Shown piece after piece: positions 1-64,000 of a DNA stretch of 64,000 bases; positions within the stretch are counted from its first letter, which is position 1; each line of letters starts with the position of its first letter. The DNA comes from Synechococcus sp. KORDI-52. Lineage in GTDB: Bacteria; Cyanobacteriota; Cyanobacteriia; PCC-6307; Cyanobiaceae. The stretch is from contig NZ_CP006271.1 in the NCBI RefSeq assembly GCF_000737595.1, positions 2,108,001-2,172,000 of the forward strand, read 5' to 3'. The position numbers and the translations under genes were made by a program. Under the pieces are notes generated by a model, which saw only the letters and a list, made by a program, of their open reading frames with translations, searched no databases and was not told where the DNA came from.

Positions 1-1109
1 TTCTGTCCCAGGATTTCCTTCTCTTCTTCCTGGCCTGGGAGCTGGAACTGGTCCCTGTTTACCTGCTGATCGCCATCTGGGGAGGACAAAACCGCCAATA
101 TGCGGCAACCAAATTCATCCTCTACACGGCGCTGGCCTCTCTGCTGATCCTGATCAGTGGGCTGGCGCTGGCGCTCTCCGGAGACAGCTTCACCTTCAAC
201 CTCACGGAACTGGCCAATCGCTCCCCCGGCGGCAGCTTCGGTCTGTTGTGCTACCTCGGCTTCCTCATCGGCTTCGGCGTGAAACTGCCGATGTTCCCTC
301 TTCACACATGGCTCCCCGATGCCCACGGTGAAGCCAATGCTCCGGTGTCCATGCTTTTGGCCGGAGTGCTCCTGAAAATGGGCGGCTACGCCCTGCTCCG
401 CTTCAACGTGCAGATGCTGCCGGATGCGCACTTCATCCTGGCGCCTGCGCTGGTGATCCTCGGGATCGTGAACATCGTCTATGGCGCCCTTAACGCCTTC
501 GCCCAGGACAATGTCAAACGCCGGATCGCCTGCAGTTCCGTCAGTCATATGGGCTTTGTGCTTGTGGGAATCGGTGCCGTCGATGCCCTCGGGATCAGCG
601 GAGCCATGCTCCAGATGGTGAGCCATGGCCTAATCGCCGCCGCGATGTTCTTCGTTACGGGCGTGTTCTACGAGCGAACCAAGACCCTTTCAATCCCCAA
701 CATGGGCGGACTGGCGAAGGCCCTGCCGATCACCTTTGCCTTCTTCCTGGCCAGCTCCCTGGCGTCACTGGCGCTGCCGGGCATGAGTGGCTTCATCAGT
801 GAAATCACCGTCTTCCTTGGCATCACCAGTCAGGAGGCCTTCACATCGGTGTTCCGCTCGATCACGGTGCTGCTGGCCGCCATCGGTCTGGTGCTCACAC
901 CGATCTATCTGCTCTCCATGTGCCGCCGGGTGTTCTTCGGCCCCAGGATTCCTGCCCTCGCCAGCGTTGCTGACATGCGTCCCAGGGAACTGGTGATAGG
1001 CCTCAGCCTGCTGGTGCCCACCCTTGTGATCGGCATCTGGCCCCGCGTTGCCATGGATCTCTACGAAGCCTCCACCAACGCCCTCGCCCTTCAATTCATC
1101 GCAAGCTGA
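1..1109 (+). CDS. ndhD: NAD(P)H-quinone oxidoreductase subunit 4 (NdhD), 5' end missing
   Basis: Proton-pumping membrane subunit of cyanobacterial NDH-1, which takes electrons from ferredoxin to plastoquinone in respiration and cyclic flow. The frame is open from base 3, so the start lies before the window. The visible C-terminal part is almost entirely hydrophobic helices and carries the antiporter-type block [20 protein letters not shown], typical of NdhD/NuoM. The window holds roughly the last 368 residues of a protein usually about 500-560 long. It ends one base before the next gene, so the two are probably co-transcribed. Which NdhD paralog (D1-D4) this is cannot be decided from this fragment. 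Confidence 0.95.
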
Positions 1110-1110
1110 T

Positions 1111-3213
1111 ATGACTGCTGTTTCCCCCCTCCTGCGCGGCGAAGGGCTTCCTGAGTTCCGTGCCATTTCCCCTGAGCTCGTCAGCGCAGACATTCCTGTT
1201 CTGCTTGCACAGCTGGATCAGGACTTCAGTGCGCTCGAGCAGACTCTGGATTCAGCCCTCGCCGGACCCTCAAAACTGTCCTGGGATGGGGTGATGCAAC
1301 CGCTGCAGGCCATCGGCGAACGGCTGCGGTGGAGCTGGGGTGTGGTGTCACACCTCAATGGCGTCTGCAATTCCGCTGAACTGCGGGATGCCCATGCCGC
1401 CCAGCAACCCGAGGTGGTGCGCCTCAGCAACCGACTTGGCCAAAGCCAGATTCTTCATCGGGCCCTGATGGCCCTTCAAAGCGATCCTGCAGAACCGCTT
1501 AACCCAACCCAACAGCGAATTCTGAGCTCAGAACTGCTGTCGATGCAGCAGCGCGGTGTTGGCCTCAGTGGCGATGAGAAAGCAGCCTTCAACAGCACCA
1601 GTGAACGTCTCGCCGCACTGTCCACCCAGTTCGGCAACCACGTGCTCGATGCCACGCAGCAGTGGACCCTGAAGCTCACGCAAGCCAGCGAGGTGGACGG
1701 TCTGCCGCAACGGTCCCTGGAGGCACTGGCCGCAGCGGCGCGCGACGCCGGGGACGCTGAAGCGTCCGCGGAAACAGGCCCCTGGCTGCTGGGGCTGGAC
1801 ATGCCTCGCTACCTGCCCTTCCTCACCCACGCCAACAACCGCTCCCTGCGGGAGCAGGCCTATCGCGCCCATGTGGGGCGGGCCAGTGAAGGAGAGCTCG
1901 ACAACCGGTCACTGATTGAAGAAATCCTGACCCTGAGGCGCGAACAAGCCTCCCGACTGGGCTATGCCCACTGGGCAGACTTCAGCCTCAGCGCCAAGAT
2001 GGCCGACGACGTTCCGGCCGTGGAAGCGCTCCTCGAAGAACTTCGCGCTGCAGCCTTCCCAGCGGCCAAGCAGGAACTGCAGGATCTTCAGGCGATCGCC
2101 CGGGAACACAAGGCCCCGGAAGCGGATGACCTGGCCCCCTGGGACATCGCCTACTGGTCGGAAAAATTACGCCAATCCCGCTTCGACCTGGACCAGGAAG
2201 CCCTGCGCCCCTGGTTCCCACTGCCGCAGGTGCTCGAAGGCCTGTTCAGCCTCTGCTCACGGCTGTTTGACGTGGAAATCGTCGCCGCCGACGGCGAGGC
2301 ACCGACCTGGCACGCCGATGTGCGTTTCTTCCGGGTGAAGCGCCCCGATGGCACACCGATCGCCGGTTTCTACCTCGACCCTTACAGCCGGCCTGCCAGC
2401 AAACGCGGTGGAGCCTGGATGGATGAATGCCTGGGCCTCAGAAAGAAACCAGATGGATCTGTTGTTCTCCCGGTGGCCTACCTGGTCTGCAACCAGACCC
2501 CACCCGTTGGCAACACGCCCAGCCTGATGAGCTTCGAGGAAGTGGAAACCCTGTTCCATGAATTCGGCCATGGGCTGCAGCACATGCTCACCACCGTTGA
2601 TGAGCCGGAAGCGGCTGGCATCAGCAACGTGGAATGGGATGCCGTGGAACTCCCCAGCCAGTTCATGGAAAACTGGTGCCTTGATCACGCCACCTTGATG
2701 GGCATGGCGCGGCACTGGCAGACCGGTGAACCCCTGCCCGAGGCGGAATTCAACAAGCTGCGCAGCAGCCGCACCTTCAACGCGGGGCTGGCCACCCTGC
2801 GGCAGGTTCACTTCGCCCTCAGTGACCTTCGCCTCCACAGCCAGTGGACCCCGGAACTTGGCGTTACCCCAGACGAACTGAGGCGTGAGATTGCCGACAC
2901 CACCACGGTGATGGCCCCCATCCCTGAGGATCAGTTCCTCTGCGCCTTCGGCCACATCTTCGCGGGGGGCTACTCAGCCGGGTACTACTCCTACAAGTGG
3001 GCTGAGGTGCTGAGTGCAGATGCCTTCTCCGCCTTTGAGGAGGTGGGTCTGGATCAGGAGGATCAGGTTCGCGAAACCGGAGCCCGCTTCCGCGACACCG
3101 TGCTCAGCCTCGGTGGCAGCCGCTCCCCAGCAGAAGTGTTTGAAGCCTTCCGCGGTCGCCCGGCCAGCACCGAGGCACTGATCCGCCATTCCGGCCTGGT
3201 GGCCGCGGCCTGA
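1111..3213 (+). CDS. M3 family oligopeptidase (PrlC/OpdA-like)
   Basis: Cytoplasmic zinc metallopeptidase of about 700 residues that degrades short peptides, including those left by larger proteases and signal peptides. The thermolysin-type site LFHEFGHGLQHM gives the two zinc histidines and catalytic Glu, and lies about two thirds along the protein as is normal for M3. I start at ATG 1111 (MTAVSPLLRGE), one base after the ndhD stop, because an upstream in-frame start would run into ndhD. Length and domain order match oligopeptidase A. It meets the next gene tail to tail with two bases between the stops. Confidence 0.95.
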   Translation: MTAVSPLLRGEGLPEFRAISPELVSADIPVLLAQLDQDFSALEQTLDSALAGPSKLSWDGVMQPLQAIGERLRWSWGVVSHLNGVCNSAELRDAHAAQQPEVVRLSNRLGQSQILHRALMALQSDPAEPLNPTQQRILSSELLSMQQRGVGLSGDEKAAFNSTSERLAALSTQFGNHVLDATQQWTLKLTQASEVDGLPQRSLEALAAAARDAGDAEASAETGPWLLGLDMPRYLPFLTHANNRSLREQAYRAHVGRASEGELDNRSLIEEILTLRREQASRLGYAHWADFSLSAKMADDVPAVEALLEELRAAAFPAAKQELQDLQAIAREHKAPEADDLAPWDIAYWSEKLRQSRFDLDQEALRPWFPLPQVLEGLFSLCSRLFDVEIVAADGEAPTWHADVRFFRVKRPDGTPIAGFYLDPYSRPASKRGGAWMDECLGLRKKPDGSVVLPVAYLVCNQTPPVGNTPSLMSFEEVETLFHEFGHGLQHMLTTVDEPEAAGISNVEWDAVELPSQFMENWCLDHATLMGMARHWQTGEPLPEAEFNKLRSSRTFNAGLATLRQVHFALSDLRLHSQWTPELGVTPDELRREIADTTTVMAPIPEDQFLCAFGHIFAGGYSAGYYSYKWAEVLSADAFSAFEEVGLDQEDQVRETGARFRDTVLSLGGSRSPAEVFEAFRGRPASTEALIRHSGLVAAA

Positions 3214-3215
3214 CT

Positions 3216-3803
3216 TCAGGCGCGCAAGCTTCTGCAGAGCCGTCGGATCGCATCGGGGTGGCTGATCAGCTGCTGATGGGTCCAGACGGGGATGTCCTCA
3301 CACCGACCCACCGGCAGAACGGCTCTCCAGCCGGGGCAGACCATCAGATCCCAGCGGCAAAAGAAACTTGAGCACTCGATCCCAGCCAAGGCATCGGGTT
3401 GGCGATTCAGCTCCCGCAGCAGGCGACTTCCCACTTTCATATCTGCCACACCGGCCAGCAGCGGGCGAGGAATCATCTGAGCGGCAAGGGTGCCCTGCTG
3501 CGGGCTGCCCACGCTGAAGAAGCGCCGGGTGCGCTGCACCCCCCCCAGCTCCTGCAGCCAGATCCTGCCGATCACGCCCCCCATCGAAAAACCCAGAAGA
3601 TCGACCCTGGTCTCTGCACCGAAGCGCTGCTGAATGTGCTGATCCAGACGCGAGGCCAGCTGCCGCAGGGGAACCCAACCCAGACCATGGGCCAGGTGCG
3701 GCGCCAGCAACGGGCGATCAGGCTGGTCCAGCCCCTGAATCAATCGGTGAAAGAGACGGGGCGTGTCCCAGAGACCATGCACCAACACCAAAGGGATGCT
3801 CAC
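3216..3803 (-). CDS. Small alpha/beta hydrolase (lipase-like)
   Basis: Predicted serine hydrolase of 195 residues. Near the N-terminus is LVLVHGLWDTP, an oxyanion-loop HG motif, followed by the nucleophile elbow LLGFSMGG (G-x-S-x-G) and later a plausible catalytic His in the C-terminal WTHQQLISHPDAI. This is the usual layout of small lipase/esterase-type hydrolases in cyanobacteria; the substrate is unknown. I chose GTG 3803 because it overlaps the folB stop in a GTGA arrangement and begins just before the first beta strand. A longer reading to 3968 would only duplicate folB sequence in another frame. Last gene of the minus-strand run starting at 10847. Confidence 0.8.
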   Translation of the reverse strand: MSIPLVLVHGLWDTPRLFHRLIQGLDQPDRPLLAPHLAHGLGWVPLRQLASRLDQHIQQRFGAETRVDLLGFSMGGVIGRIWLQELGGVQRTRRFFSVGSPQQGTLAAQMIPRPLLAGVADMKVGSRLLRELNRQPDALAGIECSSFFCRWDLMVCPGWRAVLPVGRCEDIPVWTHQQLISHPDAIRRLCRSLRA

Positions 3804-4171
3804 AGGGCTGATCTGCCGCCATGGCGCGAGCGTTCCACGAACACCCGACCGTTGAACCCTGGAACCGGCGCAGCACACTTGGTCAATCGCAACCACGTCG
3901 GCATGGACCCGTACAGGTTGTCGAGCCGATCCAGCATCTGCTCGCTGAAGTGCTCGATGGTGAGGCAACGAACATGCTGGGACAGATCCTGCAGGGCCTG
4001 AATGGCCACGCTGTAGTCCAGGCTCCCGCTCAGGTCGTCAGCCACGGCAGAAGCCTTCAGATCGAGCTGAACACTGAAATCGACACTGAACCACTGGCCA
4101 TCCCGGCGTTCGTGGTCCAGGACCCCGACATGGGCCCACAACCGCAGCTCCCGCACGCCGATGCAATCCAT
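3800..4171 (-). CDS. folB: Dihydroneopterin aldolase
   Basis: Folate biosynthesis enzyme that cleaves dihydroneopterin to 6-hydroxymethyl-dihydropterin and glycolaldehyde. The 123 residues match FolB in length and pattern: an opening I-x-V-x-x-L segment, GVLDHERRDGQWFSVD with the conserved E-R-x-x-G-Q region, and a later LDYSVAI. Its ATG shares one base with the proA stop (TGATG) and its stop overlaps the start of the downstream hydrolase, so translation is probably coupled along the operon. Confidence 0.92.
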   Translation of the reverse strand: MDCIGVRELRLWAHVGVLDHERRDGQWFSVDFSVQLDLKASAVADDLSGSLDYSVAIQALQDLSQHVRCLTIEHFSEQMLDRLDNLYGSMPTWLRLTKCAAPVPGFNGRVFVERSRHGGRSAL

Positions 4172-5478
4172 CAGAGCGGCCGATCGATGTGGGTAAAGAC
4201 GCGGCCGCCATTGGCGTAGTCGGCAGCGATGTGGCCCTCGCCGCGCAAGCGATAGCGGTAGGTCACCAACCCTTCAAGGCCGACGGGGCCCCGGGGAGGC
4301 AGGGTCTGGGTGCTGATGCCCACCTCAGCACCGAATCCATAACGGAACCCGTCGGCGAAGCGGCTGGAGCAGTTGTGATACACCCCGGCGCTATCCACCG
4401 CCGCAAGAAAACGATCAGCCGTCTGGGCATCCTCCGTCAGGATCACGTCGGTGTGACGCGACCCGTAGGAGCGGATGTGATCGGTGGCTGCCTCCAGATC
4501 GTCCACCAACTTCACCGCCAGGATCAGATCCAGATACTCCGTGCTCCAGTCCTCCTCCGTGGCCGGTTCCGCCACGCCCAGGGCCACGCTCTCGGCATCG
4601 CCCCGCAGCTGCACTCCTGCAGCTGCGAAGGCCGGCAGCGCAGCTGCCAGAAAAGGCTGGGCAATGGAGCGGTGCACCAACAGGGTCTCGATGGCGTTGC
4701 AGGCAGCGGGGTACTGGCTCTTGCTGTCCACCGCCACCCGAACGGCTTTATCCACATCGGCCGCCGCATCCACGTAGAGATGGCACACCCCATCGGCATG
4801 GCCCAGCACCGGAATGCGGGTGTTGTCCTGGATGAAGCGCACCAGCTCGTTGCTTCCCCTGGGGATGATCAGATCCACGAGGCCATCCAGACGTAACAAG
4901 GCCAGGCTTTCCTGACGGGTGGTGAGCAACGCCAAAGCATCGGCAGAAACCGGACTGGCCGCCAGGCCTGCCTGAAGGGCATCCATCACGGCCTCATTGG
5001 TGCAGCGGGCCTCACTGCCCCCTTTCAACAGGGCACCATTACCCGAACGGATCGCCAGGGAGGCGATCTGCATCACCGCATCCGGCCTGGCTTCGAAGAT
5101 CACACCCACCACCCCGAGCGGCACGGAAACCCGTTCCAGCACCAAGCCCTGGTCCAGCTCCCGGTGCAACTGACGACAACCCAGCGGATCGCTGAGGCTG
5201 GCGACCTTACGAACGCCATCAATGGCCGCCGCCAGTTTGGTGTCGTCCAACTTCAGCCGGGCCATCAACGCCGGCGCCAGCCCCTCGGCCGCAGAGCGTT
5301 CAAGGTCTTCACAGTTGGCCGCGAGGATGGTTGCTGCCCGCTCGGTCAACGCATCCGCCATCGCCTGGAGCGCCAGGGCGCGTTGGTGGTCATCGGTCTG
5401 CCCCAGATCAACTGCAGCACGGCGGACAGCCGCGGCACGCTGCAACAGCGCAGCGGAAGGCTCTGGAACGCTGGACAT
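4171..5478 (-). CDS. proA: Gamma-glutamyl phosphate reductase
   Basis: NADPH-dependent second step of proline synthesis, reducing gamma-glutamyl phosphate to glutamate semialdehyde. The 435-residue aldehyde-dehydrogenase fold is clear. [20 protein letters not shown] and [14 protein letters not shown] are diagnostic ProA segments, and the catalytic Cys lies in [16 protein letters not shown] 5478 ([11 protein letters not shown]) is preferred; a TTG at 5490 would add four residues and overlap the kinase stop as TTGA. The same-strand neighbours on both sides are 1-8 bases away. Confidence 0.95.
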
Positions 5479-5486
5479 CAAGGCAA

Positions 5487-6395
5487 TCAATCTGGAGCCA
5501 TCATCCCGTTCAGCCGCTGCAGAGCGAGCCGGGCTGCCCCCAGGCGTCCAGCACCATTGCCCAGGCAGGCGGCTTCGATCCGTAACCCCTCCCGTGAAAC
5601 GGCCTGAACCCGGGACTCCACTTCGCGACGCACCGACGGCAAAAAGTGATGGGCGGCACCCGCCAGCCCCCCGCCCAGCAGGACCAACTGCGGCGTGAGC
5701 ATGTACACCAGCGAAGCAACGCCACAGCCCAGGCGCTCGCCGTAGCGGCTCCAGACCTCCAGGGCCACAGGATCACCGGCATCGGCCTCTGCACTGAGCT
5801 CGCGCGGATCGCGATCACACAACCGCCGCAGGCCAGTGATGCTGGCGAACTGCTCCAGAGAACCACGGTTGCCGCTGTTGCAGGCGGGACCATCGGGCTG
5901 GATCCCAATCAGCCCAGGTTCCGCTGCAGCACCGTTATGGCCTGTAAAAAGCTCACCTCTTAAAAGCACCCCCCCTCCCACGCCGGTGCCGAGGGTGAGC
6001 AGCACCACATCATCAACACCACGGGCTGCGCCGAGCCAGGCCTCGCCGACCACCGCACAGTTGCCGTCGTTGGCCAGGGTGACCCGGCGATTGATCCGCG
6101 ACTCCAACCAGTCCGCCAGCGGCACGTCCTCCCAGCCAGGCAGGTTGATGCAGACCCGGGCCACCCGTGCTGCTGCATCCATCGGACCGGGAAGTCCGAT
6201 GCCAACCGCCTTCGCCGCATGCTCGGGATCGATCTGTTCGATGACCTCACACAGGGCCATCGTCACAGCACCAGGCACGGCTGGCTGGGGTGTGGGGCAT
6301 TGCGCCTCCGCCAGCACCGTGCCGTCAAAACGAATCCGAGCCAACTTGATCGCCGTTCCCCCGAGATCCACCCCAATCACTTGCGCATCAGGCAT
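5487..6395 (-). CDS. ROK family sugar kinase (probable glucokinase)
   Basis: 302-residue ROK kinase that phosphorylates a hexose using ATP. It has the N-terminal phosphate-binding loop [12 protein letters not shown], a second ATP-binding stretch [13 protein letters not shown], and a region around [13 protein letters not shown] with the sugar-binding Glu. The usual ROK cysteine cluster appears only partly ([15 protein letters not shown]), as in cyanobacterial ROK glucokinases that lack a full zinc motif. It starts three bases after the large upstream gene ends and overlaps the proA start region, so it is within the operon. Glucose is the best-guess substrate; this is family inference. Confidence 0.85.
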
Positions 6396-6398
6396 CCC

Positions 6399-9300
6399 TC
6401 AGAACCGGAAGAACACCTGCAACTGGCTCTGCCAGGTGCCATTGGCATCCACTGACCCGGACACGGAGGTGCTCGGCGTCAATTGGTAGGAGACGGTTGC
6501 TTGCGGAGGAACATCTGTCGTGTTCGGTGCCATCAGCACGGAGAGATCGAACTTGTCGGTCACAGCCACACCAAACTCCGTCACCACTGTGAGTGTCGGG
6601 GGGACCCTGCCAGAGGTGCGCTCCGTCTCTGATTTCACATCGGGATTGACGTAGGTGGGGAAGATCGCCACCTGGAGCCGTTGCCCCATGGCATCGGTCA
6701 AGGTGCCCAGCACCGGAGACAGAAGCGACTGACCCAGCACCGTGGCCAGAGCAGCCCCACCGGTTCCGCCCAGAGACGCCAGAGTGTTACCACCGATCAG
6801 ACCCAAAAGCTGCTGCTCGCTCATCGGAGGTGAACTGCGCAACACAAGGTTGTTGGGATCAGCCAACCGATTGGCCAGCCCGGTGGCCTGAACGGTGACC
6901 TTGACCAGCCGCAGCTCGCCACCACCGGCGTAAGCGCTGCCACTTCCATTGGTATCGAACACGTTGGAGGTGGTGATCTGGTTGCCACTTCCCACGCTGA
7001 CGGAATCGGCGACCCTGGATTGCATGGCGATATCCACGTAGGGAACGAGCCCCAAGGAAGGCGTGAACACCGCAACATTCGCCTCCTGCGGATCCAAACG
7101 AAGGGGAGCGAGAGGAGGAATCCAGATCCGCCCCGAGTTGAGCCGGATCAAGCCTCGGGCCTCCAAAGAGGGATCCAGGGGGCCGTTCAACGTCAGCGCA
7201 CCATCCCCTTTGAAACTGATCAAAGGAGGCATGAGCACCTGTAGATCAGGGCCAAGCGCAAGACGAAGATTCTCGAAGCGAATTGCAGGGAGATTCGGAA
7301 TGAACCGTTGCAGCTGATCCGAGCGCCGGATGGGTTGATTGGGCCCCATCAGCACCAGTGGCTCCTGGAAATCCCACTTCTCCTCCAGCAGTTCGTTCAC
7401 AGATTCAAAACTGGGTTGCGCCGCTGTTGAGGGCCCCTCAACACCCGAGGCCACCAAGCCTTGAAGTCCACCTCCACCCCGCCGCAGCCTTCCGAAGAAT
7501 CCGGACTGTGGCCGTAGCGTGCCTCGGGACAGGGTCAACGCTCCGGACAGGACGGGTTGCACCATGGCCCCGGAGATTTGCAGTTCGCCATCGGCCTGGA
7601 ACTGCACGATCGGCTGACGAATCTGACCTTGACTGATTTGCAGCGTGAGGGGTGGAGCATCGCTCTGAGGAGCAAACAAACCAAGCGTTCCCGAAGCGCT
7701 GAGCGTGCCGCCGCGGCCCACCTCAGCCTCGAGGTTTTGGACCAACACCCGGTCGAAGTCGAACAGAATTGAGGCTCTGATCCGGCTCAACTCCTGTTCA
7801 CCGATGCTGAGGTCACCGTTGGTGACCACGAGAAAACCGTTGGCTTGGGGTTGCTTCAAGGACCCGCGCAGCAGCAGCCGCAGATCGGTGCCCCCCTGCC
7901 TGACCGTCAACGACTCTCCAGCCAGCAGTGTCAACGCTCCGAGGGCATCCCCATGGCTTTCCAGCGTCAGGTTCAAATCGGCATCAGGGTCGAAGGGAAC
8001 ATCCCCCGAGACGGTGATGGCTTCCTTGCTCTCACCAGCCCTCAGGGCGAGATCCAGGCGAATCGCCTCGCGATCGACAACAATCGATCGCTGCTCCAAC
8101 TGCAGAGGCTGGCCCGCCAAGCTTGCGGAATCGAGCAGCAGATCGGAGACCAGCAGTGGAGCCTTTCCGCTGAGGTCGTACCGGCCGCGGATGCCGATGC
8201 TGCCTCGGAGTTGCGAAGGCACAGGTGCCAGCAACGCCAGCAGAGACAACGGAAGCTGCAGCAGCGAGAGGTCACCGGATCCACCGCTCAGCGGGCCGCG
8301 CAGTGTGGCGACCACCGGTTCCAGCTGCAGTGCCTTGACCTGGTCATCCCCCTCAATCCAAAGATGCGCCTTGGCAACCAGATCGGCCTGCAGACGACTT
8401 AAATCCGGCCCCTCAATGGTTCCCGACAGATTGACCCGTCCTTCCAGGCGCTCGAGTTCAGGGCCTTTGCTGGGATGAGCCAGGTCGTAAGCCGCCAGAG
8501 CACGCCGCGATTGCGCCAGGGCTCTCAACTGCCCGTCAAGAGAGCCGCCGAAGGTGTTGATAACCAAGGTTCCAAGATCCTTGGCCGTTCCGGAGGCCAG
8601 ACCAACACTGGAATCACCCCCTCGCAATTGACGGGCGAGGAACGTCAGCCAGGTCACATCCAAGCCTTCGGCCTCGATCGCGCTGTGCATCCGCCCACCC
8701 AGATCTCCACGGGCCTTCAGCCGGATGCTGCCCTCTAGGGGCGTCAGCGCTGCATCGGCCAGAAAGCGTCCATCGGTCAGGGAACCCTCCAGATTGAGGC
8801 TCTCCATGGCGACACCCGCCAAGGAGGGGCCAGCGATTGCAGCAGACCCACGGATCGCGAGGGGGGCCATGGCCAGGCTGCCTTCGCCCGTCAGACGACC
8901 AGCCACCAGTTTGGGTTGGTTGACCGGCGGAACGATGAAACGAAGACCATCGATGTCGAGGTCCGCTGCACGCCAGCGGTAGCGGCGTTGTCCACCACGC
9001 TGCGCCAATCCGTCGAGGCGCAACTGCCCCTCACCACGGTCCAGGCGCACGGTTTTGGGCCAAACGTCTGCATCAAGATCGGCCACGAGCGTCCCAGGCT
9101 CGGCGGGCTGCTGGGCTGTCATCGCCAGGCGCGCACCACGGCCGAGTTCCCCGCTGAGGCTGCCTTGCCAACGCTCGGGAACCTGCACAACCCCGACGCG
9201 GGGTTGATCCAGCATCAGCGTGATGTCCGGCTGAAGCGCTGACAGCGGACCGTTCAATCGACCCCGCGCCGCCAGCCGACCATCCAGGGGCAGGCCGATC

Positions 9301-10847
9301 AAGGGGGTGAAGCGGCTGAGTTCGAAAGGTTGAAGTTCAAAGCCGCTCTGAAGAGCACCAGCCTGCAGCCGCCCCTGCTCCAGCTTCAAAGGCAGGCGCG
9401 CTTCCGCCCGCAGCATCGGGCTGGTGAAACGATCCAGCACCAGAGCCGAATCCTCCGTGGACCATCGGGTTTGGAACGACCAGCGCTCCAGGAGTGGATT
9501 CACCGCCTGACCAAGCTGCAGGGCCAGATCCGGGGAGGCCAGTGCTCCACTGACGTCGACAGCCCCCGTGATCGGAGCGGTCTGGCCCAAGCCTGCCTGC
9601 AGGGACGGCACCGCAGACCAGAAGCGGGGATCAATCTGCAGCTCCGTACTGCGCAGGTCCAGATCGGCTCCGATCGTTCCTGCAAGCCCGAAGCGGAGCC
9701 CCGGTGCACTGAGCCGGAGCCGATCCACCAGAACAGCCTGTTGCTCGGGTTGCAGCCAGGGGGTACGCCACTGACCGTCCAGCTTCAGGGGGGTTGTGAA
9801 GCCGATGGCTTCAGGAAGGCGGAGCTGGCCTTGAACGGTCCACTGAGGCTCTTCCCATGGGCCTTGGATCCGGAATTGCAACGGATCCTTGCGGGCGGGA
9901 CCGACGTCCGAACTGCGAACTTCAGCGCGAAGATCAAAGCTCTTGTTCAACACCACGGCCCCTGAGGCCAGCGCCTCAAACGAGCCGAAACGCAGTGTCC
10001 CAGGCTCCAGCTTCAACTGATCACCCTGGCAACCGATGCTGAAGCGAGGGCTACGGACCGACGCAAGCTGGAGACCGGTCAGCCTGACTCCACCACGACA
10101 ATTCACGGAATCGCCGGTCCAGCTGATCTGGACATCCCCCTGCAGTTCCCCTGAAGCCTTCTGATCCTGGGAGGGAGCGATGACGGCTTCCAACGGTTGC
10201 AGGGCGACACGATCAAGCCGGCTTCGCAGCCTGAAACTGGGGCGATCCCAGTGACCTTGACCGTCCAGGCGTACTGAGCCTTGGCCATCGACCCAGCGAA
10301 GCTCGGATTCGGTGCTGAAGAAGGCCTCTCCCAGCAGAACCGAGCCCTGACTGCGGAGCTCAAGGGTCTTGCGCTGAGGTCCAAGACGCAGCAGCGCAGG
10401 GTCGGCCAGCCTGTACTGGAGACCAAGTCGCGGCAGGTCTCCGCTGCCTCGCGGAGCACCAAAGGTCCAGTAACGCCCCTCCTGATTGGCCTCCAGCTGA
10501 CCGCGAACGTTGTGCAACGTGAGCTGCACAACCGGCTGCAAACGCCGGAGACTGGCCAGGGGGGCCAGGCTGATGTCTAGCCCAGCCAAGCTCAGTTCCG
10601 AACGATCCGCCGTTGACGGAGGAACCCGGGTTGGGCCAATTGCGAACCCCCAGGGGCGGAGTCCTTTGTAGGGACCAATCTTGAGGGGATGGCCGAGAGG
10701 AGCGGAAAGAGCCCGCTCCAAATCGGGACGGAAGCGGACCAAGGCGCGCTCCGCCGCACGGTCCAGGGCGATGAAACCCGCGGTTCCAACTCCGATCAGA
10801 ACAAAACTGCCCGCTGCCAGCCAGGCCCTGCGCCGCGTTTTCCCCAT
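6399..10847 (-). CDS. TamB-domain (AsmA-like) envelope assembly protein
   Basis: Very large (about 1480 residues) cell-envelope protein with one N-terminal membrane anchor (WLAAGSFVLIGVGTAGFIAL) followed by a long repetitive beta-rich region, as in TamB/AsmA bridge proteins that link inner and outer membranes. The C-terminal 300-400 residues have the TamB (DUF490) look, ending in an aromatic outer-membrane-type strand QSQLQVFFRF. ATG 10847 (MGKTRRRAW) is chosen over the TTG at 10880 because it places the basic stretch just before the membrane segment. A short divergent gap separates it from ycf51, and it leads the minus-strand operon. Lipid transport or outer-membrane protein assembly is the family role. 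Confidence 0.85.
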   Translation of the reverse strand: MGKTRRRAWLAAGSFVLIGVGTAGFIALDRAAERALVRFRPDLERALSAPLGHPLKIGPYKGLRPWGFAIGPTRVPPSTADRSELSLAGLDISLAPLASLRRLQPVVQLTLHNVRGQLEANQEGRYWTFGAPRGSGDLPRLGLQYRLADPALLRLGPQRKTLELRSQGSVLLGEAFFSTESELRWVDGQGSVRLDGQGHWDRPSFRLRSRLDRVALQPLEAVIAPSQDQKASGELQGDVQISWTGDSVNCRGGVRLTGLQLASVRSPRFSIGCQGDQLKLEPGTLRFGSFEALASGAVVLNKSFDLRAEVRSSDVGPARKDPLQFRIQGPWEEPQWTVQGQLRLPEAIGFTTPLKLDGQWRTPWLQPEQQAVLVDRLRLSAPGLRFGLAGTIGADLDLRSTELQIDPRFWSAVPSLQAGLGQTAPITGAVDVSGALASPDLALQLGQAVNPLLERWSFQTRWSTEDSALVLDRFTSPMLRAEARLPLKLEQGRLQAGALQSGFELQPFELSRFTPLIGLPLDGRLAARGRLNGPLSALQPDITLMLDQPRVGVVQVPERWQGSLSGELGRGARLAMTAQQPAEPGTLVADLDADVWPKTVRLDRGEGQLRLDGLAQRGGQRRYRWRAADLDIDGLRFIVPPVNQPKLVAGRLTGEGSLAMAPLAIRGSAAIAGPSLAGVAMESLNLEGSLTDGRFLADAALTPLEGSIRLKARGDLGGRMHSAIEAEGLDVTWLTFLARQLRGGDSSVGLASGTAKDLGTLVINTFGGSLDGQLRALAQSRRALAAYDLAHPSKGPELERLEGRVNLSGTIEGPDLSRLQADLVAKAHLWIEGDDQVKALQLEPVVATLRGPLSGGSGDLSLLQLPLSLLALLAPVPSQLRGSIGIRGRYDLSGKAPLLVSDLLLDSASLAGQPLQLEQRSIVVDREAIRLDLALRAGESKEAITVSGDVPFDPDADLNLTLESHGDALGALTLLAGESLTVRQGGTDLRLLLRGSLKQPQANGFLVVTNGDLSIGEQELSRIRASILFDFDRVLVQNLEAEVGRGGTLSASGTLGLFAPQSDAPPLTLQISQGQIRQPIVQFQADGELQISGAMVQPVLSGALTLSRGTLRPQSGFFGRLRRGGGGLQGLVASGVEGPSTAAQPSFESVNELLEEKWDFQEPLVLMGPNQPIRRSDQLQRFIPNLPAIRFENLRLALGPDLQVLMPPLISFKGDGALTLNGPLDPSLEARGLIRLNSGRIWIPPLAPLRLDPQEANVAVFTPSLGLVPYVDIAMQSRVADSVSVGSGNQITTSNVFDTNGSGSAYAGGGELRLVKVTVQATGLANRLADPNNLVLRSSPPMSEQQLLGLIGGNTLASLGGTGGAALATVLGQSLLSPVLGTLTDAMGQRLQVAIFPTYVNPDVKSETERTSGRVPPTLTVVTEFGVAVTDKFDLSVLMAPNTTDVPPQATVSYQLTPSTSVSGSVDANGTWQSQLQVFFRF

Positions 10848-10913
10848 CAGACGCGACGGACTCCCCGGAATCTCGCGCAATATAAGGAGACTGTTTTCAG
10901 TGCACCAGACCCC

Positions 10914-11351
10914 ATGGCCTTCGATCAGCTGCTGCTTGCCGCCGCTCCCTGGCTGGGCTGGTCAGGCCTTGGGCTGGGCGTGCTGACCGCTGTTGGCTTT
11001 TTCGCCCGTTGGGGCATCCGCTTTCGATTGGTGGGCGTCAGCAGCTTCACCCTGCTGCTGGCGGTGAGCTGCTGGGCCTTCGGCGTGAGCTACACCCCCC
11101 CCGTGGTGGTGGAGGGCGCCGTGCGAGCGCCGATCGTGTTCGACAACGGCAACGATCTGGTGGTGGCGCAGGTTCCCGCTGACCTGGCACCAGCAACAAT
11201 TGAGGCCACCCTGGAACAGTTGCAAGGGAACCTGCGGGGCTCCGGTCGCTCCAGTGACACAGTGCTGGTGCGGTTGCGGGGAATCAAAGCCGAAGGCGAT
11301 GGCCAGGGCCGTCCCGTCATCCTTGGCGAGGTCAGCAAGACCTTTCGCTGA
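10914..11351 (+). CDS. ycf51: Ycf51/DUF2518 membrane protein
   Basis: 145-residue protein conserved in cyanobacteria and some plastids; function unknown. Two N-terminal transmembrane segments flank the family-typical WGIRFRLVGVSSFT, followed by a soluble C-terminal domain with the APIVFDNGNDLVVAQVP segment seen in Ycf51. ATG 10914 follows a possible ribosome site (aaggaga at 10884-10890) by about two dozen bases. It overlaps the next gene by one base (TGATG). Confidence 0.85.
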   Translation: MAFDQLLLAAAPWLGWSGLGLGVLTAVGFFARWGIRFRLVGVSSFTLLLAVSCWAFGVSYTPPVVVEGAVRAPIVFDNGNDLVVAQVPADLAPATIEATLEQLQGNLRGSGRSSDTVLVRLRGIKAEGDGQGRPVILGEVSKTFR

Positions 11352-11752
11352 TGCCGGACTTCAACGACGCCATCGAGGAATTACCCCAATCGTTTCGCAG
11401 GGAGAAACAGGAACTTGACCAGGCCGGCATCAAGAACTGGTCCGCGATTTGTGGCTTAACCGATCTGGAGCTGAGCCAGCTCGCCCGCAGCGGCCAGGCA
11501 TCGGCCCGCAACCTCAAACGTCTACGGGGCATGGCGGATTTGGTCTGCAGCTTGGGCCTGCCCCCCCAGGACGCCGCACTGCTGATGCATGCCGGCATTG
11601 CCACGCCGGCCGCCCTTGCGACGTGCAGCCCCGAACGTCTGGTGCGCCAGACCGGCAGGCTTGAGCGCAGCCTTGGAACCAAACGCCCTGCCGTCGTGGA
11701 TCTGCGGGTAGCCAGCGATTGGATCCAACGGGCCAGGCAACTTGCGAACTGA
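11351..11752 (+). CDS. DUF4332 helix-hairpin-helix protein
   Basis: 133-residue protein with two HhH-like helical repeats: QELDQAGIKNWSAICGLTD followed by ELSQLARSGQASARNLKRL, and later LMHAGIATPAALATCSPE. This matches the DUF4332 family, related to helix-hairpin-helix modules that bind nucleic acid or proteins nonspecifically. No catalytic motif is evident. Its ATG shares a base with the ycf51 stop, so the two are probably translated together. Confidence 0.8.
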   Translation: MPDFNDAIEELPQSFRREKQELDQAGIKNWSAICGLTDLELSQLARSGQASARNLKRLRGMADLVCSLGLPPQDAALLMHAGIATPAALATCSPERLVRQTGRLERSLGTKRPAVVDLRVASDWIQRARQLAN

Positions 11753-11798
11753 CCCCATCGCGCCTGACCAATCGGCCGAACCTGCGTATGAATTGACC

Positions 11799-12080
11799 AT
11801 GAGGTTGAACGTCCTGCCCACAGCTCTGGTTGCTCTTGCCCTGATCGGGTCACCTCTGCTGGTGGGTGCCGCCGAATCGGATTTGCTCAACAGGGTCAAA
11901 CGCAATCCCGACCAAGCCAAAGCCATGTGCCGTTCGTTCCGCGCCATGAACGGCAACGGCCAGTCGGCCTACTCCAAACAAGCCATCCGCGGGGTGGCGA
12001 AAAATCAGAACCTGAGCTTTCAAGATGCAGAGATCCTCGTGACCTACGTCGTGGGGATGCATTGCGCGGATGTCCGCTGA
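11799..12080 (+). CDS. Small exported protein of unknown function
   Basis: 93 residues with a clear signal peptide (MRLNVLPTALVALALIGSPL, then an A-x-A-like end near GAAES). The mature part has two cysteines (AMCRSF and GMHCADV) that could form one disulfide. I do not recognise a named domain; similar short Cys-pair exported proteins are frequent in marine Synechococcus. Its 3' end overlaps the next gene's ATG by 11 bases. Confidence 0.7.
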   Translation: MRLNVLPTALVALALIGSPLLVGAAESDLLNRVKRNPDQAKAMCRSFRAMNGNGQSAYSKQAIRGVAKNQNLSFQDAEILVTYVVGMHCADVR

Positions 12081-13674
12081 GACAAGGGCAATGGCCTGCC
12101 GCCAGGAAGCCCTGACGCTTGCCGATGGCGTTGTGCTGCGGTCGAGGCTGTGGCACCCCAGCGGGGAAGGGCCTTGGCCCGCACTGCTGATGCGGCAGCC
12201 CTATGGACATCGCATTGCCTCAACCGTCACCTATGCCCACCCCAGCTGGTGGGCCTCCCATGGATTCCTCGTGGTCGTCCAGGACGTGCGGGGGCAAGGC
12301 GAATCCGGCGGTAGCTTCGGGGGGTTTGGTCAGGAAGCAGCCGACACCAGTGCAACCCACGCCTGGGTTCGCCAGCTGCCGGAATGCAATGGACGGCTGG
12401 GGGCCTACGGATTTTCCTATCAGGGCTTGACCCAGCTCACCGGAGCTGAAGCGACCCCGCCACCGGAGTGCACCGCACCGGCGATGACCGGACTGGATGA
12501 ACGTCGCCACTGGAGTTGTGAAGGCGGTGCCCACTGGTGGCAGCTTGGGCTCGGCTGGGGGCTCCAGCTCGCCGCCCTGCAGGCCCAGCGACGTGGTGAC
12601 ACAAAGGCCTGGCTGGAGATCCGCCGAAGCCTGGACGACAGCACCTACCTGCGGGATGGGCCTCGACTGCTGCAACGCCATGACCCCGATGGCATGGCCT
12701 GGACATGGTTTCAAAACGAGCCGGCCATGGACAAGCAATGGACGGTGCATCGTGTGCCGAAGACCTGGCTCCAACGCCCGATGCTGTTGATCGGCGGATG
12801 GTGGGATCCGCATCTGGTGGGGCTTCTGGACCTCTGGCATCGCAGCAAGGCGGCCGGAGGTCAGCCATCCCTGCACATCGGGCCGGCCTCCCACCTGCAG
12901 TGGTGGCCTGAAACTCAGCAGCTGATGCTGGAGTTCTTCCAACAGCATCTGCAGGATCGACCACCGCTTGAACCGACACCTGCCCAACAGCTCTGGAACA
13001 TCACACGCCATCGGTGGGATGCCATTCCCACACCCGAGGCGATCGGTCCCTCGTCATGGGGGCTGCGGGGGCATGGATTGGCCTGCATCGATCCAAGCGA
13101 CGGTGCCCTCCTGGCGGATGGTGAGGGAGAGGGTCGCGTGGTCATCGTTCATGACCCCTGGCGACCGGTCCCGGCCATCGGTGGACATCTCGGGACCCCT
13201 CCCGGCCCGGCTAACCGCCTGGCAGTGGATCAACGCAGCGACGTCGCCACCTTCACATCTGTCCCCCTTGGTGATGAGCTTCTGCTCTCGGGTCAACCAT
13301 TGCTGTGCCTGAACGCCCTCGCAGACCAGCCCGGGTTTGATCTCTGCATCAGCCTCTCGCGTCTGCCTGCACAGGCCGACAGCGTTGAGCAACTGAGCAC
13401 AGGCGTCCTGCGGGTTCGGGGGGGAGAGGCCCTGCAAAACGTCAGACGCAGCGTGACCCTTCAGCCGCTTCAGGTGACCCTGGATCCAGGCGATCGATTG
13501 CGGATCTCCATCGCAGCAGCAGCCTGGCCCGCCATTGGCGTCAACCCTGGCCACGATGTCGTGCCCTGCGGAGCTCCGAGCCCAGACCACCGCGTGGTGA
13601 CGTTGACACTGGAACTTGCTGGCTCCACCCTGCAGCTGAACCCCTTCGACTCCGGCAGACTGAAGCTCGACTGA
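12070..13674 (+). CDS. CocE/NonD family (peptidase S15) hydrolase
   Basis: 534-residue alpha/beta hydrolase of the X-Pro dipeptidyl-peptidase/cocaine esterase type. RQPYGHRIAS and VVQDVRGQGESGG are the oxyanion and early strand motifs, and GAYGFSYQGLTQ holds the nucleophile Ser. An Asp (WWDPHLVG) and a His (GPASHLQWW) complete a plausible triad. The C-terminal third is the jelly-roll beta domain of this family. ATG 12070 overlaps the upstream gene by 11 bases; ATG 12091 is an alternative. The substrate, an ester or amide of a hydrophobic acid, is not predictable. Confidence 0.88.
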   Translation: MSAETRAMACRQEALTLADGVVLRSRLWHPSGEGPWPALLMRQPYGHRIASTVTYAHPSWWASHGFLVVVQDVRGQGESGGSFGGFGQEAADTSATHAWVRQLPECNGRLGAYGFSYQGLTQLTGAEATPPPECTAPAMTGLDERRHWSCEGGAHWWQLGLGWGLQLAALQAQRRGDTKAWLEIRRSLDDSTYLRDGPRLLQRHDPDGMAWTWFQNEPAMDKQWTVHRVPKTWLQRPMLLIGGWWDPHLVGLLDLWHRSKAAGGQPSLHIGPASHLQWWPETQQLMLEFFQQHLQDRPPLEPTPAQQLWNITRHRWDAIPTPEAIGPSSWGLRGHGLACIDPSDGALLADGEGEGRVVIVHDPWRPVPAIGGHLGTPPGPANRLAVDQRSDVATFTSVPLGDELLLSGQPLLCLNALADQPGFDLCISLSRLPAQADSVEQLSTGVLRVRGGEALQNVRRSVTLQPLQVTLDPGDRLRISIAAAAWPAIGVNPGHDVVPCGAPSPDHRVVTLTLELAGSTLQLNPFDSGRLKLD

Positions 13675-13684
13675 CCTTTGTGCT

Positions 13685-14395
13685 TTGAAGCTCTCCGCTG
13701 CCCTGCTGGCCATCGCCCTGTCAGCCCCCATGGGGGTCATCAGTCCCGCAGCAGCGGAGGAGCTCACCAAGACTGAACTCACGCCCGCGCAGGCGACAGC
13801 GGCGGCTGAACTGCTGTTGGGGGCTCTTAAAGAGCGCCAGGGAGATGTCTTGCACGATGCCCTCGCCAGACCGGTTCAGGCCAGTGTTGATGTGAAAACG
13901 GTCCAGACACGCCTGGACCAGCGTGAGGCCATCGAGGCAACCCGCGTTGTCAGTGTGATTCCCGGCTACAACACAACCACGGTTGACGCTGTCGTGAGCA
14001 CCGCCTCCGGCGATGAGGGGATGCTGATGGTGCTGGACGAAGACGGCAAGCTGCTCGCCTGGAAGTGGACCGATCGCATCCAGCCCATCGAAACAACGGC
14101 GCTCGACTTCACCCGCGATCTGGCAGCAGGGCGTTGGGTCACAGCACGATCCAAGCTCTCGTTACAGCTGCAGGAGGACTTGGCCCCTGGTGACCTTGAA
14201 CGCAAGTGGACGAAGCTCAGCAACGTCTCCGGTGGGTTCCGTAAGGTGAAAGACGCCGTCATCGCCCATCAGGGCGGAGAGCAACAGCTCGTGCTGGTGG
14301 CTGTCGCCTTCGGCAAAGCCACAACTAACCTGTTCGTGATTTTCGATGAACGCGGTCGGATCATCAACGTCGATATTTCCCGAGACTTCGTCTGA
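13685..14395 (+). CDS. Exported DUF3887-like protein
   Basis: 236-residue protein with a TTG start and a strong signal peptide (KLSAALLAIALSAPMGVISP, ending near PAAAEE). The mature protein appears to hold two NTF2-like alpha+beta segments; the second (DFTRDLAAGRWVTARSKLS ... LVLVAVAFGKA) resembles DUF3887. No catalytic residues are obvious. It follows the CocE-like gene by ten bases. A periplasmic or lumenal location is inferred from the signal; the role is unknown. Confidence 0.72.
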   Translation: MKLSAALLAIALSAPMGVISPAAAEELTKTELTPAQATAAAELLLGALKERQGDVLHDALARPVQASVDVKTVQTRLDQREAIEATRVVSVIPGYNTTTVDAVVSTASGDEGMLMVLDEDGKLLAWKWTDRIQPIETTALDFTRDLAAGRWVTARSKLSLQLQEDLAPGDLERKWTKLSNVSGGFRKVKDAVIAHQGGEQQLVLVAVAFGKATTNLFVIFDERGRIINVDISRDFV

Positions 14396-14455
14396 TCAAC
14401 AGCTGATCTGTTTCGTAAATCGGGCTTAACATCGCGCCCAATTCTCAGATCTCCC

Positions 14456-16753
14456 ATGGGTGTCGCCGCAGTCCTCGACTGGATGGTGCAGGACGGCGAA
14501 CGGTTGGCAGGTTGTCGCCATGACCACCCGTTCGCGGTGCTCGGTCCCCAATCCTCTGAGCAGGGGTGGACCGTACGAGTGTGGATGCCTGAAGCCCAAT
14601 CGGTCACCCTGCTGCAGGCTGGCGAAACCCTCGCCATGTCCACCCCGAACCACCCCTGGGTGTTCGAGGCACAACTCAACAGAGATCCAGGCAGCGACTA
14701 CAGGGTCAGGGTTGAGCGCGGTGGGATCGTGCATGAACAGCACGACCCCTGGGCGTTCCGTGGTGAATGGATGGGCGAGATGGATCGCCACCTGTTCGCT
14801 GAAGGCAACCATCACCACATCTGGCAAAGGATGGGTGCCCACCTCACCGAGCGTGACGGCATCACCGGTGTGATGTTCTGCCTTTGGGCTCCCAACGCTC
14901 TCACCGTCTCCGTGATTGGAGACCTGAACTCATGGGACGGACGGCATCACCCCATGCAGAAACGTGTTGGGGGCATCTGGGAACTGTTTGTTCCCGGACT
15001 CGGTGAAGGACATCTGTACAAATACGAAATCCGCACCCAGGACGGCCACTGTTACCAAAAGGCTGATCCCTACGGCTTCCAACACGAAGTTCGTCCGGAC
15101 AACAGTTCCGTCGTGGCACGTCTGAACGGATTCCAATGGTCCGATCAGGGCTGGATGCAGAAGCGCGACAGCAGCAACGCGCTGGATCAACCCATTTCGG
15201 TGTACGAAATGCACCTGGGCAGCTGGATTCACGCTTCAGCAGAGGAGCCCTGGATTCAGCCCGATGGGACACCGCGCCCGCCAGTCCCCGCAGCTGACAT
15301 GAAGCCCGGAGCTCGGCTGCTCACCTATGCCGAACTGGCCGATCGCCTGATTCCTTACGTGAAGGACAGGGGCTTCACCCACATCGAGGTGATGCCGATC
15401 ACGGAGCACCCCTTCGATGGATCCTGGGGCTATCAGGTAACGGGTTGGTACGCCCCCACCAGCCGCTACGGAACGCCCGATGAATTCAAGGCATTTGTAG
15501 ACCGCTGCCACGCTGAAGGCATCGGCGTGATCATCGACTGGGTTCCTGGCCATTTCCCGAAGGATGCCCACGGCCTGGCTTTCTTTGATGGCGCACACCT
15601 TTATGAGCACAGCGATCCCCGGATCGGGGAACACAAGGAATGGGGAACGCTGATCTTCAACTACAGCCGTAACGAAGTTCGCAACTTCCTCGTCGCCAAT
15701 CTCATCTTCTGGTTCGAGCAGTTCCACATCGATGGCATTCGTGTGGATGCCGTGGCCTCGATGCTCTATCGCGACTATCTGCGGCCCGATGGTGAATGGC
15801 TCCCCAATGAGAACGGCGGCCGGGAAAACACCGAAGCGGTGCGTTTCCTTCAGCAGGCCAACCACGTGCTGTTCCAACACTTCCCAGGCGCCCTCTCCAT
15901 CGCAGAGGAATCAACAACCTGGCCGATGGTCACCCAGCCAACCGACAGCGGCGGCCTCGGATTCAACCTCAAATGGAACATGGGTTGGATGCACGACATG
16001 CTCGATTACTTCGAGCTGGACCCGTGGTTCCGCCAGTTCCACCAGAACAACATCACCTTCTCAATCTGGTACACCTACACCGAGAACTTCATGCTGGCGC
16101 TCAGCCACGATGAAGTGGTGCACGGGAAGAGCCATCTCCTGCACAAGATGCCGGGAGATGACTGGCAGAAGTACGCCAACACCCGGGCGTTGCTCGCCTA
16201 CATGTGGACACACCCCGGCAAGAAGACGATCTTCATGGGGATGGAATTCGGCCAGCGTGCCGAATGGAATGTGTGGGGCGATCTCCAGTGGGATCTGCTC
16301 AATTACGAGCCCCACAAAGGCATCCAGCGGTTGGTGGATGACCTCAACGTTCTCTACAAGGCAGAACCGGCCCTCTGGCGGGACGATTTCGACCAGTTCG
16401 GCTTCCAGTGGATCGATTGCAACGACAACCGCCACTCCGTGATCAGCTTCATGCGTCGGGAAAGTGCCAGCGGCACCTGGCTGGTGGTGGTGGCGAACTT
16501 CACGCCCCAAAGTCACTCCCACTACCGCGTGGGCGTTCCGCTCTCCGGCTTCTACGAGGAGATCTTCAACTCCGATGCAGCCAAGTACGGCGGCAGCAAC
16601 CTCGGCAACATGGGCGGCAAACTGACGGACGAGTGGGGCATCCACGGCTACGAGAACTCCTTGGATCTCTGCCTGCCGCCGCTGAGCCTGATGGTGTTCA
16701 AGCACGACCCGAAACGCAGCCTGAGCAGCAGCGATCCGGACAACATCGTGTGA
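14456..16753 (+). CDS. glgB: 1,4-alpha-glucan branching enzyme
   Basis: Introduces alpha-1,6 branches into glycogen. The 765 residues include an N-terminal extension, a CBM48-type domain, the GH13 barrel and a C-terminal beta domain. The barrel shows [16 protein letters not shown], the nucleophile Asp in [16 protein letters not shown], the acid/base Glu in SIAEEST and the third acid in [11 protein letters not shown]. Length matches cyanobacterial GlgB. ATG 14456 ([11 protein letters not shown]) follows a 60-base gap. It sits upstream of hemE with no obvious functional link. Confidence 0.97.
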
Positions 16754-16834
16754 CGAACGTGATGACAATGAGGGGGTAAAGCTCTAGCCAAGGCCTCGAT
16801 TCGGGTAGGTTTCCGGCTGACCTGACCGGGCTTG

Positions 16835-17893
16835 ATGAGCGACTCTTTACCCCTGCTCCTGCGTGCTGCGCGCGGTGAATCGGTGGAGCGTCCTCCGGTG
16901 TGGATGATGCGCCAGGCCGGTCGCTACATGAAGATCTACCGGGACCTGCGGGACAAGTACCCCAGCTTCAGGGAGCGGTCCGAAAACCCTGATCTCTCCT
17001 ACGAGATCTCGATGCAGCCGTTCCACGCCTTCAAGCCCGACGGCGTGATCCTGTTCTCCGACATCCTCACGCCGCTGCCGGGCATGGGGATCGACTTCGA
17101 CATCATCGAGAGCAAAGGCCCCCAGATCGGCGATCCGATCCGGAGCATGGCCCAGGTGGATGCCCTGCGCCCGCTGAACCCCGCCGAGTCGATGCCCTTC
17201 GTGGGAGAGGTGCTGGGTCGTCTGCGCCAAAGCGTTGGCAACGAGGCTGCTGTTCTCGGTTTCGTTGGTGCCCCCTGGACCCTGGCCGCCTACGTGGTGG
17301 AAGGCAAGAGCAGCAAGAACTACGCGGTGATCAAGGCCATGGCCTTCCGCGAACCCGAGATCCTGCACAAGCTGCTCGACCACTTCGCCGAGTCGATCGC
17401 CAATTACCTGCGCTACCAGATTGATTCCGGTGCCCAGGTGGTGCAGATGTTTGATTCCTGGGCCGGTCAGTTGAGTCCTGCGGACTACGACACCTTCGCT
17501 GCGCCTTATCAGAAGAAAGTGGTGGATCTGGTCAAGCAGACACACCCTGACACCCCCTTCATCCTTTACATCTCCGGCAGCGCCGGCGTGATCGAGCGGA
17601 TGGCCAACACCGGTGTTGACATCGTTTCGCTGGATTGGACCGTGGACATGGCGGAAGCCCTGGCACGGCTGCCCGAGCACGTCGGTGTTCAGGGCAATGT
17701 GGACCCCGGCTTGCTGTTCGGCACCCCGGAGGCGATTGAAGCCCGCATCGATGACTGCGTGCGCAAAGCCCGCGGCCGGAAGCACATCCTCAACCTTGGC
17801 CACGGAATCCTGCCGGGAACACCAGAGGAAAACGGTGAGGCCTTCTTCCGCGCCGGCAAGAGCGTGATGGACCGTCTAGGGGCTGTCGTTTGA
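16835..17893 (+). CDS. hemE: Uroporphyrinogen decarboxylase
   Basis: Converts uroporphyrinogen III to coproporphyrinogen III for heme and chlorophyll. The 352 residues include the diagnostic [14 protein letters not shown] near the N-terminus with the substrate Arg residues, a catalytic Asp region [12 protein letters not shown], and [13 protein letters not shown] 16835 is preferred; a TTG lies directly before it. The stop overlaps the TTG start of the following epimerase (TTGA). Confidence 0.97.
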
Positions 17894-18897
17894 CCCGCAT
17901 CCTGGTGACCGGCGCCAGCGGCTGCGTCGGTCAATACATCTCCCGCTGGCTACTGGATCATTCCGATGCAGAGTTGCTGCTCTGGCTGCGGGACCCCACC
18001 AAACTCACCGCTGTTCCAGCAGACCATCCCCGCATCCACCTGCTGGTGGGAGACCTGCGGGACACCGAGCGTTTTGCCCCGGAGCTGGCCTCAGTGAACC
18101 GGGTGATTCACACAGCCACAGCCTGGGGTGACCCCGAACGGGCCGAACAGGTGAATGTGGTGGCCGTGAAACGGATGCTGGCGCTTCTGGATCCCAGCAA
18201 GCTGGAGCAGATCATTTATTTCTCGACGGCCAGCGTGCTCGATCGGCACCTACGGCCCCTGCCGGAAGCTCTGGCCTACGGCACGGAATACATCCAGACG
18301 AAGGCTCGCTGCCTCAGGGATCTTGAGGATCATCCCCTGGCCGGCAAAGTGATCGCCGTGTTTCCCACATTGGTGTTCGGCGGGCGCGTCGATGGCACCA
18401 GCCCCTTCCCCACCAGCTATCTCACTGAAGGCTTAGCTGAAGCCAGCCGCTGGCTCTGGCTGGCCCGTTGGCTTCGGGTGGATGCGAGCTTCCACTTCAT
18501 CCATGCGGAAGACATCGCCCGCATCTGTGGCCTTTTGACCACACGCGCCCATGAACCGAACCGTGAACCCGGGCAGGGGGCTCTGCGCCGGGTGGTAATG
18601 GGACAACCGGCCATCTCGGTGAACGACACCGTGAAAACCCTTTGCCGCTGGCGAGGTGTGGCCCGAACGCCCGGAATTCCGCTTTGGCCATGGCTGATCG
18701 AGACCCTGATCCGCGTTCTGCCGATCGAAGTGAATGCCTGGGACCGGTTCAGCATTCGGCAGCGCCACTTCATTCACGACCCGGTGACGCAGCCCGAGCG
18801 TTTCGGTGGCAAAAGCCATGCCCCAGACTTGGCAACAGTTCTTAGCAATTCCGGCCTGCCCAATCGCGGAAGCCCCAGATCCGCGCGTAAGGTTTGA
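17890..18897 (+). CDS. NAD-dependent epimerase/dehydratase (extended SDR)
   Basis: 335-residue extended short-chain dehydrogenase. The Rossmann motif [10 protein letters not shown] is at the very start, [10 protein letters not shown] is the second conserved segment, and Y-x-x-x-K lies in [12 protein letters not shown]. The TTG start overlaps the hemE stop by four bases, giving no room for a longer N-terminus. Closest in style to 3-beta-hydroxysteroid dehydrogenase/NAD epimerases; the substrate is unknown. It ends 19 bases before petE. Confidence 0.85.
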
Positions 18898-18916
18898 TCA
18901 AAGACAAAGCACATTC

Positions 18917-19276
18917 ATGCGCTCAGTCATCCGCACCATTGCAGCTGCATGCTGCGCCTTCCTGATGCTGATCGGCCTCAACGTCGGCAGCGCTCAAGCC
19001 GCCACCGTTGAAGTGAAGCTCGGCACCGACGGAGGCATGCTCGCTTTCGAGCCCGCCACCGTGAACATCAAGGCCGGCGACACCGTCAAATTCGTCAATA
19101 ACAAGCTCGCTCCTCACAATGCGGTTTTCGAGGGCCACGACGAGTACAGCCACTCTGATCTCGCCTTCAACCCCGGCGAATCCTGGGAGGAAACCTTCGC
19201 CACAGCCGGCACCTACGACTTCTACTGCGAGCCCCACCGCGGCGCTGGCATGGTTGGCAAAGTGATTGTTGAGTGA
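18917..19276 (+). CDS. petE: Plastocyanin precursor
   Basis: Lumenal copper protein carrying electrons from cytochrome b6f to photosystem I or an oxidase. A signal peptide ([20 protein letters not shown] ... SAQA) precedes a mature domain of about 92 residues. The type 1 copper ligands are all visible: His in LAPHNAVF, then Cys, His and Met in [17 protein letters not shown]. The start leaves only 19 bases after the preceding gene, so the promoter must lie in or before that gene unless read-through occurs. A strong terminator follows. Confidence 0.97.
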
Positions 19277-19322
19277 TCCCAGGATTTCTTAGGAAATCAC
19301 TGTCCATCCAACTGAACTGACA

Positions 19323-19366
19323 AGCCCTGAGCTGTTGACGATCAACAGCTCAGGGCTTTTTTTTTT
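19323..19366 (+). terminator. Rho-independent terminator after petE
   Basis: A perfect 16-base-pair stem (agccctgagctgttga at 19323-19338 pairing with 19342-19357) with a three-base loop, followed by a run of ten T (19357-19366). It lies 47 bases after the petE stop and 38 before petJ, so it should separate the two carrier genes transcriptionally. Confidence 0.93.
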
Positions 19367-19404
19367 GAAGCTGATGGATAGGTTGGGGCATTAAAGGGTT
19401 TGCG

Positions 19405-19773
19405 ATGGCACGCCTACCAGGGCTGATCCTGACGTTGATGTTGATCATTGGTGCGACAGGGCTGCTTGCGGCTCCGGCCACAGCGGTCGACAGCCCTGCT
19501 TTGGAGCGAGGAGAGCAGATTTTCAACAGCAACTGTGCGGCTTGCCACATGGGGGGCGGCAATGTGATTCGCGCCAACCGGACGCTGAAGATCAGCGACC
19601 TGAACGACCACTTGGAGGCCTACTCCAAGTCCCCGCTGGAGGCCCTGGAGCAGGAGATCGAGGATGGGCTGAATGCCATGCCCAGCTATGCCGACACACT
19701 GAGCGAAGAGGAGATCGTTGCGGTGGCCACCTACGTTGAACAGCGGGCCGAATTGGGCTGGTCCAGGCGATGA
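19405..19773 (+). CDS. petJ: Cytochrome c6 precursor
   Basis: Lumenal heme c protein able to replace plastocyanin between cytochrome b6f and photosystem I. 122 residues: signal peptide (LPGLILTLMLIIGATGLLAA ... PATA), heme site NCAACHMGGG (C-x-x-C-H) and axial Met in NAMPSYADTLSEEEI, followed by the C-terminal helix. The arrangement matches c6 rather than cM. It overlaps the following Nif11 gene by four bases (ATGA), an unusual partner. Confidence 0.93.
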   Translation: MARLPGLILTLMLIIGATGLLAAPATAVDSPALERGEQIFNSNCAACHMGGGNVIRANRTLKISDLNDHLEAYSKSPLEALEQEIEDGLNAMPSYADTLSEEEIVAVATYVEQRAELGWSRR

Positions 19774-20012
19774 GTCGTGAAGCTCTTCGAGATTTTCTAC
19801 GGGCTGTGGAGCATCATCAGGGCTTGCGCCGCGATGCTGCCCAGTGCACTGATGATGATCAACTTTTAGCCCTGGCACGCCGCCATGGGTTCAAGGTGAT
19901 CCAACGAGATCTCTGCGACGATGCCCGGGAATCAGCCATCACCCGCTGGTTCGAGACCAGCCGGATCCAGCGCTCTTTTCAATCACCACCGTCTCAATCA
20001 CCAAAACCCTGA
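19770..20012 (+). CDS. Nif11-domain small protein
   Basis: 80-residue protein whose N-terminal 50 residues fit the Nif11/nitrile-hydratase-leader type helical domain: EALRDFLRAVEHHQGLRRD, then LLALARRHGFKVIQRDL. In other systems this domain is a leader for peptide natural products, but there is no GG cleavage site with a Cys/Ser/Thr-rich core here. The tail is Ser/Pro rich (SFQSPPSQSPKP). Translationally coupled to petJ and to the next gene. Confidence 0.78.
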   Translation: MSREALRDFLRAVEHHQGLRRDAAQCTDDDQLLALARRHGFKVIQRDLCDDARESAITRWFETSRIQRSFQSPPSQSPKP

Positions 20013-20407
20013 TGGCCGTTGTCACCCTGCTCAGTGATTTCATTGACGGCACCAGCATGGCCCTGGCGGAAGACACCGATGCCGTCGATCTGAACGCCTT
20101 CATGACCGCCAATCAAGGCCGGCTCTGGGCAAGCGTGCAACAACGCCGACGCCAACGACGTCAAACGATTGAGCGGCGCGGCCCGGGAACGGTGTACTTC
20201 GCCGCGGACGCTCCAGGCGCTGCCGCCGTGGAGCACTACCTCAGCAGTGACACGGGCTCAGCCGAGGAAGCAACGGCGATGCACGCGATGCAGTCCGCAG
20301 GGGTGGAAATCGCCCCCCATGTGGGTGCAGAGCGCGAACGCCATGCCCTGCTCAACGGTCAATTAAGGGGACTGACGGCCCAGGCCAAGGCGGAAGGTTT
20401 TGGTTGA
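20012..20407 (+). CDS. Conserved-looking hypothetical protein in the petJ operon
   Basis: 131-residue soluble protein, not recognised. The ATG shares one base with the Nif11 stop (TGATG). The middle is arginine rich (QQRRRQRRQTIERRGPGTV), followed by an acidic helical half. No signal peptide or membrane segment. Position argues that it is expressed with petJ and the Nif11 gene. It could bind nucleic acid through the basic patch, but that is speculation. Confidence 0.62.
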   Translation: MAVVTLLSDFIDGTSMALAEDTDAVDLNAFMTANQGRLWASVQQRRRQRRQTIERRGPGTVYFAADAPGAAAVEHYLSSDTGSAEEATAMHAMQSAGVEIAPHVGAERERHALLNGQLRGLTAQAKAEGFG

Positions 20408-20741
20408 TCCAACAGGCCATAACCCGGTGACACTCCCCGACAATCCGCTCGGTCTGAGCAGTCTTGAAGAACTGGTCGACTGGACCGAGTCCTACCTCCA
20501 TTTCAAACATGCACTGGAGGTGATTGCTTTCTTCACACCAGAGATGGCGACGTCTTACGTCAACTGCTTCAGCGACTTCAGCGCCCGTTACGCCACGGAG
20601 ATGAAGAAGCAGGACATCCTTGAAGCTCGTCTTCCCAAGAAGATGAGGCAAACGATCGAAGCCGACAATCCTCACCGTGGCCTATTGAGGCAGGTCTTCA
20701 ACGAGGAATCAACCAACAGGTCTGATGACATGTCCCGGTGA
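20400..20741 (+). CDS. Hypothetical protein, end of the petJ operon
   Basis: Up to 113 residues, start uncertain: TTG 20400 overlaps the upstream stop, while GTG 20427 gives 104 residues (VTLPDNPLGLSSLEELVDWT). Predicted mostly helical, with aromatic core segments WTESYLHFKHALEVIAFF and SYVNCFSDFSARYATEM. No known motif. The three short genes after petJ overlap one another, so they probably form one transcript. Confidence 0.55.
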   Translation: MVDPTGHNPVTLPDNPLGLSSLEELVDWTESYLHFKHALEVIAFFTPEMATSYVNCFSDFSARYATEMKKQDILEARLPKKMRQTIEADNPHRGLLRQVFNEESTNRSDDMSR

Positions 20742-20845
20742 TGTTCATAAAAGAGAAAAGCAAGCGATAGAGATCAGTCATGGGCTTTTCCGAGGAGATG
20801 TTGAAAAACATCGCAAGCCTTTACCTTCAGGACAAGCATTCGAGA

Positions 20846-21322
20846 TCAACCTCCATCCACTTGGCAGCCAACAAGAGCACCGCCAACCGCACCAGCTGGA
20901 ATTGACCAAATCCAGTTGTCCTTTTTCGCAAGAACACCGCCCAGAGCACCCCCTAAAACACCGCCAGCCAAGCTTCCTTCCAAGCAAGAATTGTTGTCCT
21001 CTTGCACTGATTCACGCACATCAGCGCGCGCGCCTGTGGTCATTGTGGAGTGGGAATGGTGATCATGGGCGAGATTCCCTTGTTGGTGCTTGTGGCTTGT
21101 TTGCCCATGAAAATGCAGATTCTTGGGGCATGGGCGCTGGACTTTCTCCTCGCGACTGCTCACATACCCAGGCTTCTCACGGGTTCCGGGGTGATATTTC
21201 TCAACGTACTCATTCTGATAGCACGTTTTTGCCTGAGAATAATCCTTGTGCGCCAACACTGGCCCTTGCAACAAAGAAGTCAACAAGACTCCTGGCAGGA
21301 GTGCCACCACTGTTTTCTTCAT
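20846..21322 (-). CDS. Exported histidine-rich protein with glycine zipper
   Basis: 158 residues from ATG 21322. A signal peptide (MKKTVVALLPGVLLTSLLQG ... VLA) is followed by a domain with several cysteines. A histidine cluster (His 70, 72, 77, 79, 86, 88, 89 and 91) follows, then a C-terminal glycine-zipper hairpin (SLAGGVLGGALGGVL and IPAGAVGGALVGC). The zipper suggests membrane association, and the histidines could bind Ni, Zn or Cu. Base composition is lower in GC than the neighbours. No family recognised for the whole protein. Confidence 0.72.
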   Translation of the reverse strand: MKKTVVALLPGVLLTSLLQGPVLAHKDYSQAKTCYQNEYVEKYHPGTREKPGYVSSREEKVQRPCPKNLHFHGQTSHKHQQGNLAHDHHSHSTMTTGARADVRESVQEDNNSCLEGSLAGGVLGGALGGVLAKKDNWIWSIPAGAVGGALVGCQVDGG

Positions 21323-21685
21323 TGACCCGCAGCTCGGTTTCACGAGATTACTCTGCACCGAACGACTCGCTGAAATATGCATAACACCGCTTGAGATGCG
21401 ACAGGATGTGTCTGATCTTCAGCAAACGAGTACTCCATCCACCTGATCAACAGGCCGTAAGCTGATGAATTTGAGATCAAATTAGAAATATTTACTTGGA
21501 AGAAAGGAAGCGACGGATCATTTCACCGCATGCAGGCCTCAGGAATAGCCTGAAAAAAGCAATGGTGACTGCAAGGAAGGCGGACGGAATCTTTCTTCAA
21601 TGGACCCGACTTACAACATCTCTAAGACATCAAACACAACCTGGAGTCAGCAGGTCAGTGGCGAATGGAACGTCCCGAAAATCGC
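21323..21685. other. Intergenic stretch, promoter side of the His-rich gene
   Basis: About 360 bases, relatively AT rich, upstream of the minus-strand His-rich gene and downstream of the 73-residue minus-strand gene. It contains one weak 41-codon plus-strand reading frame, listed separately. No terminator hairpin, repeat or RNA gene is visible to me. Confidence 0.4.
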
Positions 21686-21725
21686 TTACCGAGACTCCTT
21701 CGCGGCCTTCAACACCGCCAAGTAG
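21600..21725 (+). CDS. Possible 41-residue peptide
   Basis: ATG 21600 opens a 41-codon frame beginning MDPTYNISKTSNTTWSQQVS and ending SFAAFNTAK. The composition (two Trp, two Tyr, balanced charge) is more protein-like than most chance frames, but there is no clear ribosome site and its end overlaps the tail of the opposite-strand gene. Low confidence; conservation in related genomes would decide. Confidence 0.25.
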   Translation: MDPTYNISKTSNTTWSQQVSGEWNVPKIAYRDSFAAFNTAK

Positions 21726-21907
21726 AGATCTTCATCAATCTCCCGGATGTCGTACTCCGTTGGCTTCATCCCGTGATGGTGCTCATGCACCACCATCCAA
21801 CAGCTGCGTTCCAGCTCACCGCCAGCCGTGGATGCCAGGGTTAATCCCTTCTCAACAAGGGAGTCCACCAGCTGCTGGTCGAGCATGGGCACGAAACGGT
21901 TCGGCAA
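21686..21907 (-). CDS. Small hypothetical protein
   Basis: 73 residues starting MPNRFVPMLDQQLVDSLVEK. The pattern is helix, a strand with ERSCWMVVHEHHHGMKP, and a C-terminal helix EDLYLAVLKAAKES. The His-rich HEHHHG could bind metal. No signal peptide. I do not recognise a family, but codon use and the absence of competing frames support a real gene. It is divergent from clpB with a gap of about 120 bases. Confidence 0.6.
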   Translation of the reverse strand: MPNRFVPMLDQQLVDSLVEKGLTLASTAGGELERSCWMVVHEHHHGMKPTEYDIREIDEDLYLAVLKAAKESR

Positions 21908-22030
21908 ACTCTAAAAAGACCACCCGGTTTGCCGCCCCCTGCCGTGAAGACCGATCCGAAGGCTTCGGTTGGCCGCTATCGGAGATGGAACAAGAGCCAT
22001 ACGGTGAACGCAGTTTGAAAGGCATCAGAG

Positions 22031-24619
22031 ATGCAACCCACGGCGGAACAGTTCACCGAACAAGCCTGGGCCGCCATCGTCGCCGCCCAGCAATTGGCGC
22101 AGAGCGCCAAACATCAGCAGCTTGAAACCGAGCATCTGCTGCTCGCGCTTCTGCAGCAGAACGGCCTGGCTGGTCGGATTCTCAGCAAGGCAGGTGTCGA
22201 CCTCGCCACGTTCCAGGCCTCGGTCGACACCTATCTCAAGCGTCAACCAAGCCTCGGTTCTCCACCGGAATCCGTCTTTCTGGGACGTTCCCTGAACAGC
22301 TGCCTGGATCGCGCCGAAACAGTCCGGGATGGATTCAGTGACAGCTATATCGCCATCGAACACCTGTTGCTGGCCTTGGCAGACGATGACCGCTGCGCGC
22401 GTCAACTGCTCAGCCAAGCAGGCGTTGACACCCCCAAACTCAAAGAAGCCATTACTGCTGTGCGAGGCAACCAGACGGTGACCGATCAGAACCCGGAAGG
22501 CACCTACGAATCACTCGAGAAGTACGGACGGGATCTGACGGCCGCTGCCCGAGACGGCAAGTTGGACCCAGTGATCGGCCGCGACGAGGAGATCCGACGC
22601 ACCATCCAGATCCTCAGCCGGCGCACCAAAAACAACCCCGTGCTGATCGGAGAACCAGGGGTCGGCAAGACCGCCATTGTGGAGGGGCTGGCCCAGCGGA
22701 TCGTCAACGGCGATGTGCCCCAGGCCCTGCAGAACCGTCAGCTCATCGCCCTCGACATGGGCGCCCTGATTGCCGGTGCGAAATACCGCGGCGAGTTCGA
22801 GGAACGGCTCAAAGCTGTGCTCAAGGAGGTCACCGCCTCCGAAGGCCAGATCGTTCTGTTCATCGATGAAATCCATACCGTGGTGGGTGCTGGAGCCACC
22901 GGTGGAGCCATGGATGCCAGCAATCTGCTCAAGCCGATGCTGGCCCGAGGGGAGCTGCGCTGCATTGGCGCCACCACCCTCGACGAGCACCGCCAGCACA
23001 TCGAAAAAGACCCTGCCCTGGAGCGACGCTTCCAACAGGTGCTGGTGGATCAACCCACCGTGCAAGACACGATTTCCATCCTGCGCGGTCTCAAGGAACG
23101 CTATGAGGTGCACCATGGCGTCCGCATTGCTGACAGTGCCTTGGTGGCTGCTGCTGTCTTGAGCAGCCGCTACATCGCCGACCGCTTTCTGCCCGACAAG
23201 GCGATCGATCTGGTGGATGAATCAGCAGCGCGCCTGAAGATGGAGATCACCTCCAAACCGGAGGAGATCGATGAAATCGATCGCAAAATTCTGCAGCTGG
23301 AGATGGAGAAACTCTCCCTCGGCCGTGAATCCGACAGTGCCAGCCAGGAACGGCTGCAACGGATCGAACGGGAACTGGCGGAGCTGGGCGAACAGCAAAG
23401 CTCCCTGAATGCCCAGTGGCAGCAGGAGAAAGGCGCGATTGATGAGCTCTCGTCGCTCAAGGAAGAGATTGAACGGGTGCAGCTGCAGGTGGAACAGGCG
23501 AAACGCAGCTACGACCTCAACAAAGCGGCGGAACTGGAATACGGAACCCTGGCTTCACTGCAGAAGCAGTTGCTCGAGCAGGAGGCCCAGATCGCCTCGG
23601 AGGAGCCTGGCGAGAAAGGCTTGCTGCGGGAGGAGGTGAGTGAAGACGACATCGCCGAGGTGATCGCCAAGTGGACCGGAATCCCTGTGGCGAGGCTGGT
23701 GCAGAGCGAGATGGAGAAGCTGCTGCAGCTGGAGGTTGACCTGCACCAGCGGGTGATAGGCCAGGACCAGGCCGTTACCGCCGTGGCGGATGCGATCCAA
23801 CGCTCCAGGGCAGGCCTGAGCGACCCGAACCGTCCCATCGCCAGCTTCCTTTTTCTCGGCCCCACCGGAGTTGGCAAGACGGAACTGTCCAAAGCGCTGG
23901 CCAACCGGCTGTTCGACAGCGATGACGCCATGGTGCGCATCGACATGTCGGAGTACATGGAGAAGCACACCGTCAGTCGTTTAATCGGCGCTCCTCCCGG
24001 CTACGTGGGGTATGAGGCCGGTGGCCAACTCACCGAAGCAGTGCGTCGTCGGCCCTACGCCGTGATCCTGTTCGACGAGGTGGAGAAAGCTCACCCCGAT
24101 GTCTTCAACGTGATGCTGCAGATCCTCGATGACGGCCGCGTCACCGATGGGCAAGGTCGAACCGTCGACTTCACCAACACGGTTCTGATCCTCACCAGCA
24201 ACATCGGCAGCCAGTCGATCCTGGAGCTGGCCGGCGATCCCGAGCAACATGGGGCCATGGAAGCGCGGGTGAATGAGGCCCTCCGCGCCCATTTCCGGCC
24301 GGAGTTTCTGAATCGCCTCGACGATCAGATCATCTTCCACAGCCTCAGGCGGGAGGAACTGCGCCAGATCGTCACCCTTCAGGTTGATCGTCTGCGTCAG
24401 CGGCTGGCTGACCGCAAGCTAGAGCTCAGCCTCAGTGAAGGGGCCGCCGACTGGCTCGCCCATGCCGGATATGACCCTGTTTACGGGGCACGACCGCTCA
24501 AACGGGCTGTTCAACGGGAACTGGAAACACCCATTGCCAAGGCGATCCTGGCGGGTCGTTACAGCGAGGGGCAGGCCATCAGCGTGGAGCTGGAGGCTGA
24601 CCACTTAGCTCTGCGCTGA
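22031..24619 (+). CDS. clpB: ATP-dependent chaperone ClpB
   Basis: Hexameric AAA+ disaggregase that works with DnaK. The 862 residues give the full architecture: N-terminal repeat domain, NBD1 with Walker [11 protein letters not shown] and Walker [12 protein letters not shown], the long coiled-coil middle domain (residues about 410-530, rich in Glu/Gln/Leu), and NBD2 with [10 protein letters not shown] and [14 protein letters not shown]. The presence of the M-domain and absence of a ClpP-binding IGF loop separate it from ClpC. ATG 22031 ([13 protein letters not shown]). Confidence 0.97.
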
Positions 24620-25082
24620 GAACCACGGGGGAACCTCGGCATAAGTGGCTGCATTGCTGCTGTTCTCCCGCGCCTCCACGGCAAAGCAGCAGGTGCGCCC
24701 GCTATCGCGCTCCTTCAGCAGCTCGTTGGCCCAGGTCCAGATCAAGGCCGCAGTGGCCTCCATGCCCACGTTCTCCATCACGCGGAGATCAATGGCCTGG
24801 AGAGCGTGCAGACGCTGCCATTCCGCCAGCAGAGGATCGTCGGAATTCACCAAAAAAAGTGTGGTCAAACTGCTGCCTCAACCGTTGCTCGAAGGGTCGC
24901 AGGCTGGAGAAATCAACAACAAAACAGCAGGCATCCAGCTCGGTTGCAGCGAACCAGAGGTTGAAGCTGCGGCTGTAGCCGTGCACGAAGCGGCAATGGC
25001 CTTCGTGACGCCACTGCCGATGGCAGCAGGGGTATCCACTGAAGGCTTTGCTGCAGCTGTAAGGAGTCGGAGAAACGAGCAA
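24605..25082 (-). pseudogene. QueD/6-pyruvoyl-tetrahydropterin-synthase-like gene, frameshifted
   Basis: Two minus-strand frames together make one protein. The first (from TTG 25082) holds CCHRQWRHEGHCRFVHGYSR, the zinc-histidine region of the PTPS/QueD fold, up to RQQFDHT. The second carries LVNSDDPLLAEW and NVGMEATAALIWTWAN, the rest of the fold, to the stop at 24605. They join at a run of seven T on the minus strand (A at 24852-24858 on plus). Six T would give an uninterrupted FDHTFLVNSDDP, which fits the family. So this is one extra base: a true disruption, a phase-variable tract or a sequencing error. The role would be pterin or deazapurine metabolism. Confidence 0.8.
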
Positions 25083-25149
25083 GAGGGGAAAAATGCGGAG
25101 TGGAGCGCGCTGCGGGAAGATTCAGGCACTGCCCGATGTCCGAGGCCTG

Positions 25150-25818
25150 ATGCAGCCCCTCAGCCCCGCCTTCATTGATCAACTCCGTTTTAACGAAGCG
25201 GGGTTGATTCCAGCGGTGGCGCAGGACTGGCTGGACGGTGCCGTGCTGATGGTGGCGTGGATGAACCGAGAGGCGATCGAAGCGACCCTACGCAGCGGTG
25301 AGGTGCACTACTGGAGCCGCTCGCGCCAGGAGCTCTGGCACAAAGGAGCCACCAGCGGCCACATTCAGACAATGCGGGAGATCCGTTACGACTGTGATGC
25401 CGACGTGCTGCTGGTGACGGTGGAGCAGACTGGGGATGTGGCTTGTCACACCGGCGCCCGCAGCTGTTTCTACGAAAACAGCGATGGCCGAACCGAGGGT
25501 GGGGCAGCGGCTCTACCGCCGCCATCGGATGCCTGCTCCGAACTGTTCCAGGTGATCGAGGGGAGACGGGAGAAGCCGGAGGAAGGCAGCTACACCAATA
25601 AGCTCCTGGCAGGTGGAGACAACAGCATCCTCAAAAAAATCGGTGAGGAGAGTGCTGAATTCGTGATGGCCTGCAAGGACGACAACGCCGACGAAATCGC
25701 TGGCGAGGCGGCGGACATCGTCTTCCATCTGCAGGTAGCTTTGGCCCATCATGGCGTCAGCTGGCGTAAGGTTCAGGAGGTGCTGGCGGCACGACGGGGC
25801 GCCCCGCGACGGCACTAA
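25150..25818 (+). CDS. hisI: Bifunctional phosphoribosyl-AMP cyclohydrolase / phosphoribosyl-ATP pyrophosphatase
   Basis: Two consecutive steps of histidine synthesis in one 222-residue chain (HisIE). The N-terminal HisI domain has [25 protein letters not shown] and the zinc Cys/Asp pair in [10 protein letters not shown] and CHTGARSC. The C-terminal HisE domain has [10 protein letters not shown] and [16 protein letters not shown] 25150 (MQPLSPAF) is chosen; upstream in-frame starts would extend toward the divergent QueD-like gene. It converges with the next gene, overlapping by four bases. Confidence 0.95.
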
Positions 25819-26471
25819 GGCTGGCAGGGGCTATCGCTGCTGATCACCACTGCATCGCCGAGCTCCACGGTGTCCAAAAGCACCCCCATGGTGAGCTGAC
25901 CGGCGTTGATGCAACCTCCAGTCACCGCCTTACCGATCCGGGTCTCGTCGTTGGTGCCGTGAATGGCGAAGCTGTACCAGCGGAACACACCGTCATAGGT
26001 GTTGAATCGAAACGGCTGATCGGTTGCTGGCACAGGAGCCAGGCTGATGTAGCCAACGCCGTATTCACCGGTTTCTCCATCACCTTTGAAGTCGATCGAG
26101 TTCATGTTGCTGAAGAGGGACTCGCGCAGCTCCTCCTCCGTCTTCCCTGATTGCTCCACCAGTGCGGGGTCCATCTCGAAGCGGTCGTTGCTCAAGATGG
26201 CGTTGACCTGAAATGTTCCGAGTGGCGTGACACCCTCTTGGAAAGTGGTGCCTTCACAGCCAATGCCATGGCGGCCATGGCCCACGGTGAAACGTAAAGG
26301 CCCCTCAGCACGATCCAGCACCCCCTCACTGGCACCGGGATCGCTGCCGTTCAGCTCAATGCGAATTGGCTCCCGCTGCTGGGGGGCTTTCACGGGGGCG
26401 CTGTTGTCGGAACGGCAACCCACCAGGCAGGCCAGCAAGCCGGCCATCGCCAAAGTGCGGATCAGATCCAT
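25815..26471 (-). CDS. L,D-transpeptidase (YkuD) lipoprotein
   Basis: 218 residues from ATG 26471. A lipoprotein-type signal ([19 protein letters not shown]) places it at the envelope. The catalytic segment [20 protein letters not shown] contains the HG and the Cys of the YkuD domain, so it may cross-link peptidoglycan or attach proteins to it. An unusually long spacing region with acidic residues precedes the catalytic block. Encoded just downstream of a matrixin-like protease on the same strand. Confidence 0.82.
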
Positions 26472-26517
26472 GCATCGACAACAACTGCCGGCAGCATGGC
26501 GCGCCTGCATGGCGGCG

Positions 26518-27183
26518 TCACTCAGGCGAAGGCGATTCAACCGGCTCAATCGGCTGTCGAATCGTGGACCCGAAGCGGGTGGGCTGCTGCATCACCCACA
26601 AAAGCGTGAGGCGATCCCGCTCCGATGGCACCAACACCGGAGTTGTGCTTTGGCTCACCGCCAGGGCATCGGTGGGTTCAGAACTGTGGCCCCAGAGCCC
26701 GAAGGCGTGCCCCAGTTCGTGGAGGGCCGTGGCCTGGAGGGCTTCGGCGCGAAGCTCGGGTGACACCATGACCTTCACCTGGGGCTCGAGGCGATGGCGG
26801 CCCAGGCGCTGCACATCCACAACCTGAAGTTGGGTTCGTCCATTGCTGGCACGCCAAACCCCAGCAACCTGGCGGCGGGCCGGACGCTGCCGCTGGATCA
26901 GAACGTTGGCGCGCTCTGGACTGTCCACGCGGGTGAGTGGAACAAGAGCACCCCAGGTGGTGAGCGCCGAAGACACGGCCTTGATCCAGCGTTGGTCCCA
27001 ACGGTTGGCGGGTTTTGCCGTGGCGGGCTGGATCCAGACGCACCAGTGCTTCAGCACAGGCGGACCAAGGGAAGTGGTTGCAAGGGAGGAGGCGTAGCCC
27101 GGACGCTGGCCCGTCTGCTGGGGTTCCAGCGCAACCTGCAGCGTTTGGAGCTGCTGTTGCGGGGGGCAGAGGTCAGGTTGCAT
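26518..27183 (-). CDS. Matrixin-like zinc metalloprotease
   Basis: 221-residue protein with ATALHELGHAFGLWGHS, the H-E-x-x-H-x-x-G-x-x-x-H signature of metzincins, and a downstream region containing the conserved Met (LLWVMQQP). The preceding strand VKVMVSPE and an N-terminal half containing HWCVWIQP and RWDQRWIKAVSSALTTW match small bacterial matrixins. A signal peptide is not obvious. The start shares one base with the stop of the upstream DUF2214 gene. The target is unknown. Confidence 0.82.
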   Translation of the reverse strand: MQPDLCPPQQQLQTLQVALEPQQTGQRPGYASSLATTSLGPPVLKHWCVWIQPATAKPANRWDQRWIKAVSSALTTWGALVPLTRVDSPERANVLIQRQRPARRQVAGVWRASNGRTQLQVVDVQRLGRHRLEPQVKVMVSPELRAEALQATALHELGHAFGLWGHSSEPTDALAVSQSTTPVLVPSERDRLTLLWVMQQPTRFGSTIRQPIEPVESPSPE

Positions 27184-27710
27184 CAGGCGGCGGGAAGACC
27201 AACACCGCGGGCCATCAGGGTTGCCAGCAGAGGAATGCTTGCGAATCCAACCAACTCAATGTTGATGATCCAGGCCAGACGGGTTGCGAGCGCCTCGCTC
27301 ACTTTCGGCAGTTCACCCTTGCGCAGTGGAATGGCCCAGAGGATGTAGGTGATCGTGGGGTACAGCGACAAGCCGCCGACGGAAAGGTACAAACCGACCT
27401 TCCACCAGAACAGAGGGTTCTGGGTGTAGAACTCGGCGCCTTGGCCGAAATGGATCACCCGCAGGATGCCACTCACCAGCAGTGCCAGGGCTGCGATGCC
27501 ATAGACGATGTCGGTGATCACCATCGCCGTTGCTTCCTGGCGGTTGGGATCAGCTTTGATCAGCTTCCGCTCCAGCACCAAGGCGCCAAAGCAGAGCATG
27601 AAACTGAGGTAGTGAACGTAGGCAACGCCAGCGTTTTTGGCGATGTCGGTTGTCAGAGCGACGGCCAGGGGCATGGGCGCGGCGGCGGTGGGTTGGGCGA
27701 CCTTAGCCAC
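27183..27710 (-). CDS. DUF2214 family membrane protein
   Basis: 175 residues with about four transmembrane helices: AYVHYLSFMLCFGALVLE, DIVYGIAALALLVSGILRVI, WWKVGLYLSVGGLSLYPTI and WIINIELVGFASIPLLATL. The His in the first and second helices, and the overall spacing, match DUF2214, a family widespread in bacteria with no assigned function. Translationally coupled to the protease gene downstream, and divergent from the sigma factor across a 141-base gap that probably holds both promoters. Confidence 0.8.
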   Translation of the reverse strand: MAKVAQPTAAAPMPLAVALTTDIAKNAGVAYVHYLSFMLCFGALVLERKLIKADPNRQEATAMVITDIVYGIAALALLVSGILRVIHFGQGAEFYTQNPLFWWKVGLYLSVGGLSLYPTITYILWAIPLRKGELPKVSEALATRLAWIINIELVGFASIPLLATLMARGVGLPAA

Positions 27711-27851
27711 CCAATTGAATTAACAATGAAAGATTCACTTCACCAACAGGAAGAAAGAGTGAAATAGCGCACAAAGTATTAATTCGGGAGTCTTTATTAG
27801 GACCGCCAGAAAAAAACACTTTGGTTCTAGGTTCAATTCAGCCGTACCGTC

Positions 27852-28781
27852 ATGATGACGAGTTCTCTGAGTGCTTTTCTCGGTGAAATTGGTCGCCATC
27901 AGCTGCTCACTCCAGAGCAGGAACTCATGATGGGGAGAAAGGTTCAGGCGATGGTCGCCATCACCGAACGCTGCCATCTTGCGGGAGGGATTGGACCTGC
28001 TTGTGAGTACAGCGATGAAGAAAAAGGGGTGATTCGTCGTGGCGAACGCGCCAAGAATCAGATGATCACCTCAAACCTTCGCCTTGTTGTCAATCTGGCC
28101 AAGCGTTATCAGGGCAAGGGTCTGGATCTGCTCGATCTGATTCAGGAGGGAACCCTCGGCTTGACCCGTGCGGTTGAAAAATACGACCCCACCCGCGGCC
28201 ATCGTTTCTCCACCTATGCCTACTGGTGGATTCGGCAGGGTTTGAACCGGGCGCTGTCCACCCAAAGCCGCACCATTCGCATTCCCGTGAATGTGAACGA
28301 AAAGCTCACCAAGCTGCGGGCAGCCAAGGCTCGATTGATGCAGCGAAACGGCCTCAGCCCCACAGGAGAGCAATTGGCGGAGTTCATGGAGATCCCGATC
28401 GCTGAGGTGGAGGACCTTCTGGCCTGTGAGCTGCGCAGCGTCACCGTCAGCCTGCAAGGGGTTGTGAAATCGAAATCGGACCCCTCCGAGCTGGTGGATG
28501 TTCTCCCCAGCGAGGAGCTGCCCCCGATGGAACGGGCCGAAATCGCCGAACGGACAGCCTCGGTCTGGTCCCTGCTGGCGAAAGCCAATCTCACGCCGAA
28601 GGAGCACACCGTTGTGACCCTGCGCTTCGGGCTGGATGGAACCAACGAGTGGCGCACTCTGGCGGAAGTGGCACGCCACATGAACTGTTCAAGGGAATAT
28701 TGCCGACAGGTGGTGCAGCGGGCGTTGCGCAAACTTCGCAAGACCGGCATTCAGAACGGACTCGTTGAATCCACACTCTGA
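27852..28781 (+). CDS. RNA polymerase sigma-70 family factor (group 2/3 type)
   Basis: 309 residues: no acidic region 1.1, a short region 1.2 (LLTPEQELMMGRKVQAM), and a complete region 2 with NLRLVVNLAKRYQGKGLDLL, DLIQEGTLGLTRAVEKYDP and FSTYAYWWIRQGLNRAL. Region 3 follows, then region 4 with the helix-turn-helix TLAEVARHMNCSREYCRQVV. The strong region 2.3/2.4 match to the primary factor indicates a -10 element like SigA's, as in cyanobacterial alternative (nonessential) sigma factors. Target genes cannot be inferred. Confidence 0.92.
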   Translation: MMTSSLSAFLGEIGRHQLLTPEQELMMGRKVQAMVAITERCHLAGGIGPACEYSDEEKGVIRRGERAKNQMITSNLRLVVNLAKRYQGKGLDLLDLIQEGTLGLTRAVEKYDPTRGHRFSTYAYWWIRQGLNRALSTQSRTIRIPVNVNEKLTKLRAAKARLMQRNGLSPTGEQLAEFMEIPIAEVEDLLACELRSVTVSLQGVVKSKSDPSELVDVLPSEELPPMERAEIAERTASVWSLLAKANLTPKEHTVVTLRFGLDGTNEWRTLAEVARHMNCSREYCRQVVQRALRKLRKTGIQNGLVESTL

Positions 28782-28849
28782 GCACCGGCTTCCCCGACTG
28801 GCGTATCGCTGAAGAACTGGAGAGAGTGGACCCAACCGGCTCCCTCCGC

Positions 28850-29215
28850 ATGAGTGAACATGCTGCTCGAACCACCGTTGAAGCCGACGTGCTTGAACGG
28901 GAGGTGATCGACGAGAGCCTGCTGCGGCGCCTCTTGCAGCAGGCTGGCAGGGGTCTGGCGGCCCCTGCCTTGGAAGCCCTGGAGTTGATGCTTGACCCCG
29001 AGACTCCCTCAGCAGCACGGCTGACCATGCTTGCGGCCCTGAGTTACCTCTTGATGCCAGCAGACCTGATTCCTGACCTGCTGCCAGTGGCGGGTTTCAG
29101 TGATGATCTCGTTGCGCTTTCCGCGATGGTGGGACTTTGGAGCAATCACGTCACGCCGGCGATCCGGATGCGGGCTCGCCGCAAACTGGACCGTTGGTTC
29201 CCCCTGGCGCACTGA
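28850..29215 (+). CDS. DUF1232 (YkvA-like) protein
   Basis: 121 residues from ATG 28850. The DUF1232 core is AALSYLLMPADLIPDLLPVAGFSDDL, where the PxDLIPD motif marks the family; two short hydrophobic segments suggest membrane contact. Function of the family is unknown. It follows the sigma factor by about 70 bases on the same strand. Confidence 0.85.
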   Translation: MSEHAARTTVEADVLEREVIDESLLRRLLQQAGRGLAAPALEALELMLDPETPSAARLTMLAALSYLLMPADLIPDLLPVAGFSDDLVALSAMVGLWSNHVTPAIRMRARRKLDRWFPLAH

Positions 29216-29239
29216 ACCGCTGAACTGAATCGCTGATCA

Positions 29240-29560
29240 ATGTCTGGCTGGACCCCTGAATTTGAAGCGGATCTCACCCTGCTGTTGAAGGACTGGTTGA
29301 AACAGCAGGGGCGTACACAAGCCGACCTGCGGCGAAACCTCCGCGCCGTTTCAACCCGAATGCCGGCCCTTCTGGAGGTACTGGAACGCGAACACAAGCT
29401 GCATGGTCTGGCCGGACTGGCCGATCGACTCTGCTCAGTTGAAGCCGAATGGCATGGCCAGTCCTCTGAATCCAGAGCAAGTCTCGCTTCCGCAGACGAC
29501 GATCCCTTCGGTCAACTCGATCTGCTTTTGCAGGAAATTCGAGACGACTGCTCCGATTAG
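29240..29560 (+). CDS. Hypothetical acidic helical protein
   Basis: 106 residues beginning MSGWTPEFEADLTLLLKDWL. The N-terminal 70 residues are predicted as amphipathic helices with a basic face (RRNLRAVSTRMPALLEVLER), and the tail is acidic (DDDPFGQLDLLLQEIRDDCS). No motif recognised. It may belong with the DUF1232 gene 24 bases upstream. Confidence 0.6.
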   Translation: MSGWTPEFEADLTLLLKDWLKQQGRTQADLRRNLRAVSTRMPALLEVLEREHKLHGLAGLADRLCSVEAEWHGQSSESRASLASADDDPFGQLDLLLQEIRDDCSD

Positions 29561-29600
29561 GGGCGTTCACGGGCAAAGTGGTGGCTCAGACATCGGCCCG

Positions 29601-29846
29601 ATGACGCCAACACGACTCCTCAGCGCCTCTCTTCTGTTGACGATGATGGTGTGCGGATCCTCTGCGGCGTTGGCCCAAAGCGAAGTCTGGAAACGCAGCC
29701 GGGACAGCGCTGTTGGGAAAGACAGCACAATTGAGCCCACAAACTGCGTCACGGCAGAGGACGGATCAATCACGTGTGACACCAAAGTGGTCAACCCGGC
29801 CGGCAGCACCAAAGCTCGCCCTTACTACAACCCCTTCAACGACTGA
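29601..29846 (+). CDS. Small exported protein
   Basis: 81 residues from ATG 29601. Signal peptide MTPTRLLSASLLLTMMVCGS with cleavage likely after ALAQ. The short mature part contains one Cys pair (TNCVTAEDGSITCDTK) that could form a disulfide loop, and a Pro/Tyr-rich end (ARPYYNPFND). Unknown role; similar tiny secreted peptides occur in marine Synechococcus. Confidence 0.65.
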   Translation: MTPTRLLSASLLLTMMVCGSSAALAQSEVWKRSRDSAVGKDSTIEPTNCVTAEDGSITCDTKVVNPAGSTKARPYYNPFND

Positions 29847-29851
29847 GCCCC

Positions 29852-30343
29852 GTGAGCGGACCCTCCCGATCCAAGAGAACTTTTCTTGGTCTTGTCGATG
29901 CTGGTGAGCGGGAAGTCGCCCGATTGCTCACCCTGATCACCGCTGTTGTGATCAGTGCCGCGATCATCCAGCTGATGATTTCTCTGGGTTCCAAGCTGTT
30001 AACTGGATCCGCTGCGACCTGGTTGGGCGATGACTTGATCAAGATCCTCGGGGACCTCCTCACTGTTCTGATTGCCCTCGAGGTGCTCCAGAACATCACC
30101 AGCTACCTGCGGCGCCACGTTGTGCAGATCGAACTGGTTTTGGTGACAGCGCTCACCGCCGTGGCCCGAAAGGTGATCGTGTTGCCCTCAGGTGCCGAGA
30201 ACAAACCCCAACTTCTGGTGGGTCTGGGGATTGCGGTCGTGTCGCTTTCCGCTGCGTACTGGTTGGTCAAACGAGCCAACGCCACACCTTCAAGAGCACG
30301 TCTGGGGCGTGGCTCGGACACCAGACTGGATGTTCAGAGCTGA
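29852..30343 (+). CDS. PsiE-family membrane protein
   Basis: 163 residues from GTG 29852. Four transmembrane helices are visible (LLTLITAVVISAAIIQLMIS, LGDLLTVLIALEVLQNITSY, IELVLVTALTAVARKVIVLP and VGLGIAVVSLSAAYWLV), the pattern of the PsiE/DUF phosphate-starvation-inducible group. The family link to phosphate stress comes from E. coli naming and is not shown here. The gap after the exported-protein gene is five bases. Confidence 0.75.
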   Translation: MSGPSRSKRTFLGLVDAGEREVARLLTLITAVVISAAIIQLMISLGSKLLTGSAATWLGDDLIKILGDLLTVLIALEVLQNITSYLRRHVVQIELVLVTALTAVARKVIVLPSGAENKPQLLVGLGIAVVSLSAAYWLVKRANATPSRARLGRGSDTRLDVQS

Positions 30344-30825
30344 GGGCACAAGGCCAGCAGGAAGGCCGCCCTTCCCGGTGGAAAGACGGCCTAACTCGCT
30401 CGTTTGTGCATGGCAATCGACCTCAACTTCAGTGTCTGATGCCTTGGAAAATCTCCTCCAGCTATGGAACTGAGACAGGAAGGTCGAAGCGTCTGGCTCA
30501 AGGCACCCTGGGGCCATCGGGTCCAGGTGTGAAGCGGGTCTCCTGCGGGGCACCTACGAACGATGCAGAGGGGAGTCGACTGGCTTGACGCTCTTCGTTG
30601 TCGCGCCAGACGAATCGCTTACGAATGGGTGGAAACTGTTGGAGCAGGGGCCAGAAAGTCAGTCTGCTTCTGTGGTTTGCTCAGGTGGAGTGTCGGCCGT
30701 CATGGGCTCCTCCGATCTCGATGCTCACACTCTGCTCAGCAACAACGGCATCAGCAATCAGCCGTCGTGCTCATTGCTTTTGAGGCATCAGCGCTCCACA
30801 CTGGAGATAGCGTGCCTGAGCCGAC
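30344..30825. other. Intergenic stretch between psiE-like and cupin genes
   Basis: About 480 bases. It begins with a weak hairpin (listed separately). A TTG-initiated plus-strand frame from 30585 gives a Ser/Leu-rich chain running antisense into the cupin gene; I do not believe it is a gene without conservation. Nothing else recognisable. Confidence 0.4.
30363..30392 (+). terminator. Weak hairpin after psiE-like gene
   Basis: aggccg at 30363-30368 pairs with cggcct at 30387-30392, and a ttcc/ggaa inner stem extends it. It lies 20 bases after the stop but has no T run, so it may be a factor-dependent end or simply chance. Confidence 0.3.
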
Positions 30826-31347
30826 CTAAGCGGCATCCCAGTGCAAGGCCAGCCATAAGGTCCCTGGATCGGGATCGGTGCGATCAACCCGGTGGCGTTG
30901 ATGGGGCGGAAGCAAAAGATGATCCCCAGGGCTGAGATCGACGATTCGATCGGGGTTCTGCAGCGCAACACAGGCGCTTCCACGCAACACAAGCACCCAT
31001 TCATGATCGGACTGATCCATCCACTCGCCGCTGGGTGATCGGTAGTCGTTCGATGCAATCAGACGCAATGTCCACGTCTCGGCAGACACCAAAACACGTG
31101 TTGATTCCTCTCCACGAGGAGGGCACGGGGTCGCCAGCAGATTGGCCTCACCCCCTGGCCCATGGTCACGCTCTCCCCAGCGCCGACCAATATCGAATCC
31201 CCAGGATTGCGCCAACCGCACGACCTGGTTGTGGTCAGCACAGGCCGCCAGCTGGTCTCGACTGGTGGAGTCCTGCTGGACGCGTTCCGCAAGAGATTGA
31301 AGTTGGGAGATCTTGCTGAGGAAACGGCTCAGATCCTGTTCCGCCAT
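30826..31347 (-). CDS. Nif11-domain / cupin fusion protein
   Basis: 173 residues from ATG 31347. Residues about 4-60 (DLSRFLSKISQLQSLAERVQ ... VVRLAQSWGFDIGRRW) have the Nif11-type helical pattern. Residues about 90-173 form a cupin barrel, with EWVLVLRGSACVAL, LSPGDHLLLPPHQRHRV and the final LWLALHW. The cupin metal ligands are reduced to one clear His-x-His-like spot (HQRHRV), so metal binding is uncertain. Alone on the minus strand and divergent from two plus-strand genes. Nif11 fused to a cupin is not an arrangement I know as characterised. Confidence 0.78.
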   Translation of the reverse strand: MAEQDLSRFLSKISQLQSLAERVQQDSTSRDQLAACADHNQVVRLAQSWGFDIGRRWGERDHGPGGEANLLATPCPPRGEESTRVLVSAETWTLRLIASNDYRSPSGEWMDQSDHEWVLVLRGSACVALQNPDRIVDLSPGDHLLLPPHQRHRVDRTDPDPGTLWLALHWDAA

Positions 31348-31436
31348 GGGGCGACCACATAGCTCTTTCTGTGATCCTGACAACAGACCATTTCAGAACC
31401 AGACGCCAGAGTCAGCGAATCCTGACGTTCGGGTTC

Positions 31437-31670
31437 ATGCCAACTGCAACCAAGGCACTCACCATTGGCGAGCTGGAAGCAGGGTTCTCCACCTACTGCC
31501 ATGCCCTACGTCGACTTGTGGCCGATGGACGCGACCTCCCCGCCATTCGCCGGACGGTCTGCTGGGACTACCTGAACAGATTGCACACCTCGCTTCCACA
31601 GGATTACCGCTCCCCTGACGAACTGATTCAGCGGTTCCAAAGGGACGGATCACCTGCTCAAGCAGACTGA
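31437..31670 (+). CDS. Small hypothetical protein
   Basis: 77 residues from ATG 31437 (MPTATKALTIGELEAGFSTY). Mostly helical, with basic and aromatic residues (CHALRRLVADGRDLPAIRRT, WDYLNRLHTSLPQDYRSPDE). No signal peptide or motif. It precedes the cytochrome c gene by 19 bases and may share its transcript. Confidence 0.58.
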   Translation: MPTATKALTIGELEAGFSTYCHALRRLVADGRDLPAIRRTVCWDYLNRLHTSLPQDYRSPDELIQRFQRDGSPAQAD

Positions 31671-31689
31671 TCGAAGCCGCAACATCCCT

Positions 31690-32046
31690 GTGCTGAGCAA
31701 CATCCTGAGCTGCTCCTTTGGTGCGTTTCTTGGTCTGCTGCTGAGCCTTGGCACTGCCGGGGCTTCGCTTGCTGCTGAGTCGCACACCAGTTCAGGCGCC
31801 CTGTTGTTCGAACACCACTGCGCAGGATGCCACATCAACGGCGGCAACATCATTCGCCGGGGGAAAAACCTGAAGTTGAAGACCCTCGAGCGTGATGACA
31901 TCGCAACGGTGACGGCCATCGCAGCCATCGCCCGAGAGGGGCAAGGCCAGATGAGCGGTTACGCCGGCGTTCTGGGAACAGATGGAGATCAACTCGTGGC
32001 TGAATGGGTCCTGATGCAGGCTCAGAACGCCTGGACCCAGGGATAA
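31690..32046 (+). CDS. Cytochrome c (c6-like paralog) precursor
   Basis: 118 residues from GTG 31690. Signal peptide ending near ASLAAES, one heme site HHCAGCHINGGN (C-x-x-C-H) and a likely axial Met in GQGQMSGYAGVL. The IIRRGKNLKLKTLER segment resembles the c6 family's helix after the heme site, but the loop around the Met differs from PetJ at 19405. This may be one of the c6B/c6C-type minor lumenal cytochromes. Its 3' end overlaps the convergent YciI gene by 25 bases. Confidence 0.82.
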   Translation: MLSNILSCSFGAFLGLLLSLGTAGASLAAESHTSSGALLFEHHCAGCHINGGNIIRRGKNLKLKTLERDDIATVTAIAAIAREGQGQMSGYAGVLGTDGDQLVAEWVLMQAQNAWTQG

Positions 32047-32291
32047 ACCTCGAGCGCCGTCCAGATGCCGTGCTTCCAGTAAACGTCGTCCTCAACAAGC
32101 CTGCGAATAACGTCAATGTTGTCGGCCTCGAAAATTCCGAACACGTGGGTGCTTCCCTCGGTGGGCCCAAGCGTGACGAGCGTCCCCTGCTCTTTCAGGC
32201 CCTGAAGGCGAGCGAGGTGCTCATCTCGATATGGAGCACGCTTCACAAGAGCATCCGCGCAGTACGTGCCCCACAAGACGAAACGTGCCAT
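32022..32291 (-). CDS. YciI-like (YCII) domain protein
   Basis: 89 residues matching the YCII fold: ARFVLWGTYCADALVKRAP, then RDEHLARLQGLKEQGTLVT with the conserved His, then STHVFGIFEADN. The family includes dehydrochlorinase-like proteins; the role here is unknown. ATG 32291. It is convergent with the cytochrome c gene, with overlapping 3' ends. Confidence 0.88.
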   Translation of the reverse strand: MARFVLWGTYCADALVKRAPYRDEHLARLQGLKEQGTLVTLGPTEGSTHVFGIFEADNIDVIRRLVEDDVYWKHGIWTALEVYPWVQAF

Positions 32292-32628
32292 AACCAGCGA
32301 TGAAATACCGAAGAACTTTTGCCTGAAAATGATGGCATATCAACTTAAAAAGCCGCCGTATTACAAAGATTGATCTCAAAAAAGCTAATCCTAGCGAGAC
32401 ACATTTTTTCAGCAGAATTGAAATTCCTGTTGATATCGCAAAGCCAATCCACTTCAAACTACGAGCATTCCCTCGAAAAAAAACAATGGGAAGCGAATGG
32501 AATCAACCACTTTCCATGAGTCTCCCAGAAGCGGAAGGCGCCGATCTTAATGGCGAAGATGTAGGGGAATCGGTAATGCGAATGGGGCTTCTCTGGACCG
32601 AAAGCCAGGAGACGACTTGCAAAAACAG
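32292..32628. other. AT-rich intergenic stretch
   Basis: About 340 bases upstream of the YciI gene and downstream of trpA (both minus strand). Clearly lower GC than the flanks. I see no RNA gene, terminator-type hairpin or convincing reading frame. Confidence 0.4.
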
Positions 32629-33444
32629 CTAAGCCTGATCGGCAGCAACGCGCAATTCAGCACAGAAATGACCAGCCTCTCGAGCAATCTCACCTGGGGA
32701 TGCTGCAGCCATCCTTTTGACAAGTGCGCTGCCCACAATCGCTCCATCAGCACCCCAACCCCGAACCTGACGCACCTGATCCGAACCCGAAATCCCGAAA
32801 CCAACGGCAACGGGGACGGGTGAGGTTTGTTTCAGTTGCTGGACCAACCCCTCCACTCTGCTTTCCATCTGGGCCCGTTCACCGGTGACACCCGTCACAC
32901 TCACCAGATAGGTGAACCCTCGACTGCTTGTCGCAATCCGACCCATGCGATCTTTGGGTGTGGTTGGTGCAACAAGAAGCACCAGATCCAATCCGTGGCG
33001 TTCTGCGATTGTCGACAACCGCTCGGCTTCCTCAAGGGGGAGATCAGGAACCACCAGTCCTGCAGCACCAGCCTCCGCTGCGGACTGACAGAACGCCTCC
33101 ATCCCAACATTCAGAAGTGGATTGGAGTAGGTGAAAAGAATCACAGGGATCTGCAACTGCCCTTTCAAGGAGTGCAGCATGTCCAGAACAGACTTGGGCG
33201 TGGTTCCGGCAGCGAGAGCGCGGGACGCAGCTGCCTGAATGACGGGTCCATCCGCGAGAGGGTCGCTGTAGGGCATTCCCAGCTCCACCATGTCGGCACC
33301 GGCGTTCTGCAGGCTGAGAAGCACATCAGCGGTCACGGCCAGATCGGGATCGCCGGCCATCAGGAATGGCATCAGGGCGAGGCGACCGTCCTGCTTCAGC
33401 TGCTCAAAGCGCTTGGCGATGGACGAGGACTGCTGATTGGGCAT
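32629..33444 (-). CDS. trpA: Tryptophan synthase alpha chain
   Basis: Splits indole-3-glycerol phosphate into indole and glyceraldehyde-3-phosphate. 271 residues; the catalytic Glu and Asp are in [16 protein letters not shown], with [10 protein letters not shown], and phosphate loops at GVTGER and [16 protein letters not shown] 33444 ([13 protein letters not shown]). The upstream ndhL and DUF3007 genes on the same strand form the order seen across cyanobacteria (ndhL-DUF3007-trpA). Confidence 0.97.
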
Positions 33445-33478
33445 CGCGGTCAACCGACCAGGAAGAAACCCAGGAAGC

Positions 33479-33835
33479 CTATGAGTCGGCGGGTGCTTCC
33501 CCGTCGGAAACGGCCTCAGCATCCGCGCCGATCTTGCGCAGCAACGCCTGCTGCTCCTCTTCTGGGAGAGCGTCAAAGCGGGCCTGAAGTGCGTCGGCCT
33601 CCTGTTTGTCGTACACCTCGCGGTAACGACGCCGCTGGTCCATGTAGGTCATCTGCCCGGTGACGACACGAAACAGGTAAGACCCCGTCCAAACAACAAC
33701 AATCACAACCAGCAGGGCCTGGGCAGCGATCCCTGCCGAAAACCCTTCAAAGCCTGCAGCTCGGAAGCCGACTTGCCCCAGCCCTCCTAGCAGGAGCACA
33801 GCCAGTCCAATCAGAAGAACCTTTCCACGCGTCAA
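33479..33835 (-). CDS. DUF3007 membrane protein
   Basis: 118 residues with two transmembrane helices ([20 protein letters not shown] and [19 protein letters not shown]), a conserved [20 protein letters not shown] stretch after the second helix, and an acidic helical tail. This is the DUF3007 protein that lies between ndhL and trpA in cyanobacteria. The TTG start is one base after the ndhL stop. Linkage with ndhL suggests thylakoid or NDH-1 involvement, unproven. Confidence 0.85.
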
Positions 33836-33836
33836 T

Positions 33837-34088
33837 TCAGACGTCTCCTTGACCGCTCAAACGGAAATTCAGGAAGGGGGCAAACAGAATCATCCCCGGG
33901 AAAAAGAAGAAGACCATCCCGTAAATGCCCAGACGCTCCAGCTTGCCCATGCGATGCCAGCGCTGGTTCATCCAGGCATACAGGGCGAGGGGGATCACCA
34001 CCAGGTAGAGCCCCCCCAAAGCGACGTAAGCCAACAGAACCAGCAACGTGTCCTGGGGAACTTGATGGAGCAGGGACGAGAGGTCCAA
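33837..34088 (-). CDS. ndhL: NAD(P)H-quinone oxidoreductase subunit L
   Basis: 83-residue cyanobacterial-specific small NDH-1 subunit with two transmembrane segments ([20 protein letters not shown] and [20 protein letters not shown]), plus the family's [16 protein letters not shown] loop. Needed for NDH-1-dependent CO2 uptake and cyclic flow in other cyanobacteria. A 206-base gap separates it from the divergent glucosidase gene. Confidence 0.93.
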
Positions 34089-34294
34089 AGCCTGAGGACA
34101 GCTGAAGCGAATTTAAGCCGACAGCGCTGGGGACGTGAGAAATGGTCAGACGCATGCGGCGTCGTTCCGCCCGGTCCGCGCTACCTCCTGCAACTCCAGG
34201 ATCCAGGCCATAAGAAGGGATTGCTTTGGGCACAAAACCTTCATGGGCAGTTCACAACAACCTCACTAGTTTCGAGTCATCAGGGTGTTGATCG

Positions 34295-36988
34295 ATGTCG
34301 CCTTCTGTGAGCTCCATTGAAGCGATCGGCACGGAGCCTGCAGAACTTCTGCGTTGCCGCGAGAGGGATGAGGGGGACCAGCCCTGGGATCGCTGGGGCA
34401 CCTATCTGAGTGATCGGCAGTGGGGGACAGTCCGCGAGGATTACTCGGGCGATGGCAACGCCTGGAACGCCTTTCCCTTCGACCACAGCCACCTGCGCAC
34501 CTACCGCTGGGGGGAGGACGGGTTGCTTGGGCTGAGCGACGAACGCTGTCTGCTCTGTTTCTCTCCCGTGGTCTGGAACGGCAAAGATTCAATTCTCAAA
34601 GAACGCCTGTTCGGACTCGGCAATCCCGAAGGCAATCACGGAGAAGACATCAAAGACACGATGTACCACCTGGCGGGTACGCCAACCGGCAGTTACGCCA
34701 AAGCTCTTTATCGCTACCCCCATCAACGTTTTCCCTACCAGGAACTGCGTGATGAGAACCGCAAGCGCAGCCGCCAAGACAACGAATACGAACTGGTTGA
34801 TACAGGGATCTTTGCGGACAACCGCTTTTTCGATCTCCACGTTGAGTATGCGAAGGCATCTCCGGAAGATGTGCTGATCAGGCTCACCATCACCAACCGA
34901 GGCCTGGACGAAGCCGACCTTCATCTCCTGCCCAGCCTGTGGTTCCGGAACACCTGGAGCTGGGGGGATCCGGACCGCCACCGGCCCAGCCTTCGCTTGC
35001 AGGGCAATCGGCTCGTGAGTGATGCGATCGAAGGGCTGGTGTCCTACGACCTGAGCTGCAGTGAACAGGGCCAGTGGTTGTTCACGGAAAACGAAACCAA
35101 CACCGAACGGCTCTACGGTCAATCCCTGCAGCAGCCCTACGTCAAAGATGCCTTTCACCGCTTTCTGATTGAAGGAGATCAGAAAGCGGTGAATCCGGCA
35201 CAAACCGGAAGCAAAGCAGCGCTGCATCTTCAGCGCGCACTCCGTCCAGGAGAAATCTGGACCGTGAATCTGCGCCTGAAACGAAACAGCCAACAAGGCG
35301 AGAGGCCTCCCGAACAGGTGGAGGAATCCGCGTTCAACAGCTTGATGGATCGACGCCGGCAGGAGTGGCTTGACCATCTCCAATGGGTGGCACCAGATCT
35401 GAATGCGGAGGACCGTGCCATCCATGCCTCGGCCGCTGCCGGGTTGTTCTGGTGCCGCAAGTACTACGACTGGTATGTGGCCCGTTGGCTGCGCGGTGAC
35501 AACAACGCTCCAAGGCCACCGGAAGAACGGTGGCACACCGAAAACGCCTACTGGAGAACCCTGCGGGCCCGGAACATCATCTCGATGCCCGACTGCTGGG
35601 AGTACCCCTACTTCTGCCAATGGGATCTGATGTTCCATGCAGTGGCCTTCGCTGAAATCGATCCAGGCGAGGCGAAGCGGCAGTGCCGCATGCTCCGCCA
35701 GGCCTCCTACACCGCCAACAACGGGCAATCTCCTGCCTATGAATGGGCCCTCTCCGACGCCAACCCACCAATCGGCGCCTGGGCAGCACTGCGGATCTTC
35801 CAAATTTCAAAGCGTCGTTACGGAGGGAAGGACTATCCCTTCCTTCGCGCCAGCCTGCGAGAACTGTTGCTGGAATACGGATGGTGGGCCAACCGCACGG
35901 ACCGTAACGGCGACAGCCTGTTTGAGGGAGGCTTCCTTGGCCTGGACAACATCGCCATCTTTGATAGGCGTTACCCGCTGAAAGACGGCAGCCGTATCGA
36001 ACAATCCGATGGCACCGCCTGGATGGGAATGCTCAGCCTCAACATGCTGGAGGCATGCGTTCTTCTGTCTGAAGACAGGCAGGAATACAAAAGCCTGTGC
36101 GATCGCTTTGTTCGCGATTTCAGTCGCCTGACCTACGCGCTGAACAGCTCCAGCGGAAGAGGATTCGTGAATTGGGACGAAGAGGATGGGTTCTACTACG
36201 ACGTGCTCAAGCGGCCGGACGGAAGCACCGACTACCTCAGGACCCGTTCGCTGAGTGGCCTGATTCCGTTGCTTGCAATCGCGACGTTTGACACGGGGAC
36301 AGTCGAATCCATTCCTTCTCTCGACGTGAGCACCTATCTGCGTGATTTGGGTCGCGATCGCGGAGAGGAGTTCGACTCAATCACTCATCTTGGATCCTGG
36401 CACCGTGGCCGAATCCTGTTTTCGATTGTTCCACCACAACGCTTACGTCGCATCCTCGAGAGGGTGTTCGATGAAGAGGAATTTCTCTCCCCTTACGGCA
36501 TCCGAAGCCTGTCCAGGATCTACGAAAACAATCCTTACAGCTATCAGCAGGGAGACGACTACGCCACGATCAGCTACTGCCCTGCAGACAGTCCTGTGCC
36601 CATGTTTGGAGGAAATTCCAATTGGCGAGGACCGGTATGGATGCCGATCAACTACCTGCTGATCGAGGCCCTGCAGAAGTTTGCCCACTACTTCGGTGAT
36701 GATTTCAAGATGGAATTTCCAACGGGCTCAGGTCGGGAATTGAATCTCTGGGACATTTCTCTGGAACTCGAGGAACGATTGGTTGGCATTTTCAGGCGAG
36801 ATGGCAACGATCAGCGGCCATTCAACGGGAATGTCGAACTGTTCCAAACGGACCCGCAGTGGCGTGATCTTTTCCTCTTCAATGAGTATTTCCATGGCTG
36901 CAATGGTGCTGGCGTCGGCGCAAGCCACCAGACGGGTTGGACGGCAATCGTCACAAAAATGATCACCCAGCTCCAGCGATGGCGCTGA
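34295..36988 (+). CDS. Glycoside hydrolase family 63-type glucosidase
   Basis: 897-residue cytoplasmic (no signal peptide) alpha-glucosidase-like enzyme. The (alpha/alpha)6 barrel occupies the C-terminal half. WRGPVWMPINYLLIEAL near residue 790 is the GH63 W-x-GP-x-W motif, and SDGTAWMGMLSLNMLEAC and ALSDANPPIGAWAAL are further core segments. N-terminal 300 residues are the beta domain. Bacterial relatives act on small glucosides or mannosylglycerate-type solutes; the substrate here is unknown. Followed after 50 bases by a GMC oxidoreductase. Confidence 0.88.
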   Translation: MSPSVSSIEAIGTEPAELLRCRERDEGDQPWDRWGTYLSDRQWGTVREDYSGDGNAWNAFPFDHSHLRTYRWGEDGLLGLSDERCLLCFSPVVWNGKDSILKERLFGLGNPEGNHGEDIKDTMYHLAGTPTGSYAKALYRYPHQRFPYQELRDENRKRSRQDNEYELVDTGIFADNRFFDLHVEYAKASPEDVLIRLTITNRGLDEADLHLLPSLWFRNTWSWGDPDRHRPSLRLQGNRLVSDAIEGLVSYDLSCSEQGQWLFTENETNTERLYGQSLQQPYVKDAFHRFLIEGDQKAVNPAQTGSKAALHLQRALRPGEIWTVNLRLKRNSQQGERPPEQVEESAFNSLMDRRRQEWLDHLQWVAPDLNAEDRAIHASAAAGLFWCRKYYDWYVARWLRGDNNAPRPPEERWHTENAYWRTLRARNIISMPDCWEYPYFCQWDLMFHAVAFAEIDPGEAKRQCRMLRQASYTANNGQSPAYEWALSDANPPIGAWAALRIFQISKRRYGGKDYPFLRASLRELLLEYGWWANRTDRNGDSLFEGGFLGLDNIAIFDRRYPLKDGSRIEQSDGTAWMGMLSLNMLEACVLLSEDRQEYKSLCDRFVRDFSRLTYALNSSSGRGFVNWDEEDGFYYDVLKRPDGSTDYLRTRSLSGLIPLLAIATFDTGTVESIPSLDVSTYLRDLGRDRGEEFDSITHLGSWHRGRILFSIVPPQRLRRILERVFDEEEFLSPYGIRSLSRIYENNPYSYQQGDDYATISYCPADSPVPMFGGNSNWRGPVWMPINYLLIEALQKFAHYFGDDFKMEFPTGSGRELNLWDISLELEERLVGIFRRDGNDQRPFNGNVELFQTDPQWRDLFLFNEYFHGCNGAGVGASHQTGWTAIVTKMITQLQRWR

Positions 36989-37038
36989 CGCCATGAGGTG
37001 ATCTCTCTAACGTTCGGGTCATTGTTTGGCATGTCGCT

Positions 37039-38637
37039 ATGGATCACGCCACCCATGCCACACGTCGACACAATGCTGTCGAACCTCAGGCAGATCACTA
37101 CAACGTCGTGATCATCGGGAGTGGCGCGGGGGGTGGTTCCCTGGCCCGTGCGTTAGCAGACGCAGGCCACTCAATTCTGATTCTGGAACGTGGAGGCTGG
37201 CTGCCAAGGGAGCCACAAAACTGGGATCCGGTCGAGGTGTTTCAGAACGATCGCTACGTCTCAACGGACCCGTGGCAGGACAAGCATGGCAACACATTTC
37301 AGCCGGGTAGTCATTACTTCGTCGGCGGTGCCTCCAAAATGTATGGGGCCGCTCACTTCCGATTGCGGGAGCGCGATTTCGAATCGGTGATGCATGTGGA
37401 TGGCGAATCACCTGAATGGCCGCTGAAATACGACGTCTTCGAGCCGTATTACCGCAAAGCCGAGGAGTGGTATCACGTGCATGGTCTGCGGGGTGAGGAC
37501 CCCACCGAACCACCAGCCTCCTCCGACTATCCCCATGCGCCCATCAGCCACGAGCCGCGCATGCAGAAGCTGGTGGATGACCTGCGCTCAGCAGGGCTGC
37601 ATCCCTTTCATGCACCCACGGGAGTCGCCCTTGATGAGGCAAACCCTGCATTCAGCGCTTGCGTGCGCTGCAACCGCTGCGATGGATTTCCCTGCCTCGT
37701 GCATGCCAAAGGTGATGCGGAAGTGATGGGTGTCCGTCCTGCTCTTGATCACGACAACGTGTTCATGCTCACAGAAGCGGAGGTGCTTCGCCTGAACACC
37801 GATCTGAACGGTCGTCAGGTCACTGATGTTGTGGTGAGGCATCAGGGAGAAGAACGTCGTTTCAAAGGCGACATCGTGGTGGTTTCCGCTGGTGCCGCCA
37901 ATTCGGCACGTCTGCTGCTGATGTCAGCCAACGATGCCCATCCCCGAGGCCTGGCCAACAGCTCCGATCAAGTTGGCAGAAATTACATGTATCACAACTG
38001 CAAAGCATTGGTGGCTCTCGCCCATGAGCCGAACACCACAGTCTTTCAAAAGACTGTTGCGCTCAATGACTGGTATTTCGGCGACAACGACTTCGACTTT
38101 CCTATGGGGAACGTGCAGATGACCGGCAAAACCAATGGGGCAATGATGAAAGGCTACAAGCCGCGACTCACCGCTTTAGCACCCACTTGGAGCATGGATA
38201 AGCTTGCTGAGCATTCGCTCGATTTCTGGCTTCAGACGGAAGATCTTCCACTGGCCAACAACCGGGTCACCATCAATTCAGAAGGTCAGATCAAGCTGAA
38301 CTACACCCCAACCAACACACGGGCCTCCGAAGAACTGGTCAACAGACTGGAGAGATTACTCGACAAGCTGTACCTCAAAAATCATCTGGCCGAACGGCAG
38401 ATCTATTTCGCCTCATCGATGAATCTCGCTGCCGTTGGCCATCAATCAGGCACATGTCGTTTCGGCACTGATCCCAGCACTTCAGTGTTGGACATCAACT
38501 GCCGCGCCCACGATCTGGACAATCTGTATGTGGTGGACACCAGCTTTTTCCCGAGCAGCTCAGCGGTGAATCCATCCCTGACAGCCATCGCCAATGCCAT
38601 CCGAGTGGCAGACCATCTCAAGGAAAGGCTCGGCTGA
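37039..38637 (+). CDS. GMC family FAD oxidoreductase with Cys cluster
   Basis: 532 residues. Residues 21-50 carry the FAD dinucleotide fold (NVVIIGSGAGGGSLARALAD). The C-terminal GMC_oxred_C domain has SGTCRFG and NPSLTAIANAIRVADHL with the catalytic His/Asn region. Cys 208, 211, 214 and 219 form C-x2-C-x2-C-x4-C. Such proteins oxidise sugars or alcohols; electron acceptor unknown. No signal peptide, so cytoplasmic. It has a paralog at 55225 that lacks this Cys cluster. Confidence 0.9.
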   Translation: MDHATHATRRHNAVEPQADHYNVVIIGSGAGGGSLARALADAGHSILILERGGWLPREPQNWDPVEVFQNDRYVSTDPWQDKHGNTFQPGSHYFVGGASKMYGAAHFRLRERDFESVMHVDGESPEWPLKYDVFEPYYRKAEEWYHVHGLRGEDPTEPPASSDYPHAPISHEPRMQKLVDDLRSAGLHPFHAPTGVALDEANPAFSACVRCNRCDGFPCLVHAKGDAEVMGVRPALDHDNVFMLTEAEVLRLNTDLNGRQVTDVVVRHQGEERRFKGDIVVVSAGAANSARLLLMSANDAHPRGLANSSDQVGRNYMYHNCKALVALAHEPNTTVFQKTVALNDWYFGDNDFDFPMGNVQMTGKTNGAMMKGYKPRLTALAPTWSMDKLAEHSLDFWLQTEDLPLANNRVTINSEGQIKLNYTPTNTRASEELVNRLERLLDKLYLKNHLAERQIYFASSMNLAAVGHQSGTCRFGTDPSTSVLDINCRAHDLDNLYVVDTSFFPSSSAVNPSLTAIANAIRVADHLKERLG

Positions 38638-39129
38638 TCAGCCGAGCCAGGATTGAAGACGCGGCGCAATCAGCATCAAGTCAATGCTGATGGGCCCACC
38701 ACCTGCAGTGATCAACACAAGGCACATCACCACATACATCGCAGCTTTCTCCCAACTTGGCGGTTCTCCCACTCCCATCGGTCCGGCGTAGTCCCCTTCT
38801 GGAATGAGATAAGGATCTGGCGCAATGAACGGAAAGCCACTCGTGATTTCCAGAACAACGGCGTAGACCATCGACACGGCAATGGCAACAGCCGCCAGAG
38901 GTGTGAGAAAGCCGAACATCAGGGCAATTCCACCGGCCCACATCGAAAAGGCCGAGAGGAAACAGAGCCAGGCCGGCGTCTGCATCGCCGTAGACCATGT
39001 TTTGAGGTTGACGAGTTTCGGCCAACCATGACGGATGAACACCAGGCCCGTGAACAGCCGCAACACCAGCAAACCGGCACCCGCAAGACCCTCAGGCGAC
39101 GAGGGGGCAATCAGTGAGACAAGGTCCAC
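38638..39129 (-). CDS. DoxX family membrane protein
   Basis: About 163 residues from GTG 39129 (TTG 39150 is possible). Four hydrophobic helices, beginning LLVLRLFTGLVFIRHGWPKL, which is the DoxX signature with the conserved Gly-x-x-Lys/Arg, then FLSAFSMWAGGIALMFGFLT. Role probably redox or quinone related at the membrane. It ends back to back with the GMC gene and lies downstream of the VOC gene on the same strand. Confidence 0.82.
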   Translation of the reverse strand: MDLVSLIAPSSPEGLAGAGLLVLRLFTGLVFIRHGWPKLVNLKTWSTAMQTPAWLCFLSAFSMWAGGIALMFGFLTPLAAVAIAVSMVYAVVLEITSGFPFIAPDPYLIPEGDYAGPMGVGEPPSWEKAAMYVVMCLVLITAGGGPISIDLMLIAPRLQSWLG

Positions 39130-39188
39130 CAGACACAAGCCTTTTTCCAAAACTACTGACGTTGAACGGAAACAATTGAATGATTCGC

Positions 39189-40028
39189 TTAAGAAGAAAT
39201 CCAGAGGTGATGACCATCCGGATCACACAGCAACCGCCCGGATCCAGCCGCAGCAGCTTTGACCAGGATCTGCGCATACAAGGCATGCTGAGGCGGCAAA
39301 GCAGCCGATGTGGGTTGCAGAGGAGAAGGGCTGAGATATCTCAGAAATTCAACACCGAAAGGAGCACTACCGCTTAAGCCATGAATGGCCACCTTTGGGT
39401 TGATCACGCGATCCAAGCGCTCCTGTTCGGGCCCCTGATTGAGGCTGGCATATCGAAGTTGTAGGCCAAGATCCACGCCGTAAAACAACAAACTGCGGTC
39501 GCTATCACTGATCGCAATGGCCGTATGGTCCAGTCCCTGAAAGAGAGGACGGTCGTCCTGATGCCAGCGGGAATGCCCTTGATCGGGAGGAAACCAGAGC
39601 AGCTCCATGGCATGACCGGCAGCGTTGCGGAACTTCCATGCCGCCACGCCATTGGGTAACCACTGTGGTGCTTCGGAGATCGGAGCCACAAGAGGCATCA
39701 ACTGCTCAGCAGCGCGTTGCATATCGCTGACCACAATGGCGACATGCTGAAACCAGAGGGTGTTGGAGGCGCCTGGATCGTGGGATTGAACCGTATCGAC
39801 TCCCTCGAAGGAGACATAGTCGAGGCGTTCCTTGCCAAGTCGGTAATGATGAATAACCGCCTGCCCTTTGGTCAGAGCAAAACGTTGTTCAAGGGCCTCA
39901 CCGTCCAGCAAGGATTGCCCCTGATCGACAGCCCCCAGAACCTCAAGCAGAGGATCAAGGCTTCCCGGCGCAGGCAAGGAAAAAGCAACGCCTTGAATCG
40001 ATGCAGATGGACACTGAACATCTGCCAT
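39189..40028 (-). CDS. VOC superfamily (glyoxalase/dioxygenase-like) protein
   Basis: 279 residues with two vicinal-oxygen-chelate modules. The first contains LWFQHVAIVVSDMQRAAEQL and AAWKFRNAAGHAMELLWFP; the second LDHTAIAISDSDRSLLFYG and the metal-binding-type end RLLCDPDGHHLWI. His and Glu at VOC ligand positions are present (QHVAI, MELLW, DHTAI). Substrate unknown. ATG 40028, divergent from the SDR gene across 103 bases. Confidence 0.83.
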   Translation of the reverse strand: MADVQCPSASIQGVAFSLPAPGSLDPLLEVLGAVDQGQSLLDGEALEQRFALTKGQAVIHHYRLGKERLDYVSFEGVDTVQSHDPGASNTLWFQHVAIVVSDMQRAAEQLMPLVAPISEAPQWLPNGVAAWKFRNAAGHAMELLWFPPDQGHSRWHQDDRPLFQGLDHTAIAISDSDRSLLFYGVDLGLQLRYASLNQGPEQERLDRVINPKVAIHGLSGSAPFGVEFLRYLSPSPLQPTSAALPPQHALYAQILVKAAAAGSGRLLCDPDGHHLWISS

Positions 40029-40131
40029 GCATGCGTCCTCCTTTCTGAGAATGTCTTAGCGCCATTTACGCACGAAGCGCTGACGGGATCTGCGAAACCA
40101 GCTATGGAGTGATTGCCCGATCATTCCTCTC

Positions 40132-40932
40132 ATGCCCACACAGGTCCCAAAGGCGATGACCTCTCTGTGTCTGCGTGACAAGGTGATCGTTGTGACCGGA
40201 GGCAATTCGGGGATCGGCAAGGCCATTGTCGAAGCCGTTGGCGCTTTGGGCGCCAAGGTGGTCATTGACTACCGCTCGCATCCTGAGCGCACCGAAGCCT
40301 TGATCGATGAAATTGGTGAATTGGGTGGACAGGCCATTGGCATCCAAGCCGATGTGGCCAAACTTGAGGACATTCAACATCTCATCGACGTCGCGGTAAC
40401 GACGTTCGGCAAGGTGGATGTGATGGTGAATAACGCCGGCATCGAGACCCGCACGTCGATTCTTGACACCACACCGGTGGATTTTGACAAGGTGATGAAC
40501 GTCAACCTTCGCGGTGTGTTCTTCGCCACGCAATACAGCGCCAAACAGATGATTGCCCAAGGGAGCGGTGGGCGAATCATCAATATTTCCTCAGTCCATG
40601 AAGACTGGCCGATGCCAGACAACACTCCTTACTGCATTGCCAAAGGCGGCGTGCGCATGCTCACTCGCACAGCTGGTGTTGAACTGGCGAGCAAGGGGGT
40701 CTCCATCGTGAACGTCGGTCCTGGTGCTGTCGCCACACCAATCAACGACTCGACCATGAACAACCCTGAGCTGATGGCAAAGCTCAATGCGGCCATTCCC
40801 ATGGGCCGCATGGCCCAACCGGAAGAAATCGCCTCGCTTGTGGCCTTCCTCGCCAGTGACGGAGCCAGTTACATGACAGCAACAAGCGTTTTCGCTGATG
40901 GTGGGATCATGATGAGCAGCCCAGGGCTCTGA
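40132..40932 (+). CDS. SDR oxidoreductase, glucose 1-dehydrogenase-like
   Basis: 266-residue classical short-chain dehydrogenase. Cofactor loop VTGGNSGIGKAIVEA, NNAGIETR, the catalytic Ser in INISSVHEDW, and Y-x-x-x-K in TPYCIAKGG. IDYRSHPERTEALI resembles bacterial glucose/sugar 1-dehydrogenases that accept NADP. Sits between the VOC gene and the transporter; alcohol or sugar oxidation is the likely activity. Confidence 0.9.
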   Translation: MPTQVPKAMTSLCLRDKVIVVTGGNSGIGKAIVEAVGALGAKVVIDYRSHPERTEALIDEIGELGGQAIGIQADVAKLEDIQHLIDVAVTTFGKVDVMVNNAGIETRTSILDTTPVDFDKVMNVNLRGVFFATQYSAKQMIAQGSGGRIINISSVHEDWPMPDNTPYCIAKGGVRMLTRTAGVELASKGVSIVNVGPGAVATPINDSTMNNPELMAKLNAAIPMGRMAQPEEIASLVAFLASDGASYMTATSVFADGGIMMSSPGL

Positions 40933-41064
40933 ACAGAGCAAGCCAACGTCGTCACGCAATCCACACCAGCGAGAAACACAGATCCAATACAGACACGGAA
41001 AAGAATTGCCCACTTATTCAATTAACAAACACAGACAACAGGCCAAGGAGCGACAAAACCCACC

Positions 41065-41958
41065 ATGAGGAAACCACTGCTTATTGGATCCGCCTACATC
41101 GTTCTGGCCTTTCTAGCAAACACAACTCAGAGCGTATTTGGCAAATACGTCGAAAAAACTCTGCCAATCGAAGTGTTTTCGCTTGGAACATTCCTGGCCG
41201 CTTTCATACTTCTTATTCCAGTCATTATATCCCGAAATTTCAAAGATATTCCCACAAATAAAGGCCCCTTTCATCTACTCAGAGCCGTCACCGGCATGAC
41301 AGGATTTCTGCTTTTCATCGCCGCTGCACAACTCACAACACTGGTCAACACCAATGTCTTGGTGAACACCACGCCGATCTTCATACCGATCTTGGCTTTG
41401 CTTGTCCTTCACCAACGAATTCCAGCTGCCGTATGGGTCGCAATCATAGCTGGATTCATTGGGGTGGTCATCATCGTGAGGCCTGATGCCAGTATTTTTG
41501 CCAACCCTGGCAATCTTGTTGCGCTGGCAGCGGGCTTGGTGACTGCCATTGAATTCCTGGTCGTCAATCATCTTGATGATACGGAGTCACCGCTCACACA
41601 ACTCTTTTATTTCCTACTATTTGGCGTCTTCGCTCTCGGCTTGATTTCCATCAACAAGTTTCACTCAATACCCCAATCGGCATATTGGATCATCCTAGGC
41701 ACAGGCCTATGCCTTCTGGCCTTTCAATTCCTCCTGATCAAGGCCTATCAGTTTGCCAAGCCACACGAAATCGGGGCATTTCAATATGTTTCTGTCATTT
41801 TTGCCGCAATCTACGGAATTATCTTTTTCAACGAGAGCATTCAGCTGGAAACCATCATCGGCGCAGCATTTGTCTGCAGTGGTGGAATCATCAGCATCAC
41901 CGGATCCGGCACCGGGCAGAAAACTCACAGAGGGAGCGATCTGACCATAAACGGCTGA
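41065..41958 (+). CDS. EamA/DMT family transporter
   Basis: 297 residues with ten predicted transmembrane helices in two EamA repeats (YIVLAFLANTTQSVFGKYVE ... and LITAIEFLV-type second half, ending PHEIGAFQYVSVIFAAIYGI). Substrate not predictable; the family exports metabolites. Base composition is distinctly more AT rich than flanking genes, suggesting later acquisition or relaxed selection. No obvious partner downstream. Confidence 0.88.
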   Translation: MRKPLLIGSAYIVLAFLANTTQSVFGKYVEKTLPIEVFSLGTFLAAFILLIPVIISRNFKDIPTNKGPFHLLRAVTGMTGFLLFIAAAQLTTLVNTNVLVNTTPIFIPILALLVLHQRIPAAVWVAIIAGFIGVVIIVRPDASIFANPGNLVALAAGLVTAIEFLVVNHLDDTESPLTQLFYFLLFGVFALGLISINKFHSIPQSAYWIILGTGLCLLAFQFLLIKAYQFAKPHEIGAFQYVSVIFAAIYGIIFFNESIQLETIIGAAFVCSGGIISITGSGTGQKTHRGSDLTING

Positions 41959-42399
41959 AAGACAACCCAAACAATGAGAGCCGAAGTTAACCATCTCGAG
42001 CAGGGCCGCTATTCAACCTTTCACGACCAGTACCGCAATTAACCTACGAGCGAAGAGCAAAAATGTAAACGCGATATCCAAGGATTATCCGAGAAGGTAA
42101 CGCAACGAATTCCCTCTCCAATGTTGTTCATTGAGAGGAATCCAGCTGATGCCTCTGAACATGGCACTCGGAATCCCAACGTCATTGGCCCTGGGCTCAT
42201 CGCGGACTCGACAAAGGCTGTTCCAACACTGATGTGAGCGATCCAGTCACACAGGGAACACCAGGGGCAAATGACAAAGTTCGGCCAACCCATCGGCGTC
42301 AGGTCAGCCGAGTTCAGTAACGACTCGTGGGACCCAGCTGAACAGACATGACAGCGGCCAAGACCAATACGGTCGAAGAAACTAGGATCCCGTAGGGAA
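41959..42399. other. Intergenic stretch before tRNA-Leu
   Basis: About 440 bases, AT rich at its start and normal GC near the tRNA. No gene supported; a minus-strand frame across the tRNA is a classic artefact of reading through it. I see no attachment-site repeat of the tRNA 3' end in this stretch. Confidence 0.4.
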
Positions 42400-42485
42400 G
42401 GGGGCATGGCGGAATCGGTAGACGCACGCGACTTAAAATCGCTTGGGCCGAAAGGCCTGTGGGGGTTCAAGTCCCCCTGCCCCCA
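42400..42485 (+). tRNA. tRNA-Leu (anticodon UAA), intronless
   Basis: Acceptor stem GGGGGCA (42400-42406) pairs perfectly with TGCCCCC (42478-42484) and the discriminator is A. Anticodon loop CTTAAAA gives anticodon UAA. There is a long class II variable arm (gggccgaaaggcct region), and the T arm contains GTTCAAGT. The bases CCA follow directly, so CCA may be encoded. There is no group I intron in the anticodon loop, unlike many freshwater cyanobacteria. Confidence 0.96.
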
Positions 42486-42495
42486 CCACCAACCT

Positions 42496-42798
42496 TCAGG
42501 ACGGCAACAACGCAGCAAGTTTGGTTCGGAAGTCTCCCTTGGGCATGCCGCCCTTCAGTTCCCCTTCAATTGAGAAATCACCGTCAGGATTGCTCACAAG
42601 CAGATACGTCGGCCAGCCCATACCCTCCTTGCTGGGGTACTGCTTGAGCAGGATTTTCCGGTATTTCCGATACATCTCCGTGTCCTGAAGCATCACGGAA
42701 ATGAAGCTGCAGCCAAGGTCCTCAGCCACCTTGCTGTCGTAATGACTCATGCGGTGACAGGTTCCACAATCTTCAGAGCTGAACTTGATCAGATGCAT
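42496..42798 (-). CDS. Thioredoxin-fold protein
   Basis: 100 residues from ATG 42798 ([20 protein letters not shown]). The redox motif is C-G-T-C followed by His, and the helix and later [13 protein letters not shown] cis-Pro region match the thioredoxin fold. Not a typical thioredoxin (no WCGPC); likely a specialised disulfide or redox-sensing protein. Overlaps pyrC by 26 bases and ends ten bases from the tRNA on the opposite strand. Confidence 0.85.
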
Positions 42799-43819
42799 CG
42801 GCGACGGCCCATGACAGGATCTCTCCAGCATGGAAAGGAACCAGTCCGTTCACAAGTTCCGGCACAAGATGATCACGCCGTTCCAAAATGACTCGGCCAC
42901 TGTTGACTGGAAGGTTGTAGAACTCCGGCCCATTCAGGCTGGTGAAGGCTTCCAGATGGGCCAGGGCACCCTCCTCATCAAACACCTGGGCGTAACTCTC
43001 GAGAGCGAAGGGCGCATTGAAAATTCCGGCACAACCACAGGAGGACTCTTTCGAGGCCCGCTCGTGCGGTGCTGTATCGGTTCCCAAAAAGAAGCGGGGG
43101 TCTGCACTTGTAGCCGCACGGCGCAGGGCCTGACGGTGACATTCCCGCTTGGCCACAGGGAGGCAGTAAAAATCGCTTCTTAGCCCTCCAGCAAACATCG
43201 CGTTGCGGTTGATGTGGAGATGGTGGGGGGTGATGGTGGCGGCGAGGTGGCGGTCCACTGAGCTGACGTATTGCACCGCCTGCTCGGTGGTGATGTGCTC
43301 GAACACAACCTTCAGCTCTGGGTGGCGCTCCCGCAGCGGGGCCAAATGGCGTTCGATGAACACCGCCTCGCGGTCGAAGATATCGATTTCGGCGTCCGTG
43401 ACTTCGCCATGGATCAACAACGGCATGCCGATCCGGGCCATCGTCTCCAGCACGGGATCAATCTGCAGCAGATCCGTCACCCCTGCTGCTGAATTGGTGG
43501 TGGCATTGGCTGGATACAGCTTTGCCGCGGCAAAGACGCCCTCTCGAAATCCTCTCTCCAGCTCAGAGGGATCGATCGTGTCTGTGAGGTACGCCGTCAT
43601 CAAAGGCGTGAACTCCAGATCGGCGGGGCATGCGAGCCGAATGCGCTCGCGATAGGCCTGGGCTGCAGCCACAGAGGTGACCGGGGGGCGCAGGTTAGGC
43701 ATCACGATCGCCCGCTGAAAACGATGGGCTGTATGGGGCACAACCTGGGTCAGCATCTCGCCGTCCCGGAGATGCACATGCCAATCATCCGGAGCGATGA
43801 TCGAGATCCGGTCAGTCAT
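42773..43819 (-). CDS. pyrC: Dihydroorotase
   Basis: Closes carbamoyl aspartate to dihydroorotate in pyrimidine synthesis. 348 residues: metal His pair in [15 protein letters not shown], metal ligands in [10 protein letters not shown] and [11 protein letters not shown], and the catalytic Asp in [16 protein letters not shown]. The form matches the class II PyrC. The ATG overlaps the bicA stop by eight bases. Confidence 0.96.
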
Positions 43820-45473
43820 TCAGCGGCAAACCGTTCACGGCAAGGCGCAAGGCATCGAGGCGATCAGCACTGATGTGGCTTTGGGGAACCCGTTCTAACA
43901 ACTTCAGCTTCTGAAGACGCTTCTCTGTGCTGCCCGTCGCACCGACCAAAAACACCTTGCGTCCCTCTTCAATCGCTTCCTTGACGGCATTCTCCAGGGC
44001 GATCGCAGCGGTGACTCCCAGGTGGGAGACCTCGGAGAGATCGAAGACCACCGCCTGACAATTGCCAATGGCGTTGTGCTCACGCGAGATGGCCTTGGCC
44101 ACGCCAAAGATCATCGGCCCGGCGAGCTGAAACAAGAGAACCTTGCCAGAAGCCTGATCCAGCAGCACCTGCTCTTCATTGGTCAGCTCCACATCATCAT
44201 CGGCGGTGCTGATCGTTTTCACTTTTCTGGACTGCAGGGCGCTCATCCGATCAATGGTGAGCACGTTGGCCACGAAAACTCCGATGCCCACTGCCGTGAT
44301 GAGATCCACCAGCACCGTGAGCGCAATCACGCCGTAGGTGATCACCGCAGCTTTCACTGAGAGATGGTGGGCCCGTTGAAGAAAATCCCAGTCGATGATG
44401 TCGATGCCCACTTTCAGGGCAATCCCCGCAAGCACGGCGAGGGGAATCGTGGAGGCGAGGGGGGCGGCGGCCAGAACGACCACCATCAGAATCAACGCCC
44501 GGACAATTCCAGACAGGGCTGAACGCCCACCGGCCTGGATGTTGACCACGGTGCCCATGGTGGCTCCTGCTCCAGGCAGGCCTCCGAAGACACCAGAAGC
44601 AATGTTGGCCAAACCCTGACCCACAAGTTCCTTGTTGGAGTTGTGCTCGGTGCGGGTGAGGCTGTCAGCGACGACAGAGGTCAACAGTGCATCAATACAA
44701 CCCAGCATGCCGAGCACAGCAGCATCCACAAACATCAGGCGCAGCTGGCCACCTGAAAATGTGGGGGCGTGCAGGCTGGGGAGCTCGGCCGTGAACGGAG
44801 GAATGGTTTTAAGGCCAGCGTCGTGGAACAACGTCATCGAAAGAACCGTCCCCAACACCAGAGCCAGAAGCTGAGGCGGGCAGAAACGCTTGACGCTGGC
44901 AGGGGTGAACCAGAGGATCGCGACGGTGATCACAGCCAGCGCCAGCTCCATCGGCTGAACGCCTGAGATCAAACCCGGCAAATTGGACAGGGTTCCCATA
45001 ACCCCACCCGATGCGGTCTGACCAAGGAAGGCCGGCAACTGGAGGATCACAAGGATGGCTCCGATCCCCGACATGAAGCCGGAGATCACCGTGTAAGGCA
45101 TCTGGGTCACATAACGGCCCAGACGGAAGACGCCGAAGAGGATTTGGAACAGACCCGCCAGGATGACCACGGTGAACGCCATGGCCATCGCCGTCTCCTT
45201 GTCGGGAGCCGTGGCGGTGAAGCTCAGGATCACAGAGGTGAACACCACGGTCATTGGACCGGTGGGTTCAGAAATCAAGGTGGGTGTGCCACCGAAGACG
45301 GCGGCGACCAAGCCGATGATCACGGCGCCCCAAAGCCCTGGGGCTGGATCACCGGTTGCGGCAACCCCGAAGGCCAGGGCCATCGGAAGGGCAATCACGG
45401 CAGCTGTCACGCCACCAAAGGCGTCGCCGCGCAGATTGCTCGTGGAAATCCGATTCAACAAGAGTCCTGGCAC
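43812..45473 (-). CDS. bicA: SulP-family bicarbonate transporter BicA
   Basis: Low-affinity, high-flux Na+-dependent bicarbonate uptake in the cyanobacterial CO2-concentrating mechanism. Residues after the start match BicA closely: [57 protein letters not shown] and [15 protein letters not shown]-terminal STAS domain contains [23 protein letters not shown] 45473 is chosen because longer readings run into the divergent antiporter; no ATG fits well. 553 residues. Distinguished from sulfate permeases by these near-identical core motifs. Confidence 0.94.
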
Positions 45474-45542
45474 TGAACCGCAGCGTCTGACATTAGGTGG
45501 AGTCGCGGCAAAGCAGAATCCCCACACACTCGATCTCTTCCC

Positions 45543-46628
45543 ATGCCTGAATTTGTCCAGGCCGCGATCCAAGTGCTGCTGGGCATCGGTCTGCTGTTCG
45601 GCGGAGGTGAGCTGTTTGTGCAGGGGGCCGTCGCCATGGCGGTGATCTCCGGCATCCCCCAGCTCGTGATCGGGCTCACGGTGGTTTCACTCGGCACCAG
45701 CGCCCCTGAACTGTTCGTGAGCCTGAGTTCGGTGCTGCAAGGGGCTGATGCCCTTGCCGTGAGCAATGTGGTGGGAAGCAATATCTTCAACGTGATGGTG
45801 GTGCTGGGCAGCAGCGCCCTCGTGCTGCCGCTGCGCGTGGAGAGCCGTCTGGTGCGGCGCGATGTGCCCCTGATGATTGCGATATCAGCGGCGGTCTGGG
45901 GAATGGCCTCCGCTGGACGGGTCACATGGCAGGCCGGTGTCGCCCTGCTGCTGGGGCTGGTGATCAACACCATCTGGGAGATCCGAACAGCCCGCGAGCA
46001 ACCGGATGACAGTGAAGGGGCCGAACCGGAGATCGAAGCCGATGCGGCCAGCGGTGGTTGGCGCATCGCCGTGCTCCGCCTGCTCGCTGGAATCCTCATC
46101 CTCACGATTGGATCAAGGGTGCTTGTGAGCGGCGCCACATCAGCAGCAACGCTTTTAGGCGTCAGTGAAACGGTGATTGGCCTCACCATCGTGTCGGCAG
46201 GAACCTCCATGCCGGAACTGATCACCTCACTGGTGGCAGCCTTGCGAGGGCGTACCGATCTGGCCATCGGCAACGTGGTGGGGAGTTGCCTGCTGAATCT
46301 GCTTCTGGTGCTGGGTGGAGGCGCCCTGGCCGCAGCAGGACGCGGCCTCGAAGTCAGCCCGGAACTGATCCAGGAGGATCTGCCTGTGATGCTGCTCACC
46401 AGCCTGGCCTGCATGCCGATCTTCTGGACCAAAGGTCGTATCAGTCGTTTGGAAGGAGGGCTGCTTCTTGGTTTCTATCTGCTGTACATCGTCGACAACG
46501 TGCTTCCGCGCACGATGCTCTCCAGCTGGTCGGATGAATTCCGCTTGGTGATGCTTTGCCTGGTGATCCCTGTGGCAATGGTGGTGATCATCACGCAAGC
46601 CGTGAGGTACTGGAGAACAAGGCACTAA
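45543..46628 (+). CDS. CaCA-type Na+ (Ca2+)/H+ exchanger
   Basis: 361-residue membrane antiporter. Both alpha repeats are visible: GTSAPELFVSLSS in the first half and SAGTSMPELITSLVA in the second, each followed by GNVVGS. An acidic loop separates the halves (EQPDDSEGAEPEIEADAASG). It probably exchanges Na+ or Ca2+ for H+. Divergent from bicA across 69 bases; its Na+ extrusion could sustain BicA uptake (inference). Confidence 0.9.
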   Translation: MPEFVQAAIQVLLGIGLLFGGGELFVQGAVAMAVISGIPQLVIGLTVVSLGTSAPELFVSLSSVLQGADALAVSNVVGSNIFNVMVVLGSSALVLPLRVESRLVRRDVPLMIAISAAVWGMASAGRVTWQAGVALLLGLVINTIWEIRTAREQPDDSEGAEPEIEADAASGGWRIAVLRLLAGILILTIGSRVLVSGATSAATLLGVSETVIGLTIVSAGTSMPELITSLVAALRGRTDLAIGNVVGSCLLNLLLVLGGGALAAAGRGLEVSPELIQEDLPVMLLTSLACMPIFWTKGRISRLEGGLLLGFYLLYIVDNVLPRTMLSSWSDEFRLVMLCLVIPVAMVVIITQAVRYWRTRH

Positions 46629-46714
46629 GCCGGACCAGGGCGGGACGGGACAGGTTGTATTTCCTCATCAAAGGATGACCGACTGATCCAACGTGTTCAT
46701 CCTTGAGGCAAGTA

Positions 46715-47230
46715 ATGCTCGGCTTGCCGATGCTTGAGCTGCTGCCCCCGCTCAACGACAAAAATCTTCCCTGGATCGATGTCATCCACCCCATCGTTGT
46801 TCACTTCGTGATCGCGATGGCTCTGATCACAGTCGTATTCGATGTCATCGGTGTCATCAGCAGCAAGAAGAACCTGTTTGAGGTGAGCTTCTGGAACCTG
46901 ATCGTGGCCACCATGGCGATCTTCGTGGCCATTATCTTCGGCCAGGTCGAAGCCGGTCTCGCCAATCCCTACGGCGCCTCACGGGACATCCTCAATGTCC
47001 ACAGCACCATTGGCTGGTGCTTGGCGGGTGTGCTGGCCCTGCTGACGGGCTGGCGTTATGTCGCACGGCAGAAGGATCCGACGATCCTGCCCAGGGGCTT
47101 TCTCGTTCTCGACGTCATGCTGACAGGTCTTGTGATCACGCAGGTCTATCTCGGCGACAAGCTGGTGTGGGTTTACGGACTCCACACGGTCCCGGTTGTT
47201 GAAGCCATCCGTCAGGGAGTGGTGTCGTGA
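46715..47230 (+). CDS. DUF2231 membrane protein, first of ARTO operon
   Basis: 171 residues from ATG 46715. Four transmembrane helices. The HPIVVHFVIAMALITVVFDV segment is the DUF2231 signature (H-P-x-x-V-H), and a later His lies in NVHSTIGWCLAGVLALLTGW. Function unknown. The GTGA overlap couples it to a second DUF2231 gene, and a terminal oxidase follows. Confidence 0.85.
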   Translation: MLGLPMLELLPPLNDKNLPWIDVIHPIVVHFVIAMALITVVFDVIGVISSKKNLFEVSFWNLIVATMAIFVAIIFGQVEAGLANPYGASRDILNVHSTIGWCLAGVLALLTGWRYVARQKDPTILPRGFLVLDVMLTGLVITQVYLGDKLVWVYGLHTVPVVEAIRQGVVS

Positions 47231-47847
47231 TTGCCTTTGCCGCGTTCGCATCGCCGATCAACGACATCGCCGACTCCCTCGGCTCCAACACCCTTCCCTA
47301 CGCGATCCCTCTGCACCCCAACCTGGTGCACCTGAGCATCGGCCTGTTTGCAATCGCCATCGCCTTTGACGTCGCCGGTGCGTTCTATCCGTTGGAGAAA
47401 AGGGTGTTCCGCTTTCTGGCTTTGCCGGTGACCCGCAGTGGCTTCCACGACGTGGGCTGGTACAACCTCGTGGCCTGCAGCGGCATCAGCTTCTTCACCG
47501 TGGCTGCGGGGTTCTACGAAATGCTGCTGGCGGTTCCGTTGCCGGGCGTTCGCAGCCTGCTGGGCCAAACCGCCATCGACACGATGCTCTGGCATGCCAT
47601 CGGGGGCGTGGCGATTCTGCTGGTGATGGTGGCCATGACGATCTGGCGTGGTTACCAACGGTTTGTCTGGCGCAAGGACATGGGCCGTCAGGTCACCTGG
47701 CTGTATCTGCTCTGTGGCGCCGCCATGCTGCTGGTGATGGGACTCCACGGCAGCCTCGGCGCCTGGCTGGCCAGTGACTTCGGGGTGCACGTCACCGCAG
47801 ACCAGTTGCTGGCAGCCGGCGCCGATCTGCAGGAAGCCTTGCCATGA
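47227..47847 (+). CDS. Second DUF2231 membrane protein
   Basis: 206 residues from GTG 47227. Four helices, with PLHPNLVHLSIGLFAIAIAF (H-P-x-x-V-H) and MLWHAIGGVAILLVMVAM, paralleling the histidines of the preceding gene but otherwise diverged, so an old duplication is likely. It overlaps the subunit II start by four bases (ATGA). Placement suggests membrane partners of the oxidase, perhaps binding heme or quinol. Confidence 0.85.
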   Translation: MIAFAAFASPINDIADSLGSNTLPYAIPLHPNLVHLSIGLFAIAIAFDVAGAFYPLEKRVFRFLALPVTRSGFHDVGWYNLVACSGISFFTVAAGFYEMLLAVPLPGVRSLLGQTAIDTMLWHAIGGVAILLVMVAMTIWRGYQRFVWRKDMGRQVTWLYLLCGAAMLLVMGLHGSLGAWLASDFGVHVTADQLLAAGADLQEALP

Positions 47848-48779
47848 CCACATCCGCTCCCAAGAACGGCCCGAACGTCGGCGCCATCGTGATCATCAGC
47901 ATCGCGGTAGCGATCAATCTGGTGATCGCCAAACTGATGGCCACGTGGTCCTACAGCTGGTTCCCACCCCAGGCCTCCAGCGCAGCCTCTTACGTCGACG
48001 ATCTGTTCGCCCTGGAGACCGGCATCGGCTCCTTCATCTTCTTCGGCTGCACCGGCGTGATGGGCTGGGTCCTGTTGTTCAACAGAGCCGGCAAATACGA
48101 CGAGAGCGACGGGGCACCCATCGAGGGAAACACCAAGCTGGAGATCATCTGGACGATCATCCCTCTGGTGACGGTCTTCGCGATCGCCGCCTACACGATG
48201 AACGTGAACATGAAGCTTCAGACCCTCGGTCCGAAGCACAAGTACGCCATCGGCAGCGATCCCACCACGCTGGTGAGCTTCGACCCCACGGCCGAAATCG
48301 GACCGATTGATGTGATTGCCCGCCAGTGGAGCTGGGAGTTCGTCTACCCCAGCGGCGTGCGCAGTTCTGAACTGCACCTGCCTGTTGATCAACGGGTGAA
48401 TCTCCGGTTGATCTCGCAAGACGTGCTGCACAGCTTCTATGTGCCGGCCTTCCGGCTGAAGCAGGACATCATTCCCGGCAGCATCATTTCCTACAGCCTC
48501 ACCCCCACCAAAGAGGGCAGGTTCCGGTTACGGGACGCCATGTTCAGCGGCGCTTACTTCTCCCAGAACCAGACCGACGTCATCGTCGAATCCGAGCAGA
48601 CCTACGACGGCTGGCTGAAGGCAACAGCCAAACAACCCTTGCAGCCCGGCCTCGATCCAGGACGGCCGCTGTACGACCGACGCCTCAGTCGGGGAGACAA
48701 GGGCTGGGCCACGGTGCCGCCAGCTCCTGCCCCGATGGTGAACGACCCCGGCGATCCCTCCCTCCCCCACGACGCCTGA
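47844..48779 (+). CDS. ctaC: Heme-copper oxidase subunit II lacking CuA (ARTO)
   Basis: 311 residues: two N-terminal membrane helices, then a cupredoxin domain. The region corresponding to the CuA loop reads RLRDAMFSGAYFSQNQ. Relative to canonical C-x-E-x-x-x-C-x-x-x-H-x-x-M, the ligands are replaced by Asp231, Met233, Ser235, Phe239 and Asn242; only His196 (VLHSFYVPA) remains. This matches the cyanobacterial alternative respiratory terminal oxidase, thought to oxidise quinol rather than cytochrome c. The C-terminal tail is Pro rich. Confidence 0.92.
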   Translation: MTTSAPKNGPNVGAIVIISIAVAINLVIAKLMATWSYSWFPPQASSAASYVDDLFALETGIGSFIFFGCTGVMGWVLLFNRAGKYDESDGAPIEGNTKLEIIWTIIPLVTVFAIAAYTMNVNMKLQTLGPKHKYAIGSDPTTLVSFDPTAEIGPIDVIARQWSWEFVYPSGVRSSELHLPVDQRVNLRLISQDVLHSFYVPAFRLKQDIIPGSIISYSLTPTKEGRFRLRDAMFSGAYFSQNQTDVIVESEQTYDGWLKATAKQPLQPGLDPGRPLYDRRLSRGDKGWATVPPAPAPMVNDPGDPSLPHDA

Positions 48780-48787
48780 GACGCGCC

Positions 48788-50476
<1,689 letters not shown>

Positions 50477-50479
50477 CCG

Positions 50480-51076
50480 ATGACCAGTGTCAATCCCGAT
50501 CTCAAGCTCAATCACACGCCGGGGCATGTGAAGCACGACGGCCACAACATGACCGGGTTCGTGATTTTCCTTTGCTCCGAAAGTGTCATTTTCCTTGCCT
50601 TCTTCGCCGGCTATGCAGTGCTGAAGCTGACAGCTCCTCAATGGCTGCCTGACGGAGTGGAAGGGCTGGAGGTGCGCATGCCTCTGATCAACAGCGTGGT
50701 GTTGGTGAGCTCCAGTTTCGTGGCCTATTTCGCCGAGCGTTATCTGCACAAGGGCAACCTCTGGGGCTTCCGTGCGGTATGGCTTCTCACCATGGCCATG
50801 GGCTCCTACTTCGTTTTTGGCCAATACCTCGAGTGGTCAGAACTCAGCTTCAGCCTCAGCAGCGGCGTGTTCGGGGGACTGTTCTATCTGCTCACAGGCT
50901 TTCACGGCCTGCATGTGATCACCGGAATTGGGTTGATGGGCCTGATGTTGGCGCGATCTTTTGTCCCAGGGAACTACGACAAAGGCGAGATGGGCGTCGC
51001 TGCAGTGAGCCTGTTCTGGCACTTCGTCGACGTGATCTGGATTCTTCTCTTCCTTCTGATCTACGTGTGGCAGTAA
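50480..51076 (+). CDS. ctaE: Heme-copper oxidase subunit III (ARTO)
   Basis: 198 residues with five predicted transmembrane helices. The FVIFLCSESVIFLAFFAGY, FYLLTGFHGLHVITGIGLM and LFWHFVDVIWILLFLLIYVW segments are those of subunit III. Shorter than the seven-helix form because the first two helices are missing, as in quinol-oxidase-type and cyanobacterial subunit III. Last gene of the operon; no terminator seen after it. Confidence 0.95.
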   Translation: MTSVNPDLKLNHTPGHVKHDGHNMTGFVIFLCSESVIFLAFFAGYAVLKLTAPQWLPDGVEGLEVRMPLINSVVLVSSSFVAYFAERYLHKGNLWGFRAVWLLTMAMGSYFVFGQYLEWSELSFSLSSGVFGGLFYLLTGFHGLHVITGIGLMGLMLARSFVPGNYDKGEMGVAAVSLFWHFVDVIWILLFLLIYVWQ

Positions 51077-51799
51077 CATCGTAATGAGAACAACAGACGA
51101 GCTCATCTACATCACCAAACCGATCCAAATGGGCCATTCGTTGAGATACGCACAAAGAAAAGAGTTCTTTTAAAGCGGCAATCGCCACCCACCACTTCAC
51201 GATTGCAGCTCTTGAATACCCTCAAGCCAATAGAAATCAGAATCCCCGAACAAAGCCCACAAGATCATTACATCGCTCTTTTCCATTCATTCCCAATTAC
51301 TGAACACAAATCAACCCGTATTCAATCAATACAGTCACAACTCCCGCGAAGAAATGAATGAAGCACCGGATACTACACTAGCAATCATTATATTGAAGAA
51401 TCTCAATCAATCTGCGTGATGCACAGAAAAAATACACAGTCAGCCTTTCAGCGAAACGTTCTTAATTGTTTGATTTGAGTGCAATGAGGGCTTGTCAACC
51501 TTTCCAGCATTGACTGTTGCGTGCTGCCAGAACGAACCAGCAGCTTCCTTACAGAACTCGTGGCATTTGTTGAGCCATGGCGAGCCATCGGCATGGTCCG
51601 CCCTCTGTCGAGAAAAACCTTCGGACGCAAATCCTTACCAACTTGCCCCGATGGAACCGCCATTCAAGTGATCGTCGCAATCGATGTTGACGCACTTCGT
51701 CTGGCAGCGACCGGCTCCCATAGCGGAATCGAGGCCTGACAAACCCTCCCCCAAAGCTGACAACCGAATCATTTGCATCTGTCATCGGAGTTCTATGGC
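51077..51799. other. Gene-poor AT-rich stretch after the oxidase operon
   Basis: About 720 bases, clearly lower GC than the operon. No hairpin terminator or RNA gene recognised. Short plus-strand frames (for example from 51521) look like noise. Confidence 0.4.
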
Positions 51800-51979
51800 T
51801 CAGTCTTTATTTGTTGTTTTCAGCACGCCAACAGCGATCTGGTTGAGAACGACAAGACACGCAGCGGCGGCCAAGACAGCAAGAAAGGGTGCTAATCCAG
51901 CTGCCATCAACGCCGTACTTCCAGCAAAGCCCAAGAACACCCACGCAAAAACAGCCTCTCTTCTCTCTGCCTTATTCAT
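51800..51979 (-). CDS. Small membrane protein (59 residues)
   Basis: ATG 51979 to TGA 51800, translating to MNKAERREAVFAWVFLGFAG, then TALMAAGLAPFLAVLAAAAC, then LVVLNQIAVGVLKTTNKD. A charged N-terminus, two hydrophobic helices of 18-20 residues separated by a short turn, and a polar tail form a good small-membrane-protein profile that is unlikely by chance. Family unknown. It is isolated; the nearest gene is more than 500 bases away. Confidence 0.62.
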   Translation of the reverse strand: MNKAERREAVFAWVFLGFAGSTALMAAGLAPFLAVLAAAACLVVLNQIAVGVLKTTNKD

Positions 51980-52497
51980 CAGAAGGATTCAAGTTGGAAT
52001 CAGCATGCCTGTAGCAACGCGATCCCTCATCCCCCAACTGAGGGAGGAATGAAGGCAAACCATCAGCCTGTGCTGCTGTTCCACAGCCAGAACAGTCCAC
52101 CACTGGTTCACCCCGGTCTCGAAGACACCATCACGAGATACGGTCGCATGGAAGAGCTGGCCGATGAACTGAACACAACGGGGCCGACATCCGTGGAGCA
52201 CACCCAAGACAACGTCCCAACGTTCGATGTCGCGGCGTGCGTATCAAGTGATGCACCATGCACCTCGCCGCCATGGCTACGAAGAAAGTGCTCCAGGGAC
52301 GGCCCGAACCACACTGGGGCGGCGGAACCATCCACTTCGAGGTCTTTTGGCCGGTGGTTTCGCTTGTCCTTCCAGCTCAGCCCGCATCAGGCGAACAACC
52401 CATCTTCTCTGCCGAGTCGGCGCCTCAATTCTGCACTGGTTCACCAATGCGACCCTCCCAAAGCTGCTATCAACAAGGAATGCTGCGTTCTGATCCG
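51980..52497. other. Intergenic stretch, possible gene remnant
   Basis: About 520 bases of near-normal GC. Several overlapping plus-strand frames (from 52049, 52227 and 52258) contain some protein-like stretches but no consistent domain; together they may be a decayed gene. Nothing I can name. Confidence 0.35.
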
Positions 52498-52716
52498 ATG
52501 CGCATTGCTGCGCTGCTACCGCTCCTGCTGGTGATCCCAACACTTGTGTTGGCACAGGAATCGAAGGTCACGGCCGAAGGCATGTCGGAAGAATTTGCGA
52601 TTGCCGAAGCCTTGCGCGAAGTTCCCAAAGGTGCGTCTGTGATTGATACCTCTTGCAGGACCCAAGACGTTGGAGGGTCGACCCGGTACTGGTGCACGCT
52701 CACGTTCACCGATTAG
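52498..52716 (+). CDS. Small exported protein
   Basis: 72 residues from ATG 52498. Signal peptide (MRIAALLPLLLVIPTLVLA), mature chain about 53 residues with acidic helix SEEFAIAEALREVPKGA and two cysteines (TSCRTQ, WCTLTF) for a probable disulfide. No family recognised. Confidence 0.65.
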   Translation: MRIAALLPLLLVIPTLVLAQESKVTAEGMSEEFAIAEALREVPKGASVIDTSCRTQDVGGSTRYWCTLTFTD

Positions 52717-52767
52717 CTGATCGACGCCACAGATGAAGTGCTGGCAGGTCATCAGCACGAGTCGTGA

Positions 52768-53258
52768 TCAGGCGCTAAGGGCCACTGTTCTTGAACCCAT
52801 CTGGCAGGGAACACAGCCTGGGTCACACACCAGCTTCAGGCTGGTATCGGCGGAAAGAATGTTCAGCCCCTGGAGTTGGTAATTGGTTGCACCAGGGATT
52901 TGTCTTGCCTCGGTCAAGGGGAGGTGCGGAACCCGCCTTCTCTTTGAACACTGCTCAGCAATCAGCTCTTGGGCCTTCCAGCATCCACCCACGTCGCGAC
53001 AAGCGAGTTCAGATTTTTTTTCGATTCTGAGAATCTTAAAAATCAAGAATGTTGCGATACCAGCTGCGATGGCTGCAGGCAGAAGCGTGACGAACGGTGC
53101 CACAAGAAAGCATGCAAGCACGCCCACCATGAAAATTCCACGTTGCGAATTCGCAGGGATGGCATAGCCGCATAGCCCATGCTTGCTGCCCATTCACATG
53201 CCGCTTTTTCCTCTTTGCTCAAACCAGAGAATGCAGGTTTTTTCTGGGTTTCCCTCAT
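52768..53258 (-). CDS. Hypothetical membrane protein, possible frameshift
   Basis: The longest frame (53193 to 52768) contains two membrane helices (FMVGVLACFLVAPFVTLLPA and AIAAGIATFLIFKILRIE), then a Cys-rich tail (ELACRDVGGCWKAQELIAEQ). An ATG at 53258 in another frame starts MRETQKKPAFSGLSKEEKAA and reads into the same place around 53140-53190, giving a better-looking cytoplasmic N-terminus. So either the gene starts at 53193 (or ATG 53130), or one frameshift has split it. Function unknown. Confidence 0.45.
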
Positions 53259-53333
53259 TCTGACCTTGCCTCTAGCTTCAATCTAAGCGTGTGCGAAGAA
53301 GTGCAGCGATGCCATCCAGAGCGGGGATGCAGC

Positions 53334-53537
53334 TCACCTGAGCCCGAAGCCTGCATTGACGCCGTTGACATCATGAACCATCTCGACATCCCACCCCTTA
53401 AGAGCTTGTGACGGGATCTTCATCCATCCAGAGACACGTTGACCCTGAGTACACCTGAATGTTGACCAAAGACCTTCTCCAAACATGAAGTCGCGAATAC
53501 GCTGGATCGACGAACCCCTATCAAGCAAGTGAACCAT
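53334..53537 (-). CDS. Possible small hypothetical protein
   Basis: 67 residues beginning MVHLLDRGSSIQRIRDFMFG, with a beta-like end (SGWMKIPSQALKGWDVEMVH and DVNGVNAGFGLR). It overlaps the start of the divergent gene at 53529. The composition is protein-like but there is no motif, so it could be a chance frame. Confidence 0.35.
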   Translation of the reverse strand: MVHLLDRGSSIQRIRDFMFGEGLWSTFRCTQGQRVSGWMKIPSQALKGWDVEMVHDVNGVNAGFGLR

Positions 53538-53801
53538 TTTCTGCTGATCTGCCTTGCGGTTTTGCTTTCACCATCAGCCCATGCGTTTGAGGCCAACAAA
53601 AACTCAGAGGCGGCCTTGGCAGGTTATCAACAATGCCTGTCTGACAAAAGACAAGCACACGCAAAACGGGAGCTTGAATACACTCTATGCATGAGCAAAA
53701 CATACGTCACTGACTTCACCTATTGCCAGCCCCCCGGACCATTCTTTGACGGTGCAGAGTCTGAAACATGCAAATCAGAATTCGGAATCAACAGTGACTA
53801 A
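53529..53801 (+). CDS. Small exported Cys-rich protein
   Basis: 90 residues from GTG 53529. Signal peptide NHFLLICLAVLLSPSAHAF, then about 70 residues with four cysteines (YQQCLSDKR, YTLCMSKTY, FTYCQPPG and SETCKSEF) able to form two disulfides. Unknown. One of several tiny secreted proteins in this AT-richer stretch. Confidence 0.65.
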   Translation: MNHFLLICLAVLLSPSAHAFEANKNSEAALAGYQQCLSDKRQAHAKRELEYTLCMSKTYVTDFTYCQPPGPFFDGAESETCKSEFGINSD

Positions 53802-53942
53802 ACAATCATTCAAGACGACACTCACCTCACTTATTTTTCAAAATAGGCGGCTCCGTAGATCCTCTCTCCCTCGGCCCATAGCGGGTGTTAAAACAAAGAT
53901 TTCTGTTGTTGCTAGAGATACAGAATTTTCATTGTGCTCTTG

Positions 53943-54812
53943 ATGCAGCGTCGATACTTTCTTGCATTCGCCGCCTTCTCAGGGCTTGGCAAACTGTCAT
54001 TCGGCTTGCCTCGACGCTCGAGAGCAGCTCGTGTTGTGCCGTTGCCCCCAACGCTGGATGATCAGACGTCACGATTGGCCAAAGAACTGCTGCACCATCT
54101 CCAGCAACGGGGTTACGAGCTGACGGCCCCTCTTCCTCTAGTGACAGAACATTCCTTTAATGGTGGCCTGCAATTTGATGATGAAATCAAGGGGAGCTCT
54201 TCTGGGCATATTGTGATTCAGCCAGCGGCCCGAGTCGACGACATCAAGCAGAAAGACAGGATCGGTGTTCTGCCACTGTTTCACATCATCAATTTTGATC
54301 AGAGCAAAGGCAGCACGGGCTTTCTTCCTCTGGATCAGACCTTCAATTTCTTGATTCGTCACCTTGGCTTAGAGCCCAGTCGGCTGAGATTCACAGGGAC
54401 TGACAGAGCCCTTTTCCTCTTTCCTTTTCTTGCTGAGCATGGAATTGTCGAATCGCAGGTGCGACTGGTGGACTGGGACAAAGCCCGGGCTCTAGGCACT
54501 GGATCCGGATACTTCGAACCCAAAGGTGATCCCCGCTCCCCCTCCTTCAACACGCTTTCGATTGAATATCTCCTTGATGACGGCAGCGAACTTGAAATTG
54601 GCGAAATCACTCTGACGGATGACCGTCCCGCTGCTGTACGGAGTGCTGGATTTGGTTTGGAGCGACTCAGCTTCGCCCGTGGTGATCGTTTAACCAAGTG
54701 GCATGAAACATTGCCTGCTTTCCGCCGTGCGGTTGAACGTGACGCCCGCCGACAGAGTCTGCCTCTACCAGCGGGCTACTTCGAGATTCTGGGTCGTTCA
54801 ACGTCAGGCTGA
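53943..54812 (+). CDS. Alanyl-tRNA synthetase-like orphan protein
   Basis: 289 residues from ATG 53943 (MQRRYFLAFAAFSGLGKL). The layout resembles the class II catalytic core of AlaRS: HIVIQPAARVDDIKQKDRIG aligns with the AlaRS stretch before motif 2, SGYFEPKGDPRSP with the segment before EIYVD, and AGFGLERLSFARGD with motif 3 G-x-G-L-E-R-L (residues about 236-242). Editing and tRNA-recognition domains are absent, and the motif 2 aromatic/Arg pattern is weak. A synthetase-derived stand-alone protein is likely; activity uncertain. The N-terminus has a hydrophobic stretch after basic residues. Confidence 0.6.
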   Translation: MQRRYFLAFAAFSGLGKLSFGLPRRSRAARVVPLPPTLDDQTSRLAKELLHHLQQRGYELTAPLPLVTEHSFNGGLQFDDEIKGSSSGHIVIQPAARVDDIKQKDRIGVLPLFHIINFDQSKGSTGFLPLDQTFNFLIRHLGLEPSRLRFTGTDRALFLFPFLAEHGIVESQVRLVDWDKARALGTGSGYFEPKGDPRSPSFNTLSIEYLLDDGSELEIGEITLTDDRPAAVRSAGFGLERLSFARGDRLTKWHETLPAFRRAVERDARRQSLPLPAGYFEILGRSTSG

Positions 54813-55224
54813 ATTCTGACTGGTGTTGGCCATACCTCCGGCGCGCCACTCCTACTCAGGTGGTGTTCATGCTGATTGTCAGCTGACTGTCGAGCACCTC
54901 ACACTGAGCACGCGTCCAGTAGCCGAGGTTCTGCCGGTCGTGCCACTTTGTCGTCCAGAGAAGCTGACGAGCTCGCGGTCATCGACAAAAGGCCAATTCC
55001 CCACTGTCCTTGATGCAGTGCACGTACCAGACAAGATCGACGGTGGACCTGATGGCCTGTTGCGAGGGAGGCGTTCAAATCCAGAAGATCTACCTACCTT
55101 TTGAGAAGACGACCTGCGTCGGATCGGTGCGTGACACTGACGTGACACAACCCAAAAACAGCCCCTTCAATCATCGTTTGCTGCAGCAGGCGCTCTCTCC
55201 TGATTTACGTCTGGCAGTCAACCC
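54813..55224. other. Intergenic stretch before second GMC gene
   Basis: About 410 bases. Opposite frames from 54823 (+) and 54879 (-) look like mutual shadows without motifs. I see no terminator or RNA gene. Confidence 0.35.
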
Positions 55225-56730
55225 ATGATCATCGACGACAACCATTACGACGTCATCGTTATCGGCAGTGGTGCAGGAGGGGGAACGCTGGCGGGAGCCC
55301 TGAGCTGTCAAGGCAAGAGCGTGCTGGTGCTGGAGCGGGGCGGAGCGATGGCCCTCGAAGACCAAAACGTCGCCGACGTGGATCTGTTCCGCAAAGATCG
55401 CTATCACCCCAAAAGTGAGCGCTGGTTCGGCCCCGACGGCGATCCCTTTGCTCCGCAAACCACCTACGCGCGCGGTGGCAACACCAAGATCTGGGGCGCA
55501 GTTCTGGAACGGATGCGTGAACAGGATTTCAGCGAAATTGCTCTTCAGGACGGCATCTCACCGGCATGGCCCCTGGAGTACGACGCGCTGGCGCCCTACT
55601 ACCAACAAGCCGAACAGCTGTATCGGGTTCACGGCAAGGCAGGCGTGGATCCCACCGAACCCAGCCGCAAGGGAGATTTCCTGGCACCGCCCAAGCCGAT
55701 CGAACCCTTTCTCGAACCCCTGCGAAGCGCCCTACAGCGGCAGGGCTGTCAGCCTTATGACATCCCGATCAGCTGGTCGGACGATGCGGACGATCCCAGC
55801 GGTGATTCCCAGCTGTTTGGACTGCAGGTGGCTGACCCAAAACGGCTCACTGTGCGGGACAACGCTCGGGTGTTGCGCTTGCACGTGAATCCCAGTGGCC
55901 GAGCCATTCGGGGCGTGGAAGCGGAGGTGAACGGCGATGCCTGGTTGTTCAGCGGAGACGTGGTGGTGCTCGCCGCAGGGGCGATCAACACCCCTGCCAT
56001 CTTGATGCGCTCAGAAAATGCCCACCATCCCAAAGGCATCAGCAACGGATCCGATCAGGTGGGCCGGAATCTGATGAATCTGCAGCTCACCTCAATCCTG
56101 CAGCTGGCCACGGAACGCAACAGCGGCCGCTACGGGCGTTCTCTGGGTATCAACGACTACTACTGGGGAGACAAGAACGTCAGGTTCCCCCTGGGGCACA
56201 TTCAGGCCGCCGGTGGCGTGCTGCAGGACGCGCTCTTCGCCGAGTCACCACCGGTTCTCTCACTGGTCACCAAGCTGATCCCCGATTTCGGATTGGAGCG
56301 CCTGGCCTCCCGCTCGGTGGCCTGGTGGGCCATGACCGAAGTGCGCCCGGATCCCCACAACAAGGTGTGGCTCAACAATGAGCAGATCCGGATCAACTAC
56401 ATCCCCAACAACCGCGAAGCCCACGACCGGCTGGTGTATCGCTGGATCGACACCCTCAAGGAGGTGGAAAACGACCCGATGACGCAAGTGGTGATGAAAG
56501 CGCCCACCCATGCCCGTGGTGAGGCCCCTCTCAGTGTTGTTGGCTTTGGCTGCGGCACCTGCCGCATGGGTGAAGACGCCGCCAGTTCTGTGGTGGACCC
56601 TCAGGGCAAATGCCATGAACTCGAGAACCTCTACATCGCCGACAGCAGCGTTTTTCCCAGTTGCCCAAGCGTTGGCCCTGGCCTCACCGTGATCGCCCTG
56701 GCGCTGCGGCTTGCCGATCACCTGTCCTGA
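55225..56730 (+). CDS. GMC family FAD oxidoreductase (second copy)
   Basis: 501-residue paralog of the GMC protein at 37039. FAD fold HYDVIVIGSGAGGGTLAGAL at the N-terminus, substrate-pocket PAWPLEYDALAPYYQQAEQL, and C-terminal GFGCGTCRMGEDAASS with GPGLTVIALALRLADHL. It lacks the four-Cys cluster and replaces that region with an acidic loop (SDDADDPSGDSQL). No signal peptide. The likely activity is sugar or alcohol oxidation; electron acceptor unknown. Convergent with gor. Confidence 0.9.
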   Translation: MIIDDNHYDVIVIGSGAGGGTLAGALSCQGKSVLVLERGGAMALEDQNVADVDLFRKDRYHPKSERWFGPDGDPFAPQTTYARGGNTKIWGAVLERMREQDFSEIALQDGISPAWPLEYDALAPYYQQAEQLYRVHGKAGVDPTEPSRKGDFLAPPKPIEPFLEPLRSALQRQGCQPYDIPISWSDDADDPSGDSQLFGLQVADPKRLTVRDNARVLRLHVNPSGRAIRGVEAEVNGDAWLFSGDVVVLAAGAINTPAILMRSENAHHPKGISNGSDQVGRNLMNLQLTSILQLATERNSGRYGRSLGINDYYWGDKNVRFPLGHIQAAGGVLQDALFAESPPVLSLVTKLIPDFGLERLASRSVAWWAMTEVRPDPHNKVWLNNEQIRINYIPNNREAHDRLVYRWIDTLKEVENDPMTQVVMKAPTHARGEAPLSVVGFGCGTCRMGEDAASSVVDPQGKCHELENLYIADSSVFPSCPSVGPGLTVIALALRLADHLS

Positions 56731-56753
56731 CCGTGGACCAGGGCAAGCTGGGA

Positions 56754-58112
56754 TTACATCGTCACAAACTCTTCGGACACGGAGGGATGCAGGGCCATGG
56801 TGCGATCAAAATCCGCTTTGGTGGCGCCCATCCCAACCGCAATCGCCGCCATCTGAATGATTTCAGCCGCATGCTCTCCCACCATGTGGCAGCCCAGCAC
56901 CTGATCGGTTTGCTTCGCCACCACGAGCTTGAGCAGACAGCGAGGACCTGAGCCTGGCAGCGCCCGTGCCATCGAACGGAAGCGGGCACGATGAACAACA
57001 ACGCCGTCCTCACCATGCTGATCGATGGCCTGCTCTTCAGATAGGCCAACGGTCGCCAGCTCTGGATCGCTGAACACGGCACTGGCCACCAGATCGTGGT
57101 TCACCTGGCGCTGACGCGAACCGTAGACGCTGTCGGCGAAAGCACGACCTTCATCAATGGCCACAGGGGTGAGGTTGACCCGATCGGTGACATCACCGAC
57201 GGCATGAATATGGGGAACCGAGGTGCAGGAGTTGGCATCGACCTTGATCCGCCCGTTATCGACCGCAACACCAGCAGCCTCCAGACCCAGATCCGCAAGC
57301 CAGGGGCGACGGCCAGTGGCCATCAACACCCCCCCGCAATCAAGGGACTGACCATCCCCCAGCCGCGCCGTTAGCGCCCCGGGATTCCCCTCCACAGCCG
57401 CCACCGTCTGCTCCAACAGCACCTCAATGCCCTGATCACGCATGCCATCCAGCACGGCATCCGCCAACTCGGCATCAAAGCCGCGCAGCAGCCGAGGCCC
57501 CCGCACCACCTGGGTGACCGCAACACCAAGGCCCCGCAGGATGCAGGCAAATTCACAGGCAATGAAGCCTGCGCCCACCACCACCACCGCGGCAGGAACA
57601 TCTTCGAGCAGGAACATGTCGTCACTGACCCAGGTGTGTTCAAGGCCTGGGATCTCCGGCCGGGCCGGACGGCCACCCACCGCCACCAGGAACCGCGGGG
57701 CTGCAAGCTCCTGTTGAACAGGCCCGCCACGTCGGTCGGAAAGGCCGATGCGGTCGGCTGCCGTGAAGCGCCCCCAGCCGGAGATCAACTGCACGCCGGC
57801 CTTGTCCAGAAATCCCAGGTGGAGTGCATTGAGCCGATCCACCTCGGCGCGCACCCGACGCAAGAGATCAGGCACATCGGAACGCGCAGATTGAATCTGC
57901 AGTCCGTAGGCCGAAGCATCCTCCAGTTGATGGCGGGCCTGGGCGCCGTACACCAAAAGCTTCTTGGGAACACAGCCCCGGATCACGCAGGTGCCTCCGA
58001 CGCGATCTCCCTCCACGATCGCGACACGAGCCCCATGGCTGGCAGCGCGTTTTGCAGCGGCAAGTCCACCGGACCCTGCCCCGAGAACAATCAGATCCAG
58101 ATCAGCACCCAT
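56754..58112 (-). CDS. gor: Glutathione-disulfide reductase
   Basis: NADPH-dependent recycling of GSSG. 452 residues: FAD fold IVLGAGSGGLAAAKRAA, redox disulfide in GGTCVIRGCVPKKLL, NADPH-binding region VVVGAGFIACEFACILRGLG, a second FAD motif GDVTDRVNLTPVA, and the C-terminal base HPSVSEEFVTM. ATG 58112. Near a GST and dnaA, as in other marine picocyanobacteria (from memory). Confidence 0.95.
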   Translation of the reverse strand: MGADLDLIVLGAGSGGLAAAKRAASHGARVAIVEGDRVGGTCVIRGCVPKKLLVYGAQARHQLEDASAYGLQIQSARSDVPDLLRRVRAEVDRLNALHLGFLDKAGVQLISGWGRFTAADRIGLSDRRGGPVQQELAAPRFLVAVGGRPARPEIPGLEHTWVSDDMFLLEDVPAAVVVVGAGFIACEFACILRGLGVAVTQVVRGPRLLRGFDAELADAVLDGMRDQGIEVLLEQTVAAVEGNPGALTARLGDGQSLDCGGVLMATGRRPWLADLGLEAAGVAVDNGRIKVDANSCTSVPHIHAVGDVTDRVNLTPVAIDEGRAFADSVYGSRQRQVNHDLVASAVFSDPELATVGLSEEQAIDQHGEDGVVVHRARFRSMARALPGSGPRCLLKLVVAKQTDQVLGCHMVGEHAAEIIQMAAIAVGMGATKADFDRTMALHPSVSEEFVTM

Positions 58113-58257
58113 GGCACCCGTTGGCTTCCATCAACGTCTTAGCGAAGAGGATTGACCGAAAGGACGGGCGCATTCCTGGAGATGGCGATAGTCTCCAGGG
58201 AAGTGGGCTGAAGCAGCCCAAGACGAGTTGGTCGTATTTCAACCGCGTCCTTAAACC

Positions 58258-58503
58258 ATGAACCGTTCTTCCAAGCGCCGCAGGCAGACGCCTGACCCTG
58301 AACTGCAGCGAAAACAGTCGCAACGACGCGACATCGTGATGCTGATCACCAGCGACGACATGAAGCTTCGGCTCAAGCAGCTCGCTGATGAGGGCCGCCA
58401 GCAGGACTGTCTGGCACTGATGCACGAACTGGGTGACTGGCAGTCCTATGGACGGATCACGCTTGCGCCGATCCTGCATGCCCCCTACATCGGAATCAGC
58501 TGA
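58258..58503 (+). CDS. Small basic hypothetical protein
   Basis: 81 residues from ATG 58258. N-terminal 25 residues are very basic (NRSSKRRRQTPDPELQRKQS), followed by helical DDMKLRLKQLADEGRQQDCL and GDWQSYGRITLAPILHAPY. No signal or domain recognised. The basic tail could bind nucleic acid. It overlaps the next gene by 26 bases. Confidence 0.7.
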   Translation: MNRSSKRRRQTPDPELQRKQSQRRDIVMLITSDDMKLRLKQLADEGRQQDCLALMHELGDWQSYGRITLAPILHAPYIGIS

Positions 58504-59710
58504 ACCTCTGAGTTGGCCGGAACTGGCTGGCTTGGCGAAGGCGGAACCGGATCGAGTCGAAGGGCCCACCAATGCCCAGTCCACCTTGCGCCTGTTCGGA
58601 AAGCCTGAATCCAGCGTGATGGTCACGCTTTACCGCGATATTCACGCCTGGTGTCCTTACTGCCAGAAAATCTGGCTCTGGCTTGAGTTCAAGCGCATCC
58701 CCTACCGGATCCGCAAAGTCACCATGCGGTGCTACGGCCCGAAGGAGCCGTGGTTCCTGGAGAAAGTGCCATCGGGGATGTTGCCGGCCCTGGAGCTCAA
58801 TGGGCGATTGATCACCGAAAGCGACGATATCCTGCTCGCCCTCGAACAACAGTTCGGCCCCCTCGGCATGGCGATGACATCGCCGGAAGCCCTTGAGCTG
58901 CGCCGTCTTGAACGGCTGCTGTTTCAGGCTTGGTGCATCTGGCTGTGTTCACCAAGGCTTCGCCCCAGGCAACAGGTCTTGGCCCGAGAGCAATTTCAAG
59001 ACATCGCGCAGCGCTTCGAACAGGAGCTGACGCGGGGAGAGGGACCGTGGCTGCGGGGGCCGGAGCCGCAGACCGTGGATCTGATCTTTGTTCCCTACGT
59101 GGAACGGATGAATGCCTCGCTGGCCTACTACAAGGGATACCGGCTGAGGGCTGAGCATCCAGCCATTGACCGCTGGTTCCGCGCCCTCGAGCAACTGGAG
59201 ACCTACCGCGGCACCCAAAGCGACTTCCACACCCATGCCCATGACCTGCCTCCCCAGATGGGCGGCTGCTGGTCGGACGATGGAGCGGAAGCGCAACGCC
59301 TGGCCGAACCGATCGACCGAGGTGATGGCCTTGGCGAGGACGAAGCCTGCTGGGATGAGGTGAATCAATCCGATCAGGCCGCCATCGCCCTCAGCCGGGT
59401 ACTGCGTCACCAGCAGCGGCTGAGGGACGTGAATCCCATGGGAGCTGCAGCTTTTGACCAGCCTCTGCGCTGTGCCCTGACCCGGTTGATCCGCAACACG
59501 CCCTGCCCACCGCCAGCGGGGAGTGCCGCCGGGCTCCGCTACCTGCGCGATCGCATTTCGGTGCCAAGGGACATGCCGCTCCCGGCAGCGCGTCTGCTGC
59601 GTCAGGCCCTCGAAGCCACCGCCCAGCTGGATGGGCCTGAACAAGCCAAACCTTTGCCGGTGAGGGATCGCTTTGATCAGGATCCACGCCCCTTCCTGAT
59701 TCGGTCATAG
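58478..59710 (+). CDS. Glutathione S-transferase-like protein with C-terminal extension
   Basis: 410 residues from ATG 58478 (MPPTSESAEPLSWPE). The N-terminal thioredoxin-like domain has HAWCPYCQKIWLWLE (C-P-Y-C), then GMLPALELNGRLITESDDIL, the GST glutathione-binding pattern. A helical GST C-domain follows. The last 150 residues, with HQQRLRDVNPMGAAAFDQPL and LRDRISVPRDMPLPAARLLR, are extra. Longer upstream readings would overlap the previous gene. Encoded downstream of gor, suggesting thiol/oxidative-stress function. Confidence 0.87.
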   Translation: MPPTSESAEPLSWPELAGLAKAEPDRVEGPTNAQSTLRLFGKPESSVMVTLYRDIHAWCPYCQKIWLWLEFKRIPYRIRKVTMRCYGPKEPWFLEKVPSGMLPALELNGRLITESDDILLALEQQFGPLGMAMTSPEALELRRLERLLFQAWCIWLCSPRLRPRQQVLAREQFQDIAQRFEQELTRGEGPWLRGPEPQTVDLIFVPYVERMNASLAYYKGYRLRAEHPAIDRWFRALEQLETYRGTQSDFHTHAHDLPPQMGGCWSDDGAEAQRLAEPIDRGDGLGEDEACWDEVNQSDQAAIALSRVLRHQQRLRDVNPMGAAAFDQPLRCALTRLIRNTPCPPPAGSAAGLRYLRDRISVPRDMPLPAARLLRQALEATAQLDGPEQAKPLPVRDRFDQDPRPFLIRS

Positions 59711-59733
59711 TGCGGGGGCGCCAACGCTGAGTC

Positions 59734-60402
59734 GTGCCCCTGCGGCTGCCCGCCTACCAACCGATCCCAGCTCCTGATCGAGGGGCCGATCTGATTGAGG
59801 TGTCAGCGGCGCAGCTGCAGCCGACCCAGTGGTGTGTGGGCCTGGCGGAGATCTGGTCGCGCGAGAGGGATTTCGCCCAGGACACCCGTCAGCAGCGTCT
59901 TGACTACCTGCGCGGCAAACCGGTCCCCTTGATTCGGTCTGCCGATGGCGCCATGTGGATGCTGGACCGGCACCACCGGCTGCGAGGATTGATCGGCATT
60001 GATCCGGGTGCCACCACCTGGGGCTATGTGGTGCACGAGCTTCCTACAGCTGATCGGCGTGAGGTGCTTGCGTTTCTGAAAAGCCAGGGGTGGCTTTACC
60101 TCTATGACGGACGGGGCATCGGTCCGCGCCCTGCTGAACAGCTTCCCTCCAGCCTGATACGACTCGAGGATGATCCCTACCGGAGCCTGGTCTGGAAGCT
60201 CAAGCAGGACGGTTGGATCAAACCCCAGCCTCTGATCCCCTATCACGAATTTCGGTGGGCAGCCTGGCTGCGCAGCCGCTCCCTGCCCCCCTTCAGTTCC
60301 AAGCGGCTGGATCCCGCGCTTGCAGCTGCACGCCAGTTGGTCTGCTCTGCCGCAGCCCAAGCCATGCCCGGCTGGAAAGGCGACAAGAAAGCCTGCCGCT
60401 GA
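59734..60402 (+). CDS. ParB/Srx-like nuclease-fold protein
   Basis: 222 residues from GTG 59734. The N-terminal half shows a ParB/sulfiredoxin-type core: LIEVSAAQLQPTQWCVGLAE, KPVPLIRSADGAMWMLDRHH and RLRGLIGIDPGATTW, where R-H-H-R stands at the position of the ParB arginine motif. It resembles putative ParB-like nuclease domain proteins, not chromosome-partition ParB (no HTH domain). The C-terminal half is unassigned. Tail to tail with dnaA. Confidence 0.72.
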   Translation: MPLRLPAYQPIPAPDRGADLIEVSAAQLQPTQWCVGLAEIWSRERDFAQDTRQQRLDYLRGKPVPLIRSADGAMWMLDRHHRLRGLIGIDPGATTWGYVVHELPTADRREVLAFLKSQGWLYLYDGRGIGPRPAEQLPSSLIRLEDDPYRSLVWKLKQDGWIKPQPLIPYHEFRWAAWLRSRSLPPFSSKRLDPALAAARQLVCSAAAQAMPGWKGDKKACR

Positions 60403-61797
60403 TCAGCGTTTCTTGCGGGAATCGATCTGCAGCAGGTCCTTCACCTTCTGCACCTGACCAGCGAGCTGAGGGTCAGACGCCAGTTTTTTCTCCACCTGCT
60501 CAATCGCGTACATCACCGTGGTGTGATCCTTGCCGCCAAAGCTGTCGCCAATTCTCGGCAGGCTCAGGTCGGTGCCCTGGCGCATGAGGTACATGCCCAC
60601 CTGGCGGGCCTGGCTCACGGCACGACGACGGGTGCTGCTGCACATCTCCTCAACCGTCACATCAAACACCTCAGACACCTTGTCGATCACCTGCTGTGGC
60701 GTGACCTCCACGCCTTGACCCGTGGGATCGAGCATCGGCGCCACCGATTCCACGGTCATCGGCAACCCCGTGATCGAGGCAAAGGCCACAGCTCGGGTCA
60801 GAGCCCCCTCCAACTCGCGGATGTTGGAGGTGAAGCGTCCTGCGATGTACTGGATCAGATCACGGGGCAACGACATGCGCTCCTGCTCCGCTTTCTTCTG
60901 GAGGATCGCCATGCGGGTCTCAAGATCAGGGGACTGAATATCGGCGATGAGTCCCATCTGAAAACGGGAAATCAAACGCTGCTGCAAGCGCGGAATCTGG
61001 CTGGGAGGACGATCACTGGCGATCACCACCTGTCGCCCCGCCTCGTGCAGAGCATTGAAGGTATGGAAGAACTCTTCCTGGGTGTACTCCTTGCCTTCGA
61101 TGAATTGGATGTCATCCACCAGGATCAGATCAGCGGCGCGATAACGATCCCGAAACGCCTGCATGCCGTCCTTTCGAATGGCCTGGATCAAATCATTCGT
61201 GAAGGTTTCGGTGGAGACGTAGGCCACACGGGCCCCGGGGTCGATTTCGAGCCGGTAGTGGCCGATGGCCTGCATCAGGTGGGTTTTTCCCAGGCCCACG
61301 CCACCGCAGATGAACAGGGGATTGAACTCGCGGCCTGGTGCCTCGGCAACCGCAAGCGCCGCTGCATGGGCCATCCGGCTGTTGGGTCCGACCACAAAAC
61401 GGCCGAACACGTAACGGGGGTTCAGTCCAGGGAGGTAACGCCGTGGGGTGCCACTACGGGCGGGAGCCGCCACCGTCTCCTGGACGGCGGACGGCGGCGC
61501 TGCATCGGCGGCAGCGGAGGACGCTTCACTGGTGTCCGGCAGCGGCAAAGCTGTTTCCGCCAGCACGGTCACCTGAACGGGCTGACCACTGATGCTGCTG
61601 GCCATCTCAGCAATCGTGGGCAGCAACTGCTCCCGCAGACGAACGCTGGCGAAGGGATTCGGGGCCAGAAGCTTCAGCTCCCCATTGGAGAAGCCACGGC
61701 ACCCCGTCGGACGAATGAAGGTCTCAAAGGTGGGCTTGCTCAGCTTGGCCTGCAAGCCATCCCGCACCTTGATCCAGAGCTCTTCGCCCGTCTGCAC
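60403..61797 (-). CDS. dnaA: Chromosomal replication initiator DnaA
   Basis: 464 residues from GTG 61797 (TTG 61800 also possible). Domain I is at the N-terminus and the linker is Ala/Pro rich. The AAA+ domain has Walker [13 protein letters not shown], Walker [15 protein letters not shown] and sensor [12 protein letters not shown], and domain IV has the DNA-binding [14 protein letters not shown] helix. No cluster of DnaA boxes (TTATCCACA-type) is visible in the flanking 84-base gap. Convergent with the ParB-like gene. Confidence 0.97.
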
Positions 61798-61883
61798 CAA
61801 AACCCCGAATCGCCCGAGCGCTGAATCTACGCATGCCGATCCGCTCAGGCCGTCTTAAATGCATCAGCACACATCTCGTCGTG

Positions 61884-63011
61884 ATGCCAAACGCCCAGCA
61901 TTGGTTCGCCATCGCCCTGGCCGGGAGCGCCCTCACCGGTTGCAGCCTGGTGAGAGACCAGCTGGGTCTTACTCCCAAAGCACCGTTGCCCCCGTCTCCA
62001 GTGGTGCACGATCAGCCCCGCAGTGCTCCGCTGCAACCTGGAGACAACGTCATCGTGAAGGCGGTGGAGCGGGTTGGTCCTGCCGTGGTGCGGATCGATG
62101 TGGTGAAGGAGGTGTCCACTCCCTTCGGTGGAATCTTCGGCATGGGCCCCTCGAGCCAGCGTCAGCAAGGTCAGGGATCTGGCTTCATCACCCGGGCCAG
62201 CGGGCTGATCTTCACCAATGAACACGTCGTTCGAGGGGCGGATCAAGTGGCGGTGACCCTTCCAGACGGACGCAACTTCAAAGGCAAGGTGCTCGGCACC
62301 GACCCCCTCACAGACGTGGCGGTGGTCAAAGTGGTGGCTGACAACCTGCCGGTGGCGGCCCTGGGCAACTCCGACCAGATCAAGCCTGGGGAATGGGCGA
62401 TTGCCATCGGCAACCCATTCGGCCTGAACAACACCGTGACCGCCGGCATCATCAGCGCGGTTGACCGACTCAATGCGATCGGTGCAGGCCAACGGGTTCC
62501 CTACATCCAGACCGATGCGGCGGTGAACCCGGGCAACAGCGGGGGGCCCCTGATCAATGCCGCCGGTCAGGTGATTGGCATCAACACCGCGATCCGCACA
62601 GCCCCTGGTGGCGGCCTGAGTTTTGCCGTTCCCATCAATCTGGCCAAGCGCATCGCTCAGCAGATCGTCAGCACCGGCCAGGCTTCCCATCCCTTCATCG
62701 GGGTGCAGCTGATGAACCTCACCCCGCAGCTGGCCCGGGAGATCAATGCCACCAACAGCGCCTGCACGGTTCCGGAAGTGAATGGTGTCCTGGTCAAGGA
62801 TGTGGTGGGCGGCACACCTGCTGCCGCTGCAGGCATCCGCCAGTGTGACCTGATTCTCAAAGTTGACAACAAGGTGGTTCAAACGCCGAACGAAGTACAA
62901 CTCGCTGTGGATCGCGGCCAGGTGGGTGAACCGATGGAGCTCACCCTCCAACGCAATGGAGAGGAGCTGACCGTGCAGGTGCGACCGCGGGAACTGCCCA
63001 GGAACAATTGA
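61884..63011 (+). CDS. HtrA/DegP-family serine protease lipoprotein
   Basis: 375 residues from ATG 61884 (MPNAQHWFAIALAGSALTGC, a lipobox-type signal). Trypsin-like triad: His in LIFTNEHVV, Asp in DPLTDVAVVKV and Ser in AVNPGNSGGPLI. A single C-terminal PDZ domain (FIGVQLMNLTPQLARE ... VQTPNEVQLAVDRG) follows. Single-PDZ form as in cyanobacterial HtrA/HhoA. Envelope quality-control protease. Divergent from dnaA; overlap avoided at this start. Confidence 0.93.
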   Translation: MPNAQHWFAIALAGSALTGCSLVRDQLGLTPKAPLPPSPVVHDQPRSAPLQPGDNVIVKAVERVGPAVVRIDVVKEVSTPFGGIFGMGPSSQRQQGQGSGFITRASGLIFTNEHVVRGADQVAVTLPDGRNFKGKVLGTDPLTDVAVVKVVADNLPVAALGNSDQIKPGEWAIAIGNPFGLNNTVTAGIISAVDRLNAIGAGQRVPYIQTDAAVNPGNSGGPLINAAGQVIGINTAIRTAPGGGLSFAVPINLAKRIAQQIVSTGQASHPFIGVQLMNLTPQLAREINATNSACTVPEVNGVLVKDVVGGTPAAAAGIRQCDLILKVDNKVVQTPNEVQLAVDRGQVGEPMELTLQRNGEELTVQVRPRELPRNN

Positions 63012-63012
63012 C

Positions 63013-63654
63013 ATGCTGCAGATCGTTGTGATGGCCCGCTGGCCATCACCGGGCCGATGCAAACGCCGTCTGACCCGTGATCTTTGTCAATCGCTGGGCG
63101 TGTCCAACAGCAGCGAACGCGCCGCGCGGATTCAAACGCGTCTCACCAGGCACACCGCCGCTGTGGTTAACAGCCTTGCGGACGTGATGGCGATCGAACC
63201 AGTGCTTGCCGTGAGCGGACTGGGGCCCCGTGCGGCCTCTCGCTGGGGGCAGCAGCTGGGCCTGCCGCATGTGCGATTGCAGGGGGAAGGGCAACTCGGC
63301 ACCCGATTGCGGCGTCAGTTGATGCACGGCTATCGCCGTGACATGCCTTCTCTTGTGATCGGCACAGACCTGCCCGAACTCAATATCGATGACGTGAAGC
63401 GGGCCATCGAAACCTTGCAGAGCCACGATTTGGTGCTGGGTCCAGCTCTGGACGGAGGCTATTGGCTGCTGGGGGTGGGGGAGATTCTGATCCGCAACCC
63501 ACAGCACTGGCCGCTGATCGGCGTGTCCTGGGGAGGATCGAGGGTGTTGGAGGAAACCCTGGCATCAGCAAGCACGCATCAGCTCTCCTGCGCGCTTGTG
63601 TCCAGACGAAATGATCTGGATCACTGGAACGACCTCAGGCCATGGCAGGGCTGA
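63013..63654 (+). CDS. Glycosyltransferase, TIGR04282-type (DUF2064)
   Basis: 213 residues. MLQIVVMARWPSPGRCKRRL at the start is the nucleotide-binding segment of the DUF2064/cobalamin-guanylyl-like transferases; VIGTDLPELNID and LGPALDGGYWLLGVG are the hallmark middle motifs. Assigned by family to arsenosugar-type glycosyl transfer; the specific substrate is not shown. One base after the protease stop; its stop overlaps the next gene by 13 bases. Confidence 0.85.
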   Translation: MLQIVVMARWPSPGRCKRRLTRDLCQSLGVSNSSERAARIQTRLTRHTAAVVNSLADVMAIEPVLAVSGLGPRAASRWGQQLGLPHVRLQGEGQLGTRLRRQLMHGYRRDMPSLVIGTDLPELNIDDVKRAIETLQSHDLVLGPALDGGYWLLGVGEILIRNPQHWPLIGVSWGGSRVLEETLASASTHQLSCALVSRRNDLDHWNDLRPWQG

Positions 63655-64000
63655 GCGTTGTGATTCCGACCCTGGAGGAGGCCAGCAGGCTGCCGCTGCT
63701 GCTGGCGGATCTTCAGCGCTGGGCTGGGGACTTGGAAATCGTGATCTGTGACGGAGGCAGCAGGGATCAGACCCGTCACGTGGCTCACCTGGCCGGTGCC
63801 ACTGTGCTCGAAAGCCCGACAACAGGCAGGGGTCCCCAGCTGCGCTGGGGCGTAGAGCACAGTTCACATGCCTGGGTGCTGGTGCTGCACGCCGACAGCC
63901 GACTCCCGAGCACTTGGCACCACAAGGTGGAGACGGTTCTGAACACGCAGGAGGCTCACCTGAACGCCTGGTGCTTCGACTTCAACGTGGACGCGGAGGG
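63642..64000 (+). CDS. Family 2 glycosyltransferase (TIGR04283-like), 3' end cut by window
   Basis: ATG 63642, open to the window end (about 119 residues). MAGLSVVIPTLEEASRLPLL and EIVICDGGSRDQTRHVAHLA are the GT2 opening strands, and GRGPQLRWGVEHSS and VLHADSRLPSTWH hold the D-x-D-type region. Pairing with the TIGR04282-type gene, with overlapping translation, is the usual arrangement for this arsenosugar-related pair. Confidence 0.85.
   Translation, partial: MAGLSVVIPTLEEASRLPLLLADLQRWAGDLEIVICDGGSRDQTRHVAHLAGATVLESPTTGRGPQLRWGVEHSSHAWVLVLHADSRLPSTWHHKVETVLNTQEAHLNAWCFDFNVDAE

Follow-up and report, generated by a model that had tools for sequence, protein, structure and literature searches.

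How are electrons delivered to a heme-copper oxidase that lacks CuA, the usual entry site? The question is raised by an operon in the window, the whole analysed stretch of 64,000 nucleotides from Synechococcus sp. KORDI-52 (contig NZ_CP006271.1, positions 2,108,001 to 2,172,000). On one strand of the window, two genes for DUF2231 membrane proteins, designated A and B, precede the genes for oxidase subunits II, I and III in the order A-B-II-I-III.

The operon and its oxidase

Gene A (46715..47230, forward strand) encodes 171 residues, starting with ATG at 46715 and ending with TGA at 47228–47230. According to the alignment, the start is possibly at 46730, because M6 aligns with the first Met of relatives. 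Gene B (47227..47847, forward strand; 206 residues) starts with GTG at 47227 and ends with TGA at 47845–47847, and the gene for subunit II (ctaC2-like, 47844..48779, forward strand) starts with ATG at 47844. Thus, A and B share the stop-start word GTGA (47227..47230, forward strand), and B and subunit II share ATGA (47844..47847, forward strand), as read directly in the sequence. The tandem His-bearing genes and both four-base overlaps had been described in the sequence-only reading, and the coordinates are confirmed here; the word 'fused' used there does not hold, since A and B overlap without fusion. The genes for subunit I (ctaD2-like, 48788..50476) and subunit III (ctaE2-like, 50480..51076) follow on the same forward strand. 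The genome is a single contig of 2.57 Mb, and its only two DUF2231 matches are A and B.

For comparison, 79 loci were named, corresponding to the best 80 of 542 confirmed stretches in a scan of genome contigs; because they were kept by likeness to one cbb3-linked B protein, they are not a random sample. A and B are joined by a 4-bp stop-start word in 52 of the 79. The ATGA spacing between B and subunit II is rare among them, and is also found in two loci of the window's family (L194 and L195). Long reading frames in G077 (401 aa for both proteins), G257 (526 aa), G191 (658 aa) and G217 (389 aa) were considered as A-B fusion proteins and rejected: in G077 the DNA shows that A ends at a stop codon before B, and in G257, G191 and G217 the frame 5' of B does not resemble A.

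The gene order is the same as that reported for the operon alr2729-alr2730-coxB3-coxA3-coxC3 of Anabaena PCC 7120, described in the available text of PMC6616624 as the ARTO oxidase (type 1; also Qox or Cox3). With this oxidase the window locus shares a CuA-less subunit II and the kept heme and CuB ligands. From their position in relatives, we infer that alr2729 and alr2730 are DUF2231 genes. In the accessible parts of three expression and regulation papers, the two genes group with cox3B and cox3A in a co-regulation table (PMC7065334); alr2730 and coxB3 are lower in a sigC mutant, a second table listing alr2729 and alr2730 (PMC4390870); and NtcA binding is recorded upstream of alr2729 under the entry 'cox3 operon' (PMC3898017). 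ARTO is presented in the published text seen as a bo3-type quinol oxidase of three subunits, with the upstream genes called 'hypothetical' or 'putative membrane protein', whereas here the upstream genes belong to DUF2231 and are nearly inseparable from the oxidase, whose subunit I has none of the bo3 quinol-site residues. The operon is therefore already published; the DUF2231 nature of the pair and its near-inseparability from the oxidase are added here. No function for the DUF2231 pair was found in the literature, in which coverage of subscription papers was thin, so earlier work may exist.

The sequence-only reading had described an oxidase without CuA, and this is borne out. Subunit II of the window lacks the CuA ligands, and Cys was found at neither CuA Cys position in any of 78 rows from the named loci, while two control subunit II rows (L033 and L034) keep both Cys, the His and the Met. 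A larger alignment holds 103 rows that are not all distinct genes, as the window's own stands there three times and some contigs are duplicated; for this reason the 78 named rows are quoted. In the 103 rows the first Cys is replaced by Asp or Asn, the second by Ser and the His by Phe; the upstream CuA His is kept in all 103 and the Met in 94.

Subunit I was compared with E. coli CyoB. The positions which we take, in CyoB numbering, to be those of the heme and CuB ligands (H106, H421, H284, H333, H334 and H419, with Y288) are kept in 70 of 70 ARTO sequences, as are K362 and D135. The E. coli cytochrome bo3 (CyoABCDE) has the same heme and CuB ligand positions in subunit I, and its subunit II also lacks CuA. 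No DUF2231 gene is annotated around the E. coli cyo operon. In contrast to E. coli bo3, the ARTO sequences keep none of the quinol-site residues R71, D75, H98 and Q101 (0 of 70 at each position), and these positions are hydrophobic or small in all 70. This residue cluster is named in the available text of PMC10256718, which prints Glu101 where CyoB has Gln. R71, D75 and H98 are also absent from 12 CuA-type controls of the same phylum, nine of which keep Q101. Their loss therefore points to a cytochrome c oxidase ancestry no less than to a special design. A phmmer search with subunit I ranks cytochrome c oxidases well above E. coli bo3. According to these sequence comparisons, ARTO subunit I is a cytochrome c oxidase relative with no CuA partner and no bo3-type quinol site. 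An oxidase that lacks these residues may depend on an extra module for electron input; subunit I could also have its quinol site in another place.

Histidines, topology and fold of A and B

Both proteins match PF09990 (DUF2231), A with 121.1 bits and B with 127.3 bits against a cut-off of 26.4, and neither has a Pfam match to PepSY. Four TM helices are predicted for A and four main TM helices for B. In helix 1 the motif H-P-x-x-V-H is present (H25 and H30 in A; H30 and H35 in B). A third His lies in helix 3 (H96 in A; H123 in B), and a fourth directly after helix 4 (H157 in A; H188 in B). The helix 1 motif and a His in a later helix had been seen before, and they are real, but the conserved His number four per protein.

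In two alignments, A2 (77 A sequences) and A3 (81 B sequences), four His are invariant, the first two of them by choice, because the rows were picked with the motif that contains them. Therefore, the His were recounted in every A and B reading frame of the 79 named loci and the window, using no motif filter, and the result was upheld. In A, H25 and H30 are present in all 79 rows that reach them (two of the 81 rows are cut), and H96 and H157 in 81 of 81. In B, all four His are present in 81 of 81 rows, and H174 in 76. The four His are thus invariant in A and B wherever the sequence is complete, and their conservation is beyond chance.

Single DUF2231 proteins of cyanobacteria show a part of this pattern. 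All of 13 distinct sequences have the first helix 1 His and the helix 3 His. The second helix 1 His, found in every complete A and B, is present in none of the 13, and the column of the helix 4 His, by the unfiltered alignment, holds a His in none of them either. These results indicate that two His are common to the DUF2231 proteins examined, and that the other two mark the oxidase-linked pair. In a tree that includes 15 cyanobacterial single rows (three of them duplicates), A and B form clades of 15 sequences each with supports of 0.93 and 0.92, and A plus B form one clade against the singles with a support of 0.90 (midpoint root). A and B are distant paralogues.

AlphaFold2 models show four main TM helices in each protein, with mean pLDDT of 83.5 for A and 78.8 for B. 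The numbers of Lys plus Arg in loops 1-2 and 3-4 are 1.9 and 3.8 for A and 3.1 and 4.6 for B; on the opposite side they are 0.2, 0.3 and 1.2 for A and 0.5, 0.9 and 2.3 for B. According to the established positive-inside rule, the His side of A and B faces the periplasm or lumen. The four conserved His are therefore predicted on the periplasmic or lumenal (p) side, the side on which CuA would be expected.

On helical wheels, the His shared with the singles (H25 and H96 of A; H30 and H123 of B) lie 18–38° from the conserved face, whereas the second helix 1 His lies 174° (A) and 159° (B) off it. Among the His-bearing helices, the moments are significant for helix 3 only; those of helix 1 are not significant. 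Ala or Gly is found four residues after the second helix 1 His and four residues after the helix 3 His. A sandwich of the second helix 1 His and the helix 3 His was at first attractive, since helices 1 and 3 are diagonal. It is disfavoured, because the second helix 1 His is on the outer side, as far as the non-significant helix 1 moments tell, and is absent from the singles. Pointing off the conserved face, this His is itself not an obvious axial partner, and the first helix 1 His is the better partner of the helix 3 His.

No Foldseek match to the PDB below E 0.2 was obtained for A or B. The VIA structural rows were general four-helix bundles, including COX III and designed proteins; Dcytb, b561 and cytochrome b6 were among the structural rows, level with generic bundles, bd and COX III. 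A profile search against PDB sequences gave nothing for A up to E 1 and nothing for B below E 0.1. The four-helix b-type cytochromes (b561, Dcytb and b6) have, like A and B, four TM helices with invariant His, whereas the four conserved His of A and B are at one membrane side, and b561-type proteins hold hemes at both. Homology to cytochrome b561 was considered and dropped. PF01292 is the second-commonest Pfam match (77 of 77 A and 43 of 81 B, rows that are close relatives), but the best E-values are 0.0071 (A) and 0.0086 (B), the scores shown reach at most 16.3 bits against a cut-off of 30.1, the registers are inconsistent, and the aligned profile ranges differ between members.

Linkage of the pair and its neighbours

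The linkage was examined in 146 genomes of the phylum with a completeness of at least 90. In these genomes, 115 DUF2231 matches form 44 tandem pairs and 27 singles, and 140 COX2 matches were found. By score rank, the COX2 rows fall into 96 higher-scoring ones, 41 low-scoring ones that make up a block (E 1.6e-10 to 7.8e-6) and three weaker ones; the CuA ligands were read in the separate subunit II alignment of 103 rows. A COX2 lies 536–770 bp downstream on the same strand in 37 of the 44 pairs. All 37 belong to the block of 41, and each genome with a block row also has a tandem pair. No pair was found within 5 kb of any of the 96 higher-scoring or three weaker COX2 rows, and no COX2 within 5 kb of the 27 singles, one of which is about 11 kb from a COX2.

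The block rows unlinked to a pair are in G070, G074, G087 and G054, each with a pair elsewhere in the genome. The seven pairs with no adjoining COX2 are those of G070, G074 and G087 (a split arrangement), the second pair of G054, and the pairs of G056, G105 and G036. The second G054 pair adjoins shortened copies of subunit II (106 aa) and subunit I (453 aa) on L039 (6611-9864); an intact II-I-III set without a pair is found on L040 (6672-9905). The pair of G056 consists of two single-type (GHPLHP) genes and was left out of the 43 A/B pairs. Then, A/B pairs are present in 37 genomes, 35 of which have a block COX2, and neither is present in 109 (Fisher p about 1e-31, kinship ignored).

The patchy occurrence of the oxidase in the window's family (121 genomes with a completeness of at least 80) makes for a sharper test. 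An A/B pair is present in 63 of 63 family genomes with two or more COX2 matches. Another 57 of the 121 have one or no COX2 and no DUF2231, and one genome (G221) has a DUF2231 fragment: its neighbourhood (L192) holds a remnant of A and no match to B or the oxidase. The Fisher p is about 4e-34, uncorrected for kinship. Second COX2 copies are among the matches listed for 32 of the 63 genomes, and all 32 lie 558–635 bp after B. The 79 named loci have A and B in all, subunit II in 77, subunit I in 73 and subunit III in 66. One locus with no subunit II (L069) ends 135 bases after B; in another (L132), A-B is followed by an NDH-2-like gene with no oxidase within 14 kb. In a Gloeothece plasmid (L152, 5693-8594), genes annotated as SDR and VOC are directly before A-B, and no oxidase follows; SDR and VOC relatives are also found at 39189-40932 of the window. 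In cyanobacterium PCC 7702 (L105, 1111-13639), an NDH-2-like gene comes after two tandem A-B-II-I-III sets, and the subunit III frame of the second set is short.

The sequence-only reading would have been undermined by pairs unlinked to oxidases in most genomes; instead, 37 of 44 lie directly upstream of COX2, and the earlier observation is real and general. Its proposed gene-order rule stands in part. In cyanobacteria the pairs are tied to CuA-less oxidases, and none of the 96 higher-scoring COX2 rows is near a pair. The absence of DUF2231 from CuA-containing oxidases is not general, since single DUF2231 genes on proteobacterial plasmids adjoin CuA-containing oxidase genes.

These plasmids are nine regions among 137 records matching a single-type query. 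On plasmids of Roseomonas, Alteromonas, Paracoccus and Shinella, a single DUF2231 gene lies on the opposite strand between CopD and a coxB with CuA ligands. A cytochrome c oxidase assembly gene is next in line on three of these plasmids and farther off in Alteromonas. On Mesorhizobium and Bradyrhizobium plasmids (L154, 4902-6745; L157, 4884-6679), the single DUF2231 gene overlaps a sorbosone dehydrogenase gene by 4 bp, and its product is possibly a membrane partner of the dehydrogenase. On plasmids of Azospirillum, S. meliloti and Pelagibacterium, neither coxB/CopD nor sorbosone dehydrogenase adjoins the DUF2231 gene. The second helix 1 His is present in three of the four singles beside coxB and in none of the five others. 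A general redox role would suit these contexts, and only the cyanobacterial pair goes together with the lack of CuA. In a different context, four cyanobacterial singles (L041, L045, L046 and L049) have, no more than about 2.5 kb away, a gene for a protein of about 350 residues; in L045 this protein matches Pfam Hemerythrin, and the DUF2231 gene there has an LmeA-like neighbour.

The A/B pair itself is not confined to the CuA-less oxidase: two genomes have it next to genes for an NDH-2-like enzyme and a cbb3-like oxidase. In G105 (L042, 1008-6135), CcoN-like and CcoO-like genes, the latter with a FixS-like C-terminus, are followed by A, B and the flavoprotein; G036 (L043, 5578-10657) has CcoN-like, A, B, flavoprotein. 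The B protein linked to cbb3 has a C-terminal extension of about 100 residues with no Pfam match. Among the sampled genomes of the window's class, only G105 and G036 have the close CcoN type, with identities of 100 and 56% to that of L042 used as query; the CcoN of G038 has 40%. The flavoprotein matches Pfam Pyr_redox_2 and no NCBIfam model over its cut-off, and the best matches of the L042 copy among solved structures are NDH-2 NADH dehydrogenases (YjlD, E 1e-36). According to the accessible text of PMC6878006, the plasma membrane of Synechocystis contains ARTO subunits together with the type-2 NAD(P)H dehydrogenases NdbB and NdbC.

Another flavoenzyme is more frequent beside the oxidase. Of 64 evaluable loci, 53 have a GMC oxidoreductase gene 3' of subunit III in the same orientation, within 1 kb in 50 of the 53. 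An NDH-2-like gene is somewhere in the locus in eight of the 64; one locus has both, and four have neither. In the window, GMC2 (55225..56730, forward strand) lies about 4.1 kb 3' of subunit III, and GMC1 (37039..38637, forward strand) is upstream of the operon. In L194 and L195, GMC2 directly follows subunit III and GMC1 comes about 3 kb later; the 4.1 kb of unclear ORFs between subunit III and GMC2 in the window (51077-55224) looks like a later insertion or rearrangement. A CxxCxxCxxxxC cluster, which may bind an Fe-S cluster, is common to the GMC1 type (window, L059, L065, L085, L091, L092, L114, L116, L120 and L126), whereas the GMC2 type is without it. By eye, neither GMC1 nor GMC2 has an obvious signal peptide; thus they would act on the cytoplasmic side, most simply by reducing quinone. 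No literature linking a GMC oxidoreductase with a terminal oxidase in cyanobacteria was found. All neighbour clusters other than those of the oxidase, GMC and NDH-2-like genes occur in at most 13 of the 79 loci; by eye, the two largest resemble a response regulator and an ABC transporter rather than genes of iron uptake.

Possible roles of A and B

The pair is the best candidate for electron entry to an oxidase without the usual entry site. Judging from the gene context and the sequences, A and B may serve the CuA-less oxidase (ARTO/Qox) as dedicated membrane subunits or as close partners, and form its electron-input module; we give this reading a probability of slightly less than one half (about 0.45). 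The step from near-inseparability to an input module is a reasoned one. A flavoenzyme on the cytoplasmic side, GMC oxidoreductase or NDH-2-like, would reduce plastoquinone. The A/B heterodimer would bind a redox cofactor with its p-side His, and would oxidise quinol at this putative p-side cofactor. Then, electrons would pass from A/B to the low-spin heme of subunit I, replacing CuA and cytochrome c. A and B would probably be a b-type cytochrome or another putative metal site oxidising quinol. The cofactor would most likely be heme b, held between the first His of helix 1 and helix 3; this step is weaker than the step to an input module, because the fold searches were generic. A heme b or quinol-oxidising module had been proposed in the sequence-only reading: the tie to CuA-less oxidases in cyanobacteria and the invariant His speak for it, and the lack of a significant Foldseek match speaks against it. 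Also against an input module are L132 and L152, which carry A-B with no adjoining oxidase, the proteobacterial singles beside CuA-containing oxidases, and the account in the available text of PMC6616624, in which ARTO oxidises PQH2 directly at subunit I.

A wider proposal is possible, though doubtful. DUF2231 may be an unrecognised family of membrane electron carriers. To the two entry routes of heme-copper oxidases, cytochrome c through CuA and the bo3 quinol site, A/B would add a third. A complete respiratory chain would then be encoded in one operon, running from the GMC (or NDH-2-like) enzyme through quinol and A/B to the CuA-less oxidase, and the outward helix 1 His specific to A/B may hold a cofactor at the A-B interface.

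The main rival, which we consider unlikely, is that A and B are maturation factors that reduce or hand over copper, or insert heme, for the CuB-only oxidase and have no role in turnover. The His cluster on the p side suits a metal site, and the plasmid single DUF2231 gene adjoins CopD in four cases, with the assembly gene next in three. The model is CrpH (PepSY_TM), as an example of a metal reductase that works with heme; in the accessible text of PMC13038864, CrpH is a heme-binding membrane protein that supports heme-copper oxidases and has functional heme-binding motifs. CrpH and PepSY_TM proteins are likewise membrane proteins tied to these oxidases, but A and B have no PepSY match, and the DUF2231 pair is inside the oxidase operon itself. 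CuA-type oxidases need CuB too, but pairs are missing within 5 kb of all 96 higher-scoring COX2 rows; the A-B genes beside an NDH-2-like gene without oxidase (L132) and the overlap of single DUF2231 and sorbosone dehydrogenase genes (L154 and L157) are further points against maturation.

It is distinctly improbable that A and B are structural, cofactor-free subunits that form a plastoquinol site, from which the heme of subunit I takes electrons directly. The missing bo3 quinol-site residues of subunit I, the lack of a significant structural match to heme proteins and the invariant polar residues N61, E79, Q143, W152 and Y154 of A, which could bind quinol, are consistent with such a role. But a quinol site would not require as many as four invariant His in each protein at matching positions, and the Ala or Gly four residues after the second helix 1 His and the helix 3 His also argues against it. 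That A/B is a ferric reductase of ARTO, diverting electrons to periplasmic Fe(III) and so explaining the loss of ferric reduction reported for the Synechocystis ARTO mutant, is very unlikely: the p-side His cluster and, in the text available, the mutant phenotype and the ARTO enrichment in low-iron Prochlorococcus (PMC7676907, PMC10119275) favour it, but the largest other neighbour clusters do not resemble iron uptake, and the mutant reported in PMC10119275 lacked ctaD2 and ctaE2, so the iron phenotype does not point to A/B.

If A and B are the input module, the result bears on an oxidase that is widespread in cyanobacteria and that the literature, as far as available, ties to low-iron ocean life, iron reduction and heterocyst respiration. 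The electron donor of ARTO has so far been inferred by analogy with cytochrome bo3. The quinol-site residues do not bear out this analogy, and attention turns first to the two neglected genes. A widespread DUF family would gain a function, and GMC oxidoreductases would be tied to respiration.
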